A stretch of DNA of 64,000 nucleotides, taken from Kiritimatiellia bacterium (GTDB lineage Bacteria; Verrucomicrobiota; Kiritimatiellia; PWTM01). The notes beneath the pieces are model-generated. The model was not told where the DNA came from and ran no database searches. It saw only the letters and a list, made by a program, of their open reading frames with translations. Position numbers and translations under genes: made by a program. The DNA lies in NCBI GenBank assembly GCA_026417735.1, contig JAOACR010000009.1, forward strand, positions 62,001-126,000. Reading direction: 5' to 3'. The number at the start of each line of letters is the position of its first letter. The stretch's first letter is position 1. Below are positions 1 to 64,000 of this stretch, one piece after another.

Positions 1-229
1 GTCGTGCCCATAACCGCACCGTGGGTCCGCGTCGCTGCACCTCGACACCGACCGAGTCCAGCAGCTCGAGCATCACCGCGACATCGCGGATGTCCGGCAC
101 GTTGTGCAGCACGACCGGCTCGTCGGTCAGCAGCGACGCCGCGAGCATCGGAAGCGCCGCGTTTTTGTTGCCGCTGGGGCGGTACCGGCCCGCGATCGGC
201 CGCCCACCGGTGATTCGAAGCCTGGCCAT
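1..229 (-). CDS. murA: UDP-N-acetylglucosamine 1-carboxyvinyltransferase, N-terminal part (cut by window edge)
   Basis: Only the first 76 residues are inside the window. The translation from the ATG at 229 starts [20 protein letters not shown] and continues [18 protein letters not shown], then [12 protein letters not shown]. This is the MurA N-terminus: Lys22 and Asn23 occupy the positions of the UDP-GlcNAc/PEP-binding Lys-Asn pair of the family. The enzyme transfers enolpyruvate from PEP to UDP-GlcNAc, the first committed step of cytoplasmic peptidoglycan synthesis. It lies 76 nt beyond the stop of the squalene-cyclase-repeat gene. There is no Shine-Dalgarno sequence, but a TATACT hexamer ends 6 nt before the ATG, so it may have its own promoter and a leaderless message. 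A paralogous EPSP-synthase-fold enzyme cannot be fully excluded from 76 residues. Confidence 0.88.
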
Positions 230-235
230 GGGCGC

Positions 236-241
236 AGTATA
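236..241 (-). promoter_or_regulatory. Candidate -10 element of murA
   Basis: On the minus strand TATACT ends 6 nt before the murA ATG. The -35 region is poor: TCGACG with a 19-nt spacer is the best I see. If it is used, transcription would begin at or next to the start codon. Confidence 0.4.
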
Positions 242-305
242 CACCGCCCGCCCACCAGCCCGTCGATCAGGGCCGGTGAGAACGTCTGGCGAACGCCGCG
301 GGGTC

Positions 306-1589
306 TCAGCGGGACGATCCCGCCGGCAACGGCCGCCACGCGCCTGTGGCCGGGTCGGTGCCGAGCGCGACCTGCAGCGCAATCAGCGCATACGAGGTGA
401 CCAGCACCGGGTCCGACTCCCAGTAGCGGCCAACATCGTTCACCCAGTACCCCAGACCCGTCGCCGGGTCGGTTTTCTGCAAGGCGAGCAAGCGCTGGAT
501 CAGTTCCACGCGCCAGTTGAACGGCGGGGCATTCGGCGGGCGAAATACGTCTTGACCATACGCCGCCAGCCCCTTCGCCATCACATTGTACATGTAGAAG
601 AGGCCTTCGCGATCGTCCTGCGTCGCGGTCTTCCCCTCACCCGGCGCGCGCGGGTTGTTCGCATCGAGCGACCAGTTGCGCACAATCCAGTTGACAGTCG
701 CCTCCACGCGGGGATCCGTGCGGTCAACGTCCGCATAAATGTAGCTCAGCAGGCCCGCATACGTCATTCCGCGCATCGAGCGAAACTTCACGACGCCCGC
801 CGCATTCGTGGTGGTGCCGGCGCGCGTCTGCTCGGGGTGGTACACGAAGCCGCCGCGATCTGCGGGATCATCGGTCGCCCAGGGAGCGGGGTTGAAGCGT
901 GCGTCGTTCTGTGTCCGCTGAATGAAGGCGCGCGCGGCCTCCCAGTTCAGATCTGCCCGCGGTCCGCCGTCCCGCCGCAGGTCCTCGGCGGACTCGGTCA
1001 TGCGCATCGCCTCGTACGCAATATACGAGTTTGAAAGGTCCGCGTAGGGGCGCCCGCTCTCCGCGTCATAACCCATCCCTCCGTAATACACATCGCCGCC
1101 GAGGTGCTGCGTGCGCGCGAGATACCGCCGCGCGCGGAGCACAACGGGCGTCGCCCGCGGGTCCCCACTGAGATGCAGCGCGACCATGCTGATGGCAGTG
1201 TTGTAGTTGGGCAGCCCGCCCCCTCCGCCCGGCCGGTCCGGCGCGCGGTAGATCGCGCCGTTCTCGTGCGCACAGGAGAGCAGGAAGTCCACTGCGCGCT
1301 GCGCCGCGGGCGAGTCCGCCATTCCGGCCTTCGCGAGCGCCCACAGCGGCAATGCGGTGAGCGCGGGATACTGCGCGTTCGACCAGCTCCCCGTCGGGGA
1401 CTGCTGCGCCAGCAACCATCGCAGCCCGCGGTCGATGGCCGCCCGCGCCTCGCGCTGCAAGGACTCGCTCAATCCCGGCGGATCGCCCCGCACCTCGAGC
1501 CGCACCACCGCGCCGCTCTCCACGCCCTCCGCCGCCCCCCCCCAGCTCACCGCCGCGATCAGCAGCCACGTCCTCCACTTGCCCGTCAT
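306..1589 (-). CDS. Secreted prenyltransferase/squalene-oxidase-repeat protein
   Basis: A 427-residue protein with an N-terminal signal peptide (about residues 1-21, hydrophobic [12 protein letters not shown]). The mature part is rich in alpha/alpha-barrel repeat signatures of the squalene-hopene-cyclase/prenyltransferase type: [75 protein letters not shown]. The DxDD catalytic motif of true triterpene cyclases is not evident, so cyclase activity should not be assumed; exported repeat proteins of this sort are common and uncharacterised in PVC bacteria. Its ATG overlaps the stop of the YihY-CNBD gene by 4 bp, so it is the distal gene of that operon. The leader is interrupted by a run of nine G (1535-1543, Trp-Gly-Gly-Ala codons), a site where slippage would remove the product. 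Confidence 0.75.
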
Positions 1590-2896
1590 GGTGTGGTCTC
1601 CCGCCGGGTCGACGCCTCGTCGGACCCGGTCATTGCTTTTTCCGCGCGAACCTCAGAACTGGACATCGCCGGCACGCGCTCGTCGAACTGTGCATCCGTG
1701 GCACGGAGGCGTTCCGCCAGCTCCCGCAAGAGCGGCAGCGCCAGTTCTGGCTGTTCCCTCAACATCATCTCCCACTGGTCCCGTCGAATCACGACCAGCT
1801 CTCCGTCGGTGACCGCCTCGGCGGTCGCGCTGCGCGGCGTATCGAGCAGCATCGCGAGCTCGCCGAAGTAGTCGCCCTCGTGCATGTCGCGCAGCGTCGT
1901 GGTGCCGCGGCGCAGCCGCACGGTGCCGCGGCGCAGCACATACATTTCGTCGCCGTGGTCCCCCTCGCGGAACAGCACCTCACCTGCTCCGAACCGCCGC
2001 AGGTGGCGCTCCACCAGCGGCGCGGCGCCCTCCGCACCCCGCCCGACCAAAAACAGCTGCAGCAGCGCAACCTCGCGCCGTCGGGCCGCGGCGGTGATTT
2101 CCGCGCCGAGCAGCACCGCCGCGAAGGATACGTACACCCAGGTGAGCATTAGGAACACCGCTTTCAGTGAACCGAACGCAAATCCGTAACTGGGATTGTA
2201 GCGGAGGAACGCCGCGAAGGCCGGGCGGATCGCCAGCAACAGCACCGCGGAAATGACCGCACCGCACACCAGCTCGCCCCGGCGCAATCGCACCGGCGCG
2301 AACACTCGGAACAGCACGCCGAGCGCGCCCAGCGCCAGCGCGAACGAAAAACCCAGCTGCACCGCGGCGGCCGCGACAGACAGGCTCGTCGGCAACCGCC
2401 GGGCGAGTGCGCCATAGAGGATCCGCCCGCCGACGAGCAACAAGAACACCGCAATCAGCACCAGCGCGCCCAACACATCCCGCAGCTTCGCCCGCCACAG
2501 CGCCACCGGACGATCGGGCTGGAACACGCGCGCCATCGCCCCACGCATCGCAGCCGCAAACGGCGTAATGGACCAAAACAGCGCAAGCAGCCCGACCAGG
2601 CTCCAGGTGCGCTGTGCGGCGAGCGTTTCAATCTGGTCCAGCGCCATCGCCCCCAACCCGGCGACCAACGCGTCCGCCGCGCCACGAATTGCCTCGACCG
2701 CCACGGGCGAACGCAGAATCCAGCGGCTCGTCACCACCGATACCAACAGCAGCAGCGGTACGAAGGACAAAAACCCGTAGTAGGTCAGTACCGCCGCGGT
2801 GTCGCCGTGCCGGTGGCGCGAAAACGCTGCGAACGCCTCGCGAACGACGAGCACCGCGGTGGCCCGACGGCGTCCCGCTCCGCTGCGCGGCGTCAC
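1586..2896 (-). CDS. YihY/BrkB-family membrane protein fused to a cyclic-nucleotide-binding domain
   Basis: The start is the GTG at 2896: it overlaps the TGA of the upstream SGNH gene (GTGA) and has GGAGG 9 nt ahead. The protein has 436 residues. Residues of about 20-290 form a multi-helix UPF0761/YihY (BrkB) membrane domain (AVLTYYGFLSFVPLLLLVSV, YNPSYGFAFGSLKAVFLMLTWVYVSFAAVLLGAEI, a typical family signature). Residues of about 300-410 are a cNMP-binding/Crp-like beta barrel (FGAGEVLFREGDHGDEMYVL, then GDYFGELAMLLDTPRSATAEA, which carries the phosphate-binding-cassette GE..L....RSA pattern). No DNA-binding or catalytic domain follows. Known YihY proteins are integral membrane proteins without a settled function; the fused sensor suggests ligand-controlled activity, which is inference. 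It sits between an O-acetylation pair and a secreted repeat protein. Confidence 0.85.
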   Translation of the reverse strand: MTPRSGAGRRRATAVLVVREAFAAFSRHRHGDTAAVLTYYGFLSFVPLLLLVSVVTSRWILRSPVAVEAIRGAADALVAGLGAMALDQIETLAAQRTWSLVGLLALFWSITPFAAAMRGAMARVFQPDRPVALWRAKLRDVLGALVLIAVFLLLVGGRILYGALARRLPTSLSVAAAAVQLGFSFALALGALGVLFRVFAPVRLRRGELVCGAVISAVLLLAIRPAFAAFLRYNPSYGFAFGSLKAVFLMLTWVYVSFAAVLLGAEITAAARRREVALLQLFLVGRGAEGAAPLVERHLRRFGAGEVLFREGDHGDEMYVLRRGTVRLRRGTTTLRDMHEGDYFGELAMLLDTPRSATAEAVTDGELVVIRRDQWEMMLREQPELALPLLRELAERLRATDAQFDERVPAMSSSEVRAEKAMTGSDEASTRRETTP

Positions 2897-4278
2897 GGCG
2901 TGGCACCTCCAGCCGCACGATCGGCCCTCGGCGGCCAGCTCAGAAGCTTCCAGTCGCCCAACGAAAGCTCTCGTTCCGAAAACTGCCAGACGACGACCCG
3001 TTTGTTTGCCAGCCGTTCCGGCCGTCGGCGCAATTCGCCGAAGAGCAGGTGGCGGGTCGCGTACGCACCCGCGTCGTTGCGGACCATCCGATCCACCGGC
3101 CGCTGGAGCGCGAGCGAGAGATGCTCGGCGAGCCCCGCAGCGGAGCCCCAGCGCATCGAGTCCAGCGAGAAAATGTTCGCGAAACTGTCGCCGAGCAGCA
3201 GCACCTCCGCCGTGGGATCGGACGTCCACGGACGGCCATCCGGACTGATCACCTGGCGGATTGCCGCCACTTCCGGGGCAGGCCAGGGAGCAGAGGCGGG
3301 CAGATTCAGCATGACCGCCAGATCCCCCCGATTTGTCACCAACGCGGGGCTCGCGCGGTAGGTGGTTGGCGGCACAGCTGGCAGGCGCGGCCGGATACGC
3401 TGCGCCAACGCTGCCGCGATCGCCTCCATCGTTTCCGGCCGCCAATGGGTGTCGGTCCGCAAGTAAGGACCGGCGCGCAGGTCGGGGGGGAAGTTTCGCA
3501 TCACCTCCGCGATGTCCAGAATTTCCACCTGATGCCGTTCGAGCGCGGCACGAAACTGCGGCCAGCTCCGATTACGCAATGGCGGGCTCCCCAACCTCCG
3601 GTCGGTGAAACCAGCCGGCCAAGCACCGATCTTCACTGGCACCGGCATCACGATCAGATGGATGCCCCGCGCAGCGAGCTGATCGCGGAACTCGACGATC
3701 GCGGCGACAGGGTCGGGCTGCGGCGCGGGCGTCCAGCGATCCCCGCTACGGCGCCGCCGTTCCAACTGCCCAGGGTCGAGGAATCCCGCGCCGGCGAGGT
3801 GCTCGAGCTCGGGACCGTAATACAGCACACCGGAGCGGCCGATCAGCGTCGGCTCGTTGCCCGCTCGCAGAAGCCGGCACAGCAGCCACTGCGTCGCCGG
3901 TTGCACTCGCTCCCGGAACCACGAGGCTTCCTCCAGTTCGTCCTCATACCGCTGCAGACCGATGCGCAAAACGTGATTGGCCTCCAGCATGCGATTCAAC
4001 AGCCCGCCCGGCGCCGCGCTCCATGCGATCACTGCATCCGCGATGACCGGCCCAATTCCGGCAATGGTCGGCCAGGGGGACGGGCGCTCCCCGCGCCGGT
4101 AGTCGACGAAGTCCCGGGCGATTTCCGCCAGCGGCGCAAGCGCCAGTCCCACCGTCACCACCACCATTGCGACGCGCGCTGCGGCGGGTGAGATCTCCGT
4201 GTGGCCGATTTCCGTCAGCGCGAGTTCCTCGCGGGTTGGCCGGCCGGCGGGCTGCGCAGATGGCGGAGGCTGGGTCAT
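2893..4278 (-). CDS. SGNH/AlgJ-AlgX-like acetyltransferase partner of MBOAT1
   Basis: The start is the ATG at 4278, sharing one base with the stop of the MBOAT gene (TGATG); 461 residues. A short cytoplasmic N-terminus is followed by one membrane helix (about residues 25-45), and the rest should lie outside the cytoplasmic membrane. The AlgX/AlgJ SGNH-like triad is visible: Asp276 and His278 in the DTHW block (YLRTDTHWRPETM) and Ser365 in the GDSF block (LLLGDSFANIF). Such proteins take acetyl groups passed across the membrane by an MBOAT partner and place them on exopolysaccharide or cell-wall glycan. The paired gene order agrees with this. The acceptor glycan is unknown. It is related in plan to the second SGNH protein at 42161-43777, but the two differ in length and active-site flank. 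Confidence 0.85.
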   Translation of the reverse strand: MTQPPPSAQPAGRPTREELALTEIGHTEISPAAARVAMVVVTVGLALAPLAEIARDFVDYRRGERPSPWPTIAGIGPVIADAVIAWSAAPGGLLNRMLEANHVLRIGLQRYEDELEEASWFRERVQPATQWLLCRLLRAGNEPTLIGRSGVLYYGPELEHLAGAGFLDPGQLERRRRSGDRWTPAPQPDPVAAIVEFRDQLAARGIHLIVMPVPVKIGAWPAGFTDRRLGSPPLRNRSWPQFRAALERHQVEILDIAEVMRNFPPDLRAGPYLRTDTHWRPETMEAIAAALAQRIRPRLPAVPPTTYRASPALVTNRGDLAVMLNLPASAPWPAPEVAAIRQVISPDGRPWTSDPTAEVLLLGDSFANIFSLDSMRWGSAAGLAEHLSLALQRPVDRMVRNDAGAYATRHLLFGELRRRPERLANKRVVVWQFSERELSLGDWKLLSWPPRADRAAGGATP

Positions 4279-5741
4279 CAGAAGATGAAGTAGATGAAGG
4301 GATTGTAGGCCTGTGTACTGAGCACCGCGATCGAGGCCAGTGCCAGTCCGAGCGCGACGATCAGCTTCCACGCGGGCAGTCGCCGGGTCCAGTCCCATGT
4401 GCTGGGTGCCAGCCATGTCACCAGCGCCGCTGCCGCCCAGGTGCCGGCGTGGAGCGGCGCATAGATCAGCCCGCCGATCGCGCCCGCCGCCGGCCACGTT
4501 GGGGTGACGCCGGCCATCGCACGGAACATCGCGAACGCGGCCGACAGGTCCGGCGAGCGAAATAGCACCCACGAACCTAGTACGATCACAAACGTCAGCG
4601 CGACGCGCAGCGGCGTGGGCAGCCGGTGATACAGCGGCCGGCGGCCCAGTGCCCGTTCCAGAATCAGCCAGGCGCCGTGATAGGCGCCCCACAGCACGAA
4701 GGTCCACGCCGCGCCGTGCCAGAGGCCACCCAGCAGCATCACGATCGCAAGGTTCACTGCGGTGCGCATGGGCCCGCGGCGGTTGCCCCCCAGCGGCACA
4801 TAGAGGTAGTCGCGCAGCCAGCTGGACAGCGAGATGTGCCACCGACGCCAGAACTCGGTGATCGAGGCGGAGCGGTAGGGTGAATCAAAGTTCTTCGCAA
4901 ACACAAAGCCGAACATCAAACCGAGGCCGATCGCCATGTCCGAATAGCCGGAAAAATCGAAGTAGATTTGAAACGCGTAGGCGGTGACGCCATACCAGGC
5001 GTCGAGCGCGCCCGCGCCTCCCGCGGAGTCGAATACGAGATCCGCGATCTTCCCGCACGGGTTCGCGAGCAATACCTTTTTTGCGAGACCGAGCGCGAAG
5101 AACGCGGAGCCCCGCGCGAACTTTTCCACCGATTCGCGTCGGGCGGTGAGCTGCCGCGCGACCTCTGCGAAGCGGATGATCGGACCGGCGACCAGCTGTG
5201 GAAACATCGCCACGTAACAGGCGAAGTCCACAAAATTGCGGATCGCGCGCGCGTGGCCGCGATACACGTCGATCGAGTAGGACATCGACTGAAACGTGTA
5301 GAAGCTGATGCCCAGCGGCAGCACAACCCGCAGCGAAGTCTCGATCGCAGCGCCGGGCCGGCCCAGCGCGGCGGCAAGGCCGTTCCAGGAATCCACAAGG
5401 AAATTGAAGTACTTGAAGAAGCCGAGCAGCGCGAGATTCGAGAGGACGCTGAGGGTCACGCCCAGGCGTTGCAGCCGCGTACGCGGCCCGCCCGGCGTCA
5501 GCATCTCCACCGGTCGGCGCCAGGCCGCGGGGCGCCACTGGCCGGAGATCAGAAGCCCGGCGACGTAATCAATCAGTGTCGAAAGCAGCATCAGCAGCCC
5601 GAACGCCGGGTTCGACCATCCATAGAACACGTAGCTGACCGCAGTTAGGAAGGCATTGCGCGCGCGGCGCGGCAGCAGGTAGTAGCCGGCCAGCGCCAGC
5701 GGCAGGAACACAAACAGAAAAATGTGCGAGCTGAAGACCAT
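4278..5741 (-). CDS. MBOAT-family O-acyltransferase 1 (AlgI-like)
   Basis: A 487-residue polytopic membrane protein with the standard MBOAT/AlgI start (MVFSSHIFLFVFLPLALAGY), the internal LPLGISFYTFQSMSYSIDVYRG and IYFDFSGYSDMAIGLGLMFG blocks, the FWRRWHISLSSWLRDYLYVPLGG block, and the catalytic His342 in GGLWHGAAW. Members move acyl (usually acetyl) groups from a cytoplasmic donor to the periplasmic side, where an SGNH partner completes O-acetylation of a polysaccharide. The partner is the immediately downstream gene. Its start lies 12 nt after the stop of the secreted propeller-like gene, so it is probably expressed from the same long minus-strand transcript. It parallels the second MBOAT at 43774-45159. 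Confidence 0.93.
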   Translation of the reverse strand: MVFSSHIFLFVFLPLALAGYYLLPRRARNAFLTAVSYVFYGWSNPAFGLLMLLSTLIDYVAGLLISGQWRPAAWRRPVEMLTPGGPRTRLQRLGVTLSVLSNLALLGFFKYFNFLVDSWNGLAAALGRPGAAIETSLRVVLPLGISFYTFQSMSYSIDVYRGHARAIRNFVDFACYVAMFPQLVAGPIIRFAEVARQLTARRESVEKFARGSAFFALGLAKKVLLANPCGKIADLVFDSAGGAGALDAWYGVTAYAFQIYFDFSGYSDMAIGLGLMFGFVFAKNFDSPYRSASITEFWRRWHISLSSWLRDYLYVPLGGNRRGPMRTAVNLAIVMLLGGLWHGAAWTFVLWGAYHGAWLILERALGRRPLYHRLPTPLRVALTFVIVLGSWVLFRSPDLSAAFAMFRAMAGVTPTWPAAGAIGGLIYAPLHAGTWAAAALVTWLAPSTWDWTRRLPAWKLIVALGLALASIAVLSTQAYNPFIYFIF

Positions 5742-5753
5742 TGCCGTGCCGCG

Positions 5754-7160
5754 TCAGTGCGGCACCTCGATGAACTGTGGACGGCCTTCGTCGGCCATGT
5801 CCATCACGATTCGTTCCCCCTCCAGCTCCGGGTGGGCCTCGTAGGGCTCCAACGCAAGTTGCACGGTTTCGCCGAGGCGGCGCCGGGGCGCGACGGGCTT
5901 TCGGTCGCGAACGCCCCAGTGGAGCACCAGAATGCGGCCCTGCATCGGGGGGCCCTCGAGTGTTCGCAGCACCTCGTACTCAAACGCAATCAGCGCCCGG
6001 TCGTACGGACGAATTTCGGCGGCGGTGGGCGTGCGGGTCAGTGCGACAACGCGCGCCTCGATCACGTGGCGGACGGGGGGCGTCAATGCGGGCGTTTTCG
6101 CAGTGCGTTCGGTCTGGACCTGCGGCGGGGGCCGAGCCGCCGTACTCCAGACGTCGGGAAAGTAATCGGCGGTGTCGTTGCGCGTCACCTGCACCCACGC
6201 GTCAACACGGTCAAACGCGGCGGCAAACCGGCCAACGAACACCTCCACGCGGGGCCCGCCGAAGTGAATGCGGGTCGGCCCGCTCCCGGCGAGGTACGGA
6301 CCGGTCAACGCGAACAGATGGGCCGGCCGCCCCCAGCGGGGGTGGTAGACTTCGGCCCCTTGCATGCCCAGGGCCGTGTTCACCGGTACCGTCCAACGGC
6401 GGTTGTCGCGCAACGAGCAGATCAGAAGGTTGCGATGCGCGCCATCGAACAACCACATCAGCCGGGAATCGTCCGGCGCCCGGGAGGTCCAGCAGCCGCG
6501 CCCGACTCGTTTCATCGCGCCGTCCGGCAACTCGAGCCAGGCAGCGGTCGGCCACGGTGCGAGCGCCGCCGCGCGGGCACCGTCGGCGGTCACCTGAAAA
6601 TTGTCCACGCTGACCGGAGTCTTCGTCCACACCAGCCGCTCGTCGGACGGCGCATCCAACGGGAACCGGACCGCTGGCGATCCGAGAAACGCCTCCGACT
6701 CTAGCGGACCGCGCACCGCAAAGACCCAGAGGCGGCCGTCGGCCGGGTCGCGCCACACGTCGGCCGCGTGCCCGTCGGCCAGATCCCGCACCTCTCCACC
6801 GCCAAAGCGGACTGCCATCACCCGACCTCGGGCGTAGTCGGTAAAGACGACCCACTCGCCATCCGGCGAGATCAGCGGCTTGCGGACCGAGCGCGGACCC
6901 GGCACGAGCACCCGCTCACCACCGGCCTCCGTGTCGAACGCGATAAGTGAATACCAGGAATTCGTAGCGAACGGATCGCCGCCTTCTCCGCTGACCTGGC
7001 GAGACCAGACCAACCGGACCGGTCCACCGGCGAGCGCTCGCAGTTCGGCCGCCGGGTCGCCCGGCGCGGCGCGGGCGAGTGCCAGCCACATCGCCGCAAC
7101 GACGCCGACCCCCCAAGGCGTCAGCCGACGGTGGCACGCAAATGTGTGGTTTGCAGTCAT
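5754..7160 (-). CDS. Secreted TolB/PD40-like propeller protein, function unknown
   Basis: The start is the ATG at 7160, overlapping the ridA stop (ATGA); 468 residues. Residues of about 1-35 form a signal peptide (RRLTPWGVGVVAAMWLALARAA). The following 300 residues contain weak blade-like repeats with the PDG.W..F pattern of TolB/WD40-like beta propellers (LISPDGEWVVFTDYARGRVM; DSRLMWLFDGAHRNLLICSL; GAEVYHPRWGRPAHLFALTG). The last 130 residues are a separate beta-rich part (IRPYDRALIAFEYEVLRTL, ILVLHWGVRDRKPV). I see no catalytic motif. It may read or bind a carbohydrate, but that is only suggested by the neighbouring MBOAT/SGNH genes. It is the last gene before that pair. Confidence 0.6.
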   Translation of the reverse strand: MTANHTFACHRRLTPWGVGVVAAMWLALARAAPGDPAAELRALAGGPVRLVWSRQVSGEGGDPFATNSWYSLIAFDTEAGGERVLVPGPRSVRKPLISPDGEWVVFTDYARGRVMAVRFGGGEVRDLADGHAADVWRDPADGRLWVFAVRGPLESEAFLGSPAVRFPLDAPSDERLVWTKTPVSVDNFQVTADGARAAALAPWPTAAWLELPDGAMKRVGRGCWTSRAPDDSRLMWLFDGAHRNLLICSLRDNRRWTVPVNTALGMQGAEVYHPRWGRPAHLFALTGPYLAGSGPTRIHFGGPRVEVFVGRFAAAFDRVDAWVQVTRNDTADYFPDVWSTAARPPPQVQTERTAKTPALTPPVRHVIEARVVALTRTPTAAEIRPYDRALIAFEYEVLRTLEGPPMQGRILVLHWGVRDRKPVAPRRRLGETVQLALEPYEAHPELEGERIVMDMADEGRPQFIEVPH

Positions 7161-7534
7161 GCGGAGCGGTGCGCGACCACAGAAATTTCGATTTCCGCAT
7201 CGCGCGGCAGCCGCGCCGCCTGAATCACTTCGCGCGCCGGCCACGGAGGCCGGAAGAACTCCTCAAACACCGCGTTGAACGCGCCGAAATTCGCCAGATC
7301 TTTCAGGAACACCGTCACTTTCACTACGTCGGCCGGCGCCGCGCCCCCGGCTGCCAGTACGGCGCGGACGTTTGCCAGCGCCTGTCGAGCCTGCGCGATG
7401 AAGCCGTCGGCGAGCAAACCGCTGCACGGCTCGATTCCGAGCTGCCCGGCCGTCCAGACCCAGCCGCCCGCCACCACGCCCTGCGAATAGGGACCGATCG
7501 GCGCGGGCGCCTCGTTGGTGTGAATCGCGGTCAT
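7157..7534 (-). CDS. ridA: RidA-family enamine/imine deaminase
   Basis: A 125-residue protein with the RidA/YjgF pattern: NEAPAPIGPYSQGVVAGGWVWTAGQ at the N-terminus, then LANVRAVLAAGGAAPADVVKVTVFL and the C-terminal RPPWPAREVIQAARLPRDAEIEI. The arginine of PAR (about residue 103) is the substrate-carboxylate-binding residue of the family. Known members hydrolyse reactive 2-aminoacrylate-type enamines in the cytoplasm. The start at 7534 is preferred because a GAGGG sequence lies 5 nt upstream and the length fits the family; a longer start at 7564 lacks both. It is 52 nt downstream of the PHP gene and overlaps the next gene by 4 bp. Confidence 0.92.
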   Translation of the reverse strand: MTAIHTNEAPAPIGPYSQGVVAGGWVWTAGQLGIEPCSGLLADGFIAQARQALANVRAVLAAGGAAPADVVKVTVFLKDLANFGAFNAVFEEFFRPPWPAREVIQAARLPRDAEIEISVVAHRSA

Positions 7535-7586
7535 GTGCGCCCTCGTGCCAGGAGACCGCGCCATCGTAACGGCTTGACCGGCGGTG

Positions 7587-8339
7587 TCACAAGCCGACCC
7601 GTGGCGGCAGTCCCGCCGTCGGATCGGCGAGCTGTCGGGCGCGCAGCTCCGCGAACGCCGCGCGGCAGTCCTCTACCCGGCCGGTGGCCAGCGGCAGCTC
7701 GGTCCAACCCCGCCCGATCTCCTCGGGGTGATGCGCATCGCTGGTGCGGATCATCGCCCACCGCCCGCGCAGGCCGGCCGGATCCCGGGCACAGTCGTAG
7801 CGGTCGCTGACCTCGACGGCGTCGAAGGGTAGCTCCGGCATCCGCCCCAGTTGCGAGAGCACGCTCATGGCGGGACGGTCCACATGGGAGGGAACACACA
7901 GTCCGCCCGCGGCGCAAATCGCTTCACAGAGCTCGGTGAGCGGCCAGTCGGTCGCCGCGCCGAGCCAGACCGGCACCAGGGTCTCGATTTCCCCCTCTTC
8001 ATTCACCACAGGCTGGTCCACCTCGGTCAGACGGCTCACCGGTACGCTCGCCAAGCGGGCGGTGGCCTGCCGGCCAAACTCGACCGTGGCCAACGGATCA
8101 TCGAACAACGCCAGCACGTGGAGCTCCTCCACCGTCGTGACCTCGACGCCGGTCAGCACCGCGAGCCCGCGCGCGGCGGCCGCCCGGGCACTCGCCGGGG
8201 CGTTCAACCCCGCGTTGTGGTCCACCACCGCAATCATCTGCAGACCCGCGACCGCGGCGTGGTACGCGATCTCGCGGGGTGACATGCGAAGATCCCCGCA
8301 GGGGGACAGGCACGAGTGAATGTGCAGATCCGCTCTCAC
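7587..8339 (-). CDS. PHP-domain metal-dependent phosphoesterase
   Basis: The GTG start at 8339 overlaps the preceding stop (GTGA); 250 residues. The metal-binding PHP motifs are all present: HxH at residues 6-8 (ADLHIHSCLSPCGD), then DHNAGLN, GVEVTTVEELHVLALF, CVPSHVDRP and the terminal TSDAHH. These predict a TIM-like barrel with a multinuclear metal site, as in PHP phosphoesterases such as histidinol-phosphate phosphatase and the 5'-3' RNA/DNA or AMP phosphoesterases. The substrate cannot be read from sequence. It is the fifth gene of the rex-led block, and PHP genes are known neighbours of [FeFe]-hydrogenase operons in several anaerobes. A role in removing a nucleotide signal made or sensed by the neighbouring CBS/HATPase protein is speculation. 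Confidence 0.85.
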   Translation of the reverse strand: MRADLHIHSCLSPCGDLRMSPREIAYHAAVAGLQMIAVVDHNAGLNAPASARAAAARGLAVLTGVEVTTVEELHVLALFDDPLATVEFGRQATARLASVPVSRLTEVDQPVVNEEGEIETLVPVWLGAATDWPLTELCEAICAAGGLCVPSHVDRPAMSVLSQLGRMPELPFDAVEVSDRYDCARDPAGLRGRWAMIRTSDAHHPEEIGRGWTELPLATGRVEDCRAAFAELRARQLADPTAGLPPRVGL

Positions 8340-8683
8340 CCGGCACGCCTGGTGAGCGCAGCGTGCACGCGCCACGACAGCTCGTACTGGCTCAAGGGCG
8401 AGCGAGCGACCGCCACCGACTGCGCACGCGCCGCCTCGATGGTGTCTGGCGGCACCGGGCGGCCGTGGGCGATGAGCACCGCCCGGATTCCGACCGCCGC
8501 CGCCACGCCGATCACGGCACGGTGCGTCTGAACGGTGATCCAGACGCTGTCCGCAGGCGCATGGCCCAGCACGTCACTGAGCAGGTCGGAGGTGTACCCG
8601 GCGACCACCGGCGCGTGGGGCGCACCCTCCACCAGAACTTCAAGACTCCCCAGCGCCGTCCAGAGGTCCAACACCGTGCTCAT
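8336..8683 (-). CDS. DRTGG-like small protein (second copy)
   Basis: A 115-residue protein starting at the ATG at 8683, which overlaps the stop of the CBS/HATPase gene. It has the compact alpha/beta pattern of the DRTGG domain: VLVEGAPHAPVVAGYTSDLLSDVLGHAPADSVWITVQTHRAVIGVAAAVGIRAVLIAHGRPVPPDTIEAA, parallel to the other DRTGG protein at 9650-9988 (VLAGVVATDLMSDLL...VLTALASDQAVRTADLVGAAAVIVVNGKPLP). The signature tetrapeptide itself is absent. DRTGG domains occur next to CBS domains in some pyrophosphatases and as stand-alone proteins beside hydrogenase genes; they have no proven catalytic activity. It probably forms dimers or binds a ligand together with its neighbours. Confidence 0.7.
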   Translation of the reverse strand: MSTVLDLWTALGSLEVLVEGAPHAPVVAGYTSDLLSDVLGHAPADSVWITVQTHRAVIGVAAAVGIRAVLIAHGRPVPPDTIEAARAQSVAVARSPLSQYELSWRVHAALTRRAG

Positions 8684-9624
8684 CGGGACGCTTCCGGCGG
8701 CATCGTCACAGCGGAGACAGGCCAACGGATCAGCGCGCGCACGCGGGTGCCCTCGCCAACCGCGGAGCGAATCGCAAACTCGTCCGCGACTCGCCGGATG
8801 TTGCCCAACCCCATGCCGGCGCCGAAGCCCAGTGACCGAACCCAGTCGTTCGCGGTCGAAAAACCATCCTGCATCGCTAGCTCGACGTCCGGGATGCCCG
8901 GTCCGTCGTCCGTCGCCGTGATTTCCGCAACACCGTGCTCGATGCGGGCTTCTATCGCACCGCCGTTGGAGTGCACGACGAGGTTCATCTCCATTTCATA
9001 CGCTGCGATCGCCGCACGGCGAACATGCTCCGGCGGTAATCCGCGCGCGGTGAGCGCCTTTTTGATTTCATGCGCGGCGCGGCCGGCGTTTTCGAAGTCG
9101 TATCGTCGCACCGCAAACCGCAGCTGTTCAACGGGTACCGCGCACGGTGCGGGCGCGGGCATTTTCGCTTCCAGCCTCGCATACTCTTTGTACAGCTCAA
9201 TCAGCAGCGAGGCGCTGATGTCGCGGCTGGTCAAAATCCCACAGAGCCGACCGTCCCGGTCCAACACGGGGAAACGACCGAAGCGGTACTTTTCGAAGTA
9301 GGAGGCGCCGAACGACAGCGGCATGTCATCCTCGAGCACGACGACCCGCTCGGTCATGTGCGCGCCAACCGGCTCGTCGAGCTGGCCGTGCTCCATCACG
9401 GTGATCACGTCATCCATGCTCACGATGCCGTAGAGTCGATCGCGCTCCGCCACCGGCAGGCCGGTGATGCCGTGACTCTTCATCAGCGCTCGGGCATAGC
9501 GCATCGAATCGGTACGGCGAACGGTGATCAGCTCGCGCGTCATCACATCCCGCACTTTCAGCCGGAACAACAGGTCCTGCAGAATCAGCGGAACCTGATC
9601 CGCCGGAATGGGCAGCACGGCCAT
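8680..9624 (-). CDS. CBS-pair protein with RsbW/anti-sigma-type ATPase domain
   Basis: A 314-residue soluble protein. Residues of about 20-150 hold two CBS motifs (VRDVMTRELITVRRTDSMRYARALM, GITGLPVAERDRLYGIVSMDDV; then GRFPVLDRDGRLCGILTSRDI), which usually bind adenine nucleotides. Residues of about 190-305 are a GHKL ATPase of the RsbW/anti-sigma type: N box AAYEMEMNLVVHSNGG, G1 box TATDDGPGIPD, G2 box LGFGAGMGLGNI. There is no histidine phosphoacceptor domain. The combination suggests a switch in which nucleotide status controls a serine kinase or partner-switching ATPase. No STAS or sigma-factor gene is in view. The start at 9624 has GGAG upstream and is 25 nt past the previous stop. It lies between two DRTGG-type genes. 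Confidence 0.85.
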   Translation of the reverse strand: MAVLPIPADQVPLILQDLLFRLKVRDVMTRELITVRRTDSMRYARALMKSHGITGLPVAERDRLYGIVSMDDVITVMEHGQLDEPVGAHMTERVVVLEDDMPLSFGASYFEKYRFGRFPVLDRDGRLCGILTSRDISASLLIELYKEYARLEAKMPAPAPCAVPVEQLRFAVRRYDFENAGRAAHEIKKALTARGLPPEHVRRAAIAAYEMEMNLVVHSNGGAIEARIEHGVAEITATDDGPGIPDVELAMQDGFSTANDWVRSLGFGAGMGLGNIRRVADEFAIRSAVGEGTRVRALIRWPVSAVTMPPEASR

Positions 9625-9649
9625 CGGCCGCTCCGCGGCAACCGCGGCG

Positions 9650-9988
9650 TCAGCCGCCTGTCGCGCGGGCGAGCACCGCGCAGGCCTCAAACATCGGGCG
9701 CCGGCATCGCAACAGGGGCATGCCGAGCTCGCGCGCCAGCTCCACCATACCGGCCGGCAGCGGTTTGCCGTTGACCACGATCACCGCCGCGGCTCCCACC
9801 AGATCCGCGGTTCTCACGGCCTGATCTGATGCCAGTGCGGTCAGCACCAGATGGCCGGTGCGATCCGCGGTGAGCAGATCGCTCATCAGATCGGTCGCCA
9901 CGACGCCCGCCAGCACCCGTGCGCGCGCCGCATCCGGTACGTGGATCTCTTCCGCCCCCAGCGCCCGCCGCGCATCGTCCAGCGTCAT
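9650..9988 (-). CDS. DRTGG-domain protein
   Basis: A 112-residue protein that starts at the ATG at 9988, overlapping the rex stop by 4 bp. It fits the DRTGG fold: an N-terminal helix (TLDDARRALGAEEIHV), then VLAGVVATDLMSDLLTADRTGHLVLTALASDQAVRTADLVGAAAVIVVNGKPLPAGMVELARELGMPLLRCRRPMFEACAVL. The literal ADRTGH sequence at about residues 41-46 is close to the name-giving motif. The biochemical role is unproven. Coupling to rex and proximity to hydrogenase genes place it in redox control or hydrogenase-linked signalling, which is inference. Confidence 0.8.
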   Translation of the reverse strand: MTLDDARRALGAEEIHVPDAARARVLAGVVATDLMSDLLTADRTGHLVLTALASDQAVRTADLVGAAAVIVVNGKPLPAGMVELARELGMPLLRCRRPMFEACAVLARATGG

Positions 9989-10626
9989 GGCCGCCCCCGC
10001 TCCAGCCCCTGCTCGGCGAACCGCAGCAGACAGAACAGATTCTCCAACTCCAGCGCGATGTTGATATTCTGCACGACCACGTTGTTCTGGCTCTTCAACA
10101 GAATCGGCGCGAAGTTCAGGATCCCCCGGATCCCCGCCGCGATCAGCTGTTCGGCCACCTGCGACGCCACCGTCTCCGGCACCGCGAGAATCGCCACCTG
10201 GATTTTTTCGCTCTTCACCACATACGGCATCTCGTTGATGTCGCGGATCGGGATCGGAGCGTTCGGATCAATCTTCGAGGGATCCACGTCGAAGCCGGCC
10301 ACCACCCGGATGCGCTCGCGCGCAAACCCCCGATATCGCATCAGCGCGGTCCCGATCTTTCCGCAGCCAACCACGATCACCCGCTGAACCTCGTCCACCC
10401 CCAGAATCCGGTTGAGCTGCGCGATCAGGTCATCCACCTGATACCCGGCCCTCTTCTTCCCCGTCAGCCCGAAGACAGAGAAGTCCTTGCGCACCAAGGC
10501 CGGGGATACACCGACCGCGTCCGCCAAATTGTCGGAAAACACCTTCACGAAACCCAGCGAACGGAGCTTCTCCAGTACGTTCTTGTACTTGGTCAGGCGA
10601 ACAACAACTTCTTTTGTCGCACTCAT
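9985..10626 (-). CDS. rex: Redox-sensing transcriptional repressor Rex
   Basis: A 213-residue protein, usual Rex length. Residues 1-80 are the winged helix (RLTKYKNVLEKLRSLGFVKV, NLADAVGVSPALVRKDFSVFG with the family VRKD-FS.FG signature). Residues of about 84-200 form the NAD(H)-binding Rossmann domain (VIVVGCGKIGTAL, VAGFDVDPSKI), followed by the domain-swapped C-terminal helix (NINIALELENLFCLLRF). Rex leaves its operator when NADH binds, so target genes are expressed when NADH/NAD+ is high. It is transcribed away from the hydrogenase operon, with a well-formed Rex operator between the two, so both autoregulation and hydrogenase control are expected. It is the first gene of a block with the DRTGG, CBS/HATPase and PHP genes. 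Confidence 0.97.
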   Translation of the reverse strand: MSATKEVVVRLTKYKNVLEKLRSLGFVKVFSDNLADAVGVSPALVRKDFSVFGLTGKKRAGYQVDDLIAQLNRILGVDEVQRVIVVGCGKIGTALMRYRGFARERIRVVAGFDVDPSKIDPNAPIPIRDINEMPYVVKSEKIQVAILAVPETVASQVAEQLIAAGIRGILNFAPILLKSQNNVVVQNINIALELENLFCLLRFAEQGLERGRP

Positions 10627-10657
10627 GCAGCGTTGTGCTCCGGTTATTTAGTACAAC

Positions 10658-10685
10658 ATTCTAGCCAATACGACCGCCCATGCAA
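10658..10685 (-). promoter_or_regulatory. Promoter of the rex operon
   Basis: On the minus strand TTGCAT (10685-10680) and TAGAAT (10663-10658) are separated by 16 nt. The predicted leader is about 25 nt and includes CCGGAG before the rex ATG. The Rex operator lies just upstream of the -35 hexamer, suited to autoregulation. Confidence 0.65.
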
Positions 10686-10691
10686 GTTCAA

Positions 10692-10709
10692 TTGTGAAGA
10701 TTTTCACAT
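10692..10709. promoter_or_regulatory. Rex operator
   Basis: TTGTGAAGATTTTCACAT fits the Rex-box form TTGTGAA-N4-TTCACAA with one mismatch in the last base. It lies between the outward-facing rex and hydC promoters, about 6 nt from the rex -35 and about 40 nt upstream of the hyd -35. The match and its place beside rex make this a strong prediction; a partial second half-site (TTCACA at 10711-10716) follows it. Confidence 0.88.
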
Positions 10710-10749
10710 ATTCACAGTGCGACGCCCGCAATTACGCGCCACATCCTTC

Positions 10750-10777
10750 TTGAATGCAAGGCTGTTTCTGCTATCAT
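10750..10777 (+). promoter_or_regulatory. Promoter of the hydCEDBA operon
   Basis: TTGAAT at 10750-10755 and TATCAT at 10772-10777 with a 16-nt spacer. It points at hydC with a predicted leader of about 45 nt. The Rex operator is upstream of it. Confidence 0.65.
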
Positions 10778-10829
10778 GAGACGGCATTGGTTTCAGCCGG
10801 TAGGCTAAAACCTAGCGAGACATTAGACC

Positions 10830-11333
10830 ATGGACACGCACGAAGAACTGACGGCGCTGCCGGATCGTTCGATCGAACTGCCGGAAGATCTGTCCCGGTA
10901 CATCGAGGAATGGAAGACCAGACCGGGCAACCTGATTATGGTGCTGCACCGGGTGCAGGAGCACTACGGGTACGTGCCGCGCGATGTCGCGTTTGAAGTG
11001 GCTGCCCGCCTCGATGTGCCCCTGGCGAAAATCTACGGCGTGGTGACCTTCTACCACTTCTTCAAGCTGCGCAAGCCCGGACGTCATCAGATCGCGGTGT
11101 GCATGGGCACGGCCTGCTACCTCAAGGGGGGCGAGGACCTGATCAAGGAGCTCGAAACCATCCTCGGCATCGGTCTGAACCAGACCACCGCGGATGGCGA
11201 GTTTTCGATTGAGGCTGTCCGGTGCATCGGTTGCTGCGGCCTGGCGCCGGTGCTGACGGTGGACGGACAGGTCTACGGCCGGCTGACGAAAGACCAGCTG
11301 GCCGACATTGTCGCCAAGCATCGAGGTGGATGA
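10830..11333 (+). CDS. hydC: NADH-linked [FeFe] hydrogenase, thioredoxin-like [2Fe-2S] subunit HydC
   Basis: A 167-residue protein of the NuoE/24-kDa family. Four cysteines for one [2Fe-2S] cluster are visible as C91-x4-C96 (CMGTAC) and C132-x3-C136 (CIGCC). The helical N-terminus (PGNLIMVLHRVQEHYGYVP, KIYGVVTFYHFFKL) is typical of the family. In electron-bifurcating hydrogenases HydC works with HydB in electron exchange with NAD(H). It is the first gene of the hyd operon, with its own promoter and a Rex operator upstream. Confidence 0.95.
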   Translation: MDTHEELTALPDRSIELPEDLSRYIEEWKTRPGNLIMVLHRVQEHYGYVPRDVAFEVAARLDVPLAKIYGVVTFYHFFKLRKPGRHQIAVCMGTACYLKGGEDLIKELETILGIGLNQTTADGEFSIEAVRCIGCCGLAPVLTVDGQVYGRLTKDQLADIVAKHRGG

Positions 11334-11935
11334 TGCATGCGACGCTGGCCGACTGGATGTTAGAACCGGTCTCGAACGCGATCGAGGCCGGCGCTCGGGC
11401 GATTCGGGTTCATCTGAGCAAGCGGGGCTCCTGGATCGAAGCAGAGGTTGCCGATGACGGCCCCGGACTCGATCGAGCCCACTGCGACGCGCTGTTTGAC
11501 CCTTTTGCAGGCGGTGACCCGCGCAAGCATCCCGCTCGCCGGCCCCATCTGGGCCTGCCACTGCTGCACCAGATTGTGCAACAGGCCGGCGGGGAGCTGG
11601 CGGTGGAGTCCATGCCCGGTCAGGGCACGCTCGTGCGCTTGGCGTTGGATACACGCCACCCCGACGCGCCGCCGGCCGGTGATTGGGCCGCGGCCATCGC
11701 AACGTCACTGGCGATGGCCGCCGAGCGGGGCATCGCGATGCAATGGCTGCACGAGGACAACGGCCGGCTTTGCGTGGCCGACAACCTCGACCTGCTCGGG
11801 GCGCCGGCGCCGATCCGGGCGGACCGGCTGCAACGGCTCCGGCACGAGCTGGCGGAAAACATGCCACCGCCGGCCAGGGCGCCGGCCGCGCTTGCGGTTG
11901 CCGGCCTTGAGGAGAACAGATCATGGGCAAACTGA
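11330..11935 (+). CDS. HATPase-domain protein of the hydrogenase operon (HydE-like of hydCEDBA, not the radical-SAM maturase)
   Basis: A 201-residue protein; the ATG at 11330 overlaps the hydC stop (ATGA), and an adjacent ATG at 11333 with GAGG 6 nt ahead is an equal alternative. Residues of about 8-105 are a GHKL ATPase: N box LEPVSNAIEAGARAI, G1 box ADDGPGLDRA, G2 region HPARRPHLGLPLLHQIVQQAGGELAVES. The C-terminal 90 residues are helical and unassigned. Comparable genes sit between hydC and hydD in the hydCEDBA arrangement of some acetogens and are described there only as histidine-kinase-like; no function is established. There is no phosphoacceptor domain or transmembrane segment. Its end overlaps the start of hydD by 13 bp. 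Confidence 0.8.
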   Translation: MMHATLADWMLEPVSNAIEAGARAIRVHLSKRGSWIEAEVADDGPGLDRAHCDALFDPFAGGDPRKHPARRPHLGLPLLHQIVQQAGGELAVESMPGQGTLVRLALDTRHPDAPPAGDWAAAIATSLAMAAERGIAMQWLHEDNGRLCVADNLDLLGAPAPIRADRLQRLRHELAENMPPPARAPAALAVAGLEENRSWAN

Positions 11936-12336
11936 CACTGGAAGAACTTCGCGCACTGCGGGAACGGGCACAGCAGACGATCGCGCGCCGCCAAAGCGCG
12001 GAGGGCGCCACCGGTGAAATTGTGGTCGGCATGGGCACCTGCGGCATCGCAGCCGGCGCGCGGGAAGCACTCGACGCGTTCATCGAGGCGCTGAATCGGC
12101 ACCAGCGCGGCGACGTGGTCGTGCGCCAGACCGGCTGCATGGGCCTGTGCTACTCCGAACCGACGGTCGAGGTCCGCATCGCCGGCATGCCGCCGACCAT
12201 CTACGGTCGTGTCACCGCCGAGGTCGCCCGCCGGATCGTCGAGGAGCACATCCTCGCCGGCCGTCTGGTGGACGACCACGTGTATGATCGGCCGGCGCCG
12301 GATATCGCGCCGCACCTGCGCAGCTCCGGAAAGTGA
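11923..12336 (+). CDS. hydD: [2Fe-2S] thioredoxin-like ferredoxin HydD
   Basis: A 137-residue protein with a thioredoxin-like ferredoxin domain. Cluster cysteines are in GMGTCGIAAGAREALD and RQTGCMGLCYSEP (CxxxC). A helical N-terminus (LTLEELRALRERAQQTIARRQ) precedes the domain, as in HydD proteins of NADH-dependent hydrogenase operons. A strong GAGGAG ribosome-binding site precedes the ATG. It likely carries one electron between subunits or is an assembly partner; in purified bifurcating enzymes this subunit is not always present. Confidence 0.88.
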   Translation: MGKLTLEELRALRERAQQTIARRQSAEGATGEIVVGMGTCGIAAGAREALDAFIEALNRHQRGDVVVRQTGCMGLCYSEPTVEVRIAGMPPTIYGRVTAEVARRIVEEHILAGRLVDDHVYDRPAPDIAPHLRSSGK

Positions 12337-12344
12337 GTCCCGCC

Positions 12345-14123
12345 ATGGCGTACTCCCACTTTGTATTGGTGTGTGCGGGCACCGCCTGCGACTCCTGCCG
12401 CAGCCGTGAGATCTACAACCGCCTGAACGCTGCGGTCCGCACTCACGGCCTTGAGGGGCGGGTTCAGGTTGTCCGGACGGGTTGTTTTGGCTTCTGTGCA
12501 CAGGGGCCCGTCGTAAAAGTGCTGCCCGACGAATCGCTCTATGTGCAGGTCCGCCCGGAGGACGCTGACGAGATCGTCGCCGAGCACCTCGCGAAGGGGC
12601 GACCGGTGCAGCGCCTGCTGTACGGCGGCGCGCGGCCCGGTTCCTTCGCGGACATCCCCTTCTACCAGAAGCAGTTCCGAATCGTGCTGCGCAACTGCGG
12701 CATCATCGATCCCGAAAACATCGAGGAATACATCGCCCGCGAGGGCTACGAAGCGCTCGCGAAGGTGTTGACCTCGATGACGCCTGACGACGTGATCGCG
12801 GAGCTACGCACCTCCGGCCTGCGGGGGCGGGGCGGTGCCGGCTACCCGACTTGGAAGAAGTGGGTGTTTACAAAAAACGCGTCGGCGGACACCAAGTACG
12901 TCATCTGTAACGCCGACGAGGGCGACCCCGGCGCCTACATGGACCGCAGCACGCTCGAGGGTGACCCCCACTCCGTGCTCGAGGCCATGGCGATTGCGGG
13001 CTACGCGGTCGGCGCGCACCAGGGCTACATCTACATCCGCGCGGAATATCCGCTGGCGATCCACCGGCTCGAAATTGCGATCCGCCAGGCACGCGAGATG
13101 GGGCTGCTGGGCCGCGACATCCTGGGTACCGGGTTCGACTTCGACGTCGAACTGCGTCTTGGCGCCGGCGCATTCGTCTGCGGGGAGGAAACCGCGTTGA
13201 TCGCCTCGATCGAGGGCAAGCGCGGCATGCCGGTGCCCCGCCCACCCTATCCGGCGGTCCGCGGCCTGTGGGGGCGGCCGACCGTGATCAACAACGTCGA
13301 AACGTTCGCGAACATCCCGGTGATCATTCTGAAGGGCGGCGCGTGGTTTGCTTCGATCGGGACCGAAACGTCGAAAGGCACGAAGGTGTTCGCGCTGACC
13401 GGGAAGGTCAACAACTCGGGCCTCATCGAGGTGCCGATGGGCACGACGTTGCGCGAAATCATCTTCGACATCGGTGGCGGCATCAAGGGCGGGCGCCGTT
13501 TCAAGGCCGCGCAGACCGGCGGCCCCTCCGGCGGCGTGATCCCGGAGCAGTTCCTCGACACCCCGATCGATTACGAGTCGCTCGCGAAGCTCGGCTCGAT
13601 CATGGGCTCCGGTGGCCTGATTGTGATGGACGAAGACGATTGCATCGTGGACGTGAACAAGTTCTATCTCGAATTCACGGTGGACGAGTCCTGCGGCAAG
13701 TGCGCACCCTGCCGGATCGGTGGCCGCACGATGTTCAACTTGCTCACCGATATCACCGAGGGTCGCGCGACGGTCGCGCACATTGAGCAGATCCACACCG
13801 TCGCGCATGCGATGCAGAAGGCGTCGCTGTGCGGCCTCGGTCAGACCGCGCCCAACCCGGTGCTCTCGTCGTTGCGGTATTTTGGCGAAGAGTACCGGGT
13901 GCACATCAAGGACAAGCGCTGCCCCGCGGGGCGCTGCCGCGCGCTCGTCACCTACACGATTTTGCCGGACAAGTGCATCGGCTGCACGCTCTGCGCGCGG
14001 CGCTGTCCGGTCAACTGCATCAGCGGCGAGCGCCGCAAACCGCACGTGATTGACCTCACCCGCTGCATCAAGTGCGGGGAGTGCTTCGCCGCGTGCAAGT
14101 TCGGTGCGGTGCTTCGCACCTGA
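12345..14123 (+). CDS. hydB: NADH/flavin subunit of bifurcating [FeFe] hydrogenase, HydB
   Basis: A 592-residue NuoF-like subunit. In order: an N-terminal thioredoxin-like [2Fe-2S] domain (VCAGTACDSCRSREIYNRL, RTGCFGFCAQGP), the FMN/NAD-binding core (GLRGRGGAGYPTWKKW, CNADEGDPGAYMDRSTLEGDPH, GAGAFVCGEETALIASIEG), the SLBB region, a [4Fe-4S] NuoF motif (DESCGKCAPCRIGGRTMF), and a C-terminal pair of [4Fe-4S] ferredoxin clusters (CIGCTLCARRCPVNCI; CIKCGECFAACKFGAV). In the HydABC family this subunit holds the FMN that splits electrons between NAD+ and ferredoxin. The ATG at 12345 is chosen; a GTG at 12333 that overlaps the hydD stop would add four residues. Confidence 0.96.
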   Translation: MAYSHFVLVCAGTACDSCRSREIYNRLNAAVRTHGLEGRVQVVRTGCFGFCAQGPVVKVLPDESLYVQVRPEDADEIVAEHLAKGRPVQRLLYGGARPGSFADIPFYQKQFRIVLRNCGIIDPENIEEYIAREGYEALAKVLTSMTPDDVIAELRTSGLRGRGGAGYPTWKKWVFTKNASADTKYVICNADEGDPGAYMDRSTLEGDPHSVLEAMAIAGYAVGAHQGYIYIRAEYPLAIHRLEIAIRQAREMGLLGRDILGTGFDFDVELRLGAGAFVCGEETALIASIEGKRGMPVPRPPYPAVRGLWGRPTVINNVETFANIPVIILKGGAWFASIGTETSKGTKVFALTGKVNNSGLIEVPMGTTLREIIFDIGGGIKGGRRFKAAQTGGPSGGVIPEQFLDTPIDYESLAKLGSIMGSGGLIVMDEDDCIVDVNKFYLEFTVDESCGKCAPCRIGGRTMFNLLTDITEGRATVAHIEQIHTVAHAMQKASLCGLGQTAPNPVLSSLRYFGEEYRVHIKDKRCPAGRCRALVTYTILPDKCIGCTLCARRCPVNCISGERRKPHVIDLTRCIKCGECFAACKFGAVLRT

Positions 14124-14134
14124 AGGAGGCTCTC

Positions 14135-15904
14135 ATGACCACCGCCACCCCCCTCACAACCGTGAAGGCCGAAATCAACGGCATGGAGTGCGAGGTGCCC
14201 GAGGGCACCACGATCCTGCGCGCGGCCGAACAGATCGGCATCCGCGTGCCACGGCTCTGCTTCCATCCGGACCTGCCCGCATGGGCCGCCTGCGGCATTT
14301 GCGTCGTCAAGGTCGAAGGCTCGCCAAAGATGCTGCGCGCCTGCGCGACGCCGGTCGAAGACGGCATGAAGATCACTACGCACGATCCGGAAATCGTGCG
14401 GGTGCGCAAGTCGGTGCTGCAGTTGATTCTCTCAACCCATCCGAACGACTGCCTTCGGTGCCCCCGCAACGGCAATTGCGAGCTACAACGGCTGGCGGCG
14501 GACTTCGGGATCCGGGAGGTGCCGTTTGCGTCGCGCATCACCCGACTGCCCACCGACGACTCCACCCGCGCGGTGGTGCTGAACCCCGAAAAGTGCGTGA
14601 AATGCGGTCGGTGCGCGATCGTTTGCCAGCAGATGCAAAACGTCTGGGCGCTCGAGTTTGTCGGCCGCGGTGACTCGACGCGGCTGGCCCCCACCGGCGA
14701 TATCCAGCTGGCGGAGAGCCCCTGCATCCGCTGCGGCCAGTGCAGCGCGCACTGCCCGGTCGGCGCAATTTACGAGCACGACGAAACCGACCGCGTCTGG
14801 CGCGCGCTGCAAAACCCCGATCTCCACTGCGTGGTGCAGATCGCGCCGGCGGTCCGCGTCGCGATCGGCGAAGCGTTCGGCTACGAGCCGGGCACCGTGC
14901 TGACCGGCAAGACCTACGCCGCGCTGCGCCGGCTCGGCTTCCGGGCGGTGTTCGACACGAACTTTGGCGCGGACCTCACCATCATGGAGGAAGCCACGGA
15001 ATTCGTGCAGCGCTTCCTCCACGGCGCGGGGCCGCTGCCGCTGATCACCAGTTGCTGCCCCGCCTGGACCGACTACATGGAGAAGTACGCGCCGGACTTC
15101 ATCGACAACTTCTCCACCGCAAAATCCCCGCACGCGATGCTCGCCGCGATGGCAAAAACCTATTACGCGCAGGTGAAGGGGCTCGATCCGGCGAAGATCT
15201 ACATGGTCTCCGTGATGCCCTGCACCGCGAAGAAGTTCGAGATCATCCGTTCTCGCGAGATGTTCGACGGCGAGCGGCCCTACGTGAACGTCTCGATCAC
15301 CACACGCGAGCTGGCGCGCATGATCAAGGAGTGCGGCATCGACTTCGTCGAGCTGCCCGACGAAGAGGCCGACTCGATCCTCGGCTACTACACCGGCGCG
15401 GGCACGATCTTCGGCGCGACGGGCGGCGTGATGGAGGCGGCGCTGCGCACCGCGCACTACCTCATCACCAAGCGCGAGGCGCCCGACATCAACTTCCTGC
15501 CGCTGCGCGGCCTGGAGGGCGTAAAGGAGGCGACGTTCGAAATCGCTGGGCGGACGCTGCGCGTCGCTGCCGCGCATTGGATGAGCAACATCGAGACAGT
15601 GCTCGACCGCGTGCGCGAAAGCCGGCGACGCGGCGAGGAGCCGGCCTATCACTTCATCGAGGTGATGGCCTGCCGCGGCGGCTGCGTGGGCGGCGGTGGC
15701 CAGCCCTACGGCGCTGACGACGAGGTGCGCCGCCGGCGCGCGTCCGGCATCTACCAAGATGACGCGATGAGCCAGAAGCGGTGCTCACATCAGAACCCGT
15801 ACATTCAAAAGCTCTACGCGGAGTTCCTGGGCGCGCCGCTGAGCGCGCGGGCGCACGAGCTGCTTCACACTCACTATCATCGTCGGCCGGTTTACGCGCG
15901 CTGA
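14135..15904 (+). CDS. hydA: [FeFe] hydrogenase catalytic subunit HydA
   Basis: A 589-residue protein starting at an ATG preceded by AAGGAGG. N-terminal [2Fe-2S] domain (CFHPDLPAWAACGICVV...CATPV), a His-Cys3 [4Fe-4S] motif (HPNDCLRCPRNGNCELQ), two ferredoxin [4Fe-4S] motifs (CVKCGRCAIVCQ and CIRCGQCSAHCPVGAI), then the H-cluster domain with L1 TSCCPAW (C307), L2 MPCTAKKFE (C363) and L3 MACRGGCVGGGGQP (C513, C517), all intact, and the short C-terminal small-subunit-like tail. This is a group A, cytoplasmic, NADH-linked trimeric-type enzyme. With HydB and HydC it should make H2 from NADH plus reduced ferredoxin. The maturases HydE, HydF and HydG are not in the window, so they must be elsewhere for it to be active. 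Confidence 0.97.
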   Translation: MTTATPLTTVKAEINGMECEVPEGTTILRAAEQIGIRVPRLCFHPDLPAWAACGICVVKVEGSPKMLRACATPVEDGMKITTHDPEIVRVRKSVLQLILSTHPNDCLRCPRNGNCELQRLAADFGIREVPFASRITRLPTDDSTRAVVLNPEKCVKCGRCAIVCQQMQNVWALEFVGRGDSTRLAPTGDIQLAESPCIRCGQCSAHCPVGAIYEHDETDRVWRALQNPDLHCVVQIAPAVRVAIGEAFGYEPGTVLTGKTYAALRRLGFRAVFDTNFGADLTIMEEATEFVQRFLHGAGPLPLITSCCPAWTDYMEKYAPDFIDNFSTAKSPHAMLAAMAKTYYAQVKGLDPAKIYMVSVMPCTAKKFEIIRSREMFDGERPYVNVSITTRELARMIKECGIDFVELPDEEADSILGYYTGAGTIFGATGGVMEAALRTAHYLITKREAPDINFLPLRGLEGVKEATFEIAGRTLRVAAAHWMSNIETVLDRVRESRRRGEEPAYHFIEVMACRGGCVGGGGQPYGADDEVRRRRASGIYQDDAMSQKRCSHQNPYIQKLYAEFLGAPLSARAHELLHTHYHRRPVYAR

Positions 15905-15978
15905 GCCGCAGCCGGGCCGCGATCGGGTCGTCGCCTCTCTCGCGACGGGCCAAAGTACATGCGGTTGCGACGCGCGAC

Positions 15979-16029
15979 GCATCCAAGGGTTGGAACGGTG
16001 CGGCGAGCGGGTTTCCAACGCTTGGACGC
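15979..16029. terminator. Stem-loop between convergent hydA and GT-C-like genes
   Basis: Arms at 15979-15995 and 16013-16029 pair at 15 of 17 positions around a 17-nt loop. Each arm contains the palindromic core TCCAA-N3-TTGGA. No T-tract follows on either strand, so a role as a bidirectional terminator is plausible but not secure. Confidence 0.45.
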
Positions 16030-16042
16030 AGCCTCGCGGCTC

Positions 16043-18160
16043 TCAGAGCCCAGCGGCGTGGTCAACCGGTCGGCGGCGGCTCCCAGTTGAACAAGGCGGC
16101 TCCCAGTTGAACAAACGGAAGCGGCGCTCGCGCTGGCGCATCGTGTAGCCGCGCGCGCGGGGGTGCTGGAGCAGCTCGCCGGCGGTCCACCGTCCCGCAT
16201 CCACCTCCAGCCGCGCACCCTCCCAGCGAAGGGGGTAGATGGCGAGCGCCTTGTCCGTTGAGCTCAGTAGGCGGATTCGCCAACCCTCGCGGCGCAGGCG
16301 CGCGAGCACCGTCATCGCGAGCCGCTGCCGGTCGCCGTCGTCCTCGGCCGCCCAGAACAGCTCACCATTGACGACCGGCACGTCGGCGAGAAACCGCAGC
16401 GGTGCCGCCCACCAAAAGTGGTCGGCCACCACCAGATCGCGGGGGCCGAGCCGCGCAATGACCGGCGCCAGTGCGGCCGTCGCGCCGTTGTATTCGGCGG
16501 CGCACACCGCCGCACGCCACCGCCCCGCACTGGGCAGAACGACCAGTCCCAGCGCCAACGTGAGCGCGGCGGGACGCCAGCGCGCATGAGGCGCAGGCCA
16601 GACCGCGCCCAGCCGGTCCAGCACTGCGCCGACGCCGAGCGCGACGGCGGGCAGCGCCGCCTCCAGCAGCCGGCGGCTCGCCCAGGGCCACCAAATTGTG
16701 ATCTGCGGCACCGCGAGCGCGGCCGCGACGCAGAACAGCAGGAACGCCAACCATGTGCGCAGCGGAGCCTCACCCGCATCGCGCCGCAGCGCGACGAGCG
16801 CCCACCCCAGCGCCGCAGCCAGCAAAAACGGCGCACCCGCATACACCGCTGCGCCGGCCGCCCAAGCGCGCGCAGCCAGCGCTGCGTTCGACGAGAGGAC
16901 CTGTGTGGCACCCCACGCCACACCCATCGCCAGCGCGGCCAGCCCCATCAATCCGCCGCCCAGCCCCGGGTGGGCGGCGAGCCGGCGCAACCGCACCGAG
17001 ACGGAGGCGGCCAGGTCCACCAGCACCGCCACGCCGCCGCCCGCAACGAAGCCAGCGGCCAGCCATGTCGTGGCCGCACCCCACCGCGAAAGCAGCGTGG
17101 CGTTCCACTTCATCACGAACATCGCGCCGCCTGCGAGCGCCACCACCTGCAGCAGCCGTCGCCATCGCACCGCGCGCCGCCGCCGCTCCGCGGCTTCCTC
17201 CACGGCGGCCAGCGCGGTGAGCATCCCGCCAAAGGGCAGGAACGACGGACGGTTCACCACCGCCAGCAGCATCAACGCCGAGACGCCCATCGCGGCGCCC
17301 GGTGCCCGGCGCAACGGCCACAGCGAGGCCATGCCCTGCAGCAACGCCAGATGCAAAAGCTCCGAGGTGGGGAACGCAGTGTGCTGAACCACAACGGGGT
17401 GCATCGCCAGCGTTGCGGCGGCCAGCCAGCCGGCGCGCCGGCTCAGACCCAGCGAGCGCGCCGCAACCGGAGTCAGCAGCAGCGCCACCCACGCGGCCAG
17501 ATGGTTTGCCCTTACCGCGCCCCGCAGCCCCATGCACCGTTGCGCGCGCGCAATCCAGGCCGCATTCGCATGGGGAAAGGCAGGCACCAGCAGACGTTGG
17601 TCGGCGTCGATCGGTACGCCCGGCAGAAGCACTAGTTCTGAGTGCTCCGGCCGCGTGAACAGCGCAATCTCGTCCGGCTGCAGGGCGGCCAGCAACCGGT
17701 CGGGCACCGGCCCAAGGGTGTGGTGCCGTTCCAGCGTGACTCCCTGGTGCACGTACACGCCGGGGTCCCAACCACCGAGAATCCACTCTCCGCGGCGGGG
17801 CCAAGCGATCGTTACCAGCGCGCCGGCCGCCAGCAGCAGCAGAGCGCCGAGCGCCCCGCCAGCGTCCGGCCGGCACCGGCGCCCACCCGCTGCCACCCCG
17901 ATCGCGGTCACACCCGCCAGCGCGGCCAGCTCCGCGACCGGCGTGTAGCATCCCGCCGCACCGAGCGCGAGCACCAGCCCAAGATTCACCGCCAGACCGG
18001 CGATCAGCGTGCGCGCAAGCGGCCCGGGGACAGCCCGGCCATCCGGCCGCCGCAGCGCCCACGCCCACGCGGCACCCGGCACCGCAAACATCACGGCCCA
18101 CTGCAGCGCGCCCACTGACGCGGCCAGCGACGGCGCAGACCCGATGACCTCCCAGCGCAT
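16043..18160 (-). CDS. Polytopic GT-C/GT39-like membrane protein with altered C-terminus
   Basis: A 705-residue protein with about a dozen predicted membrane helices and a C-terminal soluble part. Early residues hold an acidic, sugar-transferase-like loop (ILGGWDPGVYVHQGVTLERH), followed by helices and a YhfC/PMT-like lumenal tail (GPRDLVVADHFWWAAPLRF, GELFWAAEDDGDRQRL). This plan matches bacterial GT-C glycosyltransferases that use lipid-linked sugars on the outer face of the cytoplasmic membrane. The donor and acceptor are unknown. It is the last gene of the CDP-sugar operon, 19 nt after the SDR gene. A 20-bp tandem duplication at 16075-16114 shifts the last codons: without it the protein would end WEPPPTG, with it the end is WEPPCSTGSRRRPVDHAAGL. 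Confidence 0.75.
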   Translation of the reverse strand: MRWEVIGSAPSLAASVGALQWAVMFAVPGAAWAWALRRPDGRAVPGPLARTLIAGLAVNLGLVLALGAAGCYTPVAELAALAGVTAIGVAAGGRRCRPDAGGALGALLLLAAGALVTIAWPRRGEWILGGWDPGVYVHQGVTLERHHTLGPVPDRLLAALQPDEIALFTRPEHSELVLLPGVPIDADQRLLVPAFPHANAAWIARAQRCMGLRGAVRANHLAAWVALLLTPVAARSLGLSRRAGWLAAATLAMHPVVVQHTAFPTSELLHLALLQGMASLWPLRRAPGAAMGVSALMLLAVVNRPSFLPFGGMLTALAAVEEAAERRRRAVRWRRLLQVVALAGGAMFVMKWNATLLSRWGAATTWLAAGFVAGGGVAVLVDLAASVSVRLRRLAAHPGLGGGLMGLAALAMGVAWGATQVLSSNAALAARAWAAGAAVYAGAPFLLAAALGWALVALRRDAGEAPLRTWLAFLLFCVAAALAVPQITIWWPWASRRLLEAALPAVALGVGAVLDRLGAVWPAPHARWRPAALTLALGLVVLPSAGRWRAAVCAAEYNGATAALAPVIARLGPRDLVVADHFWWAAPLRFLADVPVVNGELFWAAEDDGDRQRLAMTVLARLRREGWRIRLLSSTDKALAIYPLRWEGARLEVDAGRWTAGELLQHPRARGYTMRQRERRFRLFNWEPPCSTGSRRRPVDHAAGL
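16075..16114. repeat. Perfect 20-bp tandem duplication inside the GT-C-like gene
   Basis: GGCGGCTCCCAGTTGAACAA occurs twice back to back (16075-16094 and 16095-16114) with no mismatch. Twenty is not a multiple of three, so the copy changes the reading frame at the 3' end of the gene. Perfect identity suggests a recent event or an assembly error. Confidence 0.97.
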
Positions 18161-18179
18161 TGGCTCGCCGGGTCCCCCC

Positions 18180-18899
18180 TCAACCGGGCCGCATCGGCCG
18201 GAGAATCAGATCGGTGACCTCGGCGGTTTCCGCCGCACGCAAGGCCGCCACGATCATCCCTGCGATGTCTTCCGGCTGCATCAGACGCTCCGGTTGGTAG
18301 GGCCGGCCCTCCCACTCGTGCACCGCCGCCTGCATCGGCGAGGCGGTGCGGCCCGGCAACACCGAGAGAACCCGTACCCCCGCCGCGTTCACCACGTCGC
18401 GCAGGCCGTCCGCGAGTGTCTTCAGCGCGGCCTTGCTGGCCGCATACACGCTCCAGGCCGCATTCCCGCGCAGAATCGCGGTGGAGTTTACAAACACCAC
18501 CTGACCGCGCGCGGCCCGCAGCGCCGGCAGCAACGCCCGCGTCAGTGCGGCCGGCCCGACCGCGTTCACCGCAAACATGCGCTCGATTTCGTCCGGCTCG
18601 AGGTCCGCCGCAGAGCCGGGCCGGAACACACCCGCCGCGTGAACCAGCACATCCAACCGCGGGCCGACCGCCCCGGCGATTCGGCCGTGGGCCCCTTGAT
18701 CGGTAATGTCCGCGACAAGCACGCCCGCCAGCCGGTCCGGCGGCATGAGGCGCGCGGCGGCGGCCTCCAGTGGATCCCGGCGGCGTCCGCACAGCCATAC
18801 CCGCATCCCCTCGCGCGCCAGCGCCTCCGCGACCGCGCCGCCAATGCCACCCCCCGCGCCCGTGACCAGCGCCACGCCGCCCACCAGTGATCGGCTCAT
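18180..18899 (-). CDS. Short-chain dehydrogenase/reductase
   Basis: A 239-residue classical SDR. TGAGGGIG binds the NAD(P) phosphates near the N-terminus, HAAG follows strand 4, and the catalytic Ser (VNSTAILRG) and Tyr-x3-Lys (YAASK) are present. The start at 18899 overlaps the stop of the aminopeptidase-like gene (ATGA). The cofactor and substrate are not evident. In this operon a keto-reduction of the CDP-linked sugar is the simplest guess, but no 4-keto-reductase-specific signature is seen. Confidence 0.88.
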   Translation of the reverse strand: MSRSLVGGVALVTGAGGGIGGAVAEALAREGMRVWLCGRRRDPLEAAAARLMPPDRLAGVLVADITDQGAHGRIAGAVGPRLDVLVHAAGVFRPGSAADLEPDEIERMFAVNAVGPAALTRALLPALRAARGQVVFVNSTAILRGNAAWSVYAASKAALKTLADGLRDVVNAAGVRVLSVLPGRTASPMQAAVHEWEGRPYQPERLMQPEDIAGMIVAALRAAETAEVTDLILRPMRPG

Positions 18900-20215
18900 C
18901 CACCATCCTCCGCCCAACCGAGCAGGCCCGCCTGTTCGAGTGCGGCGATCGCCTCCTCGACGCGCGCTTGCGGCAGATTTGACCGCCTCACAATCTGATC
19001 CACCGTCGCGCGGCCGTCCGCAAGGTTCAACACCCAGAGCATCGCCATCTGACGCTCTCGCGCGTGAGAGTCTCCGCCCACAGAGGCGTACAGACCCCGG
19101 CGGCCGAGCTGCGGCTCTCCAAACGGCCGCAGGTTCACCGGGTGCCGCGCCGAGTCCAGCTCCCGGATCAGTTCACGCACGAAGAGATACGAGTCCGCCA
19201 GCGCCTCGGACTGGATGAAGTCCAGGTTGTCCGCGGAGGTGTGGTACTCCGGATAAGTGCCGAAGGGTGAGCGCGACACCACGATCGTCGGCAGATCAAA
19301 GCCGGGCGACGAGTACTGGCGCTCGTCGTACCCGTAGGGCGCAAACGGCAGCTCCACCACCGTTCGACCGCTGCTGCGCGCCACGGCCAGCGCCGCCGCA
19401 TCCAGCTCGGTGTCGCCCCGACGAGTGTGTTTGATCGACAGCGGGCCGGGGTCACCCAGACCCGCCAGCACGATCACATGGCGGATTCGGGGGAGCAGCT
19501 CCCGATGGCGGGCAAGCCATGCGATCGCACCCACCGTACCCGGCGCGAACAGGAACCGCAGAGTCCGCCGATGTCCGCCGGCGCGCGCAAACTCCGCCGC
19601 CAGCTGTGCCGCGATCGCCATTCCGCTGCAGTTGTCGTTGGCCATCGAGGGATGGCAGATGTGCGTGGTGATCAGAATCTCCTCCCGCAGCGTCCCCGGC
19701 AGCAGCCGTTCGCCCCAGTTCATCTCGCCCGGCGCCAGCTCCGTGTCCACACAGACCTCATACGACCCCGGTTCCAACCGCTCGATGCGCCGATGCGGCA
19801 GGCAGAAACCCCAGTCGCGCGTCCAGTACGAGGTGCGGTACGGAATCCAGTCCGGCCGCTCCGGCAGGCTGTGCAGGTGGGGCCGCAGCGCCTCCCGATC
19901 CAGGTGCCCGCGGAACGGCACACTGTAGCCGACGAGCTGAAGGTTGTGCTGCCGCACATCCGCCAGCAGCTCGCCCGAGGGCGAACGCAGCCAGGCCTCG
20001 CGGACGGTCCATTCCAGCGGCACGGTCCAATCCAGGATGGGTTCGCCGCTGCACAGTCCCCGAACCTGCAGGTCACACACCTGGCGCAGAATCGCGAGCG
20101 TCGCGCGGACGCCCTCACCGGTGAGGCTGCGGAAGAGCGGATACAACCGCGCACAGAGCCGGTACAGCTCCGCGCCGAGGGTCCCACCGGTCGGCAGTGG
20201 AACGGAGCCGCTCAT
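18896..20215 (-). CDS. DUF4910/DUF2172 aminopeptidase-like protein
   Basis: A 439-residue protein. Residues of about 90-380 have an M28-aminopeptidase-like core: EILITTHICHPSMANDNCSGMAIAAQLA (His and Asp metal ligands), ELLPRIRHVIVLAGLGDPG, and the late EYHTSADN metal-ligand block. An N-terminal PGLTGEG-like region (YPLFRSLTGEGVRATL) and a C-terminal winged-helix-like segment (TVDQIVRRSNLPQARVEEAIAALEQAGLL) flank it, the known DUF2172-DUF4910 plan. Such proteins are often found in sugar-nucleotide and polysaccharide gene clusters with no proven substrate; an amidase on an acylated amino sugar is one possibility. It overlaps both neighbours by 4 bp. Confidence 0.82.
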   Translation of the reverse strand: MSGSVPLPTGGTLGAELYRLCARLYPLFRSLTGEGVRATLAILRQVCDLQVRGLCSGEPILDWTVPLEWTVREAWLRSPSGELLADVRQHNLQLVGYSVPFRGHLDREALRPHLHSLPERPDWIPYRTSYWTRDWGFCLPHRRIERLEPGSYEVCVDTELAPGEMNWGERLLPGTLREEILITTHICHPSMANDNCSGMAIAAQLAAEFARAGGHRRTLRFLFAPGTVGAIAWLARHRELLPRIRHVIVLAGLGDPGPLSIKHTRRGDTELDAAALAVARSSGRTVVELPFAPYGYDERQYSSPGFDLPTIVVSRSPFGTYPEYHTSADNLDFIQSEALADSYLFVRELIRELDSARHPVNLRPFGEPQLGRRGLYASVGGDSHARERQMAMLWVLNLADGRATVDQIVRRSNLPQARVEEAIAALEQAGLLGWAEDGG

Positions 20216-20748
20216 CGCGCCGGACGGAACGGCGGGTGGGCGAGGTCCCGCTCGGAGATGAAGCGGGGTGGCTCCGGCCATGGAATCGAGAATGCGGGGT
20301 CGTCCCACCGCGCGCCCCGCGCCAGCTCCGGAACGTAGTACTCGCTCATCTGGTAAAAGACGTCGGTGTTATCCTCGAGCGTGAGAAAACCGTGCGCACA
20401 GCCGCGCGGCACGTACAGCGCGCGGCCACCGGCCGCATCGAGCACGGTCGTGAACGCCTGCAGATACGTGGGCGAATCGGGGCGCAGGTCCACCACCGCG
20501 TCGAACACCGCGCCCCGCACCACCCGCACCAGTTTTGCCTCCTCGTGCGGCGCGGCCTGCCAGTGCAGCCCGCGCAGCGTGCCGCGGTGTCGGTTGCCGG
20601 ACAGGTTGCACTGCACGTACACGGTCTCCAGCCCGTGCGCAGCGAACTCTCGCGCGCAAAATGCCCGCGCGAAATAGCCCCGCGCATCCCGGTGGGGCTC
20701 CAACTCCACCACCCACACGCCCGGCAGCGGGGACGGTTCGAACTTCAC
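20212..20748 (-). CDS. RfbC/RmlC-like dTDP-4-dehydrorhamnose 3,5-epimerase family protein
   Basis: A 178-residue cupin of the RmlC family. The GTG start at 20748 overlaps the previous stop (GTGA) and has GGAGGAG 5 nt ahead. Features are HRDARGYFARAFCAREF, the catalytic-His block HRGTLRGLHWQ, the DLRPDSPTY strand, VPRGCAHGFLTLEDNTDVFYQMSEYY (tyrosine acid) and WDDPAFSIPWP. In this operon the substrate is more likely a CDP-4-keto-6-deoxy sugar than the dTDP sugar, because the nucleotidyltransferase is of the CDP-glucose type. The epimerisation position (3, 5 or both) cannot be told from sequence. Confidence 0.9.
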   Translation of the reverse strand: MKFEPSPLPGVWVVELEPHRDARGYFARAFCAREFAAHGLETVYVQCNLSGNRHRGTLRGLHWQAAPHEEAKLVRVVRGAVFDAVVDLRPDSPTYLQAFTTVLDAAGGRALYVPRGCAHGFLTLEDNTDVFYQMSEYYVPELARGARWDDPAFSIPWPEPPRFISERDLAHPPFRPAR

Positions 20749-21992
20749 CGCAGCTCCTCCACCGAGGGAATCGGCACCACGAAGCGGCCACCCCATTCGC
20801 GAATATGGGCGAGCTGCGACATCACCTCGTCCGCGATGTTCCAGGGAAGGATCAGCACCCGGTCCGGCCGTGCCTGCCAGATCGCCTCGGGCGGGCGGAT
20901 CGGAATTCGAGTGCCGGGCAGGAAGCAGCCCTGTTTGTGGGGATTACGGTCGCAGGTGAACTCCAGCAGATCGGTCTTCACACCCGCGTAATTCAGCAGC
21001 GTGTTGCCTTTCGCCGGTGCGCCGTAGCCGACGACCCGCCGTCCCGCCCGTCGCTCGCCGATCAGATATTCCAGCAGCCGAAACTTCACCTCGGCGACCC
21101 GCGGACCGAACCCACGGTACCACGCCGGGTCGCGGAGCCCGAGCGCGGTTTCCTCCGCCAGCAGCCGCGCCAGCCGCTCGCTGGCCGGTCGCGGGTCCTC
21201 CGCATGGCACACGTAAATGCGCAGTGAACCGCCGTGCGTCGGGAGCGCCTCTGCATCGAACAGCCGCAAACCGTGGCGCGGTAGAAAACCATCCAAAAAC
21301 GTCAGCGACAGATACGAGAAGTGCTCGTGGTAGATCGTGTCGAACGCGACCCGGCGGACCAGCTCCACCACCCAGGCGAACTCAGCCGTCCAGGTGCCGC
21401 CCGGCCGTAACAACAGCCGGAAGCCGGCGACGAAATCATTGATGTCCGGCACGTGGGCGAGCACGTTGTTGGCGACGACCCAGTCCGCGGCGCCGTACTC
21501 CGCGACAAGCTCCCGTGCGGTCCGCTCGCCAAAGAATCGCACGATGGTGGGGATGCCGCGCGCGATCGCCTCCGCCGCGACGTTGGCGGCCGGCTCCACG
21601 CCGAGCACCTCGAATCCGCGCCGTCGGAAAAACTGCAGCAGGTACCCGTCGTTGCTGGCCACCTCGACGACGCGGGTGGAGCCCGGCGTCAGCCCGAACC
21701 GCTCGATCATCGCGTCCACGTAGCGACGCGCATGCTCCACCCACGAATCCGAATAGGAGGAAAAATACGCGTAGTCGCTGAAGATCGCCTCTGGCGGTTC
21801 GAACTCTTCGAGCTGCACGAGCCAGCAGGCGGTGCAGACCCAGGCATGTAGCGGGTAGAACGGCTCCGCTCGTTTTGCTTGCTCCGGCCGCACGTAGGCG
21901 TTCGCCAGCGGGGAGGTACCGAGGTCGCAAAAGGTCTCACGCAGCGGCTCGCCACACGCGCGGCAGCGGCCGGTGGGCCCCGTCGCGCTCAT
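20745..21992 (-). CDS. Sugar C-methyltransferase (SAM-dependent, zinc-containing)
   Basis: A 415-residue protein with three parts, as in deoxysugar C-methyltransferases. Residues of about 8-70 are a zinc-binding domain (CRACGEPLRETF, HAWVCTACW). Residues of about 75-250 are a class I SAM fold (VVEVASNDGYLLQFFRRRGFEVLGVEPA, VANNVLAHVPDINDFV, IYHEHFSYLS with the family HEH catalytic segment). Residues of about 260-410 are the C-terminal Rossmann-like domain (VVGYGAPAKGNTLLNYAGV, PHKQGCFLPGTRIPI). Members methylate C-3 of 4-keto-6-deoxy nucleotide sugars. It is the enzyme that most directly indicates a branched deoxysugar as the pathway product. The start overlaps the epimerase stop by 4 bp. Confidence 0.9.
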   Translation of the reverse strand: MSATGPTGRCRACGEPLRETFCDLGTSPLANAYVRPEQAKRAEPFYPLHAWVCTACWLVQLEEFEPPEAIFSDYAYFSSYSDSWVEHARRYVDAMIERFGLTPGSTRVVEVASNDGYLLQFFRRRGFEVLGVEPAANVAAEAIARGIPTIVRFFGERTARELVAEYGAADWVVANNVLAHVPDINDFVAGFRLLLRPGGTWTAEFAWVVELVRRVAFDTIYHEHFSYLSLTFLDGFLPRHGLRLFDAEALPTHGGSLRIYVCHAEDPRPASERLARLLAEETALGLRDPAWYRGFGPRVAEVKFRLLEYLIGERRAGRRVVGYGAPAKGNTLLNYAGVKTDLLEFTCDRNPHKQGCFLPGTRIPIRPPEAIWQARPDRVLILPWNIADEVMSQLAHIREWGGRFVVPIPSVEELR

Positions 21993-23047
21993 GCGCCCTG
22001 CCTCCGCGGCGCCACCGGGACTTCGCGCCAGCGCAGGTCCGCGTCGAGCCGGCCGCGCGCCAGCAGGCCGCGGAGCCGGGCCAGCCGCGTGAACGCGGGA
22101 TGCTCGAACACCGCGCGCGTTAGTCCGACCGCCTCGAACGTCTCCCGCAGCTCGCGCGCGCCATCGGCGGCCGTCCGCAACGGCCGAAACGACGGCACCA
22201 CCTCTCGGATCCGGTCCGCGCACACCCGGTAACTGCGCGTGTCCGGATCCCGCGTGCCGAGGGTCAGTTCACAGCCGGGGAACGTCCGCGCAACGAGATC
22301 CGCGATCTCCCGAACCCGAAAGTTTTCGGCGCTCGAGCCGACATTCAGCACCCGGTTGTGCCAGCGCTCGCGCGGTGTTTCCAGCGCGGCAAGGAACGCC
22401 GCACAGATATCCCGTACGTGCACGAGCGGACGCCAGGGGGTGCCATCGCTCGTCAGCGCGATGCGCCGGCTGGTGTAGGCCATGCCGGCGAGGTTGTTCA
22501 GCACCAGGTCAAACCGCATCGCGGGCGAGGGTCCATACGCGGTCGCATTGCGCAGGAACAGGGGCGAAAATGATTCGTCGGCAAGCTCCGCCACCGCCCG
22601 CTCCACCATCACCTTGCAGCGCGCATACTCCGTCTGCGGCGCAACGGGCGAGTCCTCGGTCTTGACCTCGTCGCCCTCACCAATGCCGTACACGCTGCAG
22701 GACGAGGAATAGAGAAAGCGCGGAACACCCGCCGCCTTCGCGACGCGCGCAAGCCGAACGCTGCCCTCAAAGTTGATCCGCCGCGTGAGCGCAGGGTCAA
22801 GCTGGCCGAGCGGATCGTTCGAGAGCTCCGCGAGGTGGATCACCGCATCGAACCCCGCCAGATCGTCCTCGGTAACGTCGCGGACATCCTTCTCGATCAA
22901 CGCCCAGTCGCGTCGGGGGCGGCGATAGAGCACCGCCTGCCGGTAGAACCCCGCGTCCAGTCCGGTGACGCGATGGTGCCGCTGGACCGCCTCCTCCGCC
23001 ATCCACGAGCCGATGTAACCGAGGACGCCCGTGATCAAGATCTTCAC
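21989..23047 (-). CDS. NAD-dependent nucleotide-sugar epimerase/dehydratase
   Basis: A 352-residue extended SDR. TGVLGYIG is the dinucleotide-binding loop, followed by HLAELSNDPLGQLDP, the catalytic SSSCSVYG and the EYARCK (Tyr-x3-Lys) motif, and NATAYGPSPAMRFDLVLNNL on the substrate side. This is closest to the epimerase group that accompanies sugar C-methyltransferases. The specific step (4-keto reduction or epimerisation) is not readable. GTG start at 23047, 4-bp overlap with the CDP-glucose dehydratase. Confidence 0.87.
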   Translation of the reverse strand: MKILITGVLGYIGSWMAEEAVQRHHRVTGLDAGFYRQAVLYRRPRRDWALIEKDVRDVTEDDLAGFDAVIHLAELSNDPLGQLDPALTRRINFEGSVRLARVAKAAGVPRFLYSSSCSVYGIGEGDEVKTEDSPVAPQTEYARCKVMVERAVAELADESFSPLFLRNATAYGPSPAMRFDLVLNNLAGMAYTSRRIALTSDGTPWRPLVHVRDICAAFLAALETPRERWHNRVLNVGSSAENFRVREIADLVARTFPGCELTLGTRDPDTRSYRVCADRIREVVPSFRPLRTAADGARELRETFEAVGLTRAVFEHPAFTRLARLRGLLARGRLDADLRWREVPVAPRRQGA

Positions 23048-24132
23048 CGTGTCCCACCCCCCTCTCGCGCGAGGTACCGCCCAATCTGAGCCAGCGACAG
23101 TTCGCGGGCCCGACGCCCGTCCGCCGCAACGCCGCGGTGCCACTCCACAATCCAGTCGAGCGCTTCATCCAGCGACAGTCGCGGCCGCCAACCCAGACGT
23201 TCGCGCGCCTTCGTCGAGTCCAGCCACAAATACCGGTCTTCCGGGAGGCGCGGGCGTCCGTCCGGCATCCACGGCACGTCGGCCCCCCACAGCTCCACCA
23301 TCCGTTCCACAAGATCCGCGACGCGACGATGACTGTCCAGGTCGGGCCCGAAATTCCATGCCCCCTCTGCGGTCTCCGGCTCCGCGATGAGCCGCTCCGC
23401 CAGGGTCAAATAGCCGGCGAGCGCTTCCAGCACATGCTGCCACGGCCGGATCGCGTCCACGTTGCGCAGCGGCACAGGTTCGTCGCCGAGCAGCGCGCGC
23501 ACCACGTCCGGCACCAGTCGCCCCGGCGTCCAGTCGCCGCCGCCAATCACGTTGCCCGCGCGCGCGGTCGCCAGCGCCACTCGCCGGCGGTCCGGCGGCC
23601 CGCCGCTGAAAAATGACTCCCGGTAGCTCGCCGCCACAAGCTCGGCGGCGGCCTTGCTCGCCGCATACGGGTCGCGACCCCCGAGCGGGTCTTCCTCGCG
23701 GAAGCCGCGCTCGACACCGTCGTTTCGGTAGCACTTGTCGCTGGTCACCACCACGACCGCACGGACCGACCGTGTCGCGCGCACCGCATCCAGCACCTGC
23801 GCACAACCGACCACGTTCACCGCGAACGTCTCGGCCGCCGATTCATATCCGCGGGCGACCAGCGGCTGCGCGGCCAGATGGAACACAATCTCCGGCTGAT
23901 GCGCGAGCATCGCCCGCCGTACCGCGCCCGCGTTGCGGACGTCCGCCATCGAGCTGCGCATGCACGCGCCCACCTCCGCCAGCTCGTACAACGATGGAGA
24001 GGTGGCCGGCGGAAGGGCGAGGCCGGCAACGTCCGCCTCCCAGTGCTGCAGCCACAGCGACAGCCACGAGCCCTTGAACCCCGTGTGCCCCGTGATGAAC
24101 ACGCGCCGGCCGCGCCAGAATCCCGGCGTCAC
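23044..24132 (-). CDS. rfbG: CDP-glucose 4,6-dehydratase
   Basis: A 362-residue extended SDR with the CDP-glucose dehydratase pattern: FWRGRRVFITGHTGFKGSWL, FHLAAQPLVARGYESAAETFAVNVVG, TSDKCYRNDG, DPYAASKAAAELVAASYR (Tyr-x3-Lys), TARAGNVIGGGDW and RNVDAIRPWQHVLEALAGYL. It turns CDP-glucose into CDP-4-keto-6-deoxyglucose in the cytoplasm, the branch point for CDP-deoxysugars. The GTG start at 24132 overlaps the cytidylyltransferase stop and is preceded by GGAGG. The 3-dehydrase RfbH that would normally follow in 3,6-dideoxyhexose pathways is missing; a C-methyltransferase takes its place. Confidence 0.95.
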   Translation of the reverse strand: MTPGFWRGRRVFITGHTGFKGSWLSLWLQHWEADVAGLALPPATSPSLYELAEVGACMRSSMADVRNAGAVRRAMLAHQPEIVFHLAAQPLVARGYESAAETFAVNVVGCAQVLDAVRATRSVRAVVVVTSDKCYRNDGVERGFREEDPLGGRDPYAASKAAAELVAASYRESFFSGGPPDRRRVALATARAGNVIGGGDWTPGRLVPDVVRALLGDEPVPLRNVDAIRPWQHVLEALAGYLTLAERLIAEPETAEGAWNFGPDLDSHRRVADLVERMVELWGADVPWMPDGRPRLPEDRYLWLDSTKARERLGWRPRLSLDEALDWIVEWHRGVAADGRRARELSLAQIGRYLAREGGGTR

Positions 24133-24905
24133 TCCCAGATCCTCCACGGCGCGCGGCCGCCCGCCCAGAGGCCTTCCAGGTACATTCGATCGCGAAGCGT
24201 GTCCATGTTCTGCCAAAAACCCTCGTGGCGGTACGCGGCGAGCCGACCGTCCTGCGCAAGCCGGCTGAGCGGCTCAGCCTCCCACGTGGTCGAGTCCCCC
24301 TCGATGTACTCCAGCGCGCCAGGCTCGACCGTGAAGAAACCGCCATTGATCCACGCGCCATCGCCGCGACTTTTTTCACGGAAATGACGGATGAAGACCT
24401 CGCCATCCGCCAGGGTGAACGCACCAAACCGTCCCGGCGGCTGCACGGCGGTCAGTGTGACCAACGCGCCGTGCCGCCGGTGAAACTCCAGCAGCGCGCG
24501 CAAGTCCACGTCGCTCACGCCGTCGCCGTACGTTAGAAAGAACGTCCCACCGTCCAGATACGGCGCCGCACGCTTGATCCGCCCTCCGGTCATCGTCGCC
24601 TCACCGGTTTCGACCAGCGTCACGCGCCAGGGCTCCGCGCCGCGGCGGTGATACTCCACCATGCCGGTGTCGAGCTGAAACGTCACATCCGCCGTGCGCA
24701 GCGCATAGTTGGCGAAGAACTCCTTGATCACATACCCCTTGTAGCCGAGGCAGATCACAAAGTCATTGAACCCCTGTGCGGAATAGATCTTCATGATGTG
24801 CCAGAGCATCGGCATGCCGCCGATCTCGACCATCGGTTTCGGTTTGACGCCGGTTTCCTCGCTCAGGCGCGTTCCATGCCCACCGGCCAGAATCACGGTC
24901 TTCAC
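24129..24905 (-). CDS. rfbF: Glucose-1-phosphate cytidylyltransferase
   Basis: A 258-residue nucleotidyltransferase. Signature pieces are KTVILAGGHGTRLSEETGVKPKPMVEIGG (nucleotide-binding loop), PMLWHIMKIYSAQGFNDFVICLGYKG, LTYGDGVSDVD (metal-binding Asp), INGGFFTVEPGALEYI and EGFWQNMDTLRDR. It makes CDP-glucose from glucose 1-phosphate and CTP. The GTG at 24905 is chosen for its conserved KTVILAGG start and a GAGGTG site 5 nt ahead. It is the first gene of the sugar operon. Confidence 0.95.
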   Translation of the reverse strand: MKTVILAGGHGTRLSEETGVKPKPMVEIGGMPMLWHIMKIYSAQGFNDFVICLGYKGYVIKEFFANYALRTADVTFQLDTGMVEYHRRGAEPWRVTLVETGEATMTGGRIKRAAPYLDGGTFFLTYGDGVSDVDLRALLEFHRRHGALVTLTAVQPPGRFGAFTLADGEVFIRHFREKSRGDGAWINGGFFTVEPGALEYIEGDSTTWEAEPLSRLAQDGRLAAYRHEGFWQNMDTLRDRMYLEGLWAGGRAPWRIWE

Positions 24906-24925
24906 GCGTGCACCTCGACCCCGGT

Positions 24926-24941
24926 CCCGCCTTTTGGCGGG
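24926..24941. promoter_or_regulatory. Perfect 6-bp hairpin in the rfbF leader
   Basis: CCCGCC-TTTT-GGCGGG (plus-strand reading), 20 nt upstream of the rfbF start. It would fold in the leader of the sugar operon. A TACACT hexamer farther upstream on the minus strand (near 24953-24958) could be the -10, but no -35 is clear. Confidence 0.4.
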
Positions 24942-25110
24942 CCATTGCCGCCGCAGTGTATCCGATCCAGCGTCCCCGGGCGAGGTGAGTGAGGGGGGGC
25001 GGTGCTCCCTTCGATCGAAGCCCCCAGTTTCACGCCAAACTTGCGCTTGCCCGACAGCGCCGGACCCGGCACAGTGGGCGTGCGGCAAGCCCAGCAGAAA
25101 GGACCGGACC

Positions 25111-26433
25111 TTGCGCCCAACCCTGCCTCAAAGCCGAGCGAGGTGTCGCGGTGGGGAGACCTGGATCCTCACCGGCTGGTTCCTCGCCGTCACCGTTGTC
25201 GGGGCAACCGAACGACTGACCGTCACCGATTCGTTTCCAGGCGGATCAGCGGAGGTCCGTTCGCTGGACGCCCGTACGCGAACGATCGAGCTTTCGCCAC
25301 GCTGCCATCCCGGCCGGGGATGGCCATGCTGGTGGTATGCGCGGGTGGACGGCACCGCGCCGGGTGAAACGGTCACCGTCCGCGTCGTCGCGAGCCAAAC
25401 GCCCTACCGCGGCACCTCGGTCCTCTCGGGACGATGGGCGCTCCCCAACCGGGCAGTGATCAGCGCCGACAATGTTCACTGGTCGCCGACGCCGCGGGGG
25501 CGGACGGGTACCCGCGAGGTGGTCTACACGCTGGTGTCACCGGGCGAACGCTTCTGGATCGCCTGGGGACCACCCTTCCTGCCCGCTCATGCGGAGGCGT
25601 TGCTGATGAAGGTCAGCGGCTGCGTCACCGGCTCCGAACGCTTTGTGCTGGCGAGAACGCGGGAGGGGCGCGACGTCCCTGCAATCCGGCTCGGTCAACG
25701 GAGCGGTCCCGCCGTCTGGGTCCAGGCACGCCAGCATGCCTGGGAGGTCGGCTCCAGCTGGGTCGGTGCCGGTCTCCTCGAATGGGCGGCCTCCGACGAG
25801 CCGGCAGCGGTCGGACTCCGCGAACAGGCGGAACTCTGGTTCGTGCCCATCATGGATGTCGACAACGTCTGGCGCGGTGCCGGCGGGAAGGAGGCCGAGC
25901 CACGCGACCACAACCGTGATTGGGACGACTCCCCCCACTACCCCGAGGTCGCCGCCGCACAGCGCCACCTCGGCGAGCTTGGACGCACCGGCCGGCTCCG
26001 CCTTTTTGTGGATCTTCATCAGCCGGGCTGGGAAAACCAGCCATCTTTTCTCTATGGCCCGTTCAACTACACGAACCTGCCCACCGCCAGGCGTGCCGCC
26101 TACGACCGTTTTCTGCAGCTGCTGTCGGCCGCCGCCACGGGCCCGCTGACGGTCTCGCCCCAATACCAGGTTGCGAGCCATGTCGGCACGGAGGAGGAGC
26201 GCGCACGCATGAGCCGGAGCTGGGTGCAGCGACACGGCGGGCCCGACGTCGTCGCCGTCACGCTGGAAACCCGCTGGAATCTGCCCGAGAGCACTTCGGA
26301 AAACTATCGCCAACTCGGCGCGGCCCTCGGGCGCGCAATTGCCCGCTTTCTCGAACGTGCGCCGGCATCGACGGGCGAAGCCGGCAACGTACCGGCCGCC
26401 CTCCACCCGCCCGAGCCGAGCCACCCCCGATGA
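25111..26433 (+). CDS. Secreted M14-family zinc carboxypeptidase
   Basis: A 440-residue protein. The TTG at 25111 is chosen: AAGGA lies 7 nt upstream and it gives a signal peptide (ILTGWFLAVTVVGA). Residues of about 35-185 are a beta-sandwich found ahead of cytosolic-carboxypeptidase-like M14 domains (GSAEVRSLDARTRTIEL, WWYARVDGTAPGETVTV). The catalytic part has zinc ligands His209 and Glu212 (RQHAWEVGSSW), His303 (VDLHQPG) and the general base Glu386 (TLETRWN). The usual HPGE form is altered to HAWE, but the ligands remain. The target peptide or peptidoglycan bond is unknown. Its stop overlaps the start of the GH16 gene (ATGA), so the two are co-expressed. Confidence 0.85.
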   Translation: MRPTLPQSRARCRGGETWILTGWFLAVTVVGATERLTVTDSFPGGSAEVRSLDARTRTIELSPRCHPGRGWPCWWYARVDGTAPGETVTVRVVASQTPYRGTSVLSGRWALPNRAVISADNVHWSPTPRGRTGTREVVYTLVSPGERFWIAWGPPFLPAHAEALLMKVSGCVTGSERFVLARTREGRDVPAIRLGQRSGPAVWVQARQHAWEVGSSWVGAGLLEWAASDEPAAVGLREQAELWFVPIMDVDNVWRGAGGKEAEPRDHNRDWDDSPHYPEVAAAQRHLGELGRTGRLRLFVDLHQPGWENQPSFLYGPFNYTNLPTARRAAYDRFLQLLSAAATGPLTVSPQYQVASHVGTEEERARMSRSWVQRHGGPDVVAVTLETRWNLPESTSENYRQLGAALGRAIARFLERAPASTGEAGNVPAALHPPEPSHPR

Positions 26434-27314
26434 AGTGTCGTCCTCTGCTGTTGGCCGTGCTGCTGTTCAACACGTCGCCCAATCCTGTGCCCGCACAGAC
26501 CGCGCCACGATGTCCGCTGGGCGATGACTGGGTGTTCAGGCCTGAACTCAGTGACGAGTTCGACGGCGACGCGCTGGACCAACGCAAATGGTGGGACTTC
26601 AATCCGTCCTGGCATGGCCGCAAGCCGGCATTCTTCTCGCGCGAGAACGTTGCCGTCCGAGGGGGGCGGCTCCATCTCACCGCGCGGGTGCAGTCACCAG
26701 AGGAGGTCACTGTGGAAAACCGGGTGCGCGGTTACGACAAGTTCACCACGGCCACCGTGAAGAGCAAACGACGCGTTCGCTACGGTTATTTCGAGGCTCG
26801 TTGCAAGGCGATGCGAGCGAACGTCTGCAATGCGTTCTGGCTGTACGACCCGCTCGACCCGCCGGCGAAGTACCAGGAGGGTAGTTTCTCGGAAGAAATC
26901 GACATCTTCGAAGTGTTCGGCAAGCCGGCGAAGCCCGACATGGCGCGCGTCCTGTACATGACGCTGCACCGGATGGCGACCCCCTATGTCGAATCGCTGG
27001 TGGTGCGGCGCACAGCGCTGACCAACCACAGCGCCCGCGTGCAGATGCCGTTCGAGTTCTGGGAGGACTTCCACGTCTACGCGCTGCTCTGGACGCCCCG
27101 AGAACTGCGCTGGTACGTCGACGGGCGGGAGGTGTTCGCGCGCGGGAACGATCACTTCACCACCGCTCTGCACATCATGTTCGACTGCGAGGTGATGGAG
27201 AGCTGGGCGGGACTGCCGGACCCGGCCGACCTGCCGGCGACGTTCGAGATCGACTATCTGCGCGTCTGGCAGCCGGGCGAGCTGGTGCGAGCGGAGGGTG
27301 GAGCCTTGAAGTAG
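26430..27314 (+). CDS. Secreted glycoside hydrolase family 16 protein
   Basis: A 294-residue protein with a signal peptide (about residues 1-22, LLLAVLLFNTSPNPVPAQ). The GH16 jelly roll is evident: LSDEFDGDALDQRKWWDF, KSKRRVRYGYFEARCKA, the catalytic ExDxxE motif with Glu156, Asp158 and Glu161 (EEIDIFEVFG), and FHVYALLWTPRELRWYVDGREVF. This arrangement resembles the agarase/carrageenase/porphyranase branch more than the lichenases; the spacing E-I-D-I-F-E is that of the beta-bulge (ExDxxE) type. Retaining endo-hydrolysis of a marine or cell-wall galactan or glucan is expected; the substrate is not readable. Translationally coupled to the M14 peptidase. Confidence 0.9.
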   Translation: MKCRPLLLAVLLFNTSPNPVPAQTAPRCPLGDDWVFRPELSDEFDGDALDQRKWWDFNPSWHGRKPAFFSRENVAVRGGRLHLTARVQSPEEVTVENRVRGYDKFTTATVKSKRRVRYGYFEARCKAMRANVCNAFWLYDPLDPPAKYQEGSFSEEIDIFEVFGKPAKPDMARVLYMTLHRMATPYVESLVVRRTALTNHSARVQMPFEFWEDFHVYALLWTPRELRWYVDGREVFARGNDHFTTALHIMFDCEVMESWAGLPDPADLPATFEIDYLRVWQPGELVRAEGGALK

Positions 27315-27424
27315 GTCGTGAAACGTGCGTTGAACTCCCCGTCTTCGGCCGTCACACCTTGAGCGCCCAGACCCGCGGGCGACACCGCCCCCCCTCCCCT
27401 GCCGGCGATGCAGCAACACCCGCT

Positions 27425-28183
27425 TCACTGCATCCGCGCCAGAAGACGGCGCACGACGCCCGCAGTGATGTGCGAAACCACCGCATCCATGAAGCGTTGG
27501 AAATCCTCCGGCGCGCGCCGGTCGGCCGCATCGGAGATCGTCCGGACCACCACGAACGGCACCTCGTACTCGAACGCGACCTGGGCAACCGCTGCGCCCT
27601 CCATCTCCACGCAGATCGCATCGGGCAGCTCTCGCGCCAACGCCGCTCGTTCCTCTTCGTGCGCGATGAACCGGTCACCGCTGGTCACCGTGCCTGTCCA
27701 CACCCGCGGCCGCTCCACACCAAATGCCGAGCGGACCGCTGCGGGCACCTCGCGGGGAAACTCGTCTTGCACAAACTCCTCCGCCGCCCTCCGTGCCGCC
27801 TCCCGGAGCGATGGATCGCTCGCAAACCGGCTGACGCCCAACAGCGGCACCTCGAACTTGCGGAACATCGGCAGTGCGCTCGCATCGAGGTCGTGCTGCA
27901 CCAGCTCGTCGGCCACGACAATGTCGCCCATCTCCAGCTCGGGCGAAAGGGCGCCCGCCGCGCCGGTCACCACCAGCGGCGCGGTGCCGTAGCGCTCGAT
28001 CATCGCCGCCGCCGTCGCCGCCGCCGCCACCTTCCCACAGCGCGAAATCGCCAGCACCGCTTCGCGGCCCGCGATTCGGCCCCGCACGAACTGCCGCTGG
28101 CCGCGCGACTCGACGCGAACGTCGCTCATCTCTCCCTTCAGCCGCGCAGCCTCTTCCGGCATCGCACAGATCAATCCGATCAT
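27425..28183 (-). CDS. mtnN: 5'-methylthioadenosine/S-adenosylhomocysteine nucleosidase
   Basis: A 252-residue nucleoside-phosphorylase-fold protein: MIGLICAMPEEAARLKGEM at the N-terminus, VTGAAGALSPELEMGDIVVADELVQHD in the middle, VTSGDRFIA, the purine/ribose-binding CVEMEGAAVAQVA and the catalytic aspartate in VVRTISDAADRRA. It releases adenine from MTA and SAH and so clears the by-product of the SAM-dependent reactions in the cell. The start at 28183 has GGAGAGG 3 nt ahead. It is flanked by GH16 (convergent) and GH2 (divergent) and appears monocistronic. Confidence 0.92.
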   Translation of the reverse strand: MIGLICAMPEEAARLKGEMSDVRVESRGQRQFVRGRIAGREAVLAISRCGKVAAAATAAAMIERYGTAPLVVTGAAGALSPELEMGDIVVADELVQHDLDASALPMFRKFEVPLLGVSRFASDPSLREAARRAAEEFVQDEFPREVPAAVRSAFGVERPRVWTGTVTSGDRFIAHEEERAALARELPDAICVEMEGAAVAQVAFEYEVPFVVVRTISDAADRRAPEDFQRFMDAVVSHITAGVVRRLLARMQ

Positions 28184-28230
28184 CGCCCTCTCCGATCGGG
28201 TGCCGTTGCCTTGCACGCCACAGTCGGGGC

Positions 28231-28259
28231 TTGCGTTCCCGCCGGCGCGCGATTATGCC
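28231..28259 (+). promoter_or_regulatory. Promoter of the GH2 gene
   Basis: TTGCGT at 28231-28236, 17-nt spacer, TATGCC at 28254-28259. The -10 ends 7 nt before the ATG at 28267, so the start of transcription should coincide with the start codon. Confidence 0.5.
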
Positions 28260-28266
28260 ACATCCG

Positions 28267-31071
28267 ATGAAGTCGTACCGAAGGCTCGCGACGCTCGCGC
28301 TCACCGTGCTGGCCGCCAGCCTCAGAGCGTGGGGAGCGGAAACCGAGATCCTCTGGCTCAGCGGCCATGGGCCCGACGACGCCGTACGCTGGGAGTTCAC
28401 GGTCAGCCACGGCCGCCGCGCTGGGGAGGCCGCTACCCTCCCCGTGCCCAGCCACTGGGAGCTCCACGGCTTTGGAACGTTGTACTACGGACACCAGACC
28501 AACCGCCCGCCTGAGCAGGGACGGTATGCGCGGTGGTTCGAGCTGCCGGCAGGCTGGCGCGGACGCCGCATCGTGCTGCGGTTCGACGGCGTGATGACCG
28601 ATACCGCGGTCACCCTGAACGGCCGGCCCGCCGGACCTCCGCATCAGGGCGGCTTCTATCCGTTTGAGTATGACGTCACCGACCTGGTCCGGTGGAACGC
28701 GTCCAACCGATTGGAGGTGACGGTGAACAAGGTGTCCGCGAATCCCACCGTCGAGGCCGCGGAGCGCCGGGCGGACTACTGGGTGTTCGGCGGTATCTAT
28801 CGCCCGGTCCGCCTCGAGGCGCGGCCGGACCCGCACATTGAGCACCTCGCCCTGCGGGCCGAAGCCGAGGGGAACTTTGAGGCCACACTCCGCATTCGGG
28901 GCGACCTGGCGCGTGCTTCGCTCGCCAGCCTCACCGTGCTTGCGCCGGCGGGCGAGGTGGCCGCCACCCTCACCGCACCCGTCGAGCCGCCGGGCACCGG
29001 TGTCACGCTGCGCACGCGCGTGGAGGCGCCCGCGACGTGGAGCGCCGAAACGCCTGTGCTCTATACCGCGATCGCGGAACTTTTTCAGGGCTCGAATCGG
29101 CTGCACCGGCTGCGTCGTCGGTTCGGGTTCAGGACCTTCGAGGTCCGGCCCGGCGCCGGCCTCTTTCTCAATGGCCGCCGCATTCTGCTCAAGGGCGTAT
29201 GCCGCCACTCGTTCCGAGCCGCCAGCGGCCGCTGCCTCTCCCCCGCTCAGAACATCGCGGATGTGCGGCGGATCCGCTCGCTGAACTTCAACGCGGTGCG
29301 CTGCGTTCACTACCCGCCCGACGAGAGCTTTCTGGACGCTTGCGACGAACTCGGTCTCTACGTGCTCGACGAGCTGGCCGGCTGGCAGACACCGCCGTAC
29401 GACACGGAGACCGGCCGTCGCCTGGTGCGCGCGATGGTGGAGCGCGACGCGCATCACCCCTCCGTCCTGTTCTGGGACAACGGCAACGAAGGCGGCTGGA
29501 ACGCAGAGCTGGATCCCGAATTCGCGCGCCACGATCCCTACGCGCGGCCCGTGCTCCATCCGTGGGCAAAGTTCAGCGGCGTGGACACGGACCACTACGA
29601 ACCGTACCGCAGCGTCGTCGCGAAGCTGCGCGATGATTCCCATGTGTTTCTGCCGACGGAACATCTTCACGGTCTGTTCGACGGAGGTGGGGGTGCCGGT
29701 CTCGAGGATCACTGGGCATTGATGTGCGAATCCCGCAACGCTGGCGGGCTGTTTCTCTGGGCGTTCGCAGACGAAGCGGTGGCGCGGCCGGACCGGAACG
29801 GCGCGCTGGATTGCGACGGTTTTCACGGGCCGGACGGTATTGTCGGTCCGCACCACGAGCCGGAGGGAAGTGCGGCGACGGTGCGGTCGGTGTTCTCGCC
29901 GGTTCGTCTGATCGCGCCACCGCCCGGCCCGCTGCCGGAAGGATACGCCGCACGGGTGGTGGTCTCGAACGCGTTCAGCTTTCTCGACCTCTCCGCCCTC
30001 TCGTTCACATGGCGTCTCGACCAGTTCGGGCCCGGCGGGCCGCGCTGCGTGACCGGCCGGTTGACCCGGGCGTTCGCTGCACCCGGCACCTGCGCGACGC
30101 TGGCGATCCCGCTGCCGACCGGCTGGCGATCGTTCGACCGGCTCGCCCTCACGGCATCCGGGCCGGACAACGTTGAGATCCAGACTTGGGCCTGGCCGGT
30201 GCGTCCGCCGGAGACCTCGCTACCAGTCCCGCCGGCCGCCTCGGCGCCCGCCATCACAGAACATGGTGGCCGGATCGAGATCGCCGCCGGCGGCTGCCGA
30301 TACCATCTTCGCCGGAGCGACGGACGGCTCTGCGCCCTCGTGGCCAATGGCGTGGAGCTCCCGCTCGCGAACGGCCCGCGGGCGGTTCCCGCACCGGCCG
30401 CCAGCGACCTGCAGAGAACGGTCAGCGTTGCGGCGCTCGGTGCGGTGGTCGAGGTTCGCTCCGAGTCCGGCGTAGCGGAGGCCGGATCGTGGATCTGGAC
30501 CTTTTTTGGCGACGGTTCGGCCGCGCTCGAGTTTTCCGCCAAGCCACCCGCCGGCGAACTGCCGTTCCTGGGCCTCACATTCGACTGGCCGGAATCAGAG
30601 ATGCGCGCGGTCCGATGGCTCGGACTGGGGCCGTTCCGGGTGTGGAAGAACCGGATGACAGGGCCCGTGTGGGGCGAGTACGAGCTGCCCTACAATGACC
30701 CGCTGCCGGCGGAGTCGTGGGCGCTGCCGGAGTTCAAGGGGTACTTCGGGCACGTCCGCCGTTTCGAGATACTTGGAGAGGGGGCAGGGATCCGGTTTGA
30801 GCTGTTTGACCGCGACCTCTTCGCGCGTTGGGGCACGCCCCGGCGTCCGGCGGCGCATCTGGCCGGTTACAGTGCGAAGGCCGTCGAGTACACGTTCCCG
30901 CCGTTCCCCGAGGGCGATGTCTCGATCCTCGTCGCGATCCCGCCCATCGGCAACAAGTTCTGTCCCGCCGACGACGGAAGCCCCCAGGGGCGGCCGAACG
31001 TGTGGAGCGAACCCCAATACCGCATCCGCCTCCGCCTGCGGCCGGTTCGGCTGCCGGCGACTGCGAACTGA
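28267..31071 (+). CDS. Secreted glycoside hydrolase family 2 protein
   Basis: A 934-residue protein with a signal peptide (MKSYRRLATLALTVLAASLRAWG). The sugar-binding jelly roll comes first (PSHWELHGFGTLYYG, GRYARWFELPAGWRGRRIVLRFDGVMTDTAVTLNG), then the immunoglobulin-like domain and the TIM barrel (RILLKGVCRHS, FNAVRCVHYPPDESFLDACDELGLYVLDE). The acid/base is Glu408 (DNGNEGGWN) and the nucleophile is probably Glu465 (LPTEH), followed by GGLFLWAFADEA as in beta-galactosidases. The last 350 residues form a beta-galactosidase small-chain-like domain. Substrate could be a beta-galactoside, mannoside or glucuronide. An ATG at 28255 is an alternative start but it lies inside the -10 element. Confidence 0.88.
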   Translation: MKSYRRLATLALTVLAASLRAWGAETEILWLSGHGPDDAVRWEFTVSHGRRAGEAATLPVPSHWELHGFGTLYYGHQTNRPPEQGRYARWFELPAGWRGRRIVLRFDGVMTDTAVTLNGRPAGPPHQGGFYPFEYDVTDLVRWNASNRLEVTVNKVSANPTVEAAERRADYWVFGGIYRPVRLEARPDPHIEHLALRAEAEGNFEATLRIRGDLARASLASLTVLAPAGEVAATLTAPVEPPGTGVTLRTRVEAPATWSAETPVLYTAIAELFQGSNRLHRLRRRFGFRTFEVRPGAGLFLNGRRILLKGVCRHSFRAASGRCLSPAQNIADVRRIRSLNFNAVRCVHYPPDESFLDACDELGLYVLDELAGWQTPPYDTETGRRLVRAMVERDAHHPSVLFWDNGNEGGWNAELDPEFARHDPYARPVLHPWAKFSGVDTDHYEPYRSVVAKLRDDSHVFLPTEHLHGLFDGGGGAGLEDHWALMCESRNAGGLFLWAFADEAVARPDRNGALDCDGFHGPDGIVGPHHEPEGSAATVRSVFSPVRLIAPPPGPLPEGYAARVVVSNAFSFLDLSALSFTWRLDQFGPGGPRCVTGRLTRAFAAPGTCATLAIPLPTGWRSFDRLALTASGPDNVEIQTWAWPVRPPETSLPVPPAASAPAITEHGGRIEIAAGGCRYHLRRSDGRLCALVANGVELPLANGPRAVPAPAASDLQRTVSVAALGAVVEVRSESGVAEAGSWIWTFFGDGSAALEFSAKPPAGELPFLGLTFDWPESEMRAVRWLGLGPFRVWKNRMTGPVWGEYELPYNDPLPAESWALPEFKGYFGHVRRFEILGEGAGIRFELFDRDLFARWGTPRRPAAHLAGYSAKAVEYTFPPFPEGDVSILVAIPPIGNKFCPADDGSPQGRPNVWSEPQYRIRLRLRPVRLPATAN

Positions 31072-31165
31072 GGGTGGTGCTGCCGCCGGCGCGCTCCGAT
31101 CCGGCCGATGTGGTCGAGCGCTGCATCGCCGCCGGGCGTCGCCACAGCAGAAGACCTGCTCGTGC

Positions 31166-33085
31166 TTATCTGGCTCGACGAGAGCGCCGCGCCGCCTCAC
31201 GCCGGGCCGCCAGCGAAGCGTCCTTTTCCGCGTCGAACCACCAATAGATCCAGTGGGTTCCCACCGCCGGGTGCGGGGGCGGGTACCCGAACCGGTCCCA
31301 GAAGGCGATCCGGTGCCAGGGCAGATACCAATTGGGGATGCAGTAGTAGCCCCACTGCAGCAAACGATCCAGCGCACGCACCCGCGCGACCAGCGACGGC
31401 CGGTCCTCGGCGCGGATGAGCTCCTCGACCAGCTCGTCCACCGCTGGATTGGCCAGTCCCAACACGTTACGGCTCCCCGGTTGGTTCGCCGCCAGCGAAT
31501 GCCAGTAGTCCCGCTGTTCGTTGCCGGGGCTCTCGCTCATCGGCCAGTTCGCCACGATCACATCGAAGTCAAACGCGAGGATCCGGTTCATGTAGATCGA
31601 CATGTCCACCGTTCGCACGCGCGCCTCGATGCCCAGTCGGCGGAGATTGATCGTGAACGGCAGCACGACGCGCTCAAACGCGGGCTGCACCAGCAGGATT
31701 TCGAACGAGAACTCGAGCGGCCGCCCCCCCGCGTCGCGCAGCTGCGCATGCACGAGCCGGCCGTCGTCCGGGCGCGGTCGCCACCCCGCCGCAAGCAGCT
31801 CACGACGGGCCTCGAGCAAGTTCGAGCGCACCGACAGACGGTGCGCAATCTCGCCCCCATCCGCCTCGGTGCGAGGGGGCTGATATTCCTCGAGGAACAC
31901 CTCCTCCGGCACCGCGGCGGGGTAGCGCTCGCGGAGCCGCTGCAACAGGCGCAGCTCCTCCCCCTCCGGCCGGCCGCGCGCCTCCAGTTCCGACTCGCCG
32001 AAATAGCTCCGGCATCGCCGGTATTGCCCATGGAACAGCGCGCGGTTCGCCCATTCGAAGTCGAACGCCAGCTGCAACGCGCGGCGGGTGCGACGGTCCG
32101 CGAACAGCGGACGACGCAGGTTCAGCGCAAATCCCTGCATCGAGGCGATGCGACCGCTGGGGAACAGCTCGCACCGCAGCACGCCCGCCTCCCGCTCCGG
32201 CGTGCGGTAACCGTGCGCCCAATCCTTCGCGCTCATTTCCACGCGCCAGTCGTAGGCACCCGCCTTGAACGCCTCCAGACTCACCGTCGCATCGCGGTAG
32301 ACCTCGTAGCGCACGCGGTCGAAGTTGTACATGCCCCGCACCACCGGCACGGACGCGCCCCAGTAGTTCGTCACGCGCTCGAACAGAATGAACCGATTCG
32401 CCTCCAGCGCGGCCACGCGATACGGCCCGCTGCCGAGCGGCGGCTCCAGCGTCACCGCCGCAAAGTCGCGGTTCGTCCACCAGTGCGCCGGCAACACGGG
32501 CAGATGGCCGACAATCAGCGGCAGCTCGCGGTTCGGATGGTTCGTGGCCAGATAAAACCGGACGGTGCGCGCGTCGAGCGCCTCCGCGCGTTCGACGTTG
32601 CGGTAGTACAGCCGGTAGGTCGGCGCGCCCTTCTCGCGAAGCACCTCAAACGAGTAGAGCACGTCCGCGGCGGTCACCGGCACACCGTCGTGCCAGCGCG
32701 CTTCCGGCCGCAGATGAAACGCGACCCACGCGCGGTTCGAAGGCATCTCGATCGTGTCGGCAAGCAGACCGTAGATCGTGAACGGCTCGTCGCCGCTGTT
32801 CACCGCGAGCGTTTCAAACACCAGCGTCATGCCGAGCGGCGCGCTGCCGCGCGCAATGAAGGGGTTCAGCGAATCGAACCCGCCCTCCTCCGCCAGCCGC
32901 AGCGTGCCGCCCTTCGGCGCGTCTGGCCGCACGTACTCGAAGTGGCGGAAGTCCCGCGGGTACTTTGGCTCCCCGTGCAGCGCCAGCGCGTGCGCGCGCC
33001 AAACGCCGTTCGACCACTCCGCCGGGGCGCGCGGCACTCCCCCCGCGACCAGCAGTGCAAGCACAATCGCGATGCCGCGCGTCAT
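31166..33085 (-). CDS. yejA: Peptide ABC transporter substrate-binding protein (YejA-like)
   Basis: A 639-residue exported binding protein with signal peptide (RGIAIVLALLVAGGVPRAPAEW). SBP_bac_5 features: FEYVRPDAPKGGTLRLAEEGGFDSLNPFIARG, a YejA hallmark, then TLVFETLAVNSGDEPFTIYGLLADTIEMP, FHLRPEARWHDGVPVTAADVLYSF and RRALQLAFDFEWANRALFHGQY. It should deliver peptides to the YejBEF importer. Here it is the last gene of the operon rather than the first; the ATG at 33085 overlaps the yejB stop. The final RRE-rich tail is ordinary for a secreted protein of this GC content. Confidence 0.93.
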   Translation of the reverse strand: MTRGIAIVLALLVAGGVPRAPAEWSNGVWRAHALALHGEPKYPRDFRHFEYVRPDAPKGGTLRLAEEGGFDSLNPFIARGSAPLGMTLVFETLAVNSGDEPFTIYGLLADTIEMPSNRAWVAFHLRPEARWHDGVPVTAADVLYSFEVLREKGAPTYRLYYRNVERAEALDARTVRFYLATNHPNRELPLIVGHLPVLPAHWWTNRDFAAVTLEPPLGSGPYRVAALEANRFILFERVTNYWGASVPVVRGMYNFDRVRYEVYRDATVSLEAFKAGAYDWRVEMSAKDWAHGYRTPEREAGVLRCELFPSGRIASMQGFALNLRRPLFADRRTRRALQLAFDFEWANRALFHGQYRRCRSYFGESELEARGRPEGEELRLLQRLRERYPAAVPEEVFLEEYQPPRTEADGGEIAHRLSVRSNLLEARRELLAAGWRPRPDDGRLVHAQLRDAGGRPLEFSFEILLVQPAFERVVLPFTINLRRLGIEARVRTVDMSIYMNRILAFDFDVIVANWPMSESPGNEQRDYWHSLAANQPGSRNVLGLANPAVDELVEELIRAEDRPSLVARVRALDRLLQWGYYCIPNWYLPWHRIAFWDRFGYPPPHPAVGTHWIYWWFDAEKDASLAARREAARRSRRAR

Positions 33086-34179
33086 GCCCGCCGCTCGAAG
33101 TCGATCCGCGGATCGATCAGCGTGTAGGTAATGTCGCTCACCAGCGCCAGCAGCAAGGTCAGCAGCTCGAAGATGTACAGCGTGCCCATCATCACCGGGT
33201 AGTCCCGCTTCAGCGCCGCCTCGAAGCCGAGCAGCCCAAGGCCATCCAGACTGAAAATCACTTCGACCAGCACCGAGCCGGTGAACAGCATCAGGATCAG
33301 CGCGGCGGGAAAGCCGGAGATCACAATCAGCATCGCGTTCCGGAACACATGCCCGTAGAGCACCCGCCGCGGCGAGCACCCCTTCGCCCGCGCCGTCGTC
33401 ACATACTGCAGATGGATCTGGTCTAGAAAGGAGTTCTTCGTCAGCATCGTCAATGACGCGAACCCGCCGATGGTGATCGTCGCGACGGGCAGCGTCATGT
33501 GCCACGCGTAATCGAGGATCCGACGCCCCCACGAGAGTTCCGCCCAGTTTTCCGACACCAATCCCCGCAGCGGAAACCACTGCAGGTAGCGGCCACCCGC
33601 AAAGACGATCACGAGCAGAATCGCAAACAGGAAACTGGGAATCGCATTGCCGGCGATCACCAGCACGCTGGTCCAGGCGTCGAATCGGCTGCCGTCGCGA
33701 ACGGCCTTCCGGATGCCGAGCGGGATCGAGATCAGGTAGATCAGCAGCGTGGACCAGACTCCCAGCGAAATCGAGACGGGCATCTTCTCCCGGATCAGCG
33801 CCCAGACCGGACGGTCGCGGTGGAAACTACGACCCAGATCAAAGCGAAGAAAATCGCGGCACATCCGCCAGAACCGCCGGTGCGCCGGCTGGTCGAAGCC
33901 GAACTGACGCTTCAGCTCCTCGATGAACTGCGGGTCGAGACCCTGCGCGCCACGGTAGATCGAGTCGGCCGGACGCGCGCCCGCCGGCTCGCCGACTGCT
34001 TCGGTGCCCGTCGCGCCGCTGATCCGCCCCGCGACGTCCGTGCCCACACCGCGCAGCTGCGCAAGAATCTGCTCGACTGGCCCCCCCGGTGCAAACTGGA
34101 TGATCGCGAAATTGATCAGCAGGATCCCGAACAGCGTCGGTACCATCAGCAGCAGACGGCGTAGGATGTAAGCGGTCAT
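33082..34179 (-). CDS. yejB: Peptide ABC transporter permease YejB
   Basis: A 365-residue inner-membrane permease of the DppB/OppB type. It opens MTAYILRRLLLMVPTLFGILLINFAIIQFAPGGPVEQIL and has the long insertion of YejB (GLDPQFIEELKRQFGFDQPAHRRFW), followed by the permease core, including the EAA-like loop YVTTARAKGCSPRRVLYGHVFRNA, and the C-terminal GLLGFEAALKRDYPVMMGTLYIFELLTLL. It forms the channel with YejE. ATGA overlap on both sides. Confidence 0.94.
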   Translation of the reverse strand: MTAYILRRLLLMVPTLFGILLINFAIIQFAPGGPVEQILAQLRGVGTDVAGRISGATGTEAVGEPAGARPADSIYRGAQGLDPQFIEELKRQFGFDQPAHRRFWRMCRDFLRFDLGRSFHRDRPVWALIREKMPVSISLGVWSTLLIYLISIPLGIRKAVRDGSRFDAWTSVLVIAGNAIPSFLFAILLVIVFAGGRYLQWFPLRGLVSENWAELSWGRRILDYAWHMTLPVATITIGGFASLTMLTKNSFLDQIHLQYVTTARAKGCSPRRVLYGHVFRNAMLIVISGFPAALILMLFTGSVLVEVIFSLDGLGLLGFEAALKRDYPVMMGTLYIFELLTLLLALVSDITYTLIDPRIDFERRA

Positions 34180-35234
34180 CCGCTCCCTCCGCTCCGCATC
34201 GTTTTGCGCGGATCCATCGCATCGCGCGCCGCTTCGCCGATGAAGACCACCAGCATGAAGAGGGTCGAAAGTGCGACAAACGCGGTCAGGCCCAACCAGG
34301 GCGCGTGCAGGTTCGCCTTGCCCTGCTGCAACATTTCTCCCAGCGATGGAGAGCCGGGGGGCAGGCCGAGGCCGAGAAAGTCGAGCGAGGTCAGCATCGT
34401 CAGCGAGCCGGCAAGCTGAAACGGCAGATAGGTCATCGCGGCGACGAGCGCGTTCGGCAGCACATGCCGCAGCGCGATGCGCCACTCCGGCACACCGAGC
34501 GCGCGGGCGGCGCGGACGTACTCGAAGTTGCGCGCGCGCAGCGTCTCCGCGCGCACCACGTGTACGAGACTCATCCACGAAAAGAGCAGCAGAATGCCCA
34601 GCAGCGAGCCAAACCCCGGTTCGATCACGGCGGACATGATGATCAGAATGTAGAGCCGGGGCATCGCACCCCACAGCTCGATCAGCCGCTGGGCAATGAG
34701 ATCCACCCAGCCGCCCGCGTAGCCCTGCCAGAGCCCCAGCAGCGTGCCGATCACCGCGCTGACCACCGTCAGTGCCAGCCCAAAGAGCAGCGAGATCCGC
34801 AGGCCGTGCAGCACCCTCGCCAGCACATCGCGGCCGAGATCGTCGGTGCCGAGCCAGTGGCGTCGGCCTGGCGGCGACGGCGCCGGTTCGGGCGCATCCA
34901 GATCCACGGTGTCGTGCCCGTACGGAATCGGCGGCCAGAGCATCCACCCGCCCCGTGCTCGAATCAGCGTATCGGCGACATACGGGTCGCGAAAGTCCGC
35001 CGCCGTTTCAAACACGCCCCCGAGTTCCGCCTCGCTGACGTTTTGCCACAGCGGCCAGTACCACCGCCCACCCACCCGCACCACCCACGGCCGGTCTGCG
35101 GCCAGCCACGGCGACGCGAGCGCGACCGCGAACAGCAACGTGAACAGCATCGCGGAGACGAATCCCCGCCGGTTTGCGCGGAACGCGGCCCAGCGACGGC
35201 GCGCGAGCGGCGACCATCGGCGGCGCCATCTCAT
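34176..35234 (-). CDS. yejE: Peptide ABC transporter permease YejE
   Basis: A 352-residue DppC/OppC-type permease. Features: an N-terminal helix (FVSAMLFTLLFAVALASPWLA), the YejE-specific periplasmic loop (GGVFETAADFRDPYVADTL, PPIPYGHDTVDLD), HWLGTDDLGRDVLARVLHGLRIS, and the EAA loop EYVRAARALGVPEWRIALRHVLPNA, followed by SLTMLTSLDFLGLGLPPGSPSLGEML. Partner of YejB in peptide import. Its ATG overlaps the yejF stop. Confidence 0.94.
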   Translation of the reverse strand: MRWRRRWSPLARRRWAAFRANRRGFVSAMLFTLLFAVALASPWLAADRPWVVRVGGRWYWPLWQNVSEAELGGVFETAADFRDPYVADTLIRARGGWMLWPPIPYGHDTVDLDAPEPAPSPPGRRHWLGTDDLGRDVLARVLHGLRISLLFGLALTVVSAVIGTLLGLWQGYAGGWVDLIAQRLIELWGAMPRLYILIIMSAVIEPGFGSLLGILLLFSWMSLVHVVRAETLRARNFEYVRAARALGVPEWRIALRHVLPNALVAAMTYLPFQLAGSLTMLTSLDFLGLGLPPGSPSLGEMLQQGKANLHAPWLGLTAFVALSTLFMLVVFIGEAARDAMDPRKTMRSGGSG

Positions 35235-36886
35235 GCGGCCGACCCCTCAATCGCGCGGTAGTCGAACGCCGCCGCGATCAGCGCGCGAGTGTAGGGGGTG
35301 CTGGGCGAACTGAGCACGTCCGCGGTCGGCCCCTGCTCGAGGACATCCCCGCGGCGCAACACGACAATGCGGTGGCAGAGCGCACGCACCACGCGCAGGT
35401 CGTGGCTGATCACCACGAACGCGACTCTCCGCTCGCGCTGAATCGAGCGCAGCAACTGCACGATCTCCGCCTGCAACGACACGTCCAGCGCGGAGGTGGG
35501 CTCGTCGAGCACCAACAGCCGCGGTTCGAGCACCAGCGCCCGCGCCAGCGCAATCCGTTGCCGCTGGCCGCCGGAGAACTCGTGCGGATAGCGGTGGACG
35601 TGCGCGGGCTCCAACCCCAACGCGGTCAGCGCCCGTTCCACCCGCCGCGCACGTTCCGCCGGCGCAAGCCCGGGCTCGTGCACCGCCAACCCCTCGCCGA
35701 CAATCTGGCCCACTGTCATGCGGGGATTCAGCGATGCGAACGGATCCTGAAAGACGATCTGCATCTCCCGCCGCAGCGACCGCAGCGCCGTGCGGGACAG
35801 CGAGGCAAGATCACGGCCCGCATACACGACGCGGCCGGACTGTCGCACGAGGCCGCGCGTCCACAGCCGCAGCAGCGCCAGCGCAGCGGTCGTCTTGCCG
35901 GAGCCGCTCTCGCCCACCAGCCCCACCGACTCCCCCTCCGCCAGCCGCAGGCTGAGGCCCTTGAGCGCCCGCACCGCCCCCACCTCGCGCCGAAGCAGGC
36001 CGCGACGGACCGGAAACTCCACCGTCAGTCCCTCCACCGAGATCACCTCGCGCGCCCCCGCCGGTATCTCCACCGGCCCTCCGGCAGGCACCGATTCCAC
36101 CAGCCGCCGCGTGTAGGGATGCTCTGGCGCGCTCAGCACCCGCTCCGTCGGTCCCTCTTCGACTTTCCGCCCCCGCCACATCACCACGACGCGGTCCGCC
36201 AGCCGGCGCAGCAGCCCCAGATCATGCGTGATCCAGAGCACCGCCATCCCGAGCTCCGCGCGCAGGCGGGCCACCAGCTCCACAATCTGCGCCTGAATCG
36301 TTACGTCGAGCGCGGTGGTCGGTTCGTCCGCGATCAGCAACGATGGCCGGTTGATCAGCGCCATCGCAATCATCACGCGCTGCCGTTCCCCGCCGGAGAG
36401 CTCATGCGGCCACGCGTCCAGGCGCCGCTGCGCCTCGGGCAGGCCCACGCGCCCCAGCCACTCCACGACCTCGCGGCGGACTTCAGCGGGGGGCACTGCG
36501 CGGTGCAGCCGCACCGCCTCCGCAAGCTGCCGGCCGATCGTGTGCAGCGGATTCAGCGAGGTCATCGGTTCCTGAAACACCATGCCGATCTCCCTGCCGC
36601 GGATCGCCCGCAGTTGCGGTTCCGGCAGCTGCAGCAGGTCCCGCGGACGTGCCGGATCGGCCAGCCACTCGATCCGCCCGGCGCGATAGCGGGCCACACC
36701 CTCCAACAGCCGCAGCACAGAAAGCGCGGTCACCGATTTGCCCGACCCGCTTTCACCGACCAGGCCGACCACCTCACCACGCCGCACCTCCAGCGAGAGC
36801 CCATCCACCGCGCGCAGCGGGCCTTCCGGCAGAGCGAACTCGACCGTGAGGTCCTGGACCGCCAGCAGTGGGCCCGGCCGGTTCAT
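35231..36886 (-). CDS. yejF: Peptide ABC transporter double ATPase YejF
   Basis: A 551-residue protein with two complete ABC ATPase domains in tandem. Domain 1: Walker A GESGSGKSVTALSVLRLL, signature HELSGGERQRVMIAMAL, Walker B LLIADEPTTALDV. Domain 2: Walker A GESGSGKTTAALALLRLW, signature HEFSGGQRQRIALARAL, Walker B LLVLDEPTSALDVSL. The oligopeptide-transporter C-terminal extensions (PYTRRLVESVPAG; PYTRALIAAAF) follow each domain. Energises the Yej importer. It begins 4 nt after the M16 peptidase stop, so the two are likely on one transcript. Confidence 0.95.
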   Translation of the reverse strand: MNRPGPLLAVQDLTVEFALPEGPLRAVDGLSLEVRRGEVVGLVGESGSGKSVTALSVLRLLEGVARYRAGRIEWLADPARPRDLLQLPEPQLRAIRGREIGMVFQEPMTSLNPLHTIGRQLAEAVRLHRAVPPAEVRREVVEWLGRVGLPEAQRRLDAWPHELSGGERQRVMIAMALINRPSLLIADEPTTALDVTIQAQIVELVARLRAELGMAVLWITHDLGLLRRLADRVVVMWRGRKVEEGPTERVLSAPEHPYTRRLVESVPAGGPVEIPAGAREVISVEGLTVEFPVRRGLLRREVGAVRALKGLSLRLAEGESVGLVGESGSGKTTAALALLRLWTRGLVRQSGRVVYAGRDLASLSRTALRSLRREMQIVFQDPFASLNPRMTVGQIVGEGLAVHEPGLAPAERARRVERALTALGLEPAHVHRYPHEFSGGQRQRIALARALVLEPRLLVLDEPTSALDVSLQAEIVQLLRSIQRERRVAFVVISHDLRVVRALCHRIVVLRRGDVLEQGPTADVLSSPSTPYTRALIAAAFDYRAIEGSAA

Positions 36887-36890
36887 CGAA

Positions 36891-39833
36891 TCAGAGATCT
36901 TCGATCCGCTCCTCCGGCACCGGCATTGCGCGAAGCTGGTCCCGGTTCGCGATCACACAGGCCGCCGACCGCGCCAGCGACGGTCGCAGCACCGTGGCCG
37001 CGACCTCGCGGATCGCGGCCGCATCCACTCGCAACAGCGCGGCGCGCTCGCGACGCCGGAACTCCTCGTCCTCCCCCCTCAGGTACCGCGCCAGCGCCTC
37101 GCCCACCGCATGAGCCGGCCGGTACGGGCGCTCGAATGGTTTGAGCGTGCCGATCACCGCCTGCTCGACCGCGCCCGGCGAGAGGTCCATCTCCCGTTCC
37201 ACGTGGTCGGGGATGCGCCGGAAAATTTCGAGCGACTGGGCGGGCGTTGGATCCCGATAGCTGGACAGCACGACGACGCCGGACACCGGCGCGTACATCG
37301 CGCCGCAGCCGTACGCACCCCGGCGCACCCGGATCTCGGTCCAGAGATGATCCAGTGTGAGACGGTGGCACAGCACGCGCAGTGCGGCGCTGCGCGGATC
37401 CACCCACGGTACCGCCGGCACCGCGAGCGCGGTGAACGCGACATCCGCGGGCGCCGCAATGCCCTCCAGTTCCACCGGGGGCACCGCCCGCCACGAGGGC
37501 GGTGAGACGGCCGCGGGCTGCGGACAGCGACCGACAAACTCCCGGAACCAGCCGGCGATCGTGTCGATCGCAGCGTCCGATCCCGCCGCCGCAACATGCC
37601 AACGGGCCACCGAGAGCACTCGTCGGCGAACAGCCTCAAACTCCGCGCCCACCGCCTCGCCGTCCCGATCGGCGGCCTCCGCAAACCGGCGCGACGCTCG
37701 AACCACCTCCAACCCGCTCAGCGCCTCCACGCACGCCGCAATCGGGCCGAAGTGCCGCCCCGCCCGGCTGGCCGCATATTTGGTGCCGGAATGCAACACG
37801 TCATCGCGGAGCCCCGACTGCAGCTCGCCGAGCAACGTCTGCACGCGAGGCGGATCCAAGAGATTCGGCGACCACAAGCGGTCCGTGAGCAGATCCAGTG
37901 CCGAACGCAGGCGCTCGTCCAGCGCATATGTGGCGATCATCAGGTAGAGCCGCAGCCGGTCCGGCGTGCCGACGTGGGCGGTCGCCGTGAAGCTGCCGGC
38001 CAAACCACCACAGACCGCTGACTCTCGACGCGCCATCGCCGCGTGATCGAGACCGGCCGCCCCGGTCCGAAACCACAGCGGAACCAGCGGCGTGAGGCGC
38101 ACCCAGTCCTCGGCCGACAGCTCGCTGACGTCGGCCGCCAGCGCCACATATGCGACGCCGCGCGTGAACGTTTCGACCCGCAGCATCGGGCGCCCGCCGA
38201 CGGTTTGCACCGTCGTCGGAAGACGGCGCGGCTCCGGCGAGACGTCCGCCAGCGACAGCCGCGGTAGCGTTGCCAGCGCCTCGGGCGGATTCGGCGCCGC
38301 GGTTCGGGCATCCAGTTCGCGCGTCTCGCGCGCGAGCCGCTCGAGCTCCGCCGGCGACATGGACCGCCGGCGCTCCTCGAGCCGGCGCCTCCACTCCTCC
38401 TCGCGGCGGCGGTTCAGTTCCGGGTCCGGCCGCAGCACCACCGCCACCCGGTGCGGATTCGCGATCAACCACCGCTCTACCGCACGCTCGATGTATCGCG
38501 GCTCTTCGCGCATCCGCTCGCGCAGCACCGCGAGCCGGGAGCGGATCTCGAGCCACGTCCACGGTGAGGCCTCGTACAGCCACATCAGCAGCACGCGATC
38601 CGCAAGCGTCAGCGGAAAGAGTTCCGGGATGTGCAGGGCGCCGAGCTCAAACTGGTGGAACGCGGCGTCGAGCAGCTCGCGGTCGAAGCCTCGGGAGGTT
38701 TCGCGCCGAAGCACATCGAACACCAGCGCCTCGATCTCCCGCGCGCGCGCCGCATCCGTGCCCAGGAGCCCGACTGTGAACGTCGTCTCGCGCCGCGCGG
38801 AGGAATGCTCGCAGAGCACTTCGTCGCCCCAGTGGGTATCTTCCAACGCGCGCCGGAGCGGACAGCCCGCGTGCGCGAGCAGGTAGTGGAACGCGACGCT
38901 CATTGCGACGGACGTCTCGACGTCGTCGCTGGGGTGCGTCAGCCAGTCGATCGTCACCACGCTGCGGCGTTCGGGCGTTTCACCCGGCAGCGCGGGGTAG
39001 GTGGCCTCCACCTGGCGCGGCGCAGTCCAGCGCGGCTGGAGCGGGATCGGCGGCGGGGGCGACCGCCGCGAGAACGAGGCCAACACTTCCTCGTCCAGAA
39101 ATTTTAGGTGAGGTTCGAGCGGCGACGAGGTGTACAGAATCAGATAGGCGTTGGAGGGGTGATAGTAGTTCCGGTGAAACTGTACGAACTGCTCATAGGT
39201 CAGCGACGGGATCGCCTCAGGCCAGCCGCCGGAGTCGCGCCCGGCGGGCGTGTCGGGCAATAGCGCGGCGGTCGCAATCCGGTCCAGCATGCCGTCCAGC
39301 GTGCTGTACGCGCCCTTCATCTCGTTGAACACCACACCGCGGATCACCAGCGGACTGTCCGGTCGGTCCGGGTCTGCCACCGCGAGGTGATGGCCCTCCT
39401 GGCGGAAGTGGTCTTCGGTGAGCAGCGGATGAAAGACCGCGTCGCAGTAGACCGCCATCAGGTTGCGGAAATCGCGGAGGTTCGCGCTCGCGCAGGGGTA
39501 GATCGTCCGGTCGGGCCACGTGATCGCGTTCAGAAAGGTCGCGAGGCTGCTCTTGAGCATTTCCACGAAGGGATCCTTCACCGGGTAGCGCCGCGACCCG
39601 CACAACACGGTGTGCTCGAGGATGTGGGGCAGACCGGTGTCGTCCGGAGGGGGCGTGCGAAACGCGGCGACGAAGAGGTGCTCGTCGTCGCGCACGTCGA
39701 GATGCAACAGGCGCGCGCCACTGCGCTCGTGCGTGAACCGCCGCCCCACCCCATCGATCTCGGGCAGCTCGACGGTCTCCTCCAGCCGAAAACCGTGCAC
39801 CCATCCGTTGAGCTCCGACTTGCGCTCGTTCAT
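36891..39833 (-). CDS. M16C-family metallopeptidase (presequence-protease-like)
   Basis: A 980-residue protein with the M16C (PreP-like) organisation of four homologous alpha/beta modules joined by a long helical hairpin (ERMREEPRYIERAVERWLIANPHRVAVVLRPDPELNRRREEEW). The inverted zinc motif HxxEH is complete at His70, Glu73 and His74 (HILEHTVLCGS), and the third ligand lies about 77 residues on. FNEMKGAYSTLDGM and the HRNYYHPSNAYLILYTS block are family typical. No signal peptide is seen, so it should act in the cytoplasm, degrading imported oligopeptides. The Yej importer genes follow directly, which fits import-then-degrade coupling (inference). Confidence 0.92.
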   Translation of the reverse strand: MNERKSELNGWVHGFRLEETVELPEIDGVGRRFTHERSGARLLHLDVRDDEHLFVAAFRTPPPDDTGLPHILEHTVLCGSRRYPVKDPFVEMLKSSLATFLNAITWPDRTIYPCASANLRDFRNLMAVYCDAVFHPLLTEDHFRQEGHHLAVADPDRPDSPLVIRGVVFNEMKGAYSTLDGMLDRIATAALLPDTPAGRDSGGWPEAIPSLTYEQFVQFHRNYYHPSNAYLILYTSSPLEPHLKFLDEEVLASFSRRSPPPPIPLQPRWTAPRQVEATYPALPGETPERRSVVTIDWLTHPSDDVETSVAMSVAFHYLLAHAGCPLRRALEDTHWGDEVLCEHSSARRETTFTVGLLGTDAARAREIEALVFDVLRRETSRGFDRELLDAAFHQFELGALHIPELFPLTLADRVLLMWLYEASPWTWLEIRSRLAVLRERMREEPRYIERAVERWLIANPHRVAVVLRPDPELNRRREEEWRRRLEERRRSMSPAELERLARETRELDARTAAPNPPEALATLPRLSLADVSPEPRRLPTTVQTVGGRPMLRVETFTRGVAYVALAADVSELSAEDWVRLTPLVPLWFRTGAAGLDHAAMARRESAVCGGLAGSFTATAHVGTPDRLRLYLMIATYALDERLRSALDLLTDRLWSPNLLDPPRVQTLLGELQSGLRDDVLHSGTKYAASRAGRHFGPIAACVEALSGLEVVRASRRFAEAADRDGEAVGAEFEAVRRRVLSVARWHVAAAGSDAAIDTIAGWFREFVGRCPQPAAVSPPSWRAVPPVELEGIAAPADVAFTALAVPAVPWVDPRSAALRVLCHRLTLDHLWTEIRVRRGAYGCGAMYAPVSGVVVLSSYRDPTPAQSLEIFRRIPDHVEREMDLSPGAVEQAVIGTLKPFERPYRPAHAVGEALARYLRGEDEEFRRRERAALLRVDAAAIREVAATVLRPSLARSAACVIANRDQLRAMPVPEERIEDL

Positions 39834-39885
39834 CGAGGGCCTCGTTCGTGGACCGCCGCTGGCCGACGCCGCACGGTGGTCGCTC

Positions 39886-39915
39886 AGAATATCCGGCCAG
39901 CGGCAACGCCCTCAA
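39886..39915 (-). promoter_or_regulatory. Candidate promoter of the M16C-yejFEBA operon
   Basis: On the minus strand TTGAGG (39915-39910), 18-nt spacer, TATTCT (39891-39886). Predicted leader of about 45-50 nt before the ATG at 39833. Confidence 0.45.
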
Positions 39916-39930
39916 GTCACCGCCGGCAAC

Positions 39931-39958
39931 TCGACAACGCAACCGCCAACGCTATCAT
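39931..39958 (+). promoter_or_regulatory. Promoter of tRNA-Tyr
   Basis: TCGACA at 39931-39936, 16-nt spacer, TATCAT at 39953-39958, 14 nt before the mature tRNA 5' end. Confidence 0.6.
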
Positions 39959-39972
39959 CTCGTCTTCGCTCC

Positions 39973-40059
39973 GGTGGGGTACCGAAGCGGCCAAACGGAG
40001 CAGACTGTAAATCTGCCGGCTCTATGCCTTCGAAGGTTCGAATCCTTCCCCCACCACCA
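39973..40059 (+). tRNA. tRNA-Tyr (anticodon GTA)
   Basis: An 87-nt cloverleaf with the long variable arm of a class II tRNA. The acceptor stem GGTGGGG pairs with CCCCACC, the anticodon stem GCAGA/TCTGC encloses loop CTGTAAA with GTA at 40007-40009, and the T arm is GAAGG-TTCGAAT-CCTTC. The CCA end is encoded. Confidence 0.96.
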
Positions 40060-40078
40060 TCCCTTGCGCGCCGCCGGC

Positions 40079-41599
40079 TCAGCGCGGAGGCGTCGCGAAC
40101 AACCGCGACACCGCGGCCGCGTCCAGCAGCCCGTAACCGTAGTGCGGGTCGCGGCCGGGTTCCCCCGCGTCGCTGAGCGCGCGCGTCAACGCTTCGGAGG
40201 CCTGCGCCGGCGTCGCGCCGGGGTTTCGCGCCAGCCACTGGGCCAGCACAGCGGCGGTGTAGGCGGTGGCGGTGGAGGTGCCCGCATAGCGACCGGCCGG
40301 CCCTTCGTAGCCGATGGGAAACTGCGCGGTCGCCGGCGCCGCAACCACGACAAAATCCCCGTGATTCGACTTTTCCCACGGCCGCCCGTCCGGCATCGCG
40401 GCGGCCACCGCAATCACGCCGGGATACCCCGCCGGATAATAGGGCCGACCGACCGGCTCGTTGCCGGCCGCCGCGACGACCAGCAGCCCCCGGCCCTGCG
40501 CCTCCGCGACCGCCGTCCGCAGAAACTCACTCGGCGTTTCCGTGCCCCAGCTCATGCTGATCACCGACGCACCGCTCTCCGACGCGAACGCGATCGCGCG
40601 CAGCAGGTCGAAGTTCGAGGTGACGCCCTCGTCGTCGAACGTTCGAATCGCGAGCACCGGTGTCGCCCCCACCGGCGCGGCCATATCCGGTGCCACCGCG
40701 CCAGAGGCCACCAGAGCCATCTGAGTCCCGTGCCCGACCGGATCCTGGACGGGCTCGCCCGGCCGCACCGCATCCCATGCACCGGCCAGCGCAATGGTCC
40801 AACCGGGCGGCAGGGAAAGACCGGTATCGAGCACCGCGACGCTGCCCACCGCGGAGACCGCACCCACGGCAGGTGCGCCCGCCGCCGCCGCGGCGGAACC
40901 CCCGGGCATCGACGGCGGCGGTAGACGAATCGCGTAGTTCGCCTCCGCTGCCCGCACAATCGGATCGGCCCGCATGCGATCCGCGACGGCCAGCGCATCC
41001 GCACCCCGCGGGAGCCGCAACCGATACACTCCGCCCGGCGCCCAGCCAACCAGCGACGCATCCCACACGCTGAGAAATCTCAGGAACTCCGAGGGCGATG
41101 TCCCGGCCCGCACGCTGACCAGTACCTCACGGTCCACGTGCAACGGGCCCCGACCGTCCGCGCCGCGGGAGAGCTCCAGCCGACGGGGGGGCGGTTCGAT
41201 TGGGCGCGCGCGGTCCGCCCGACCCGGCGCAAACACACGGATCTCGGAGAGCTGCCGGAAGCCCCCCGCAGGGCCGGGCACCACGCTCCAGGACACCATC
41301 GAGTCCAGCGGCGCGATCACCGCCCGCAGCGCCGCGTCCACCTCCCGATCTGGCAGCGCCACGTGAACGCGGCGGTCCGCGGCCGGGTCCATCCACACCC
41401 GCACCCCCAGCCGCGCCAGTTCACCGAGCACCGCCGACAGCGGCTCATCCTCCGCGCGAATCGACAGCCGGTCCCCGCGTAGCGAAACCTCCGCCGCCGG
41501 CAGCCCCACGGCCGCCACCCACACCGCAAGCCCGGCGCGCCGCACCGCGCGTTCCGCGCAACCGGCCGGGCACGACCACTGACGATGCCCTAGGTTCAT
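40079..41599 (-). CDS. Secreted S8 subtilisin-like protease with an N-terminal STN-like domain
   Basis: A 506-residue protein with a signal peptide (RRAGLAVWVAAVGLPAAEV). Residues of about 37-125 look like an STN/secretin-N-type small domain (VSLRGDRLSIRAEDEPLSAVLGELARLGVRVWMDPAADRRVHV...LPDREVDAALRAV). A short propeptide-like region follows (about 155-225). The catalytic domain carries the full triad Asp258 (VLDTGLSLP), His290 (GHGTQMA) and Ser442 (GTSTATAYTAAVLA), with the oxyanion Asn in AAGNEP. STN domains are usual in secretins and TonB receptors, not in subtilases. ATGA overlap with the lipoprotein gene. It is the last gene of the purM-to-protease run. Confidence 0.85.
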   Translation of the reverse strand: MNLGHRQWSCPAGCAERAVRRAGLAVWVAAVGLPAAEVSLRGDRLSIRAEDEPLSAVLGELARLGVRVWMDPAADRRVHVALPDREVDAALRAVIAPLDSMVSWSVVPGPAGGFRQLSEIRVFAPGRADRARPIEPPPRRLELSRGADGRGPLHVDREVLVSVRAGTSPSEFLRFLSVWDASLVGWAPGGVYRLRLPRGADALAVADRMRADPIVRAAEANYAIRLPPPSMPGGSAAAAAGAPAVGAVSAVGSVAVLDTGLSLPPGWTIALAGAWDAVRPGEPVQDPVGHGTQMALVASGAVAPDMAAPVGATPVLAIRTFDDEGVTSNFDLLRAIAFASESGASVISMSWGTETPSEFLRTAVAEAQGRGLLVVAAAGNEPVGRPYYPAGYPGVIAVAAAMPDGRPWEKSNHGDFVVVAAPATAQFPIGYEGPAGRYAGTSTATAYTAAVLAQWLARNPGATPAQASEALTRALSDAGEPGRDPHYGYGLLDAAAVSRLFATPPR

Positions 41600-42156
41600 T
41601 GAAGGGATCGCGCCAACTCCGTGAACGAGTCGCGCACCTCGTTCAACGCCTCTCCCGAGCCCACCATTTTCAAGAAGAGCGTGTCCGTCGGCCGCCGGAC
41701 CACTGCGGCGAGCATCGAGGGCGCATCGGGAGCGTCAGTCGGCAAACGCGAAAAATCGAAAATCCACAGCGGCGCTCCCGCGCGGGTGGTGCCGGCCGTG
41801 CTGGCGGCCAGCCAGGCGAGCCACTCCGGTCCCTCCGCCGACCGACCGATCTGCGCCGCCCAGCGACGCGCGTTCGCCTCGATCCCGCCCGCCTCGCCGG
41901 GCAAAACCGTGAGACTGCATTCGTGCACCGCGCCGCGGACCTCCACCTCGAACGTCGCCCGGCGCATTCCGCCACCCTCGCGCACACGCCAGCCCGGCGG
42001 CAGCTGCCAGACAACAGCCTGCTCTGAAACCACCGGGGCGACCGGCGCCACCGGCGCAGGAGGCGGCTCGCGCCAGCTGCGCACCGACGGCGCCTCGTTC
42101 CGCCCGCATCCGACCAGCGCCAGCGTCGCAAGTCCGATCAGCGCACTCCTGCCCAT
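41596..42156 (-). CDS. Small lipoprotein of unknown function
   Basis: A 186-residue protein with a lipoprotein signal peptide ending in the lipobox LVGC (MGRSALIGLATLALVGCGRN), then a proline-rich spacer (PPPAPVAPVAPVV) and a compact domain (VVWQLPPGWRVREGGGMRRATFEVEV, ANARRWAAQIGRSAEGPEWL, LFLKMVGSGEALNEVRDSFTELARSL). The domain resembles small PVC lipoproteins that begin with a W-x-LP-GW motif, which I cannot assign further. The start at 42156 leaves a 4-nt gap after the SGNH stop; an ATG at 42171 is an alternative. It overlaps the subtilase start. Confidence 0.7.
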   Translation of the reverse strand: MGRSALIGLATLALVGCGRNEAPSVRSWREPPPAPVAPVAPVVSEQAVVWQLPPGWRVREGGGMRRATFEVEVRGAVHECSLTVLPGEAGGIEANARRWAAQIGRSAEGPEWLAWLAASTAGTTRAGAPLWIFDFSRLPTDAPDAPSMLAAVVRRPTDTLFLKMVGSGEALNEVRDSFTELARSLQ

Positions 42157-42160
42157 GGCG

Positions 42161-43777
42161 CTACGGTACATCCGCCGGCGGAACCCCGCCAGCGGTGTGT
42201 TCCCATCGAGGCACCGCACGGGCCTCCGGTGCCAACAGCACAAAGGTCTCCGCACCCGCCACCCGCAAGCGATACGGGCCGTCATCGTCCGGAGCCGAAA
42301 GTCGCACCCACCACTCGACGCGACCCGGCGCCAACCGAGCGTGAAGCCGCACCGGCCGACCTGCCCGGCGCCACGAAAGCTCCAAGCGCAGCGGTGACGT
42401 GGAGTCAAAGCCGAATCGCATGATCGCATCCGCCTCCGGTGCCAGGTGCAGGCCGGCCAGTCGCACCACCGCGCCGTGTGGGCCGGCACAGACCTGCCAG
42501 CTGCCGTTCGTCGGCGCCACCTCGGTGCCGTCCTCGCCGTGCACCGGCGGCGACTCCGCAAACGCGAGTACCCGGTTCGACCTCTCGAAGGCGGCGCGCT
42601 CTTCCTCGGCGGCGATCTCGGGCTCGTTGCCTCGCCACAGATTCGCGTGCCGTTCAACGAAGATTTCGATCACCAACGTTGGTCGCCAGGCGAGAATGTC
42701 CGCCGCACAGAATGCGGCGCGCGTATGCCACTGAAACAGCGAGCGGTGAAACAGCGGGGCCAAATGATGCGCGAGCAACCCGGTGAACGAGTCGTGCAGC
42801 ACCCATGCGGAGGGCCGGTTCGTGTGCTCGGTCACAAACTCGATGGGGTCGGTGCCGGTACCGGCGCGGACCAGCCGGGCGGCAGGCCAGTCTTCAATGT
42901 GGACCGCCGGTGCGGTCTCGTGATACCAGGCCTCGAGGCCGAGTAACCGCGCCAGATCGAGGTACGGCGGGCGCACCGGCTGCCCCTGGCGCCACCGCAG
43001 CGGAACTCTCGGCAACTGCGGCCAGCGCGTTCGCAGATGCTCGCCGATCGCGGCCGCGCCAACCGCGACGCCGAGCGGGGTCCAGTGGGTGTCATACCGA
43101 TAGTAAAGTTCACCGAGCCCCCGCGCCGCACGCAGAGCGGGTGTGAGGTCGAGCGCGTCCACACCGGTCCACCGGCGAAGCGCATCCACCACCTGCGCCG
43201 CGGCCGACGACGGTTGGGCCGCCCGCGCCAGCTCTCTCGGCAGCCGCTCGGGATACACGGACTGCTTGTCCGGGATCAATACAACGAGATAGTCAATGCC
43301 CCGGCGCTCGAGCCAGCGGCGCCGCGTTTCCAACACCCGCGCGATGAGGCGCAGCTGCGGTTCCGGGTACGCGAAGGTCGCCCCGTACCCCCTCACCGGC
43401 CGGTAACCGCGCCGCCGAAGCTCGTCGTAGAAGAGCGTGCCGCCCGAACCCACGATCACCTCCGGCCGCGGCGAGACGCCGAGCGCGAGCATCATCCGGT
43501 GATGAGCGGCGATGAGCGACGTGCGCCACGCCAGACGGTCCTGCACCGCCAGCTCGAACTCTCGGGACCAGTGGGTCCATGCCCCTCGAGGGAAACGGCG
43601 CGGCCACGGGTGCAAAGACCGGTTTTCCCTGAGCGCCGCGCGGGCCGGATCGGGTGCCCAGCCGAGTTGCGCGGGCAACCAGCCAGCGAGCAGGAACACC
43701 GCAAACGCCAGCACCAGCGCCAGGTCCACCGTGCGCGCCGCACGATCGCCAGCAGCGGATGACGGCAGTACGCTCAA
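42161..43777 (-). CDS. SGNH/AlgJ-AlgX-like acetyltransferase partner of MBOAT2, with extra C-terminal domain
   Basis: A 538-residue protein. The likely start is a TTG at 43777 that overlaps the MBOAT2 stop (TTGA); a GTG at 43729 is an alternative. One N-terminal membrane helix (LALVLAFAVFLLAGWL) is followed by the SGNH domain with Asp229 and His231 in YRYDTHWTPLG and Ser330 in LHDSFTGLL. The usual GDSF glycine is a histidine here; the serine is kept. The last roughly 130 residues form a beta-rich extension (LHLAPEADAIMRFGFDSTSPLRLELSWRR) absent from SGNH1. It would finish O-acetylation started by the adjacent MBOAT. Target unknown. Confidence 0.82.
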   Translation of the reverse strand: MSVLPSSAAGDRAARTVDLALVLAFAVFLLAGWLPAQLGWAPDPARAALRENRSLHPWPRRFPRGAWTHWSREFELAVQDRLAWRTSLIAAHHRMMLALGVSPRPEVIVGSGGTLFYDELRRRGYRPVRGYGATFAYPEPQLRLIARVLETRRRWLERRGIDYLVVLIPDKQSVYPERLPRELARAAQPSSAAAQVVDALRRWTGVDALDLTPALRAARGLGELYYRYDTHWTPLGVAVGAAAIGEHLRTRWPQLPRVPLRWRQGQPVRPPYLDLARLLGLEAWYHETAPAVHIEDWPAARLVRAGTGTDPIEFVTEHTNRPSAWVLHDSFTGLLAHHLAPLFHRSLFQWHTRAAFCAADILAWRPTLVIEIFVERHANLWRGNEPEIAAEEERAAFERSNRVLAFAESPPVHGEDGTEVAPTNGSWQVCAGPHGAVVRLAGLHLAPEADAIMRFGFDSTSPLRLELSWRRAGRPVRLHARLAPGRVEWWVRLSAPDDDGPYRLRVAGAETFVLLAPEARAVPRWEHTAGGVPPADVP

Positions 43778-45159
43778 AACCGGAAATAAATGAACGGGTT
43801 GTGGGTGCCGGCGGCCAGCCGCACCCAGCAAAGCAGCCACACGACCAGGCAGGCCGGCACCGCCAGCCAGGCGCGCGTGAGGCCAACACTGCGCGGAATG
43901 CGCCAGCGCACCGAGCCGATCACCGCGGCGAGAAGCGCCGCAACGACCGGCGGTGTGGCCATCCCGAGGTCCTGCACGTTCATGCCGGCGGCGGAGAGTC
44001 CCGCCATGGCCCGCAGGTACGCCAGCGCCACGGTGAAGTCCGCACTGCGGAAAAGGACCCAGCCCACCCCCACTGCCAGCAACACATACAGGTGGCGCAG
44101 CGGTGCCGTCCACGGCGGCGCCCGCCGGTCGCGCAGCGGCCGCTCCAGCGCCAGCAGCGCGCCGTGCCACAGCCCCCACACCACATACGTCCATGCGGCC
44201 CCGTGCCAGAGCCCGCAGAGCACAAACACGATCGCGAGATTCCGCGCGGTGCGCAGCCCCCCGCCGCGATTGCCGCCCAGCGGAATGTAGAGATAGTCGC
44301 GGAACCACGTGGACAACGTGATATGCCAGCGGCGCCAGAAGTCCGTCATCGAGCTCGCCGCGTACGGGTGGCGGAAGTTCTCCGGAAACTCAAACCCGAA
44401 CATCCGGCCCAGGCCGATCGCCATATCGGAATAGCCAGAAAAATCGAAATAGATCTGGCCGGCATAGCACGCCAGGCCCCACCACGCGGCGCCGGCGGAG
44501 AGCGTGCCGGCGGAGATCGCACCGAACGCGGCGTCGGCCGGTTCGGCCAGCACGTTCGCAATCAGCACCTTCTTGCCCAGCCCCACTGTGAACCGTCGAA
44601 TGCCCGATGCGACCGCCGCGATGGTCTCCCGGCGACGCTCCAGCGAGGGCGACAGATCCAGCCAGCGGACAATCGGACCGGCGATCAGCTGCGGGAACAG
44701 CGAGATGAACAGCGCAAGCCGCGCGGGATTGCGCTCCGGCCGCGTGCGGCCAGCGGCGACATCGAGCACGTAGGACAGGGCCTGGAACGTGAAAAAAGAA
44801 ATGCCGATCGGTAGATGCACCGGTGTCCAGCGCCCCGCCGCCACAAGGGAGGGTGCGAGCGTGGCGGCCACGAGGTTCGCATATTTGAACCATCCGAGCA
44901 GCGCCAGATTGGCGGCGACCGCCGCCGCGGTCCAGCGCCGGCGCTCGCGTCCCTCCCGCCCGCCGATCGCGCGCCCGAAGGCGTAGTTCATGGTGATCGA
45001 CGCGACCATCACCATGCTGTAGGGACCTTCCCCCCACGCGTAGAACAACAGACTCGCCAGCAACAGCACCGTGTTGCGCGCCGCCCGGGGCGCCGCGAAG
45101 TACACCGCGAGCAATACCGGAAGAAACACAAACAAGAAGATCGGCGAGCTGAAGACCAT
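43774..45159 (-). CDS. MBOAT-family O-acyltransferase 2 (AlgI-like)
   Basis: A 461-residue polytopic protein with the MBOAT/AlgI frame: MVFSSPIFLFVFLPVLLAVYF, LPIGISFFTFQALSYVLDV, IYFDFSGYSDMAIGLGRMFG, FWRRWHITLSTWFRDYLYIPLGG and the catalytic His319 in CGLWHGAAW. It is a paralogue of MBOAT1 (4278-5741) with the same partner order. It starts 30 nt after purH, so it is probably read from the purine operon transcript. Confidence 0.93.
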   Translation of the reverse strand: MVFSSPIFLFVFLPVLLAVYFAAPRAARNTVLLLASLLFYAWGEGPYSMVMVASITMNYAFGRAIGGREGRERRRWTAAAVAANLALLGWFKYANLVAATLAPSLVAAGRWTPVHLPIGISFFTFQALSYVLDVAAGRTRPERNPARLALFISLFPQLIAGPIVRWLDLSPSLERRRETIAAVASGIRRFTVGLGKKVLIANVLAEPADAAFGAISAGTLSAGAAWWGLACYAGQIYFDFSGYSDMAIGLGRMFGFEFPENFRHPYAASSMTDFWRRWHITLSTWFRDYLYIPLGGNRGGGLRTARNLAIVFVLCGLWHGAAWTYVVWGLWHGALLALERPLRDRRAPPWTAPLRHLYVLLAVGVGWVLFRSADFTVALAYLRAMAGLSAAGMNVQDLGMATPPVVAALLAAVIGSVRWRIPRSVGLTRAWLAVPACLVVWLLCWVRLAAGTHNPFIYFRF

Positions 45160-45189
45160 CGCAGAGCCGGACCGCGGCGCGATGGCGCC

Positions 45190-46815
45190 TCAGTGGAGGA
45201 AATGTCGCATGCCGGTGAACACCATCGCGATGCCGAACCGGTCGCAGGCGGCGACAACCTCCTCGTCCCGCACCGAACCGCCCGGCTGCACGATCAACTT
45301 GATGCCGGCGGCTGCGGCCTGCTCAATGCTGTCCGGGAATGGGAAAAATGCGTCCGACACGAGCACGCACTCCGCGATCGAACGCTGGATGAACTCGGGC
45401 TGGTTCTCGCCATAGCCGGCCACCGCGTGCAGACGCCGGAGGTTCTCCACCGCGCGCGGCACCGCCAGCCGGGCGAGCGCATCGACGCGGTTCGGCTGCC
45501 CCGCCCCCATCCCCAGCAGCGCGAAGCGGCCTGGGGCGTGCTCGCGCACGATCGCAATCGCGTTGGAGCGAATGCGCTTCGCCACCCGGATCCCGAACTC
45601 TGCCAGCGCTCGCTTCGATTCTGGGAACGGCGTGCTCGTCGGCACCACCCAGTGCTGCACGACGCCCGCGTCGCCCTCCTGCACCAGCCAGCCGCCGCCG
45701 ATCTGCCGTACCCGCGGCGCCGGCGAGGGAGGGGCCAGCGGTGCGTCGAGCTCGAGCAACCGCAGGTCGCGGCTCTTGCGGCGTAAAAACTCGAGCGCCT
45801 CTGGCTCGAACGCCGGCGCAATGAGCGCCTCAACAAACCGGCCCTTCAGCCGTTCCGCGGCGGCCAGATCCATCGGCCGGCTCACCGCGATCACGCTGCC
45901 GAATGCCGACACCGGATCCCCCTCCCACGCCGCCTCGATCGCAGCGGCGAGCGTGTCCGCGGTCGCACAGCCGCACGGGTTGTTGTGTTTGATCACGACT
46001 GCGGCCGGCGCGTCGCCGAACTCACGGATCGTCTCAACCGCCGCGTCACCGTCGAGAAAATTGTTGAACGACATCTCCCGACCGTGAAGCTGCCGCGCGC
46101 GCGCAATCGCCGGCCCTGGGGTGGCGGGGTCCGGGTGAAGCCAGGCTGCCTGATGGGGATTCTCTCCGTACCGCAGCGGCGCACCGGGTCCGCCCACCAG
46201 CACCAGCGGCGCGGCCACCCCTCCCACCCGACCGCGCAACCAGCTGGCGATCGCCGCATCGTATTGCGCGGTGCGCGCAAACGCCTTCAGACCCAGCTCC
46301 CGCCGCAGTTCCAACGTGGTCGCCCCACCGTTCGCCCGCATGCAGTCAATCACCCGCGGGTAGTCGGCCGGGTCGGTGACCACCGTCACCGCGTCCATGT
46401 TCTTGGCGGCCGACCGCACCATTGCGGGCCCACCAATGTCAATGTTCTCGATCGCGGTCTCCCACTCCGCCCCGGCCGACGCGGTGACCCGTTCGAACGG
46501 GTACAGGTTCACGACGACCAGATCGATTGGCTCCAACCCGTGGGCGCGCATCGCCTCCAGGTGTGCGGGCAGATCGCGGCGGTGCAGAATCCCTGCGTGC
46601 ACGCGCGGGTGCAGCGTTTTCACCCGGCCGTCGAGCATCTCCGGAAAACCGGTGAAGTCCGCAACGTCGCGCACCGCAACCTGTGCGGCCCGCAGCGCGG
46701 CGGCGGTGCCGCCGGTGGAGAGGATCTCCACCCCAAACTCCGTCAGCGCCCTCGCGAAGTCTACCAGACCGGTCTTGTCCGACACACTGATCAACGCCCG
46801 CCGAATCGCCGTCAT
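45190..46815 (-). CDS. purH: Bifunctional AICAR formyltransferase/IMP cyclohydrolase
   Basis: A 541-residue protein of usual PurH length. The cyclohydrolase domain begins RRALISVSDKTGLVDFARAL with STGGTAAALR, GFPEMLDGRVKTLHPRVHAGIL and NIDIGGPAMVRSAAKN. The formyltransferase domain has RYGENPHQAAWLHP, GREMSFNNFLDGDAAVE, VIKHNNPCGCA and SDAFFPFPDSIEQAA. It makes the last two steps of IMP synthesis from AICAR. The start at 46815 has GGAGG 5 nt upstream. Downstream of purM by 24 nt. Confidence 0.96.
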   Translation of the reverse strand: MTAIRRALISVSDKTGLVDFARALTEFGVEILSTGGTAAALRAAQVAVRDVADFTGFPEMLDGRVKTLHPRVHAGILHRRDLPAHLEAMRAHGLEPIDLVVVNLYPFERVTASAGAEWETAIENIDIGGPAMVRSAAKNMDAVTVVTDPADYPRVIDCMRANGGATTLELRRELGLKAFARTAQYDAAIASWLRGRVGGVAAPLVLVGGPGAPLRYGENPHQAAWLHPDPATPGPAIARARQLHGREMSFNNFLDGDAAVETIREFGDAPAAVVIKHNNPCGCATADTLAAAIEAAWEGDPVSAFGSVIAVSRPMDLAAAERLKGRFVEALIAPAFEPEALEFLRRKSRDLRLLELDAPLAPPSPAPRVRQIGGGWLVQEGDAGVVQHWVVPTSTPFPESKRALAEFGIRVAKRIRSNAIAIVREHAPGRFALLGMGAGQPNRVDALARLAVPRAVENLRRLHAVAGYGENQPEFIQRSIAECVLVSDAFFPFPDSIEQAAAAGIKLIVQPGGSVRDEEVVAACDRFGIAMVFTGMRHFLH

Positions 46816-46839
46816 GACTGCCTCCATCGGCATCCTACC

Positions 46840-47874
<1,035 letters not shown>

Positions 47875-47925
47875 CGCTGCGACCCCGTCCCGCCCGCCCG
47901 GCATCCGCCGACGGTGGCGCCGGGC

Positions 47926-47955
47926 ACGATAGCAGACCCGCTGCAGATGGGACAA
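47926..47955 (-). promoter_or_regulatory. Candidate purM promoter
   Basis: On the minus strand TTGTCC (47955-47950), 18-nt spacer, TATCGT (47931-47926). Leader about 45 nt. The palindrome at 47968-47982 is immediately upstream of the -35. Confidence 0.45.
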
Positions 47956-47967
47956 TTCTGCGGGACC

Positions 47968-47982
47968 ATCCAAGGCTTGGAT
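47968..47982. repeat. 15-nt palindrome between purM and lpdA
   Basis: ATCCAAGGCTTGGAT is a perfect inverted repeat with one central base. Its core TCCAA-N3-TTGGA is the same as in the two arms of the hairpin after hydA. It lies in the divergent control region, so it could be an operator or an intergenic repeat. It is not a coding feature. Confidence 0.6.
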
Positions 47983-48120
47983 ACGCTTCGCAGACGGTTG
48001 TCCAATCCCTGGACCCTGGGCCGCACTCCTGAACGATGCGCACGAACCGCCGCCTGCGGCGGATCGGCCGATCGCGTCCGCGGCCCGAACGAACCGCCTG
48101 GCGGGGTCGCGATTCGAACG

Positions 48121-48126
48121 TATACT
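48121..48126 (+). promoter_or_regulatory. Candidate -10 of the lpdA promoter
   Basis: TATACT lies 21 nt before the ATG at 48148. No convincing -35 is present at 16-18 nt. A weak GGA stretch is the only ribosome-binding candidate. Confidence 0.4.
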
Positions 48127-48147
48127 GAGCGGAATGGAAACGACACC

Positions 48148-49560
48148 ATGAACACCCCCTTCACTCCATCACGGCTGGTGGTGATTGGCGGCGGACCCGC
48201 GGGGTATCCGGCCGCGTTTCATGCGGCGGACCTGGGGCTTCGCGTCACGCTCATAGATCTCGAGGAACATCCCGGCGGAGTGTGCCTGTACCGGGGATGC
48301 ATCCCGTCGAAGGCGCTGCTGCACGTTGCGCGCGTGCTCGAGGAAACCCGAGAGCTGCGCAGCTGCGGCGTCGAGAGCCCTCCGGCCCGGATCGAACTGG
48401 ACCGGCTGCGAGAGTGGAAGGCCTCGGTGGTACGACGGCTTACCGGAGGCCTCGGTCAGTTGCGGCGGACGCGCGGGATCGAGTTTCTGCGGGGCCGGGC
48501 CCGTTTCGACGGGCCGGATCGCCTTCTGGTGGAGACGCACGACGGACCACGGACGATCGAATGGGACGCGGCGCTTCTGGCGACTGGTTCGCGCCCGGCG
48601 ATGTTGCCCGGCTGGCCGGTCACACCGCGCGTGATGGACTCCACCGCCGCGCTTGAGCTGCCCGATGTCCCCACGCGTCTGCTGGTGGTCGGCGGCGGCT
48701 ACATCGGCCTCGAACTGGGCACCGTTTACGCGGCGCTCGGCAGTCGCGTGTGCGTGGTCGAGGCGACCGCCGGTTTGCTGCCCGGCGCGGACCGCGATCT
48801 GGTCGCACCGCTCGCGCGACGCCTCGCAGAACGATTTGAGGCGATCTGGCTGGACTCCCGCGTCGCGAGCGCACACGAGCAGGACCAGCGCATTGCCGTG
48901 GACATCGAAACGCCCACCGGTGTCCGCCACGAGATCTTCGACCGCGTGCTGATCGCCGTTGGCCGGCGTCCGAACTCCGAAGACCTAGGGCTGAACAGCG
49001 CCGGCGTCGAAACCGACCGTCGTAGTTGTGTACGGGTGGATGATCGTCGGCGGACCAGTCATCCGCGGGTGTGGGCCGCCGGCGACGTCGCCGGCGAGCC
49101 GATGCTGGCGCACAAGGCGACGGCGGAGGCGCGCGTCGCGGTCGAGGCGATCGCCGGACGCAAAACTGCCTGGGATCCGCGCGCAGTTCCCGCGGTGGTT
49201 TTCACGGACCCGGAAATTGCATGGGCCGGACTGACGGAGACCGCAGCCGAACGCGAGGGCCGTCCCGTTCGTGTTCTTCGCTTCCCGTGGACCGCCTCCG
49301 GCCGCGCGCTCACGCTCGAACGGACCGAGGGTCTCACGAAACTGGTGGTGGACCCCGACAGCGGCCGCGTACTGGGTGTTGGCATCTGCGGTGTCGGCGC
49401 GGGCGACATGATTGCCGAGGGCGTTCTGGCCATCGAGATGGGCGCCACCGCCGAGGACCTCGCGTTGACGATCCATCCGCACCCGACACTGTCCGAAACC
49501 CTGATGGAGGCCGCAGAGCTCTTTGGCGGCCGCGCGACGCATTTTCTCCCCCGCGCATGA
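48148..49560 (+). CDS. lpdA: Dihydrolipoyl dehydrogenase
   Basis: A 470-residue flavoprotein disulfide reductase. FAD-binding VVIGGGPAGYPAAFHAADLG at residues 11-30, redox-active disulfide Cys46-x4-Cys51 in GGVCLYRGCIPSK, NAD-binding LLVVGGGYIGLELGTVYAALG, the FAD tail VWAAGDVAGEPMLAHKATAEA, and the interface His-Glu in HPHPTLSETLMEAAE. CLYRGC differs from the common CLNVGC but keeps both cysteines. It is the E3 component of 2-oxo acid dehydrogenase or glycine cleavage complexes. Neighbour lipA supports lipoate use; no E1/E2 or gcv genes are in view. Coupled by ATGA to the HAD gene. Confidence 0.93.
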   Translation: MNTPFTPSRLVVIGGGPAGYPAAFHAADLGLRVTLIDLEEHPGGVCLYRGCIPSKALLHVARVLEETRELRSCGVESPPARIELDRLREWKASVVRRLTGGLGQLRRTRGIEFLRGRARFDGPDRLLVETHDGPRTIEWDAALLATGSRPAMLPGWPVTPRVMDSTAALELPDVPTRLLVVGGGYIGLELGTVYAALGSRVCVVEATAGLLPGADRDLVAPLARRLAERFEAIWLDSRVASAHEQDQRIAVDIETPTGVRHEIFDRVLIAVGRRPNSEDLGLNSAGVETDRRSCVRVDDRRRTSHPRVWAAGDVAGEPMLAHKATAEARVAVEAIAGRKTAWDPRAVPAVVFTDPEIAWAGLTETAAEREGRPVRVLRFPWTASGRALTLERTEGLTKLVVDPDSGRVLGVGICGVGAGDMIAEGVLAIEMGATAEDLALTIHPHPTLSETLMEAAELFGGRATHFLPRA

Positions 49561-50225
49561 CCCGGTGGGGTGCGATCTTTGACTGGGACGGCGTGCTGGT
49601 GGACTCTTCCGCCCACCACGAGCGCAGTTGGGAACTTCTGGCCGCCGAAACGGGTCACCGGCTGCCGCCTGGGCACTTTCAGCGGGGCTTCGGCATGAAA
49701 AACGAGCAGATCATCCCCGAGTTGCTCGGCTGGACCTGGGATCCCGCGGAAATCCGGCGGCTGTCGCTGCGCAAAGAGGAACTCTTCCGCGCCAGCGTCC
49801 GCGACCGCGGTATCGCGCCGTTGCCGGGCGTACGCGAATGGCTGAAACTGTTGGATGAGGGCGGAATTCCCCGTGCGATCGCCTCCTCAACGCATCGCGA
49901 GAACATTGAGACGTTGCTGCGCGTCACCGGCCTGGACGGCTTTCAAACCATCGTTGCCGCGGAGGACGTAGAGCGCGGCAAGCCGGCGCCCGATGTGTTT
50001 CTCTGCGCCGCGGAGCGGATGCATCTGCGGCCACAGTGCTGTGTGGTCTTCGAGGATGCCCCAGTCGGGATCCGGGCGGCCCGTGCCGCCGGGATGTCGG
50101 TGATCGCGGTGACGACGACGCACCCTCGCGCAGCACTGAGCGGGGCCGACCTTATCGTGAACCGTCTCGACGAACTCACCGTCGCGCAGGTCGCCGACCT
50201 GGTTCAGTCCGACGACCGCAGCTAG
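49557..50225 (+). CDS. HAD-superfamily hydrolase, beta-phosphoglucomutase-like
   Basis: A 222-residue HAD protein. Motif I AIFDWDGVLVDSS with nucleophile Asp9 and acid/base Asp11, motif II ASSTHRENIE, motif III and IV GKPAPDVFLCAAERM and VVFEDAPVGIRAARAAGMSVIAV. The cap is alpha-helical (C1), as in beta-phosphoglucomutase and related phosphatases. The substrate is unknown: small sugar phosphates are usual for the branch. Start overlaps the lpdA stop. Confidence 0.87.
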   Translation: MTRWGAIFDWDGVLVDSSAHHERSWELLAAETGHRLPPGHFQRGFGMKNEQIIPELLGWTWDPAEIRRLSLRKEELFRASVRDRGIAPLPGVREWLKLLDEGGIPRAIASSTHRENIETLLRVTGLDGFQTIVAAEDVERGKPAPDVFLCAAERMHLRPQCCVVFEDAPVGIRAARAAGMSVIAVTTTHPRAALSGADLIVNRLDELTVAQVADLVQSDDRS

Positions 50226-50255
50226 CCCCGGCGCTCGGCCCCCCCGGACCGGCGA

Positions 50256-51131
50256 TCACTGCCCACGTCCGGCGAGCGCAGCACGATACATGAGTTCTGC
50301 CCGGTAGCTCGACCGCACCCACGGCCCCGCCTCACAGTGCGCGAAGCCGCGGCGCCGCGCTTCCTCCCGCAGCGCGTCGAACTCCTCGGGCGTCCAGTAC
50401 CGTGCCACCGGGCGCCGATCCCGCGCCGGTTGCAGGTACTGCCCAATCGCCACCACTTCCACGCCCGCCGCGCGCAGGTCGTCGAGCGTTTCCAGCACCT
50501 CGTCGCGCGACTCGCCAAACCCGACCAGCAACGCTGATTTCAACACCGCGGTCCGGTCAAGCTCCCGATACGTCCGCAAGACCGTGAGCGAACGCTCATA
50601 GCTGGCCCCGCGGCGCACCTCGGGCGTCAGGCGCCGCACCGTCTCAATGTTGTGCCCAAACACCTCCGGGCGGGCGCCAGCCAGCATCTCGAGGGAGCGC
50701 CTCAGCCCGCCAAAATCGGAGGGGAGGACTTCCACCTTGCAGTCCGGCACCTCGGCCCGGATGGCGCGGACCGTTGCCGCCATCGCGGCGGCCCCGCCAT
50801 CCGGCAGATCGTCACGCGTAACCATCGTCACCACCGCGAAACGCAGCGACATCGCCCGCACCGCCGTCGCGATCCGCTCCGGTTCCCCCGGGTCGGGCAG
50901 TTCCGGCGCCTCCCGGCCAACCGCGCAAAAGTCGCAGCGCCGCGTGCACCGGTTGCCGAGGATCAGAAACGTCGCGGACCGGTCCTCACACCAGCACTCG
51001 CGCCGGTTCGGACAGCGAGCCTCTTCGCACACAGTGTGGAGCGAAGCGTCCGCAACAACCCGGCGGACCTGGGTCTCGCCCGGAACTAAGGGCTTGCGCA
51101 GCCATGGCGGTTTGGGGTGAGGTCTGTTCAT
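50256..51131 (-). CDS. lipA: Lipoyl synthase
   Basis: A 291-residue radical-SAM enzyme. The auxiliary [4Fe-4S] cysteines are C35, C40 and C46 (CEEARCPNRREC), the radical-SAM cysteines C62, C66 and C69 (CTRRCDFC), and the C-terminal serine that ligates the auxiliary cluster is in VRSSYRAE. VTRDDLPDGG and PEVFGHNIETVRRL are family typical. It inserts two sulfur atoms into octanoyl groups on lipoyl domains. LipB or LplA is not in the window. Convergent with the lpdA-HAD pair, and an inverted repeat lies upstream. Confidence 0.96.
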   Translation of the reverse strand: MNRPHPKPPWLRKPLVPGETQVRRVVADASLHTVCEEARCPNRRECWCEDRSATFLILGNRCTRRCDFCAVGREAPELPDPGEPERIATAVRAMSLRFAVVTMVTRDDLPDGGAAAMAATVRAIRAEVPDCKVEVLPSDFGGLRRSLEMLAGARPEVFGHNIETVRRLTPEVRRGASYERSLTVLRTYRELDRTAVLKSALLVGFGESRDEVLETLDDLRAAGVEVVAIGQYLQPARDRRPVARYWTPEEFDALREEARRRGFAHCEAGPWVRSSYRAELMYRAALAGRGQ

Positions 51132-51140
51132 GCGTCCGGC

Positions 51141-51155
51141 AGACCAATTTGGTCT
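51141..51155. promoter_or_regulatory. Perfect 15-nt inverted repeat upstream of lipA
   Basis: AGACCAATTTGGTCT has 7-bp arms around one base. On the minus strand TTGATC (51174-51169) with a 17-nt spacer would put a weak -10 (CAAATT, 51151-51146) inside the repeat, so it may be an operator for lipA. It could also be part of a 3' stem of the PEP-CTERM gene, but no T-tract follows. Confidence 0.5.
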
Positions 51156-51187
51156 ACCGGTCCGGCTCGATCAACCCGTCCGGCGAC

Positions 51188-54100
51188 TCAGCGAAGGCGG
51201 CGGCGCAACACGAACACCGCCGCGCTGAGGCCCACCAACGCCAGCGTCGCCGGTTCGGGGATCACCGTCAGTGTGACGTCATCCTCGTAGCCGGTGAGCG
51301 TGCCGTAGTTGATCTGGAAGGTGTTCACGCCACCGACAACCGTTGCACCATCCGGCAACCCCGCAAACGTGCTCGGTGCAATGGCGCCCCATCCGGTCAC
51401 AATGGGGAACACCAACCCGAGCGTGAGCGGATTCGGCGCCAGGATCGAAAGCGTCGCGCCGCCCGGGGTGAACATGGACGACGATGTCATCAGAAGTTGG
51501 TCGTACTGGCCCGCCAACGGCCCGAGGACCTCCACCTCGAACGTCGAGCCGCTTTGGAGCGCCACGTCGCCGATCACCGTGAGCACACCCGGGCTGGTGC
51601 CCGGCGACAGGGTCGCGCCATTCCCGACGATCAGCCCGCCCCGCAACGTACCCTCGCCCTTCAGCGTCTGGCCGGGATTCAGCGTGAGCGTCTGATCCAG
51701 CCGGCCGGTGACGGTCAGCTGCGCGCCCGCACCGATCTCGATGGTCGAACTGGCGGAGAGTGCGCCGTTTGTGATGAGCGTCAGCGCACCCTCCAGAATA
51801 CGCGTCGCACCAGTGTGGAAGCTGTCCGCGTGCAGCTTCAGCTCCGCCGGCCCCCGTTTTTCGAATGACATATTGCCGCTGAACTGGCCGAGGTAGTTTG
51901 TCGGGAGCGTCTGCACAACCGTGAATGTCGCATGCGTTGCGCTGCGATTCGTCACGAACGACGCCATAAAGTTCGTGCCAGAGAACAGATTTGCGATCCT
52001 CTGGTTGTAGCCGTTGAGGTCCAGCGTGCCGCGCGTATTGAACTGCAGATCCCCGATGGTGAGGTTCACGTTCGTGGGCAGAGCGTTCTCCACACCCAGC
52101 ACAAGTAGCCCGCCCTGCCAAATCCGGACCTGCATCATCGTGTTGCCGGCGACGTTCAAGTAGTTGGTCCCCAAGTTGTTGTTGCCGCCGGAGAAGTAGT
52201 ACAACCCCACATTGGTGACCGTGATCGGCTGCCCCTGAATAATGATGCTGCCGTTCTGCGCGCTGAAGTTGACCGGCTGATCACCAATGATGCCGCCGGT
52301 GAGGCGCAGCGTTGAGTTGTTCCACACCGTCACGCGAGTCAGCGCGCCGGAGACGGCGACCGGGCCGCTCCATGTCACATCGCTCCCGTTGAACGCCTGC
52401 AGCGCTCCGCTGTAGGAAGTGGACTGGTCGCCGCCGTGCAGCACCAGCGGATTCGTGACGGTCAGCACGCCCGAGTTTACAAAAAGCTGCCCACCGTTCG
52501 TCAGAATGATCGGACCGGTTCCCAGCGCGTACGCGTTGCTGACCAGCACGCGGCTATTGGGATGCCGCTCGAAGATGCCGCTGACGATGAGTCCGCCGCT
52601 GAACGTGTTGCTGCCCGTCAGCCAAAGGTGTCCCATGCCCGCCTTCACCAGCGCGCCCGGCCCCGAAATCGAGTTGGTGACCTGCAGCACCGCGGTGGTG
52701 TCCACCAGCATCGTGCCGTTCGCCGCCATTGTGATCGCGCGATTGCGCAGCGTCATGTTCGCACTCACCTGCAACACGCCACCGCTAAAGACCAACGGCG
52801 CGCCGGTCGCGCCGAGATACTCGTTCGTGATGTTCAGAACGCCCTCGCGCAGAATCGTGCCGCCGCTGTACGTGTTCCACGGGCTCAATAGCACCGCGCC
52901 GCCCGCTCCCACCTTTGTCAGCCAGCCGGTGCTGAGGATCGGGCTGCGAACGAACAACGTTAGACCGGTGTCAGCGCCCAAGCCGCCGCCCGGGCCATCC
53001 AGGCCAATCCGGCGGTCGGGATGTGTCTGAAAGCTGCTCACCGCCGCGATGAGCGAGCCACCCCGCAGCACGATGTTGGTTTCGGTCAGGTCGAACGGCA
53101 CCATGCCCAGCACCGAGTCGTTCGACACCGCGAGCGTCCCAGACTGAATGATCGTGCGATCATGCGCATTGGTGATTGGCAGGAACACCACACTGTTCGG
53201 ATCGCCTCCCACTGTTCCGATCACGAGGTTGGTCCCAACGCCCACCCACCGTCGATACTCGAGCACGCCGCCGCCACCGCCGAGCCTGACGTTGTTGTTC
53301 CCCCACGCCACAGTTCCGCTGAAGACCAACACGTTTGTCACCGGCGCCGCGCCCAGAAACGCGTTCTGCAGCGCGGGGCGGAACGGATCGGAAAAATCAA
53401 TCGCCGAACTCGAGTTGCTTCCCAGTGCATAGGTCGGCGACGCTCCACCCATTTTGATGTAGATGTCGTCAATGAAGGTCTGATCCAGGCCGTAGGTCGC
53501 GCCCACCGCTCCACCGGCGTTCACGGTCAACGTTGCGGACGCACCCAGAATGTTGGTCGCGTTCGGCAGCAGCAGCGAACCGCCGTTCACGGTGACCGGG
53601 CTTTGCACGATGCCGCCCACCGGCAACACGACCAGCGCGCCGCCCTGCACCACCGTCGCGCCGGTGCTGAAGTTCGTGCCGTGAAGTCGCAGCGTGCTTT
53701 GGCCGCTTTTCACCAGCGAAACCGCGCCGGTGAACCGCCCCTCATACTCGTAAATCCGGTTCGTGGGATTGTGGAAGGTCAACGTTGCCGGGTTGGTGCT
53801 CATGATGTAGTGCGAATAGACGAGCCCGGGTGTCTGGTTCGTCACGATGAAAAAGCCGACCGTGTGGTCATACCCGTTCAAATTCAGCCAGTTGATTGCG
53901 CTACTACCACTGACCCCGAGCTTCAGACCCGGTGCGCCGACGAACGCATTCGGAACGGTGAGGTGCCCACCCTGCCCCCAGTCGATGTTCAGAAGCCCCA
54001 CCACGTTGCTTTGCACCCCAATGAAGAGGTTGTGGCCGCTCAGCGTCCCCGACGTCCCCAGCAAAACCGGTTTGTTGGTCAGAATGATCGGGTTCGGGAC

Positions 54101-55465
54101 AGTGTCGTCGTAGAACGCAACCCCCACATTCGTCCCGATCACGCCGCCGCGGACAATATGCAGGCCCACCCCGCTGCCCACGTTCACTTTCGCCGCAAAT
54201 CCGCCGATCGCGACGATGGGCCCCTCGATCACATTCGTCGTACCCGGCACGAACCGGATCAGAGTGAAATTGTACATCGGGCTGACGACCCCGCCGTAGG
54301 AAATGATGGTGTTCGTGACGATCGCGTTTCCGAACGACACCGTTGCATTGCTCACCACCAGTCTCGGCGAACTCCCCAGTCCCACCGCAAGCCCCTGGTT
54401 CGCGTTGGTAATCAGTAGGTGCATCACCTGATGAACAAGAGTCTCCCCGCTGTAACTGTTGTTGCCGGCCAGCAGCACATGGGAGTACTGCCCTCCGCCT
54501 CCAATCACGACGCTGTCGGCTCCACCAATCGAACTGGTGACGATCAGGCTTCCTGCGCCGCCTCCCAAACGCCACACATTGGTCGCCCCGCTCACCTTCG
54601 GGATATGGTTCGCGAGGTCATAATAAACCGTCCCGACCGCACCCAGATAGGTGTTCGTAAAGAGCGGCAGAGAAAAATCGATCAGTTCGCTGCTGTTCGT
54701 CGGAGAAATCGCGAGCGTTCCGACCGAGATCAAGCCCAGGCGTGTGGTCGCGACAGCCATTACGCCGGGGAAATGAAATGCGACCGCTCCTCCATCATTC
54801 GTCACATTGGCGCCCGTTCCCCCAATAGAGGCCGCAGAGTTGAACTGCAGAACTCCCGCCTCCACTCGCGTTCCCGCAGAGTATGTGTTGGCGCCGCTCA
54901 GCACCAACTGCCCCTGCCCAATCTTGCGAATCCCGCCATTGCTGACAGTCCCGGAGTTCGTCACCGTCGCCCACGTGGTCGCCGATGCCCACGTGTCAAT
55001 CTGCCGCAGCACGTTGCCGCCCAACCCAACGTTTCCGGTCAGTAGCAGCCCCTGCCCCTGGCTCATCACAAACTGAATGTTGGTGCCGAACACCAAGTCG
55101 TTCTGAATGATACGGAACCCGCCCGCACCGTTCGTGATCGCCGGCATCGTGGTTCCATTGTTGGTGAAGACGAGCGTATTGCCGGCAATGATCGTGTTGC
55201 CGGCCCGCAAATGAAGCTGATTCAGCCGAAACGAACCGGCCAGATCGTTGAGCGCCGTATTGTTTGCGCCGGCGGCATTGACAACGATCACATGGGTCGG
55301 ATCACCACCAACCGGTGGCGCGCCGGGCGTCCAGTTGCCTGCCGTTGACCAGTTGTGCACGCCCGAGCCCGTCTGGGTCCAAGTGTATGTCTGTGCCAGA
55401 GCCTCTCCTCCGACCACCATGGCCACGACCACAACAGCTACCCGCCGAATCTCGCTCATTGTCAT
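51188..55465 (-). CDS. PEP-CTERM protein with autotransporter-associated beta-strand repeats
   Basis: A 1425-residue exported protein. Signal peptide about residues 1-25 (RRVAVVVVAMVVGGEALAQ). The body is a long right-handed beta-helix of autotransporter-associated repeats, with recurring LVKSGQSTLRLHGTNFSTGATVVQGGALVV, LTKVGAGGAVLLSPWNTYSGGTILREGVLNI and LVKAGMGHLWLTGSNTFSGGLIVSG segments. The C-terminus is a PEP-CTERM tripartite tail: PEPATLALVGLSAAVF, then RRRLR. Such tails are cleaved by an exosortase, which is not in this window. There is no outer-membrane beta-barrel, so it is not a true autotransporter. Low-complexity Asn/Thr/Gly content differs from the neighbours. The start at 55465 has GAGGAG 8 nt ahead and a clear promoter. 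Confidence 0.92.
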   Translation of the reverse strand: MTMSEIRRVAVVVVAMVVGGEALAQTYTWTQTGSGVHNWSTAGNWTPGAPPVGGDPTHVIVVNAAGANNTALNDLAGSFRLNQLHLRAGNTIIAGNTLVFTNNGTTMPAITNGAGGFRIIQNDLVFGTNIQFVMSQGQGLLLTGNVGLGGNVLRQIDTWASATTWATVTNSGTVSNGGIRKIGQGQLVLSGANTYSAGTRVEAGVLQFNSAASIGGTGANVTNDGGAVAFHFPGVMAVATTRLGLISVGTLAISPTNSSELIDFSLPLFTNTYLGAVGTVYYDLANHIPKVSGATNVWRLGGGAGSLIVTSSIGGADSVVIGGGGQYSHVLLAGNNSYSGETLVHQVMHLLITNANQGLAVGLGSSPRLVVSNATVSFGNAIVTNTIISYGGVVSPMYNFTLIRFVPGTTNVIEGPIVAIGGFAAKVNVGSGVGLHIVRGGVIGTNVGVAFYDDTVPNPIILTNKPVLLGTSGTLSGHNLFIGVQSNVVGLLNIDWGQGGHLTVPNAFVGAPGLKLGVSGSSAINWLNLNGYDHTVGFFIVTNQTPGLVYSHYIMSTNPATLTFHNPTNRIYEYEGRFTGAVSLVKSGQSTLRLHGTNFSTGATVVQGGALVVLPVGGIVQSPVTVNGGSLLLPNATNILGASATLTVNAGGAVGATYGLDQTFIDDIYIKMGGASPTYALGSNSSSAIDFSDPFRPALQNAFLGAAPVTNVLVFSGTVAWGNNNVRLGGGGGVLEYRRWVGVGTNLVIGTVGGDPNSVVFLPITNAHDRTIIQSGTLAVSNDSVLGMVPFDLTETNIVLRGGSLIAAVSSFQTHPDRRIGLDGPGGGLGADTGLTLFVRSPILSTGWLTKVGAGGAVLLSPWNTYSGGTILREGVLNITNEYLGATGAPLVFSGGVLQVSANMTLRNRAITMAANGTMLVDTTAVLQVTNSISGPGALVKAGMGHLWLTGSNTFSGGLIVSGIFERHPNSRVLVSNAYALGTGPIILTNGGQLFVNSGVLTVTNPLVLHGGDQSTSYSGALQAFNGSDVTWSGPVAVSGALTRVTVWNNSTLRLTGGIIGDQPVNFSAQNGSIIIQGQPITVTNVGLYYFSGGNNNLGTNYLNVAGNTMMQVRIWQGGLLVLGVENALPTNVNLTIGDLQFNTRGTLDLNGYNQRIANLFSGTNFMASFVTNRSATHATFTVVQTLPTNYLGQFSGNMSFEKRGPAELKLHADSFHTGATRILEGALTLITNGALSASSTIEIGAGAQLTVTGRLDQTLTLNPGQTLKGEGTLRGGLIVGNGATLSPGTSPGVLTVIGDVALQSGSTFEVEVLGPLAGQYDQLLMTSSSMFTPGGATLSILAPNPLTLGLVFPIVTGWGAIAPSTFAGLPDGATVVGGVNTFQINYGTLTGYEDDVTLTVIPEPATLALVGLSAAVFVLRRRLR

Positions 55466-55490
55466 GGCTCGCACTCCTCGAGACACGCCG

Positions 55491-55518
55491 ACACTAGCAC
55501 AGCCGAATAGATCGTCAA
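55491..55518 (-). promoter_or_regulatory. Promoter of the PEP-CTERM gene
   Basis: On the minus strand TTGACG (55518-55513), 16-nt spacer, TAGTGT (55496-55491) with an extended -10 TG. Leader of about 20 nt with GAGGAG. Confidence 0.7.
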
Positions 55519-55858
55519 GACTTTTTTCTCGACTTAGTTACGAAACGCCCCCCGCCACTTTATCGGAGTCTCGCCCCTATCGTTGGACCTCCCTCCAACG
55601 CAAAGGCCGTCCGATGCAGTCCGCCTCTTCCTTTCGAAACTGCGTCAGAGACTGATTATGCCGCCAACTTCCCGGACCATCGGCCCAGTGCTCCCGCCAA
55701 CCGATAAGGCGAGCCACACCATGAAACCCGAGGGGGGATCGTTGAGAGGGAGATCGGGCCGCCGGAGAAATCCCCTAGCAGTGCGCTCGCTCAGACCAAA
55801 CCCGCGCGCTTCAATAAAACACCATACCTTCAGGGGACGGGCAGGATCCGCCGCCGTT
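55519..55858. other. Intergenic stretch, no gene seen, one 7-bp hairpin
   Basis: About 340 nt between the PEP-CTERM promoter and the SOD terminator hairpin. It is lower in GC in part. I see no supported reading frame. CGTTGGA-CCTCCC-TCCAACG at 55581-55600 is a perfect hairpin in the 5' flank. Confidence 0.6.
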
Positions 55859-55890
55859 GCTGGGCACTCCGCTCTCGCGGAGCACCCAGC
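55859..55890 (-). terminator. Stem-loop downstream of the SOD gene
   Basis: Arms 55859-55872 and 55877-55890 pair as 6 + 6 bp with a 2-nt internal mismatch around TCTC. It begins 16 nt after the SOD stop on the minus strand. No T-tract follows, so it is either a weak terminator or a 3' stabiliser. Confidence 0.55.
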
Positions 55891-55906
55891 CTCCAGGTCC
55901 CGCAGA

Positions 55907-56668
55907 TCAGCGGCGCGCAGCCAGGAACCTCTCGGTGGCGAAGTCCCAGTTCACCACATTCCACCACGCCGCCACATAATCCGCTCGCCGGTTCTGGTAC
56001 TTGAGATAGTACGCATGCTCCCAGACATCAATGCCCAACACAACGTGCCCGCGGAGCTCCGAAATCCCGGCCATCACCGGGCTGTCCTGGTTTGGGGTGG
56101 AGCCGATTTTCAATTGGCCGCCATCCACCACCAGCCACGCCCAGCCGGAGCCGAAGCGCCCGAGCGCCGCCTTCTGGAACTCCTCTTTGAACCGCTCGAA
56201 CGAACCGAAGGTTGAGTCAATCGCACGCGCGAGCTCGCCCGAGGGCTTGCCTGCGCTCTTCGGCGTCATGAACTGCCAAAACAGATTGTGGTTGAGCACG
56301 CCGCCCCCGTTGTTGCGAACCGCGGTACGAATGTCCTCCGGCACCGCCGCCAAATCCGCCAGCAACGCCTCCAGTGATTTGCCGAACAGCGCCGGGTGTT
56401 TTTCGAGCGCCGCGTTCAGGTTGTTCACGTAGGTGGCGTGGTGTTTGCCATGGTGGATCTCCATCGTCCGCGCATCAATGTGTGGTTCGAGCGCATCCAC
56501 CGCATAAGGGAGTTTGACGAGTTCATGTGCCATGACGGGTCTCCTTTCGATTGAGGTGCCCGGCGTCGCTGCTGATGCCCGTTTCCCAGCCAGGGAGACT
56601 CCGAGCGCTCCTGTCGCTGCAGCCAGCAGAAAGTCGCGCCGTCGGCACCGATTCGATTTCCTTGTCAT
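55907..56668 (-). CDS. sod: Fe/Mn superoxide dismutase with a Tat leader and an internal start
   Basis: A 253-residue protein from the ATG at 56668. Residues 1-35 are a Tat signal: [21 protein letters not shown] followed by an ASA-A cleavage site. The mature part (from about residue 46) is a Fe/Mn [52 protein letters not shown] and DVWEHAYY provide the two His, Asp and last His ligands. An internal ATG at 56533 begins [10 protein letters not shown], the start of cytoplasmic SODs, and has AAAGGAG 7 nt ahead, while the long start has no ribosome-binding site. Both forms may be made. Fe versus Mn cannot be told with confidence. Confidence 0.93.
56541..56547 (-). promoter_or_regulatory. Strong internal ribosome-binding site in the SOD gene
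   Basis: AAAGGAG on the minus strand, 7 nt before the in-frame ATG at 56533. It is the only good Shine-Dalgarno sequence for this gene and would give a 208-residue SOD without the Tat leader. Confidence 0.75.
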
Positions 56669-56674
56669 GGGTGA

Positions 56675-56703
56675 AATCTACATGCCGATGAGAGTTTTTC
56701 CAC
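56675..56703 (-). promoter_or_regulatory. Candidate SOD promoter
   Basis: On the minus strand TAGATT (56680-56675) ends 6 nt before the long ATG; the -35 at 17 nt is GTGGAA (56703-56698), 3 of 6 matches. If used, the long form would be leaderless. Confidence 0.35.
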
Positions 56704-56847
56704 TGAACGAATCGGGTTTTGCTTGATCTAGTTGATGGCGAGATGAAACTGAGATGTCTCGAATGTCGGTTCACTCTGCCGCCCGTGGCGAAGAACCGAT
56801 CCGAGGCCCCCGCTGGCGACGACGATGTGATCGCCCCCTTTTTCCGC

Positions 56848-56876
56848 TTGACACGCACCTGGTCGGTCTGTAGCAG
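56848..56876 (+). promoter_or_regulatory. Promoter of the GH50-like gene
   Basis: TTGACA at 56848-56853, 17-nt spacer, TAGCAG at 56871-56876. The GTG start is 7 nt beyond the -10. The perfect -35 argues against earlier starts of this gene. Confidence 0.6.
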
Positions 56877-56883
56877 AGAGCGC

Positions 56884-59721
56884 GTGCGTCGGAAGAAGCT
56901 CCTCGGGCCAGTTGCGGGGGTCGCCCTCAGTTGCATGGCGGGTCCCCCACAAGTGGTCCCCGTCCCCCCGCCCGGTATTGGTGAGGCATGGCTGGCCGAC
57001 CCTCTCGCGTGGGTGGAACTATCCCCCACTCGAAGCCGGGTGGAGGGCCGCGATGTGCAAGCCGAATTTATCGGACCGGTTGCATCCAACGTGATCGTGC
57101 AAGCGACCGTCGTACCGCGACACGTGAACGGCAGCGGCTGGTGCGTGGTTGGGCTCTCCATCCGGGAGAGCAACGCCAACCAGTGGCGTCTCAATCTCGT
57201 CCAGTCTCCACCCCAGGAGGGGCGTCGACGTTTCTTCGAGCTGGGTCAGGCGCTCGGGGGAGAATGGCCCTCCTCGCACGGCTGGCGCGTGGTTCGCACA
57301 CAGATCGCCAACCCGGATTGGCAGGAGAACGAACCCCTTGTCCTCCGCCTCGAGCTTGGGGACGACCGGGTCTTCGCGGAGATTCGTGACGTTAGCGGGC
57401 AAATTCGCCTTCTGCGCGAATGCCACCTGGAGAGCGGCGCGGTGCGCCGCGGCCGCGCCGCTATCCACGCTCACGGGATCGCCGCTGAAGTGAGCGACGT
57501 GAGAGTGGGATGGTCAAATCCCATCGCGGACCCGGTGCACGACTGGCCACCGTATGCGTCCGCCTCCTTCGTGCCCGACGTCACCGCAGATGCCACCGGT
57601 ACCACGAAGCTGACCCGCGATGAAGCCGGTCGCTGGTGGGCAGTGGACCCCCTCGGACGGGGATTCGTCATCCTCGGCGTTGACCACGTCAAATACCACG
57701 GGCATTGGTGCGAGGCGCTGGGATATGCGCCGTATGGTCGCAAGAATGACGCCCGTTATCCCCGTCGCACGGCGTGGGAGGAGGAAACACTCACCAGACT
57801 TCGGTCGTGGGGATTCAACGCGCTCGGTGCGGGATGTGATCCCTCCCTGTGGCGCCGGGGCCTGTCGCACATGATTCTCCTCGCCCTGGGCGAGAGCTTT
57901 GCCTCGCTGGGCGAAGAGTTTTACATCGCACCACCAGAGGGGCGGCCCGGCACCGCATTTCCGAATGTGTACCACCCGAACTTCGCCGCCTGGGTCCGCT
58001 ACCAAACGATGCGGCGCTGCGTACCGAACCGCCGGGATCCCTGGCTCATCGGTTACTTCCTCGACAATGAGCTGGCCTGGTGGGGGCGATGGACGGCGGC
58101 GCCGGCGAAGATCGTCAGTGCGACTGGACTCTTCGACGCAGCCATGAGGTTGCCGGCGTCGCACACCGCCAAACAAGCTGCCTGCGCGCTCATCCGCCGA
58201 CGCGCAAACGATGACCTGGAGGCTGCGCGGCGGGTCTGGACCCCCTCCCTCAAATCGTGGGAGCAGCTTGCCTCCTTCGACCGGCTTCCGTCCGAAACCG
58301 CCGATCAAATTGAGATCAAGTCCGAATTTCTTCGAGACACCGCCGAGCACTACTTTCGTGTTCTCTGCGAAGCGGTGCGCTCGGCGGACCCCGAGCACCT
58401 GATCCTCGGTGCGCGCTTTGCGGGCACGGAGGGCGCAGATCCGATCGTCTGGCGAGCCGCTGGGCGTCACTGTGACGTGGTCTCGTTCAACATCTATCCC
58501 TTCGCAGATCTCGACACGGACGAGGTCGTGACCCGCCTTGACCACCGCCGGGAACCGCTCGGCGCCCACCTGACGCGATACTACGAACTGTGCGGTCGGC
58601 CGCTCCTCATCACGGAATGGTCGTTCCCTGCACTGGATTCTGGACTGCCCTGCCTGCATGGCGCGGGCCAGCGATTTCGCACCCAGGCCGAGCGGGCTCG
58701 CGCGTCGGAACTGTTCGCACGCACCTTGCTCTCGCTACCGTTTGTGATCGGCTACAACTATTTCATGTGGGTCGACGAACCCGCGCTCGGCATCTCGGCC
58801 CGATTCCCTGAGGATTCCAATTACGGGCTGGTGAACGAGGAGAATCAGCCCTACCAGCTTCTGACCTCGATGTTCGAACGCCTGCACCGCGATGCGGGCG
58901 TGCTTCGACGTTCCCCCCCGCCTCCTCCCCGGCCGCCTCCCCACCGACCACCGTCGCCGTCCGCGGCCGACTATGTGCGCGCCCGCGGCGGAACGTCGGC
59001 GGCGACCGTCCACATGGATGAGCACAGCGGTGCCCTCCGCTCTGGAGACCTACTGCTGCGGGTGGAAACCTCCTCCAATGCCACGTGCACGATCCTTTGG
59101 GGGGAGGAGCCGCCCGTGCCGCTGGGCACACTGTCGGTTGTGCTGGAACTGCTCGACGACCGCGGGAGGTCCCGCTGGGTGGAAGCCCCGCTTGCTAGCG
59201 CCCGCAAGGGCGAACCGCACAACGGCACCGTCTCGCTACAGTGTGCGTTTCGAACAGTCGGACCCACCCCCTTGTTCGAGTGCGATGTCGTGGTGCTGGC
59301 CGCCGGCGGCCCCTGGCTGGCCTGTGAACTGAGCGCCATCCGCAATACCGGCGCGTCTCCGCTGCGCGTGAACTCGATCTATCTCGCTGTGCGTCCCGCC
59401 TTCGAAGCCGATGCACATCCGCGGCCTCGCAACCTGTGGAAAGCAATCGAAGCGGACGCCTGGATTGAACGCGGTGCGCCAAACAGGTTCTGGGGCGCAA
59501 TTGCTCCGCCCTCCCCCGCCTCAAGCGTGCGTTTCTTGCGAGACACCGAAACCGGTCGTCTTCATCCAGACGCTCGGTGGATCTTGCAGCCGCCATTAGA
59601 GGTGCCGGCCAAACAACATGCGGATCTCACCGATCGCCCATGGTTCATCGTGACTGGTGGAACGGGTGGCGCTGCGGCGTGGAAACGCCGGGTCAACGAA
59701 CTTGCGCTCCCCGGCGAGTAG
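56884..59721 (+). CDS. Secreted GH50/agarase-like glycoside hydrolase with proline-rich linker
   Basis: A 945-residue protein from the GTG at 56884, which gives a lipoprotein-like leader (RRKKLLGPVAGVALSC). Residues of about 20-225 are a beta-rich N-domain. The TIM-barrel region contains the acid/base Glu396 in GYFLDNELAWW and the nucleophile Glu578 in LLITEWSFPALDSG, the DNEL..W / EW-F layout of agarase-like GH50/GH42-related enzymes. A stretch of prolines (about residues 678-695, PPPPPRPPPHRPPSPS) joins a C-terminal beta domain of about 250 residues. The substrate is unassigned. An upstream in-frame ATG at 56719 would place the promoter inside the gene, so I did not use it. Confidence 0.78.
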   Translation: MRRKKLLGPVAGVALSCMAGPPQVVPVPPPGIGEAWLADPLAWVELSPTRSRVEGRDVQAEFIGPVASNVIVQATVVPRHVNGSGWCVVGLSIRESNANQWRLNLVQSPPQEGRRRFFELGQALGGEWPSSHGWRVVRTQIANPDWQENEPLVLRLELGDDRVFAEIRDVSGQIRLLRECHLESGAVRRGRAAIHAHGIAAEVSDVRVGWSNPIADPVHDWPPYASASFVPDVTADATGTTKLTRDEAGRWWAVDPLGRGFVILGVDHVKYHGHWCEALGYAPYGRKNDARYPRRTAWEEETLTRLRSWGFNALGAGCDPSLWRRGLSHMILLALGESFASLGEEFYIAPPEGRPGTAFPNVYHPNFAAWVRYQTMRRCVPNRRDPWLIGYFLDNELAWWGRWTAAPAKIVSATGLFDAAMRLPASHTAKQAACALIRRRANDDLEAARRVWTPSLKSWEQLASFDRLPSETADQIEIKSEFLRDTAEHYFRVLCEAVRSADPEHLILGARFAGTEGADPIVWRAAGRHCDVVSFNIYPFADLDTDEVVTRLDHRREPLGAHLTRYYELCGRPLLITEWSFPALDSGLPCLHGAGQRFRTQAERARASELFARTLLSLPFVIGYNYFMWVDEPALGISARFPEDSNYGLVNEENQPYQLLTSMFERLHRDAGVLRRSPPPPPRPPPHRPPSPSAADYVRARGGTSAATVHMDEHSGALRSGDLLLRVETSSNATCTILWGEEPPVPLGTLSVVLELLDDRGRSRWVEAPLASARKGEPHNGTVSLQCAFRTVGPTPLFECDVVVLAAGGPWLACELSAIRNTGASPLRVNSIYLAVRPAFEADAHPRPRNLWKAIEADAWIERGAPNRFWGAIAPPSPASSVRFLRDTETGRLHPDARWILQPPLEVPAKQHADLTDRPWFIVTGGTGGAAAWKRRVNELALPGE

Positions 59722-59800
59722 GCCGAAGACGGCCGCGGTCAGCGCTCGCCGTGAGGTGCCCTTCGGCCGCCCGGCGAAGCAACCGGCCCGCTGAACGAAC

Positions 59801-59828
59801 TTGACGGCCACGGTTCTGCCGGTACACT
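59801..59828 (+). promoter_or_regulatory. Promoter of the GHL10-like gene
   Basis: TTGACG at 59801-59806, 16-nt spacer, TACACT at 59823-59828. The -10 ends 9 nt before the GTG start. Confidence 0.6.
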
Positions 59829-59837
59829 CCAGCGCCC

Positions 59838-62207
59838 GTGCGCCCGCAGGCTCTATCGTTTGCAGCACTTGGCCGACGGGCGCTCCCCGCTCTCTCGACC
59901 GTGTTGGCCCTCTCCGCGCAGGCGGGGCCGGCCGCCGTGTGGATACCCCGCAATGGTGCGCCACCTGCCACGGTTTCAGCCGACGGCGTCCGCTTTGAGC
60001 TCCCTTTCGATGAATCGTCCACCGAACGACTGTACTGGGACCTCCCCGGCGCATGGTCGCCCGGCGGAGGTTCGTTGATCAAACTCGAGTTCTCGGTGGA
60101 CTCGCCGGTCGCGATCCGGTCATGTCTGATTTACTTTGAAAGTGGCCCAGGTTGGCACGTCGCCGCGGTGCCGATCCAGCGGCCGGGCCGCCAGCGCGTC
60201 TTTCTGTCGCTTCGGGCAATGGAGTCGGAAGGACGGCCAGGCAGCTGGGCTTCGGTTCGCCGCATTCGACTTTCGTTCTGGCGATCGGCGCCCAGTCGTG
60301 CACAGTTTGTACTACACGAGCTGAGGGGAACCGACCCACTCGCCGTGGTGCTCATTGGCGACCACTCGCTGCCCACCGCAGGCGAACGGGCATTTGCGGG
60401 CGCGGCCGCCCGGCGCGTGTGGCGCTGGCTCGACACCATGGGCCTGCCCGTTGCCGCTATCCCTGAATCCGAATTCGTCGGCGACACGAGCGCGCGAGTC
60501 GCGATCCTGCCGTATAATCTCTCGCTCCCGCATAGGGTCTGGGAGGCGATCCGGCGCTACGCGCGGCGGGGGGGGCGGCTCATCGTGTGTTATTCGGCGG
60601 ACCCTCGCCTCGCGGAACTGATGGGGGTCCGTCTGGGCAGCTACCTGCGACTCACCAACGGGTTGCAGTGGACTTCCCTTCGCTTCGCTGAATCCCAGCG
60701 CTGGCCGTTCGCTCCAGAAATCTATCAGACAACGGCGCAGATTCTTCCGGTCGAGCCCGCGCGCGCCGATGCGCAGCTGATCGCCACATGGTGCGGGGAC
60801 GGCGTCACCGCTCGCCCGGCCTGTGTCGCTTCCACAAACGGCTTTTGGATGACCTGCGTGCCGAACAGCGATGACGGCCCGGCTAAACAATGGCTGTTTG
60901 CCGGCATGGTTGCGCTGCTCGCGCCTGAAGCGTGGTCATGGATCGCGCCGCCTGCACTGGAGGAAGCAGGACGGGTGGACTCGTTCCGCAATTTTCAGGA
61001 GGCGGTCGAATGCATCCGTGCCGCAGCGCCCCGCAACGCCACCGTGGCTTCCCTTCTGGATCGCGCCGCACGCAGCCGCGTGGCCGCCGTGGAGGCGAGC
61101 GCGAGGGGAGACTGGCCGGCCTTCGCCGCCGCACTCCGCGACGGCCGCCAGGCCCTCATTGAGGCTTACGCGCGAACTCAGTCGCCTCGGCCCGGTGAAC
61201 GCGTTGGCATCTGGGACCACTCGGGCACCGGGTGGTACCCGGGCGACTGGGATCGCAGCTGCCGGGAACTTCGCACCAGCGGCGTCACCGACGTGTTTCC
61301 GAACCTGCTCTGGCCCGCACAGGCACATTTCCCGAACGACGTCGTGCCCCCCTCCTACACTCTTCGAGCGAGGGGCGATCAGGCCGCTGCAGTGATCGCC
61401 GCCGCCCGTCGGCACGGACTCCGCGTCCATCTATGGAAGGTCTGCTGGAATTTAGAGGGCCTGCCCGAAACTGAACTGCGCCGACTCGCCGCCGCCGGCG
61501 CACTTCAGAGCCGTGCCGATGGGGAGTGGATCCCGTGGTTGAATCCGGCCATCCCCGCAAACGCCGACCGGGAGCTGGCCGCGATCACCAACGCGGCCGC
61601 CCGATACAGCTTTGACGGAATCCATCTTGACTACATCCGCTGGCCCAGTAGCGACGCCGACTTCGGCCCCGCGACCCGGCGCGCGTTTGAGCAGTCCGTC
61701 GGCCGGCCCGTCGCCCGCTGGCCCGCGGACGTCCGCGGCGACGGCCCCCGCGCCGCCGAGTTCCGCCGTTGGCGCGCGGAAGTGATCTCCGCGTTCGTCC
61801 GCCGCGTACGTATCGAGCTCCAGCGCATCGCACCGGCGATGGCGCTGTCGGCGGCCGTCTTTGCGGACCCGACCGACTGTCCGCAAACGGTCGGCCAGGA
61901 CTGGCCCCGCTGGTTGCGTGAAGGATGGGTGGACTTCGTTTGCCCGATGAACTACGACGAAAATCTCCGCCGGTTCGCAGCCCGCTGCGCTGCGCACGCG
62001 TCGCTGCCGCAGGCCGCCGGCCGGATTTGGCAGGGCATCGGCGCAAGCGCGAACGACTCCCAGCTGTTGGCCGACCAGGTCATCGAGCAGGTGATCGAAG
62101 CGCGCCGCAGTGGCGCCGCAGGATTCGTGCTCTTCGAGATGAGTCCAGAAGTACGCGAGCACGTGTTACCCATGCTGCGACTCGGCGTCACGGCGCCGCC
62201 GCCCTGA
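59838..62207 (+). CDS. Secreted GHL10/DUF187-like glycoside-hydrolase-family protein
   Basis: A 789-residue protein from the GTG at 59838 with a signal peptide (LGRRALPALSTVLALSAQAG). Residues of about 30-170 are a beta-sandwich. Residues of about 170-370 are a Rossmann-like region (VVLIGDHSLPTAGERAF, RRYARRGGRLIVCYSADP). The last 350 residues are a TIM barrel of the DUF187/GHL10 type: GVTDVFPNLLWPAQAHFPN, HGLRVHLWKVCWNLEG, YSFDGIHLDYIRWP with Asp594 and Asp598, and VDFVCPMNYDENLRRF. Family members are predicted glycosidases, with peptidoglycan or uronate targets proposed for some. A run of eight G lies at 60568-60575 in the Rossmann-like part. No Shine-Dalgarno sequence is seen. Confidence 0.8.
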   Translation: MRPQALSFAALGRRALPALSTVLALSAQAGPAAVWIPRNGAPPATVSADGVRFELPFDESSTERLYWDLPGAWSPGGGSLIKLEFSVDSPVAIRSCLIYFESGPGWHVAAVPIQRPGRQRVFLSLRAMESEGRPGSWASVRRIRLSFWRSAPSRAQFVLHELRGTDPLAVVLIGDHSLPTAGERAFAGAAARRVWRWLDTMGLPVAAIPESEFVGDTSARVAILPYNLSLPHRVWEAIRRYARRGGRLIVCYSADPRLAELMGVRLGSYLRLTNGLQWTSLRFAESQRWPFAPEIYQTTAQILPVEPARADAQLIATWCGDGVTARPACVASTNGFWMTCVPNSDDGPAKQWLFAGMVALLAPEAWSWIAPPALEEAGRVDSFRNFQEAVECIRAAAPRNATVASLLDRAARSRVAAVEASARGDWPAFAAALRDGRQALIEAYARTQSPRPGERVGIWDHSGTGWYPGDWDRSCRELRTSGVTDVFPNLLWPAQAHFPNDVVPPSYTLRARGDQAAAVIAAARRHGLRVHLWKVCWNLEGLPETELRRLAAAGALQSRADGEWIPWLNPAIPANADRELAAITNAAARYSFDGIHLDYIRWPSSDADFGPATRRAFEQSVGRPVARWPADVRGDGPRAAEFRRWRAEVISAFVRRVRIELQRIAPAMALSAAVFADPTDCPQTVGQDWPRWLREGWVDFVCPMNYDENLRRFAARCAAHASLPQAAGRIWQGIGASANDSQLLADQVIEQVIEARRSGAAGFVLFEMSPEVREHVLPMLRLGVTAPPP

Positions 62208-62240
62208 TCCCCTGCCCGGCGTGTCCGCTCGCGGCCAGCA

Positions 62241-62269
62241 TCGACGCGACCCTTATCCCGGCGTATCCT
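62241..62269 (+). promoter_or_regulatory. Promoter of the lytic transglycosylase gene
   Basis: TCGACG at 62241-62246, 17-nt spacer, TATCCT at 62264-62269. The -10 ends 10 nt before the ATG, leaving at most a few leader bases. Confidence 0.5.
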
Positions 62270-62279
62270 CCCCCTGGTC

Positions 62280-62870
62280 ATGTGGGCGGTCCGAGCGCTG
62301 ATCCGTGCGCTGCGCTGGCCACTCGCCGCCGGCGCAACAGTTGTCCTTTCGACCGGAATTTATTGGTATTGGCGGATCCACCGGTTCGACGAGCTTCTGC
62401 GAAACGTTGCGCGCGAATACGGCGCCGATCCCAATCTGCTCCGCGCCGTGATCTGGCGGGAGAGCCGATTCAACCCGATGGCGATCGGCCGGCGCGGCGA
62501 AATCGGTCTGATGCAGATCACCCCGGGCGCCGCGGCCGACTGGGCCGCTGCCGAGGGGCGCCCTGTTCCCGCCATCCCCGAACTGTTTCTGCCGTCGGTC
62601 AATGTCCGCGCGGGCACCTGGTACCTGCAGCGAGCGGTCGAGCGATGGACGCCGCGGGCGGACGACCCACTGCCCTTTGCGCTCGCGGAATACAACGCGG
62701 GCCTCACCCGCGCCGAACGCTGGGCGGCCAGCGCCGCGACCGCCAGTCAGTTTTGGCACCGTATTGAGTTCCCCTCCACCCGCCGCTACATCGCTGCGGT
62801 CCTGCGCCACTATCGCGGCACCGTCATCGTTTCCCCACCCTCGGACCGCGCCCGCGCGTCATCGCGATAG
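62280..62870 (+). CDS. Membrane-anchored lytic transglycosylase (SLT domain)
   Basis: A 196-residue protein. Residues of about 13-32 form one membrane helix (WPLAAGATVVLSTGIYWYW), and the rest is a compact SLT domain outside: catalytic Glu61 (VIWRESRFNP), the GLMQITPGAA motif, VNVRAGTWYLQRAVERW and FALAEYNAGLTRAERW. It cleaves peptidoglycan glycan strands to 1,6-anhydromuramyl ends. No MltC/E-type extra domain. The gene has its own promoter and no ribosome-binding site. Confidence 0.92.
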   Translation: MWAVRALIRALRWPLAAGATVVLSTGIYWYWRIHRFDELLRNVAREYGADPNLLRAVIWRESRFNPMAIGRRGEIGLMQITPGAAADWAAAEGRPVPAIPELFLPSVNVRAGTWYLQRAVERWTPRADDPLPFALAEYNAGLTRAERWAASAATASQFWHRIEFPSTRRYIAAVLRHYRGTVIVSPPSDRARASSR

Positions 62871-62920
62871 GAGCCTTCGTCCCCCCGCCGTTCGGTCAAA
62901 TCTTCCGCCGGCCATCCGGT

Positions 62921-62949
62921 TTGGCGTCCGTCAAGGTCGGCGGTAGACT
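62921..62949 (+). promoter_or_regulatory. Promoter of the ferritin-like gene
   Basis: TTGGCG at 62921-62926, 17-nt spacer, TAGACT at 62944-62949. Leader of about 45 nt before the ATG at 63002, with AAGGAG 6 nt ahead of the start. Confidence 0.65.
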
Positions 62950-63001
62950 GCGCATGAAGACCGAGAGCGCGACGCGGCAGCCCGAACTTAAGGAGCACGC
63001 C

Positions 63002-63454
63002 ATGCCGTTTGAACAAACGCGCGATGTGATCGAGCGGGCCCGAGCATTCCACCGGCAACTCGCCGAGCGGTTCCATCGGATCGAGCGGCAGTCCGACCGC
63101 GAACGCATCCAGATGCTGATGGACTACCTCGCCGCTCACGAGGAACGAATGGAACGACGATTGGCCGCGTTCGAAACAAAGTCTGCGCGCTCGCTGCTCG
63201 ACATGTGGTATCAGTATCCGCCACCCGACGACGTCGTCCGCGCTCTCGAACAGATCCGCCTCTCGCCGGATATGACCATTCCCGAGATCGTCTGCGCGGC
63301 CCTTCATCTCGACGAGCAAATCCTCCGGCTCTACCGCTGGGCCGCCGATTCCGCACCATCCCCCCAGGTTCGGGAAGTGTTCGAAGCTCTGCTCAATGAG
63401 CATAAGGAAGAGCGTCGGCGGCTCGTGTTTGGCTTGTTTGTGCCCGATCTCTGA
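63002..63454 (+). CDS. Ferritin-like helical protein, function unknown
   Basis: A 150-residue all-alpha protein. Four amphipathic helices are visible: TRDVIERARAFHRQLAERFHRI, RERIQMLMDYLAAHEERMERRLAAFE, MTIPEIVCAALHLDEQILRLYRWAA and SPQVREVFEALLNEHKEERRRLVFGL. The E..H pairs (AAHEE, NEHKEE) resemble iron ligands of rubrerythrin-like folds, but not all positions can be confirmed. The ATG at 63002 has AAGGAG 6 nt ahead. Neither neighbour suggests a partner. Confidence 0.65.
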   Translation: MPFEQTRDVIERARAFHRQLAERFHRIERQSDRERIQMLMDYLAAHEERMERRLAAFETKSARSLLDMWYQYPPPDDVVRALEQIRLSPDMTIPEIVCAALHLDEQILRLYRWAADSAPSPQVREVFEALLNEHKEERRRLVFGLFVPDL

Positions 63455-63511
63455 ACGGAACTCAGAACGCTGCCGAACGAGTCGGCCGAGCGCATTCGGG
63501 GAAGGCGAGGT

Positions 63512-63586
63512 TGGCACCCCCTACCGGAATCGAACCGGTCTTTGCAGGATGAGAACCTGCCGTCCTAGCCGATAGACGAAGGGGGC
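63512..63586 (-). tRNA. tRNA-Glu (anticodon CTC)
   Basis: A 75-nt cloverleaf on the minus strand. Acceptor GCCCCCT pairs with AGGGGGT (one G-T), anticodon stem GCAGG/CCTGC encloses TTCTCAT with CTC at 63553-63551, T arm ACCGG-TTCGATT-CCGGT. Discriminator G and an encoded CCA end, as in tRNA-Glu. Confidence 0.95.
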
Positions 63587-63606
63587 ACGTCCATCAGAGC
63601 GCCGTG

Positions 63607-63635
63607 AAAATACACGAGGCTCTGGTCCTCGTCAA
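63607..63635 (-). promoter_or_regulatory. Promoter of tRNA-Glu
   Basis: On the minus strand TTGACG (63635-63630), 17-nt spacer, TATTTT (63612-63607). It would start transcription about 14 nt before the tRNA. Confidence 0.7.
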
Positions 63636-64000
63636 CCGCCGCGCACGATGCGTGCCGGTCGCCCGCGCAGCCGCTCCGGCGTCGCGACCGACGCGTAGCT
63701 CTCGGTGGCGCCGTGCTGACCTCCACCGCCCGCACAGAACCCGCTGTTGCCCGGGCTCCGCCTCGCGCCGACCGGCTGTTCGCGCGGACCGCAGGCCCGG
63801 ACTTGAACGACCGGCTGCAAGCACCCCCGGACCAATAAATCCAACATCTGGGTTCGAGTGGATCCACTCTTTGCTCCGAAGGGCACCTCAACAAATCTTA
63901 GAATTGAGATTGACAAGTTAACGGTTTTATCAGACCTTCGCCTCAGAGCATCATAAGTCCGGCGAGCAATGAGTCTTCTCAGCAAAAGAAAGCAGGCCCA
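63636..64000. other. Window end, no supported gene
   Basis: I find no supported coding region in these 365 nt. The last 120 nt are much richer in A and T than the rest. GAGTGGATCCACTC at 63856-63869 is a perfect 14-nt palindrome. Reading frames here lack family signatures and ribosome-binding sites. Confidence 0.55.

Follow-up and report, generated by a model that had tools for sequence, protein, structure and literature searches.

The window is the 64-kb stretch of DNA analysed here. Within it, rex (9985-10626, minus strand), identified by Pfam and NCBIfam profiles as the gene of a redox-sensing repressor, is divergent from a hydrogenase operon on the plus strand. The first operon gene, hydC (10830-11333), matched the profile of a NuoE/HoxE-like [2Fe-2S] subunit. 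It is followed by a gene for a HATPase-domain protein (11336-11935), also found in a number of relatives, by the gene of a small protein (11923-12336) with weak NCBIfam 2Fe-2S ferredoxin matches below the cut-off and no Pfam match, by hydB (12333-14123; NuoF-like flavoprotein subunit, profile match) and by hydA (open frame 14072-15904, true start probably at about 14135). HydA scored 778.1 bits against NF040763, the profile of NADH-dependent [FeFe] hydrogenase group A6 (cut-off 765). The HydABC Pfam domains PF02906, PF01512 and PF01257 (H-cluster large subunit and NuoE/NuoF-like partners) were present. By these profile matches, the operon divergent from rex is assigned to an NADH-dependent [FeFe] hydrogenase.

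Downstream of rex on the minus strand lie genes for a DRTGG-domain-like protein (9650-9988; E 1.2e-4, under the Pfam cut-off; in some relatives), a CBS + HATPase protein (8680-9690; profile match), a second small protein (8336-8725) with a weak Mn-dependent inorganic diphosphatase match far below the cut-off, and a PHP-domain protein (7587-8375; profile match). These genes of 7587-9988 recur beside rex in some relatives. The rex/hydC region was searched for RNA families and terminators and none was found.

The genome (96.8% complete) yielded a single protein with a Rex DNA-binding domain, the product of this rex gene. It scored 39.8 bits against the N-terminal DNA-binding domain PF06971 (cut-off 27), 57.3 bits against the Rossmann domain PF02629 (cut-off 22.3) and 236 bits against the NCBIfam Rex equivalog NF003996 (cut-off 138). 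Its identity to the five best-matching genome records was 98%, 86%, 90%, 86% (Lentisphaerae) and 63% (Kiritimatiellae). The alignment to Thermotoga maritima Rex (5zz5/7wb3) was ungapped through residue 118. Arg48 and Lys49, which read the operator in T. maritima (PMC8836258), correspond to Arg46 and Lys47 here, which were invariant and nearly invariant, respectively, in 14 sequences (own included). By this alignment, the local Rex has the DNA-reading residues for a site such as that at 10692-10709. The NAD(H) site of T. maritima Rex includes Asn92, Ile93, Ala96, Tyr100, Asp115 and Lys120 (PMC8836258). Ile91, Ala94, Tyr98, Asp113 and Lys118 match here; the NAD-contact Asn92 is replaced by Lys90 and the wing Gly61 by Arg59, both nearly invariant in the 14 sequences. 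A response to NADH is expected by analogy with the Rex family.

The predicted operator and its occurrence in the genome

The predicted Rex operator, TTGTGAAGATTTTCACAT, occupies 10692-10709 between the two divergent genes and was assigned from the motif match, a genome scan and conservation of the box in relatives. It has a single mismatch to TTGTGAA-N4-TTCACAA, at an outer base. When the window was scanned with up to 3 mismatches, 10692-10709 was the sole match. Expected operator counts were calculated from a first-order model of the composition of the 64-kb window, and for at most 1 mismatch they came to 0.0013 per 64 kb. A scan of the 3.09 Mb genome for the same box gave two places with at most 1 mismatch (10692-10709 and C4:180136) against 0.065 expected, in keeping with an earlier, sequence-only reading that had placed a Rex operator here.

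That reading had called the site near-perfect except for its last base. The 18-mer and its one deviation were confirmed; the deviation itself proved ordinary. The outermost base of 33 strong boxes in relatives, counted at both ends, was A 35 times and T 31 times. Since the two are about equally frequent there, the 'mismatched' last base is no real deviation and lies within the clade's normal range. The partial extra half-site noted beside the operator is also present, as TTCACAG at 10711-10717 (plus strand), and is probably incidental: it was absent from the sister species (98% identical Rex) and from four other aligned family members. Its role as a cooperative second site was dropped because these five did not keep it.

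The genome places matching TTGTGAA-N4-TTCACAA that were inspected comprised the other 1-mismatch place, all seven 2-mismatch places and 4 of the 33 three-mismatch places. Five of the seven 2-mismatch places fall within a chosen open frame. The second 1-mismatch box, ATGTGAATCAATTCACAA at C4:180136-180153 (L001 1501-1518), is equal in quality to that at 10692-10709 and is flanked by a lipoprotein gene on one side and an SH3-like gene on the other. The sister species retains the left half alone (9/12); in the four further relatives that carry the gene, the best match reached 7-10 of 12 and was placed elsewhere.

The looser pattern WTGTKA-N6-TMACAW, with at most 1 mismatch, occurred at 10 places in the whole genome against 9.6 expected by chance; its reversed control pattern occurred at 8. 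When the 10 places were compared with the 5 in the sister species (neighbouring frames compared by eye), the rex/hydC box was the sole place recognised in both genomes. A wider Rex regulon in this genome was dropped, as the count was about that of chance and no other place was recognised as shared with the sister species. Weaker functional Rex sites may nevertheless be present, the own rex box of one relative (G002) being only 10/12. A further site at C3:211230-211247 (L011 1501-1518) has 1 mismatch to WTGTKA-N6-TMACAW, a quality expected about 10 times per genome by chance, and lies about 0.8 kb beyond an open frame that by eye resembles RnfD/NqrB. On the sequences compared, Rex in Kiritimatiellae and neighbouring lineages looks like a local rather than a global regulator.

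The rex-hydC region in relatives

Searching with the Rex protein gave matches at E 0.001 or better in 52 of 77 genomes (own included), a few being weak. A search of 288 phylum genomes (own included) gave 45 matches at 1e-40 or better, with 15 of the 45 places lacking a listed locus. The 35 rex loci from the two Rex searches had an adjacent divergent hydC in 33 cases and no hydC in the flank covered in 2. Among 80 named-genome loci (the best 80 of 167 relatives), 48 were divergent, 13 had hydC after rex in the same direction and 19 had no hydC in the flank covered. Many of the 80 and of the 35 loci come from the same genomes; the 33 and 48 divergent regions, 23 of them identical between the sets, were merged to 58 distinct regions. 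The box counts exclude L048, which is truncated by a contig end, and L049-L057, the loci with a distant Rex. Twelve of the 13 same-direction loci were Omnitrophota records (among the best 80 of 167 relatives). In these (L105, L109, L110, L115-L119, L130, L132, L133 and L151), rex comes first, followed by hydC and hydB in the same direction.

WTGTKA-N6-TMACAW was found at 11/12 or better in 33 of the 58 divergent regions and at 12/12 in 16, with a K/M consensus partly derived from 20 of the loci later tested among them. Dinucleotide shuffles (50 rounds) gave a mean of 1.0 regions at 11/12 and 0.04 at 12/12, with maxima of 3 and 1. Other spacers (3-5 and 7-9) gave 2-7 boxes at 11/12 and 0-1 at 12/12 in the same 58 regions. 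A strong box was missing in 25. A de novo palindrome search was also run on 33 regions with all 4096 half-sites and 13 spacers, no sequence being assumed. ATGTTA-N6-TAACAT, a form of the Rex box, came top, with 15 of 33 regions when up to 2 mismatches were allowed. In shuffles (20 rounds), the count was 7-11 regions overall and 5-8 at the spacer of ATGTTA-N6-TAACAT. The TTGTGA and ATGTGA forms were found in 11 regions each, and an AT-rich palindrome, TTATAT-N12-ATATAA, in 13, above the shuffle maximum of 11. Because AT-rich palindromes also beat the shuffles and the TTGTGA form merely equals their maximum, the de novo test alone is not decisive.

In 21 of the 33 strong boxes, the centre preceded the rex start by 10-28 nt and was 107-277 nt away from hydC, so that control of rex appears to be the commonest arrangement. 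Nearly all strong boxes (31 of 33) were separated from the start of hydC by at least 100 nt.

Variants were seen in several groups. Three loci of family f30 (L065, L067 and L071) have a pair of boxes separated by 51 bp, at about -35 and -86 relative to rex, with scores of 9 to 11 of 12. In family f26, two aligned Rex sequences (L047 and L068) carry a one-residue insertion in the wing. Five rex-hydC regions of this family (L047, L068, L069, L070 and L072) are without a strong box and keep a TCACA half near the rex start; the operator is possibly changed there. A second, distant Rex-type gene (about 35% identity) occurs at nine loci in relatives (L049-L057), where a divergent hydC was not seen. 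At one of them, L050, a perfect TTGTGAAATGATTCACAA precedes the distant gene.

The palindrome at 10692-10709 could in principle have arisen by chance or belong to a different regulator. It is imperfect, and the equally good site at C4:180136 stands at genes without an evident redox link, as either origin would allow. A genome of this kind is expected to hold only 0.065 such sites, however, and this one adjoins the rex gene, recurs at the same place in 5 of the 7 rex-bearing family members and belongs to a type of box that is frequent in the rex-hydC region across the class. We consider chance or another regulator very improbable. The motif, the cognate rex gene and the conservation bear out the earlier assignment, and 10692-10709 is very probably a true Rex operator.

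Predicted promoters and proposed regulation

Promoters were predicted with a home-made scoring scheme, and the best-scoring promoter per strand was picked without reference to the box. The predicted rex promoter (minus strand) consists of a -35 element TTGCAT at 10680-10685, with a CTTG-type hexamer at the same place in L029-L031, and a -10 element TAGAAT at 10658-10663, which would put the transcription start near 10651. For hydC (plus strand), TTGAAT at 10750-10755 is the predicted -35, identical in the sister species, and TATCAT at 10772-10777, with an extended TG, the predicted -10; transcription would start near 10784. Between the operator and the predicted -35 elements lie 6 bp on the rex side and 40 bp on the hydC side. 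For these predicted promoters, the layout described earlier, with the operator against the rex -35 and about 40 nt upstream of the hydC -35, was confirmed.

In five family members, the top promoter calls were unchanged when the extended -10 bonus was removed, and the predicted hydC promoter, with scores of 11.5-13.0, was ahead of the next distinct candidate (8.0 or less). The rex call was less clear, at 6.4 versus 6.0 in L032 (margin 0.4) and 8.5 versus 7.2 in L029 (margin 1.3). Outside the family, the distances obtained from promoter calls disagreed with one another, and no hydC claim rests on them. A candidate second conserved element, GGCRC, was found upstream of the hydC -35 in four genomes and is not kept in L032 and L033.

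The distances between the box and the two promoters are nearly fixed in 5 of the 7 rex-bearing family members. In the locus under study (L028), L029, L030, L032 and L033, the box centre lies at -49, -49, -49, -49 and -50 from the predicted rex start and at -83, -83, -83, -84 and -81 from the predicted hydC start; the box of L030 (G002) is only 10/12. None of 400 shuffles approached this agreement, a comparison that does not test shared descent or a promoter-promoter constraint without Rex at hydC. The fixed spacing could reflect shared descent, or a two-promoter constraint independent of Rex at hydC. Leader length of hydC ranges from 45 to 86 nt in these members, and pairwise identity in the 36-bp spacer from the box to the hydC -35 is 11-47% (28-47% when a shift of up to 2 bp was allowed for the best fit). 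Given a fixed spacing despite varied leaders and a divergent spacer, indels seem to have been avoided without the sequence being kept. In G003 (L031), one half-site is left at the usual place, and boxes of 11/12 and 10/12 have their centres some 40 and 25 nt ahead of hydC, the 11/12 box on the predicted hydC start. In G005 (L035), the box is next to rex. No Rex match was found in two further family genomes, each 89% complete. As predicted here, the family geometry is unusual against the placement near rex that is commonest in relatives, and is conserved in the close family.

We propose that at low NADH, NAD+-bound Rex would occupy 10692-10709 and, from 6 bp ahead of the predicted rex -35, hinder RNA polymerase at the rex promoter. 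From the same site, whose centre is about 83 bp upstream of the predicted hydC start, Rex would also lower transcription of hydC-HATPase-2Fe2S-hydB-hydA. A rise in NADH would release Rex, rex and the NADH-dependent hydrogenase would be made, and NADH would be spent as H2. Simple occlusion would not explain repression of hydC, because a box at -83 misses the hydC core promoter; the effect might be exerted through the upstream contacts of the polymerase, or through coupling of the back-to-back promoters. The sequence-only reading had remarked that a site so placed would be unusual if the hyd promoter were simply repressed, and this remark holds. As a whole, this model of one operator serving autorepression of rex and repression of the hydC operon, with relief by NADH, is put at slightly better than even.

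Its two parts differ in strength. Autoregulation, suggested earlier from the position of the site, is well supported by the placement of 21 of 33 strong boxes just before rex in relatives. It is the best-supported predicted role of the box, and we regard autorepression of rex by Rex as likely. For hydC, the fixed box-hydC spacing suggests an effect as well, and the prediction that hydC too is repressed by Rex is evenly balanced. Repression appears the likeliest single effect on hydC in view of the fixed spacing, the L031 box that falls on hydC, the loci with both genes in one direction and the known repressor role of Rex; its chances were lowered by Caldicellulosiruptor bescii, where the Hyd operon was not up in a rex deletion. 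NADH-responsive control of the hydrogenase, the other regulatory suggestion of the earlier reading, is plausible from the synteny, the fixed spacing in 5 of 7 members and the L031 box, with the distance of 31 of 33 strong boxes from hydC (at least 100 nt) counting against it.

The operator may instead serve rex alone, hydC being constitutive or otherwise controlled and the even spacing having another cause. This would suit the 21 strong boxes that lie close to rex and 107-277 nt from hydC, the position of the box at -83 outside the hydC core promoter, and the Hyd operon of C. bescii, which was not raised in the rex deletion (PMC6391272). Against it stands a distance from box to hydC promoter that varies by only 3 bp in five members despite leaders of 45-86 nt and a spacer at most 47% identical. 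The 11/12 box on the predicted hydC start of G003 and the Rex sites described upstream of hydrogenase operons in other bacteria also speak against it. We judge control of rex alone to be unlikely, while giving it real weight.

CRP-type class I activators function at -61.5, -72.5 and -82.5. A position of -83 falls on the same helical face, and the spacing is kept within 3 bp in five genomes, as would be expected if Rex repressed rex from -49 and activated hydC from -83 through a class I type of contact with RNA polymerase. The Hyd and Ech operons of C. bescii, both proposed to be Rex targets, were slightly down in the rex deletion, with significance marks not visible in the material available (PMC6391272), which points the same way. 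In the published accounts, as far as they were available, Rex is a repressor, however. An activator acting at low NADH would be better suited to an enzyme that consumes H2 than to one that makes it, the predicted hydC promoter already scores well alone (11.5-13.0 versus at most 8.0 for the next candidate), and the G003 box on the predicted hydC start is in a repressor position. Activation of hydC from this site is accordingly quite unlikely in our estimate, and opposite effects of one Rex dimer on one operator, with rex repressed from -49 and the hydrogenase operon activated from -83, would be a long shot. If true, this would be the first demonstrated Rex-activated promoter, a role suggested in the literature, with a spacing kept within about 3 bp across three genera of the family. 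Repression of both rex and hydC from the one operator is the reading we prefer.

Comparison with known Rex systems

In Caldithrix abyssi, a candidate Rex box, cTGTGAATCAATTCACAt, lies 38 bp upstream of the rex gene that leads an [FeFe] hydrogenase cluster (Cabys_3675-3679; PMC5317091). As here, rex is beside NAD-dependent [FeFe] hydrogenase genes, and repression at low NADH/NAD+ was proposed there. The arrangement differs in that rex of C. abyssi is first in one likely operon, whereas rex and hyd are divergent here and the box is upstream of both predicted promoters (PMC5317091).

In C. bescii, gel shifts were done with Rex sites that precede the Hyd and Ech hydrogenase operons and rex itself; repression was proposed there, and the general Rex consensus is TTGTGAANNNNTTCACAA (PMC6391272). 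Sites before a hydrogenase operon and before rex are thus common to both organisms, those here being predicted. In the C. bescii rex deletion, the Hyd operon changed by log2 -0.13, -0.35 and -0.38 (significance marks not visible in the part of the source available; PMC6391272). Since the operon did not rise, these values do not fit simple repression of Hyd in that organism. C. bescii has 63 predicted sites (PMC6391272), whereas the rex/hyd region was the sole place found conserved in relatives here.

The 18-bp operator type is identical to that of Staphylococcus aureus, where Rex sites lie within the promoter or a few bp to either side of it and are thought to exclude RNA polymerase (PMC2883068). 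The S. aureus targets differ, being fermentation and nitrate/nitrite genes, and no shared rex-hydrogenase operator was seen in the portion of that account available (PMC2883068). In Clostridium thermocellum, Rex sites were found by DAP-seq and motif scan, with the consensus TTGTTAANNNNTTAACAA, and Rex_2471 has a site upstream of an iron-only hydrogenase operon (a DAP-seq peak) and of rex, as is predicted here (PMC8457756). Rex_2471 is, however, a global regulator whose targets include glycolysis (PMC8457756).

No paper on Rex in Kiritimatiellae was among the matches listed in the literature searches, which covered few subscription papers and named the group in one case only, without Rex. Rex at hydrogenase genes is already known elsewhere; the new elements are the lineage, a regulon that looks local and a conserved geometry relative to two promoters. 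Kiritimatiellae and neighbouring lineages are thereby added to the groups in which Rex is predicted to control NADH-dependent hydrogenases. The fixed geometry offers a clean test of whether one upstream repressor site governs two back-to-back promoters, and of an activator role of Rex.
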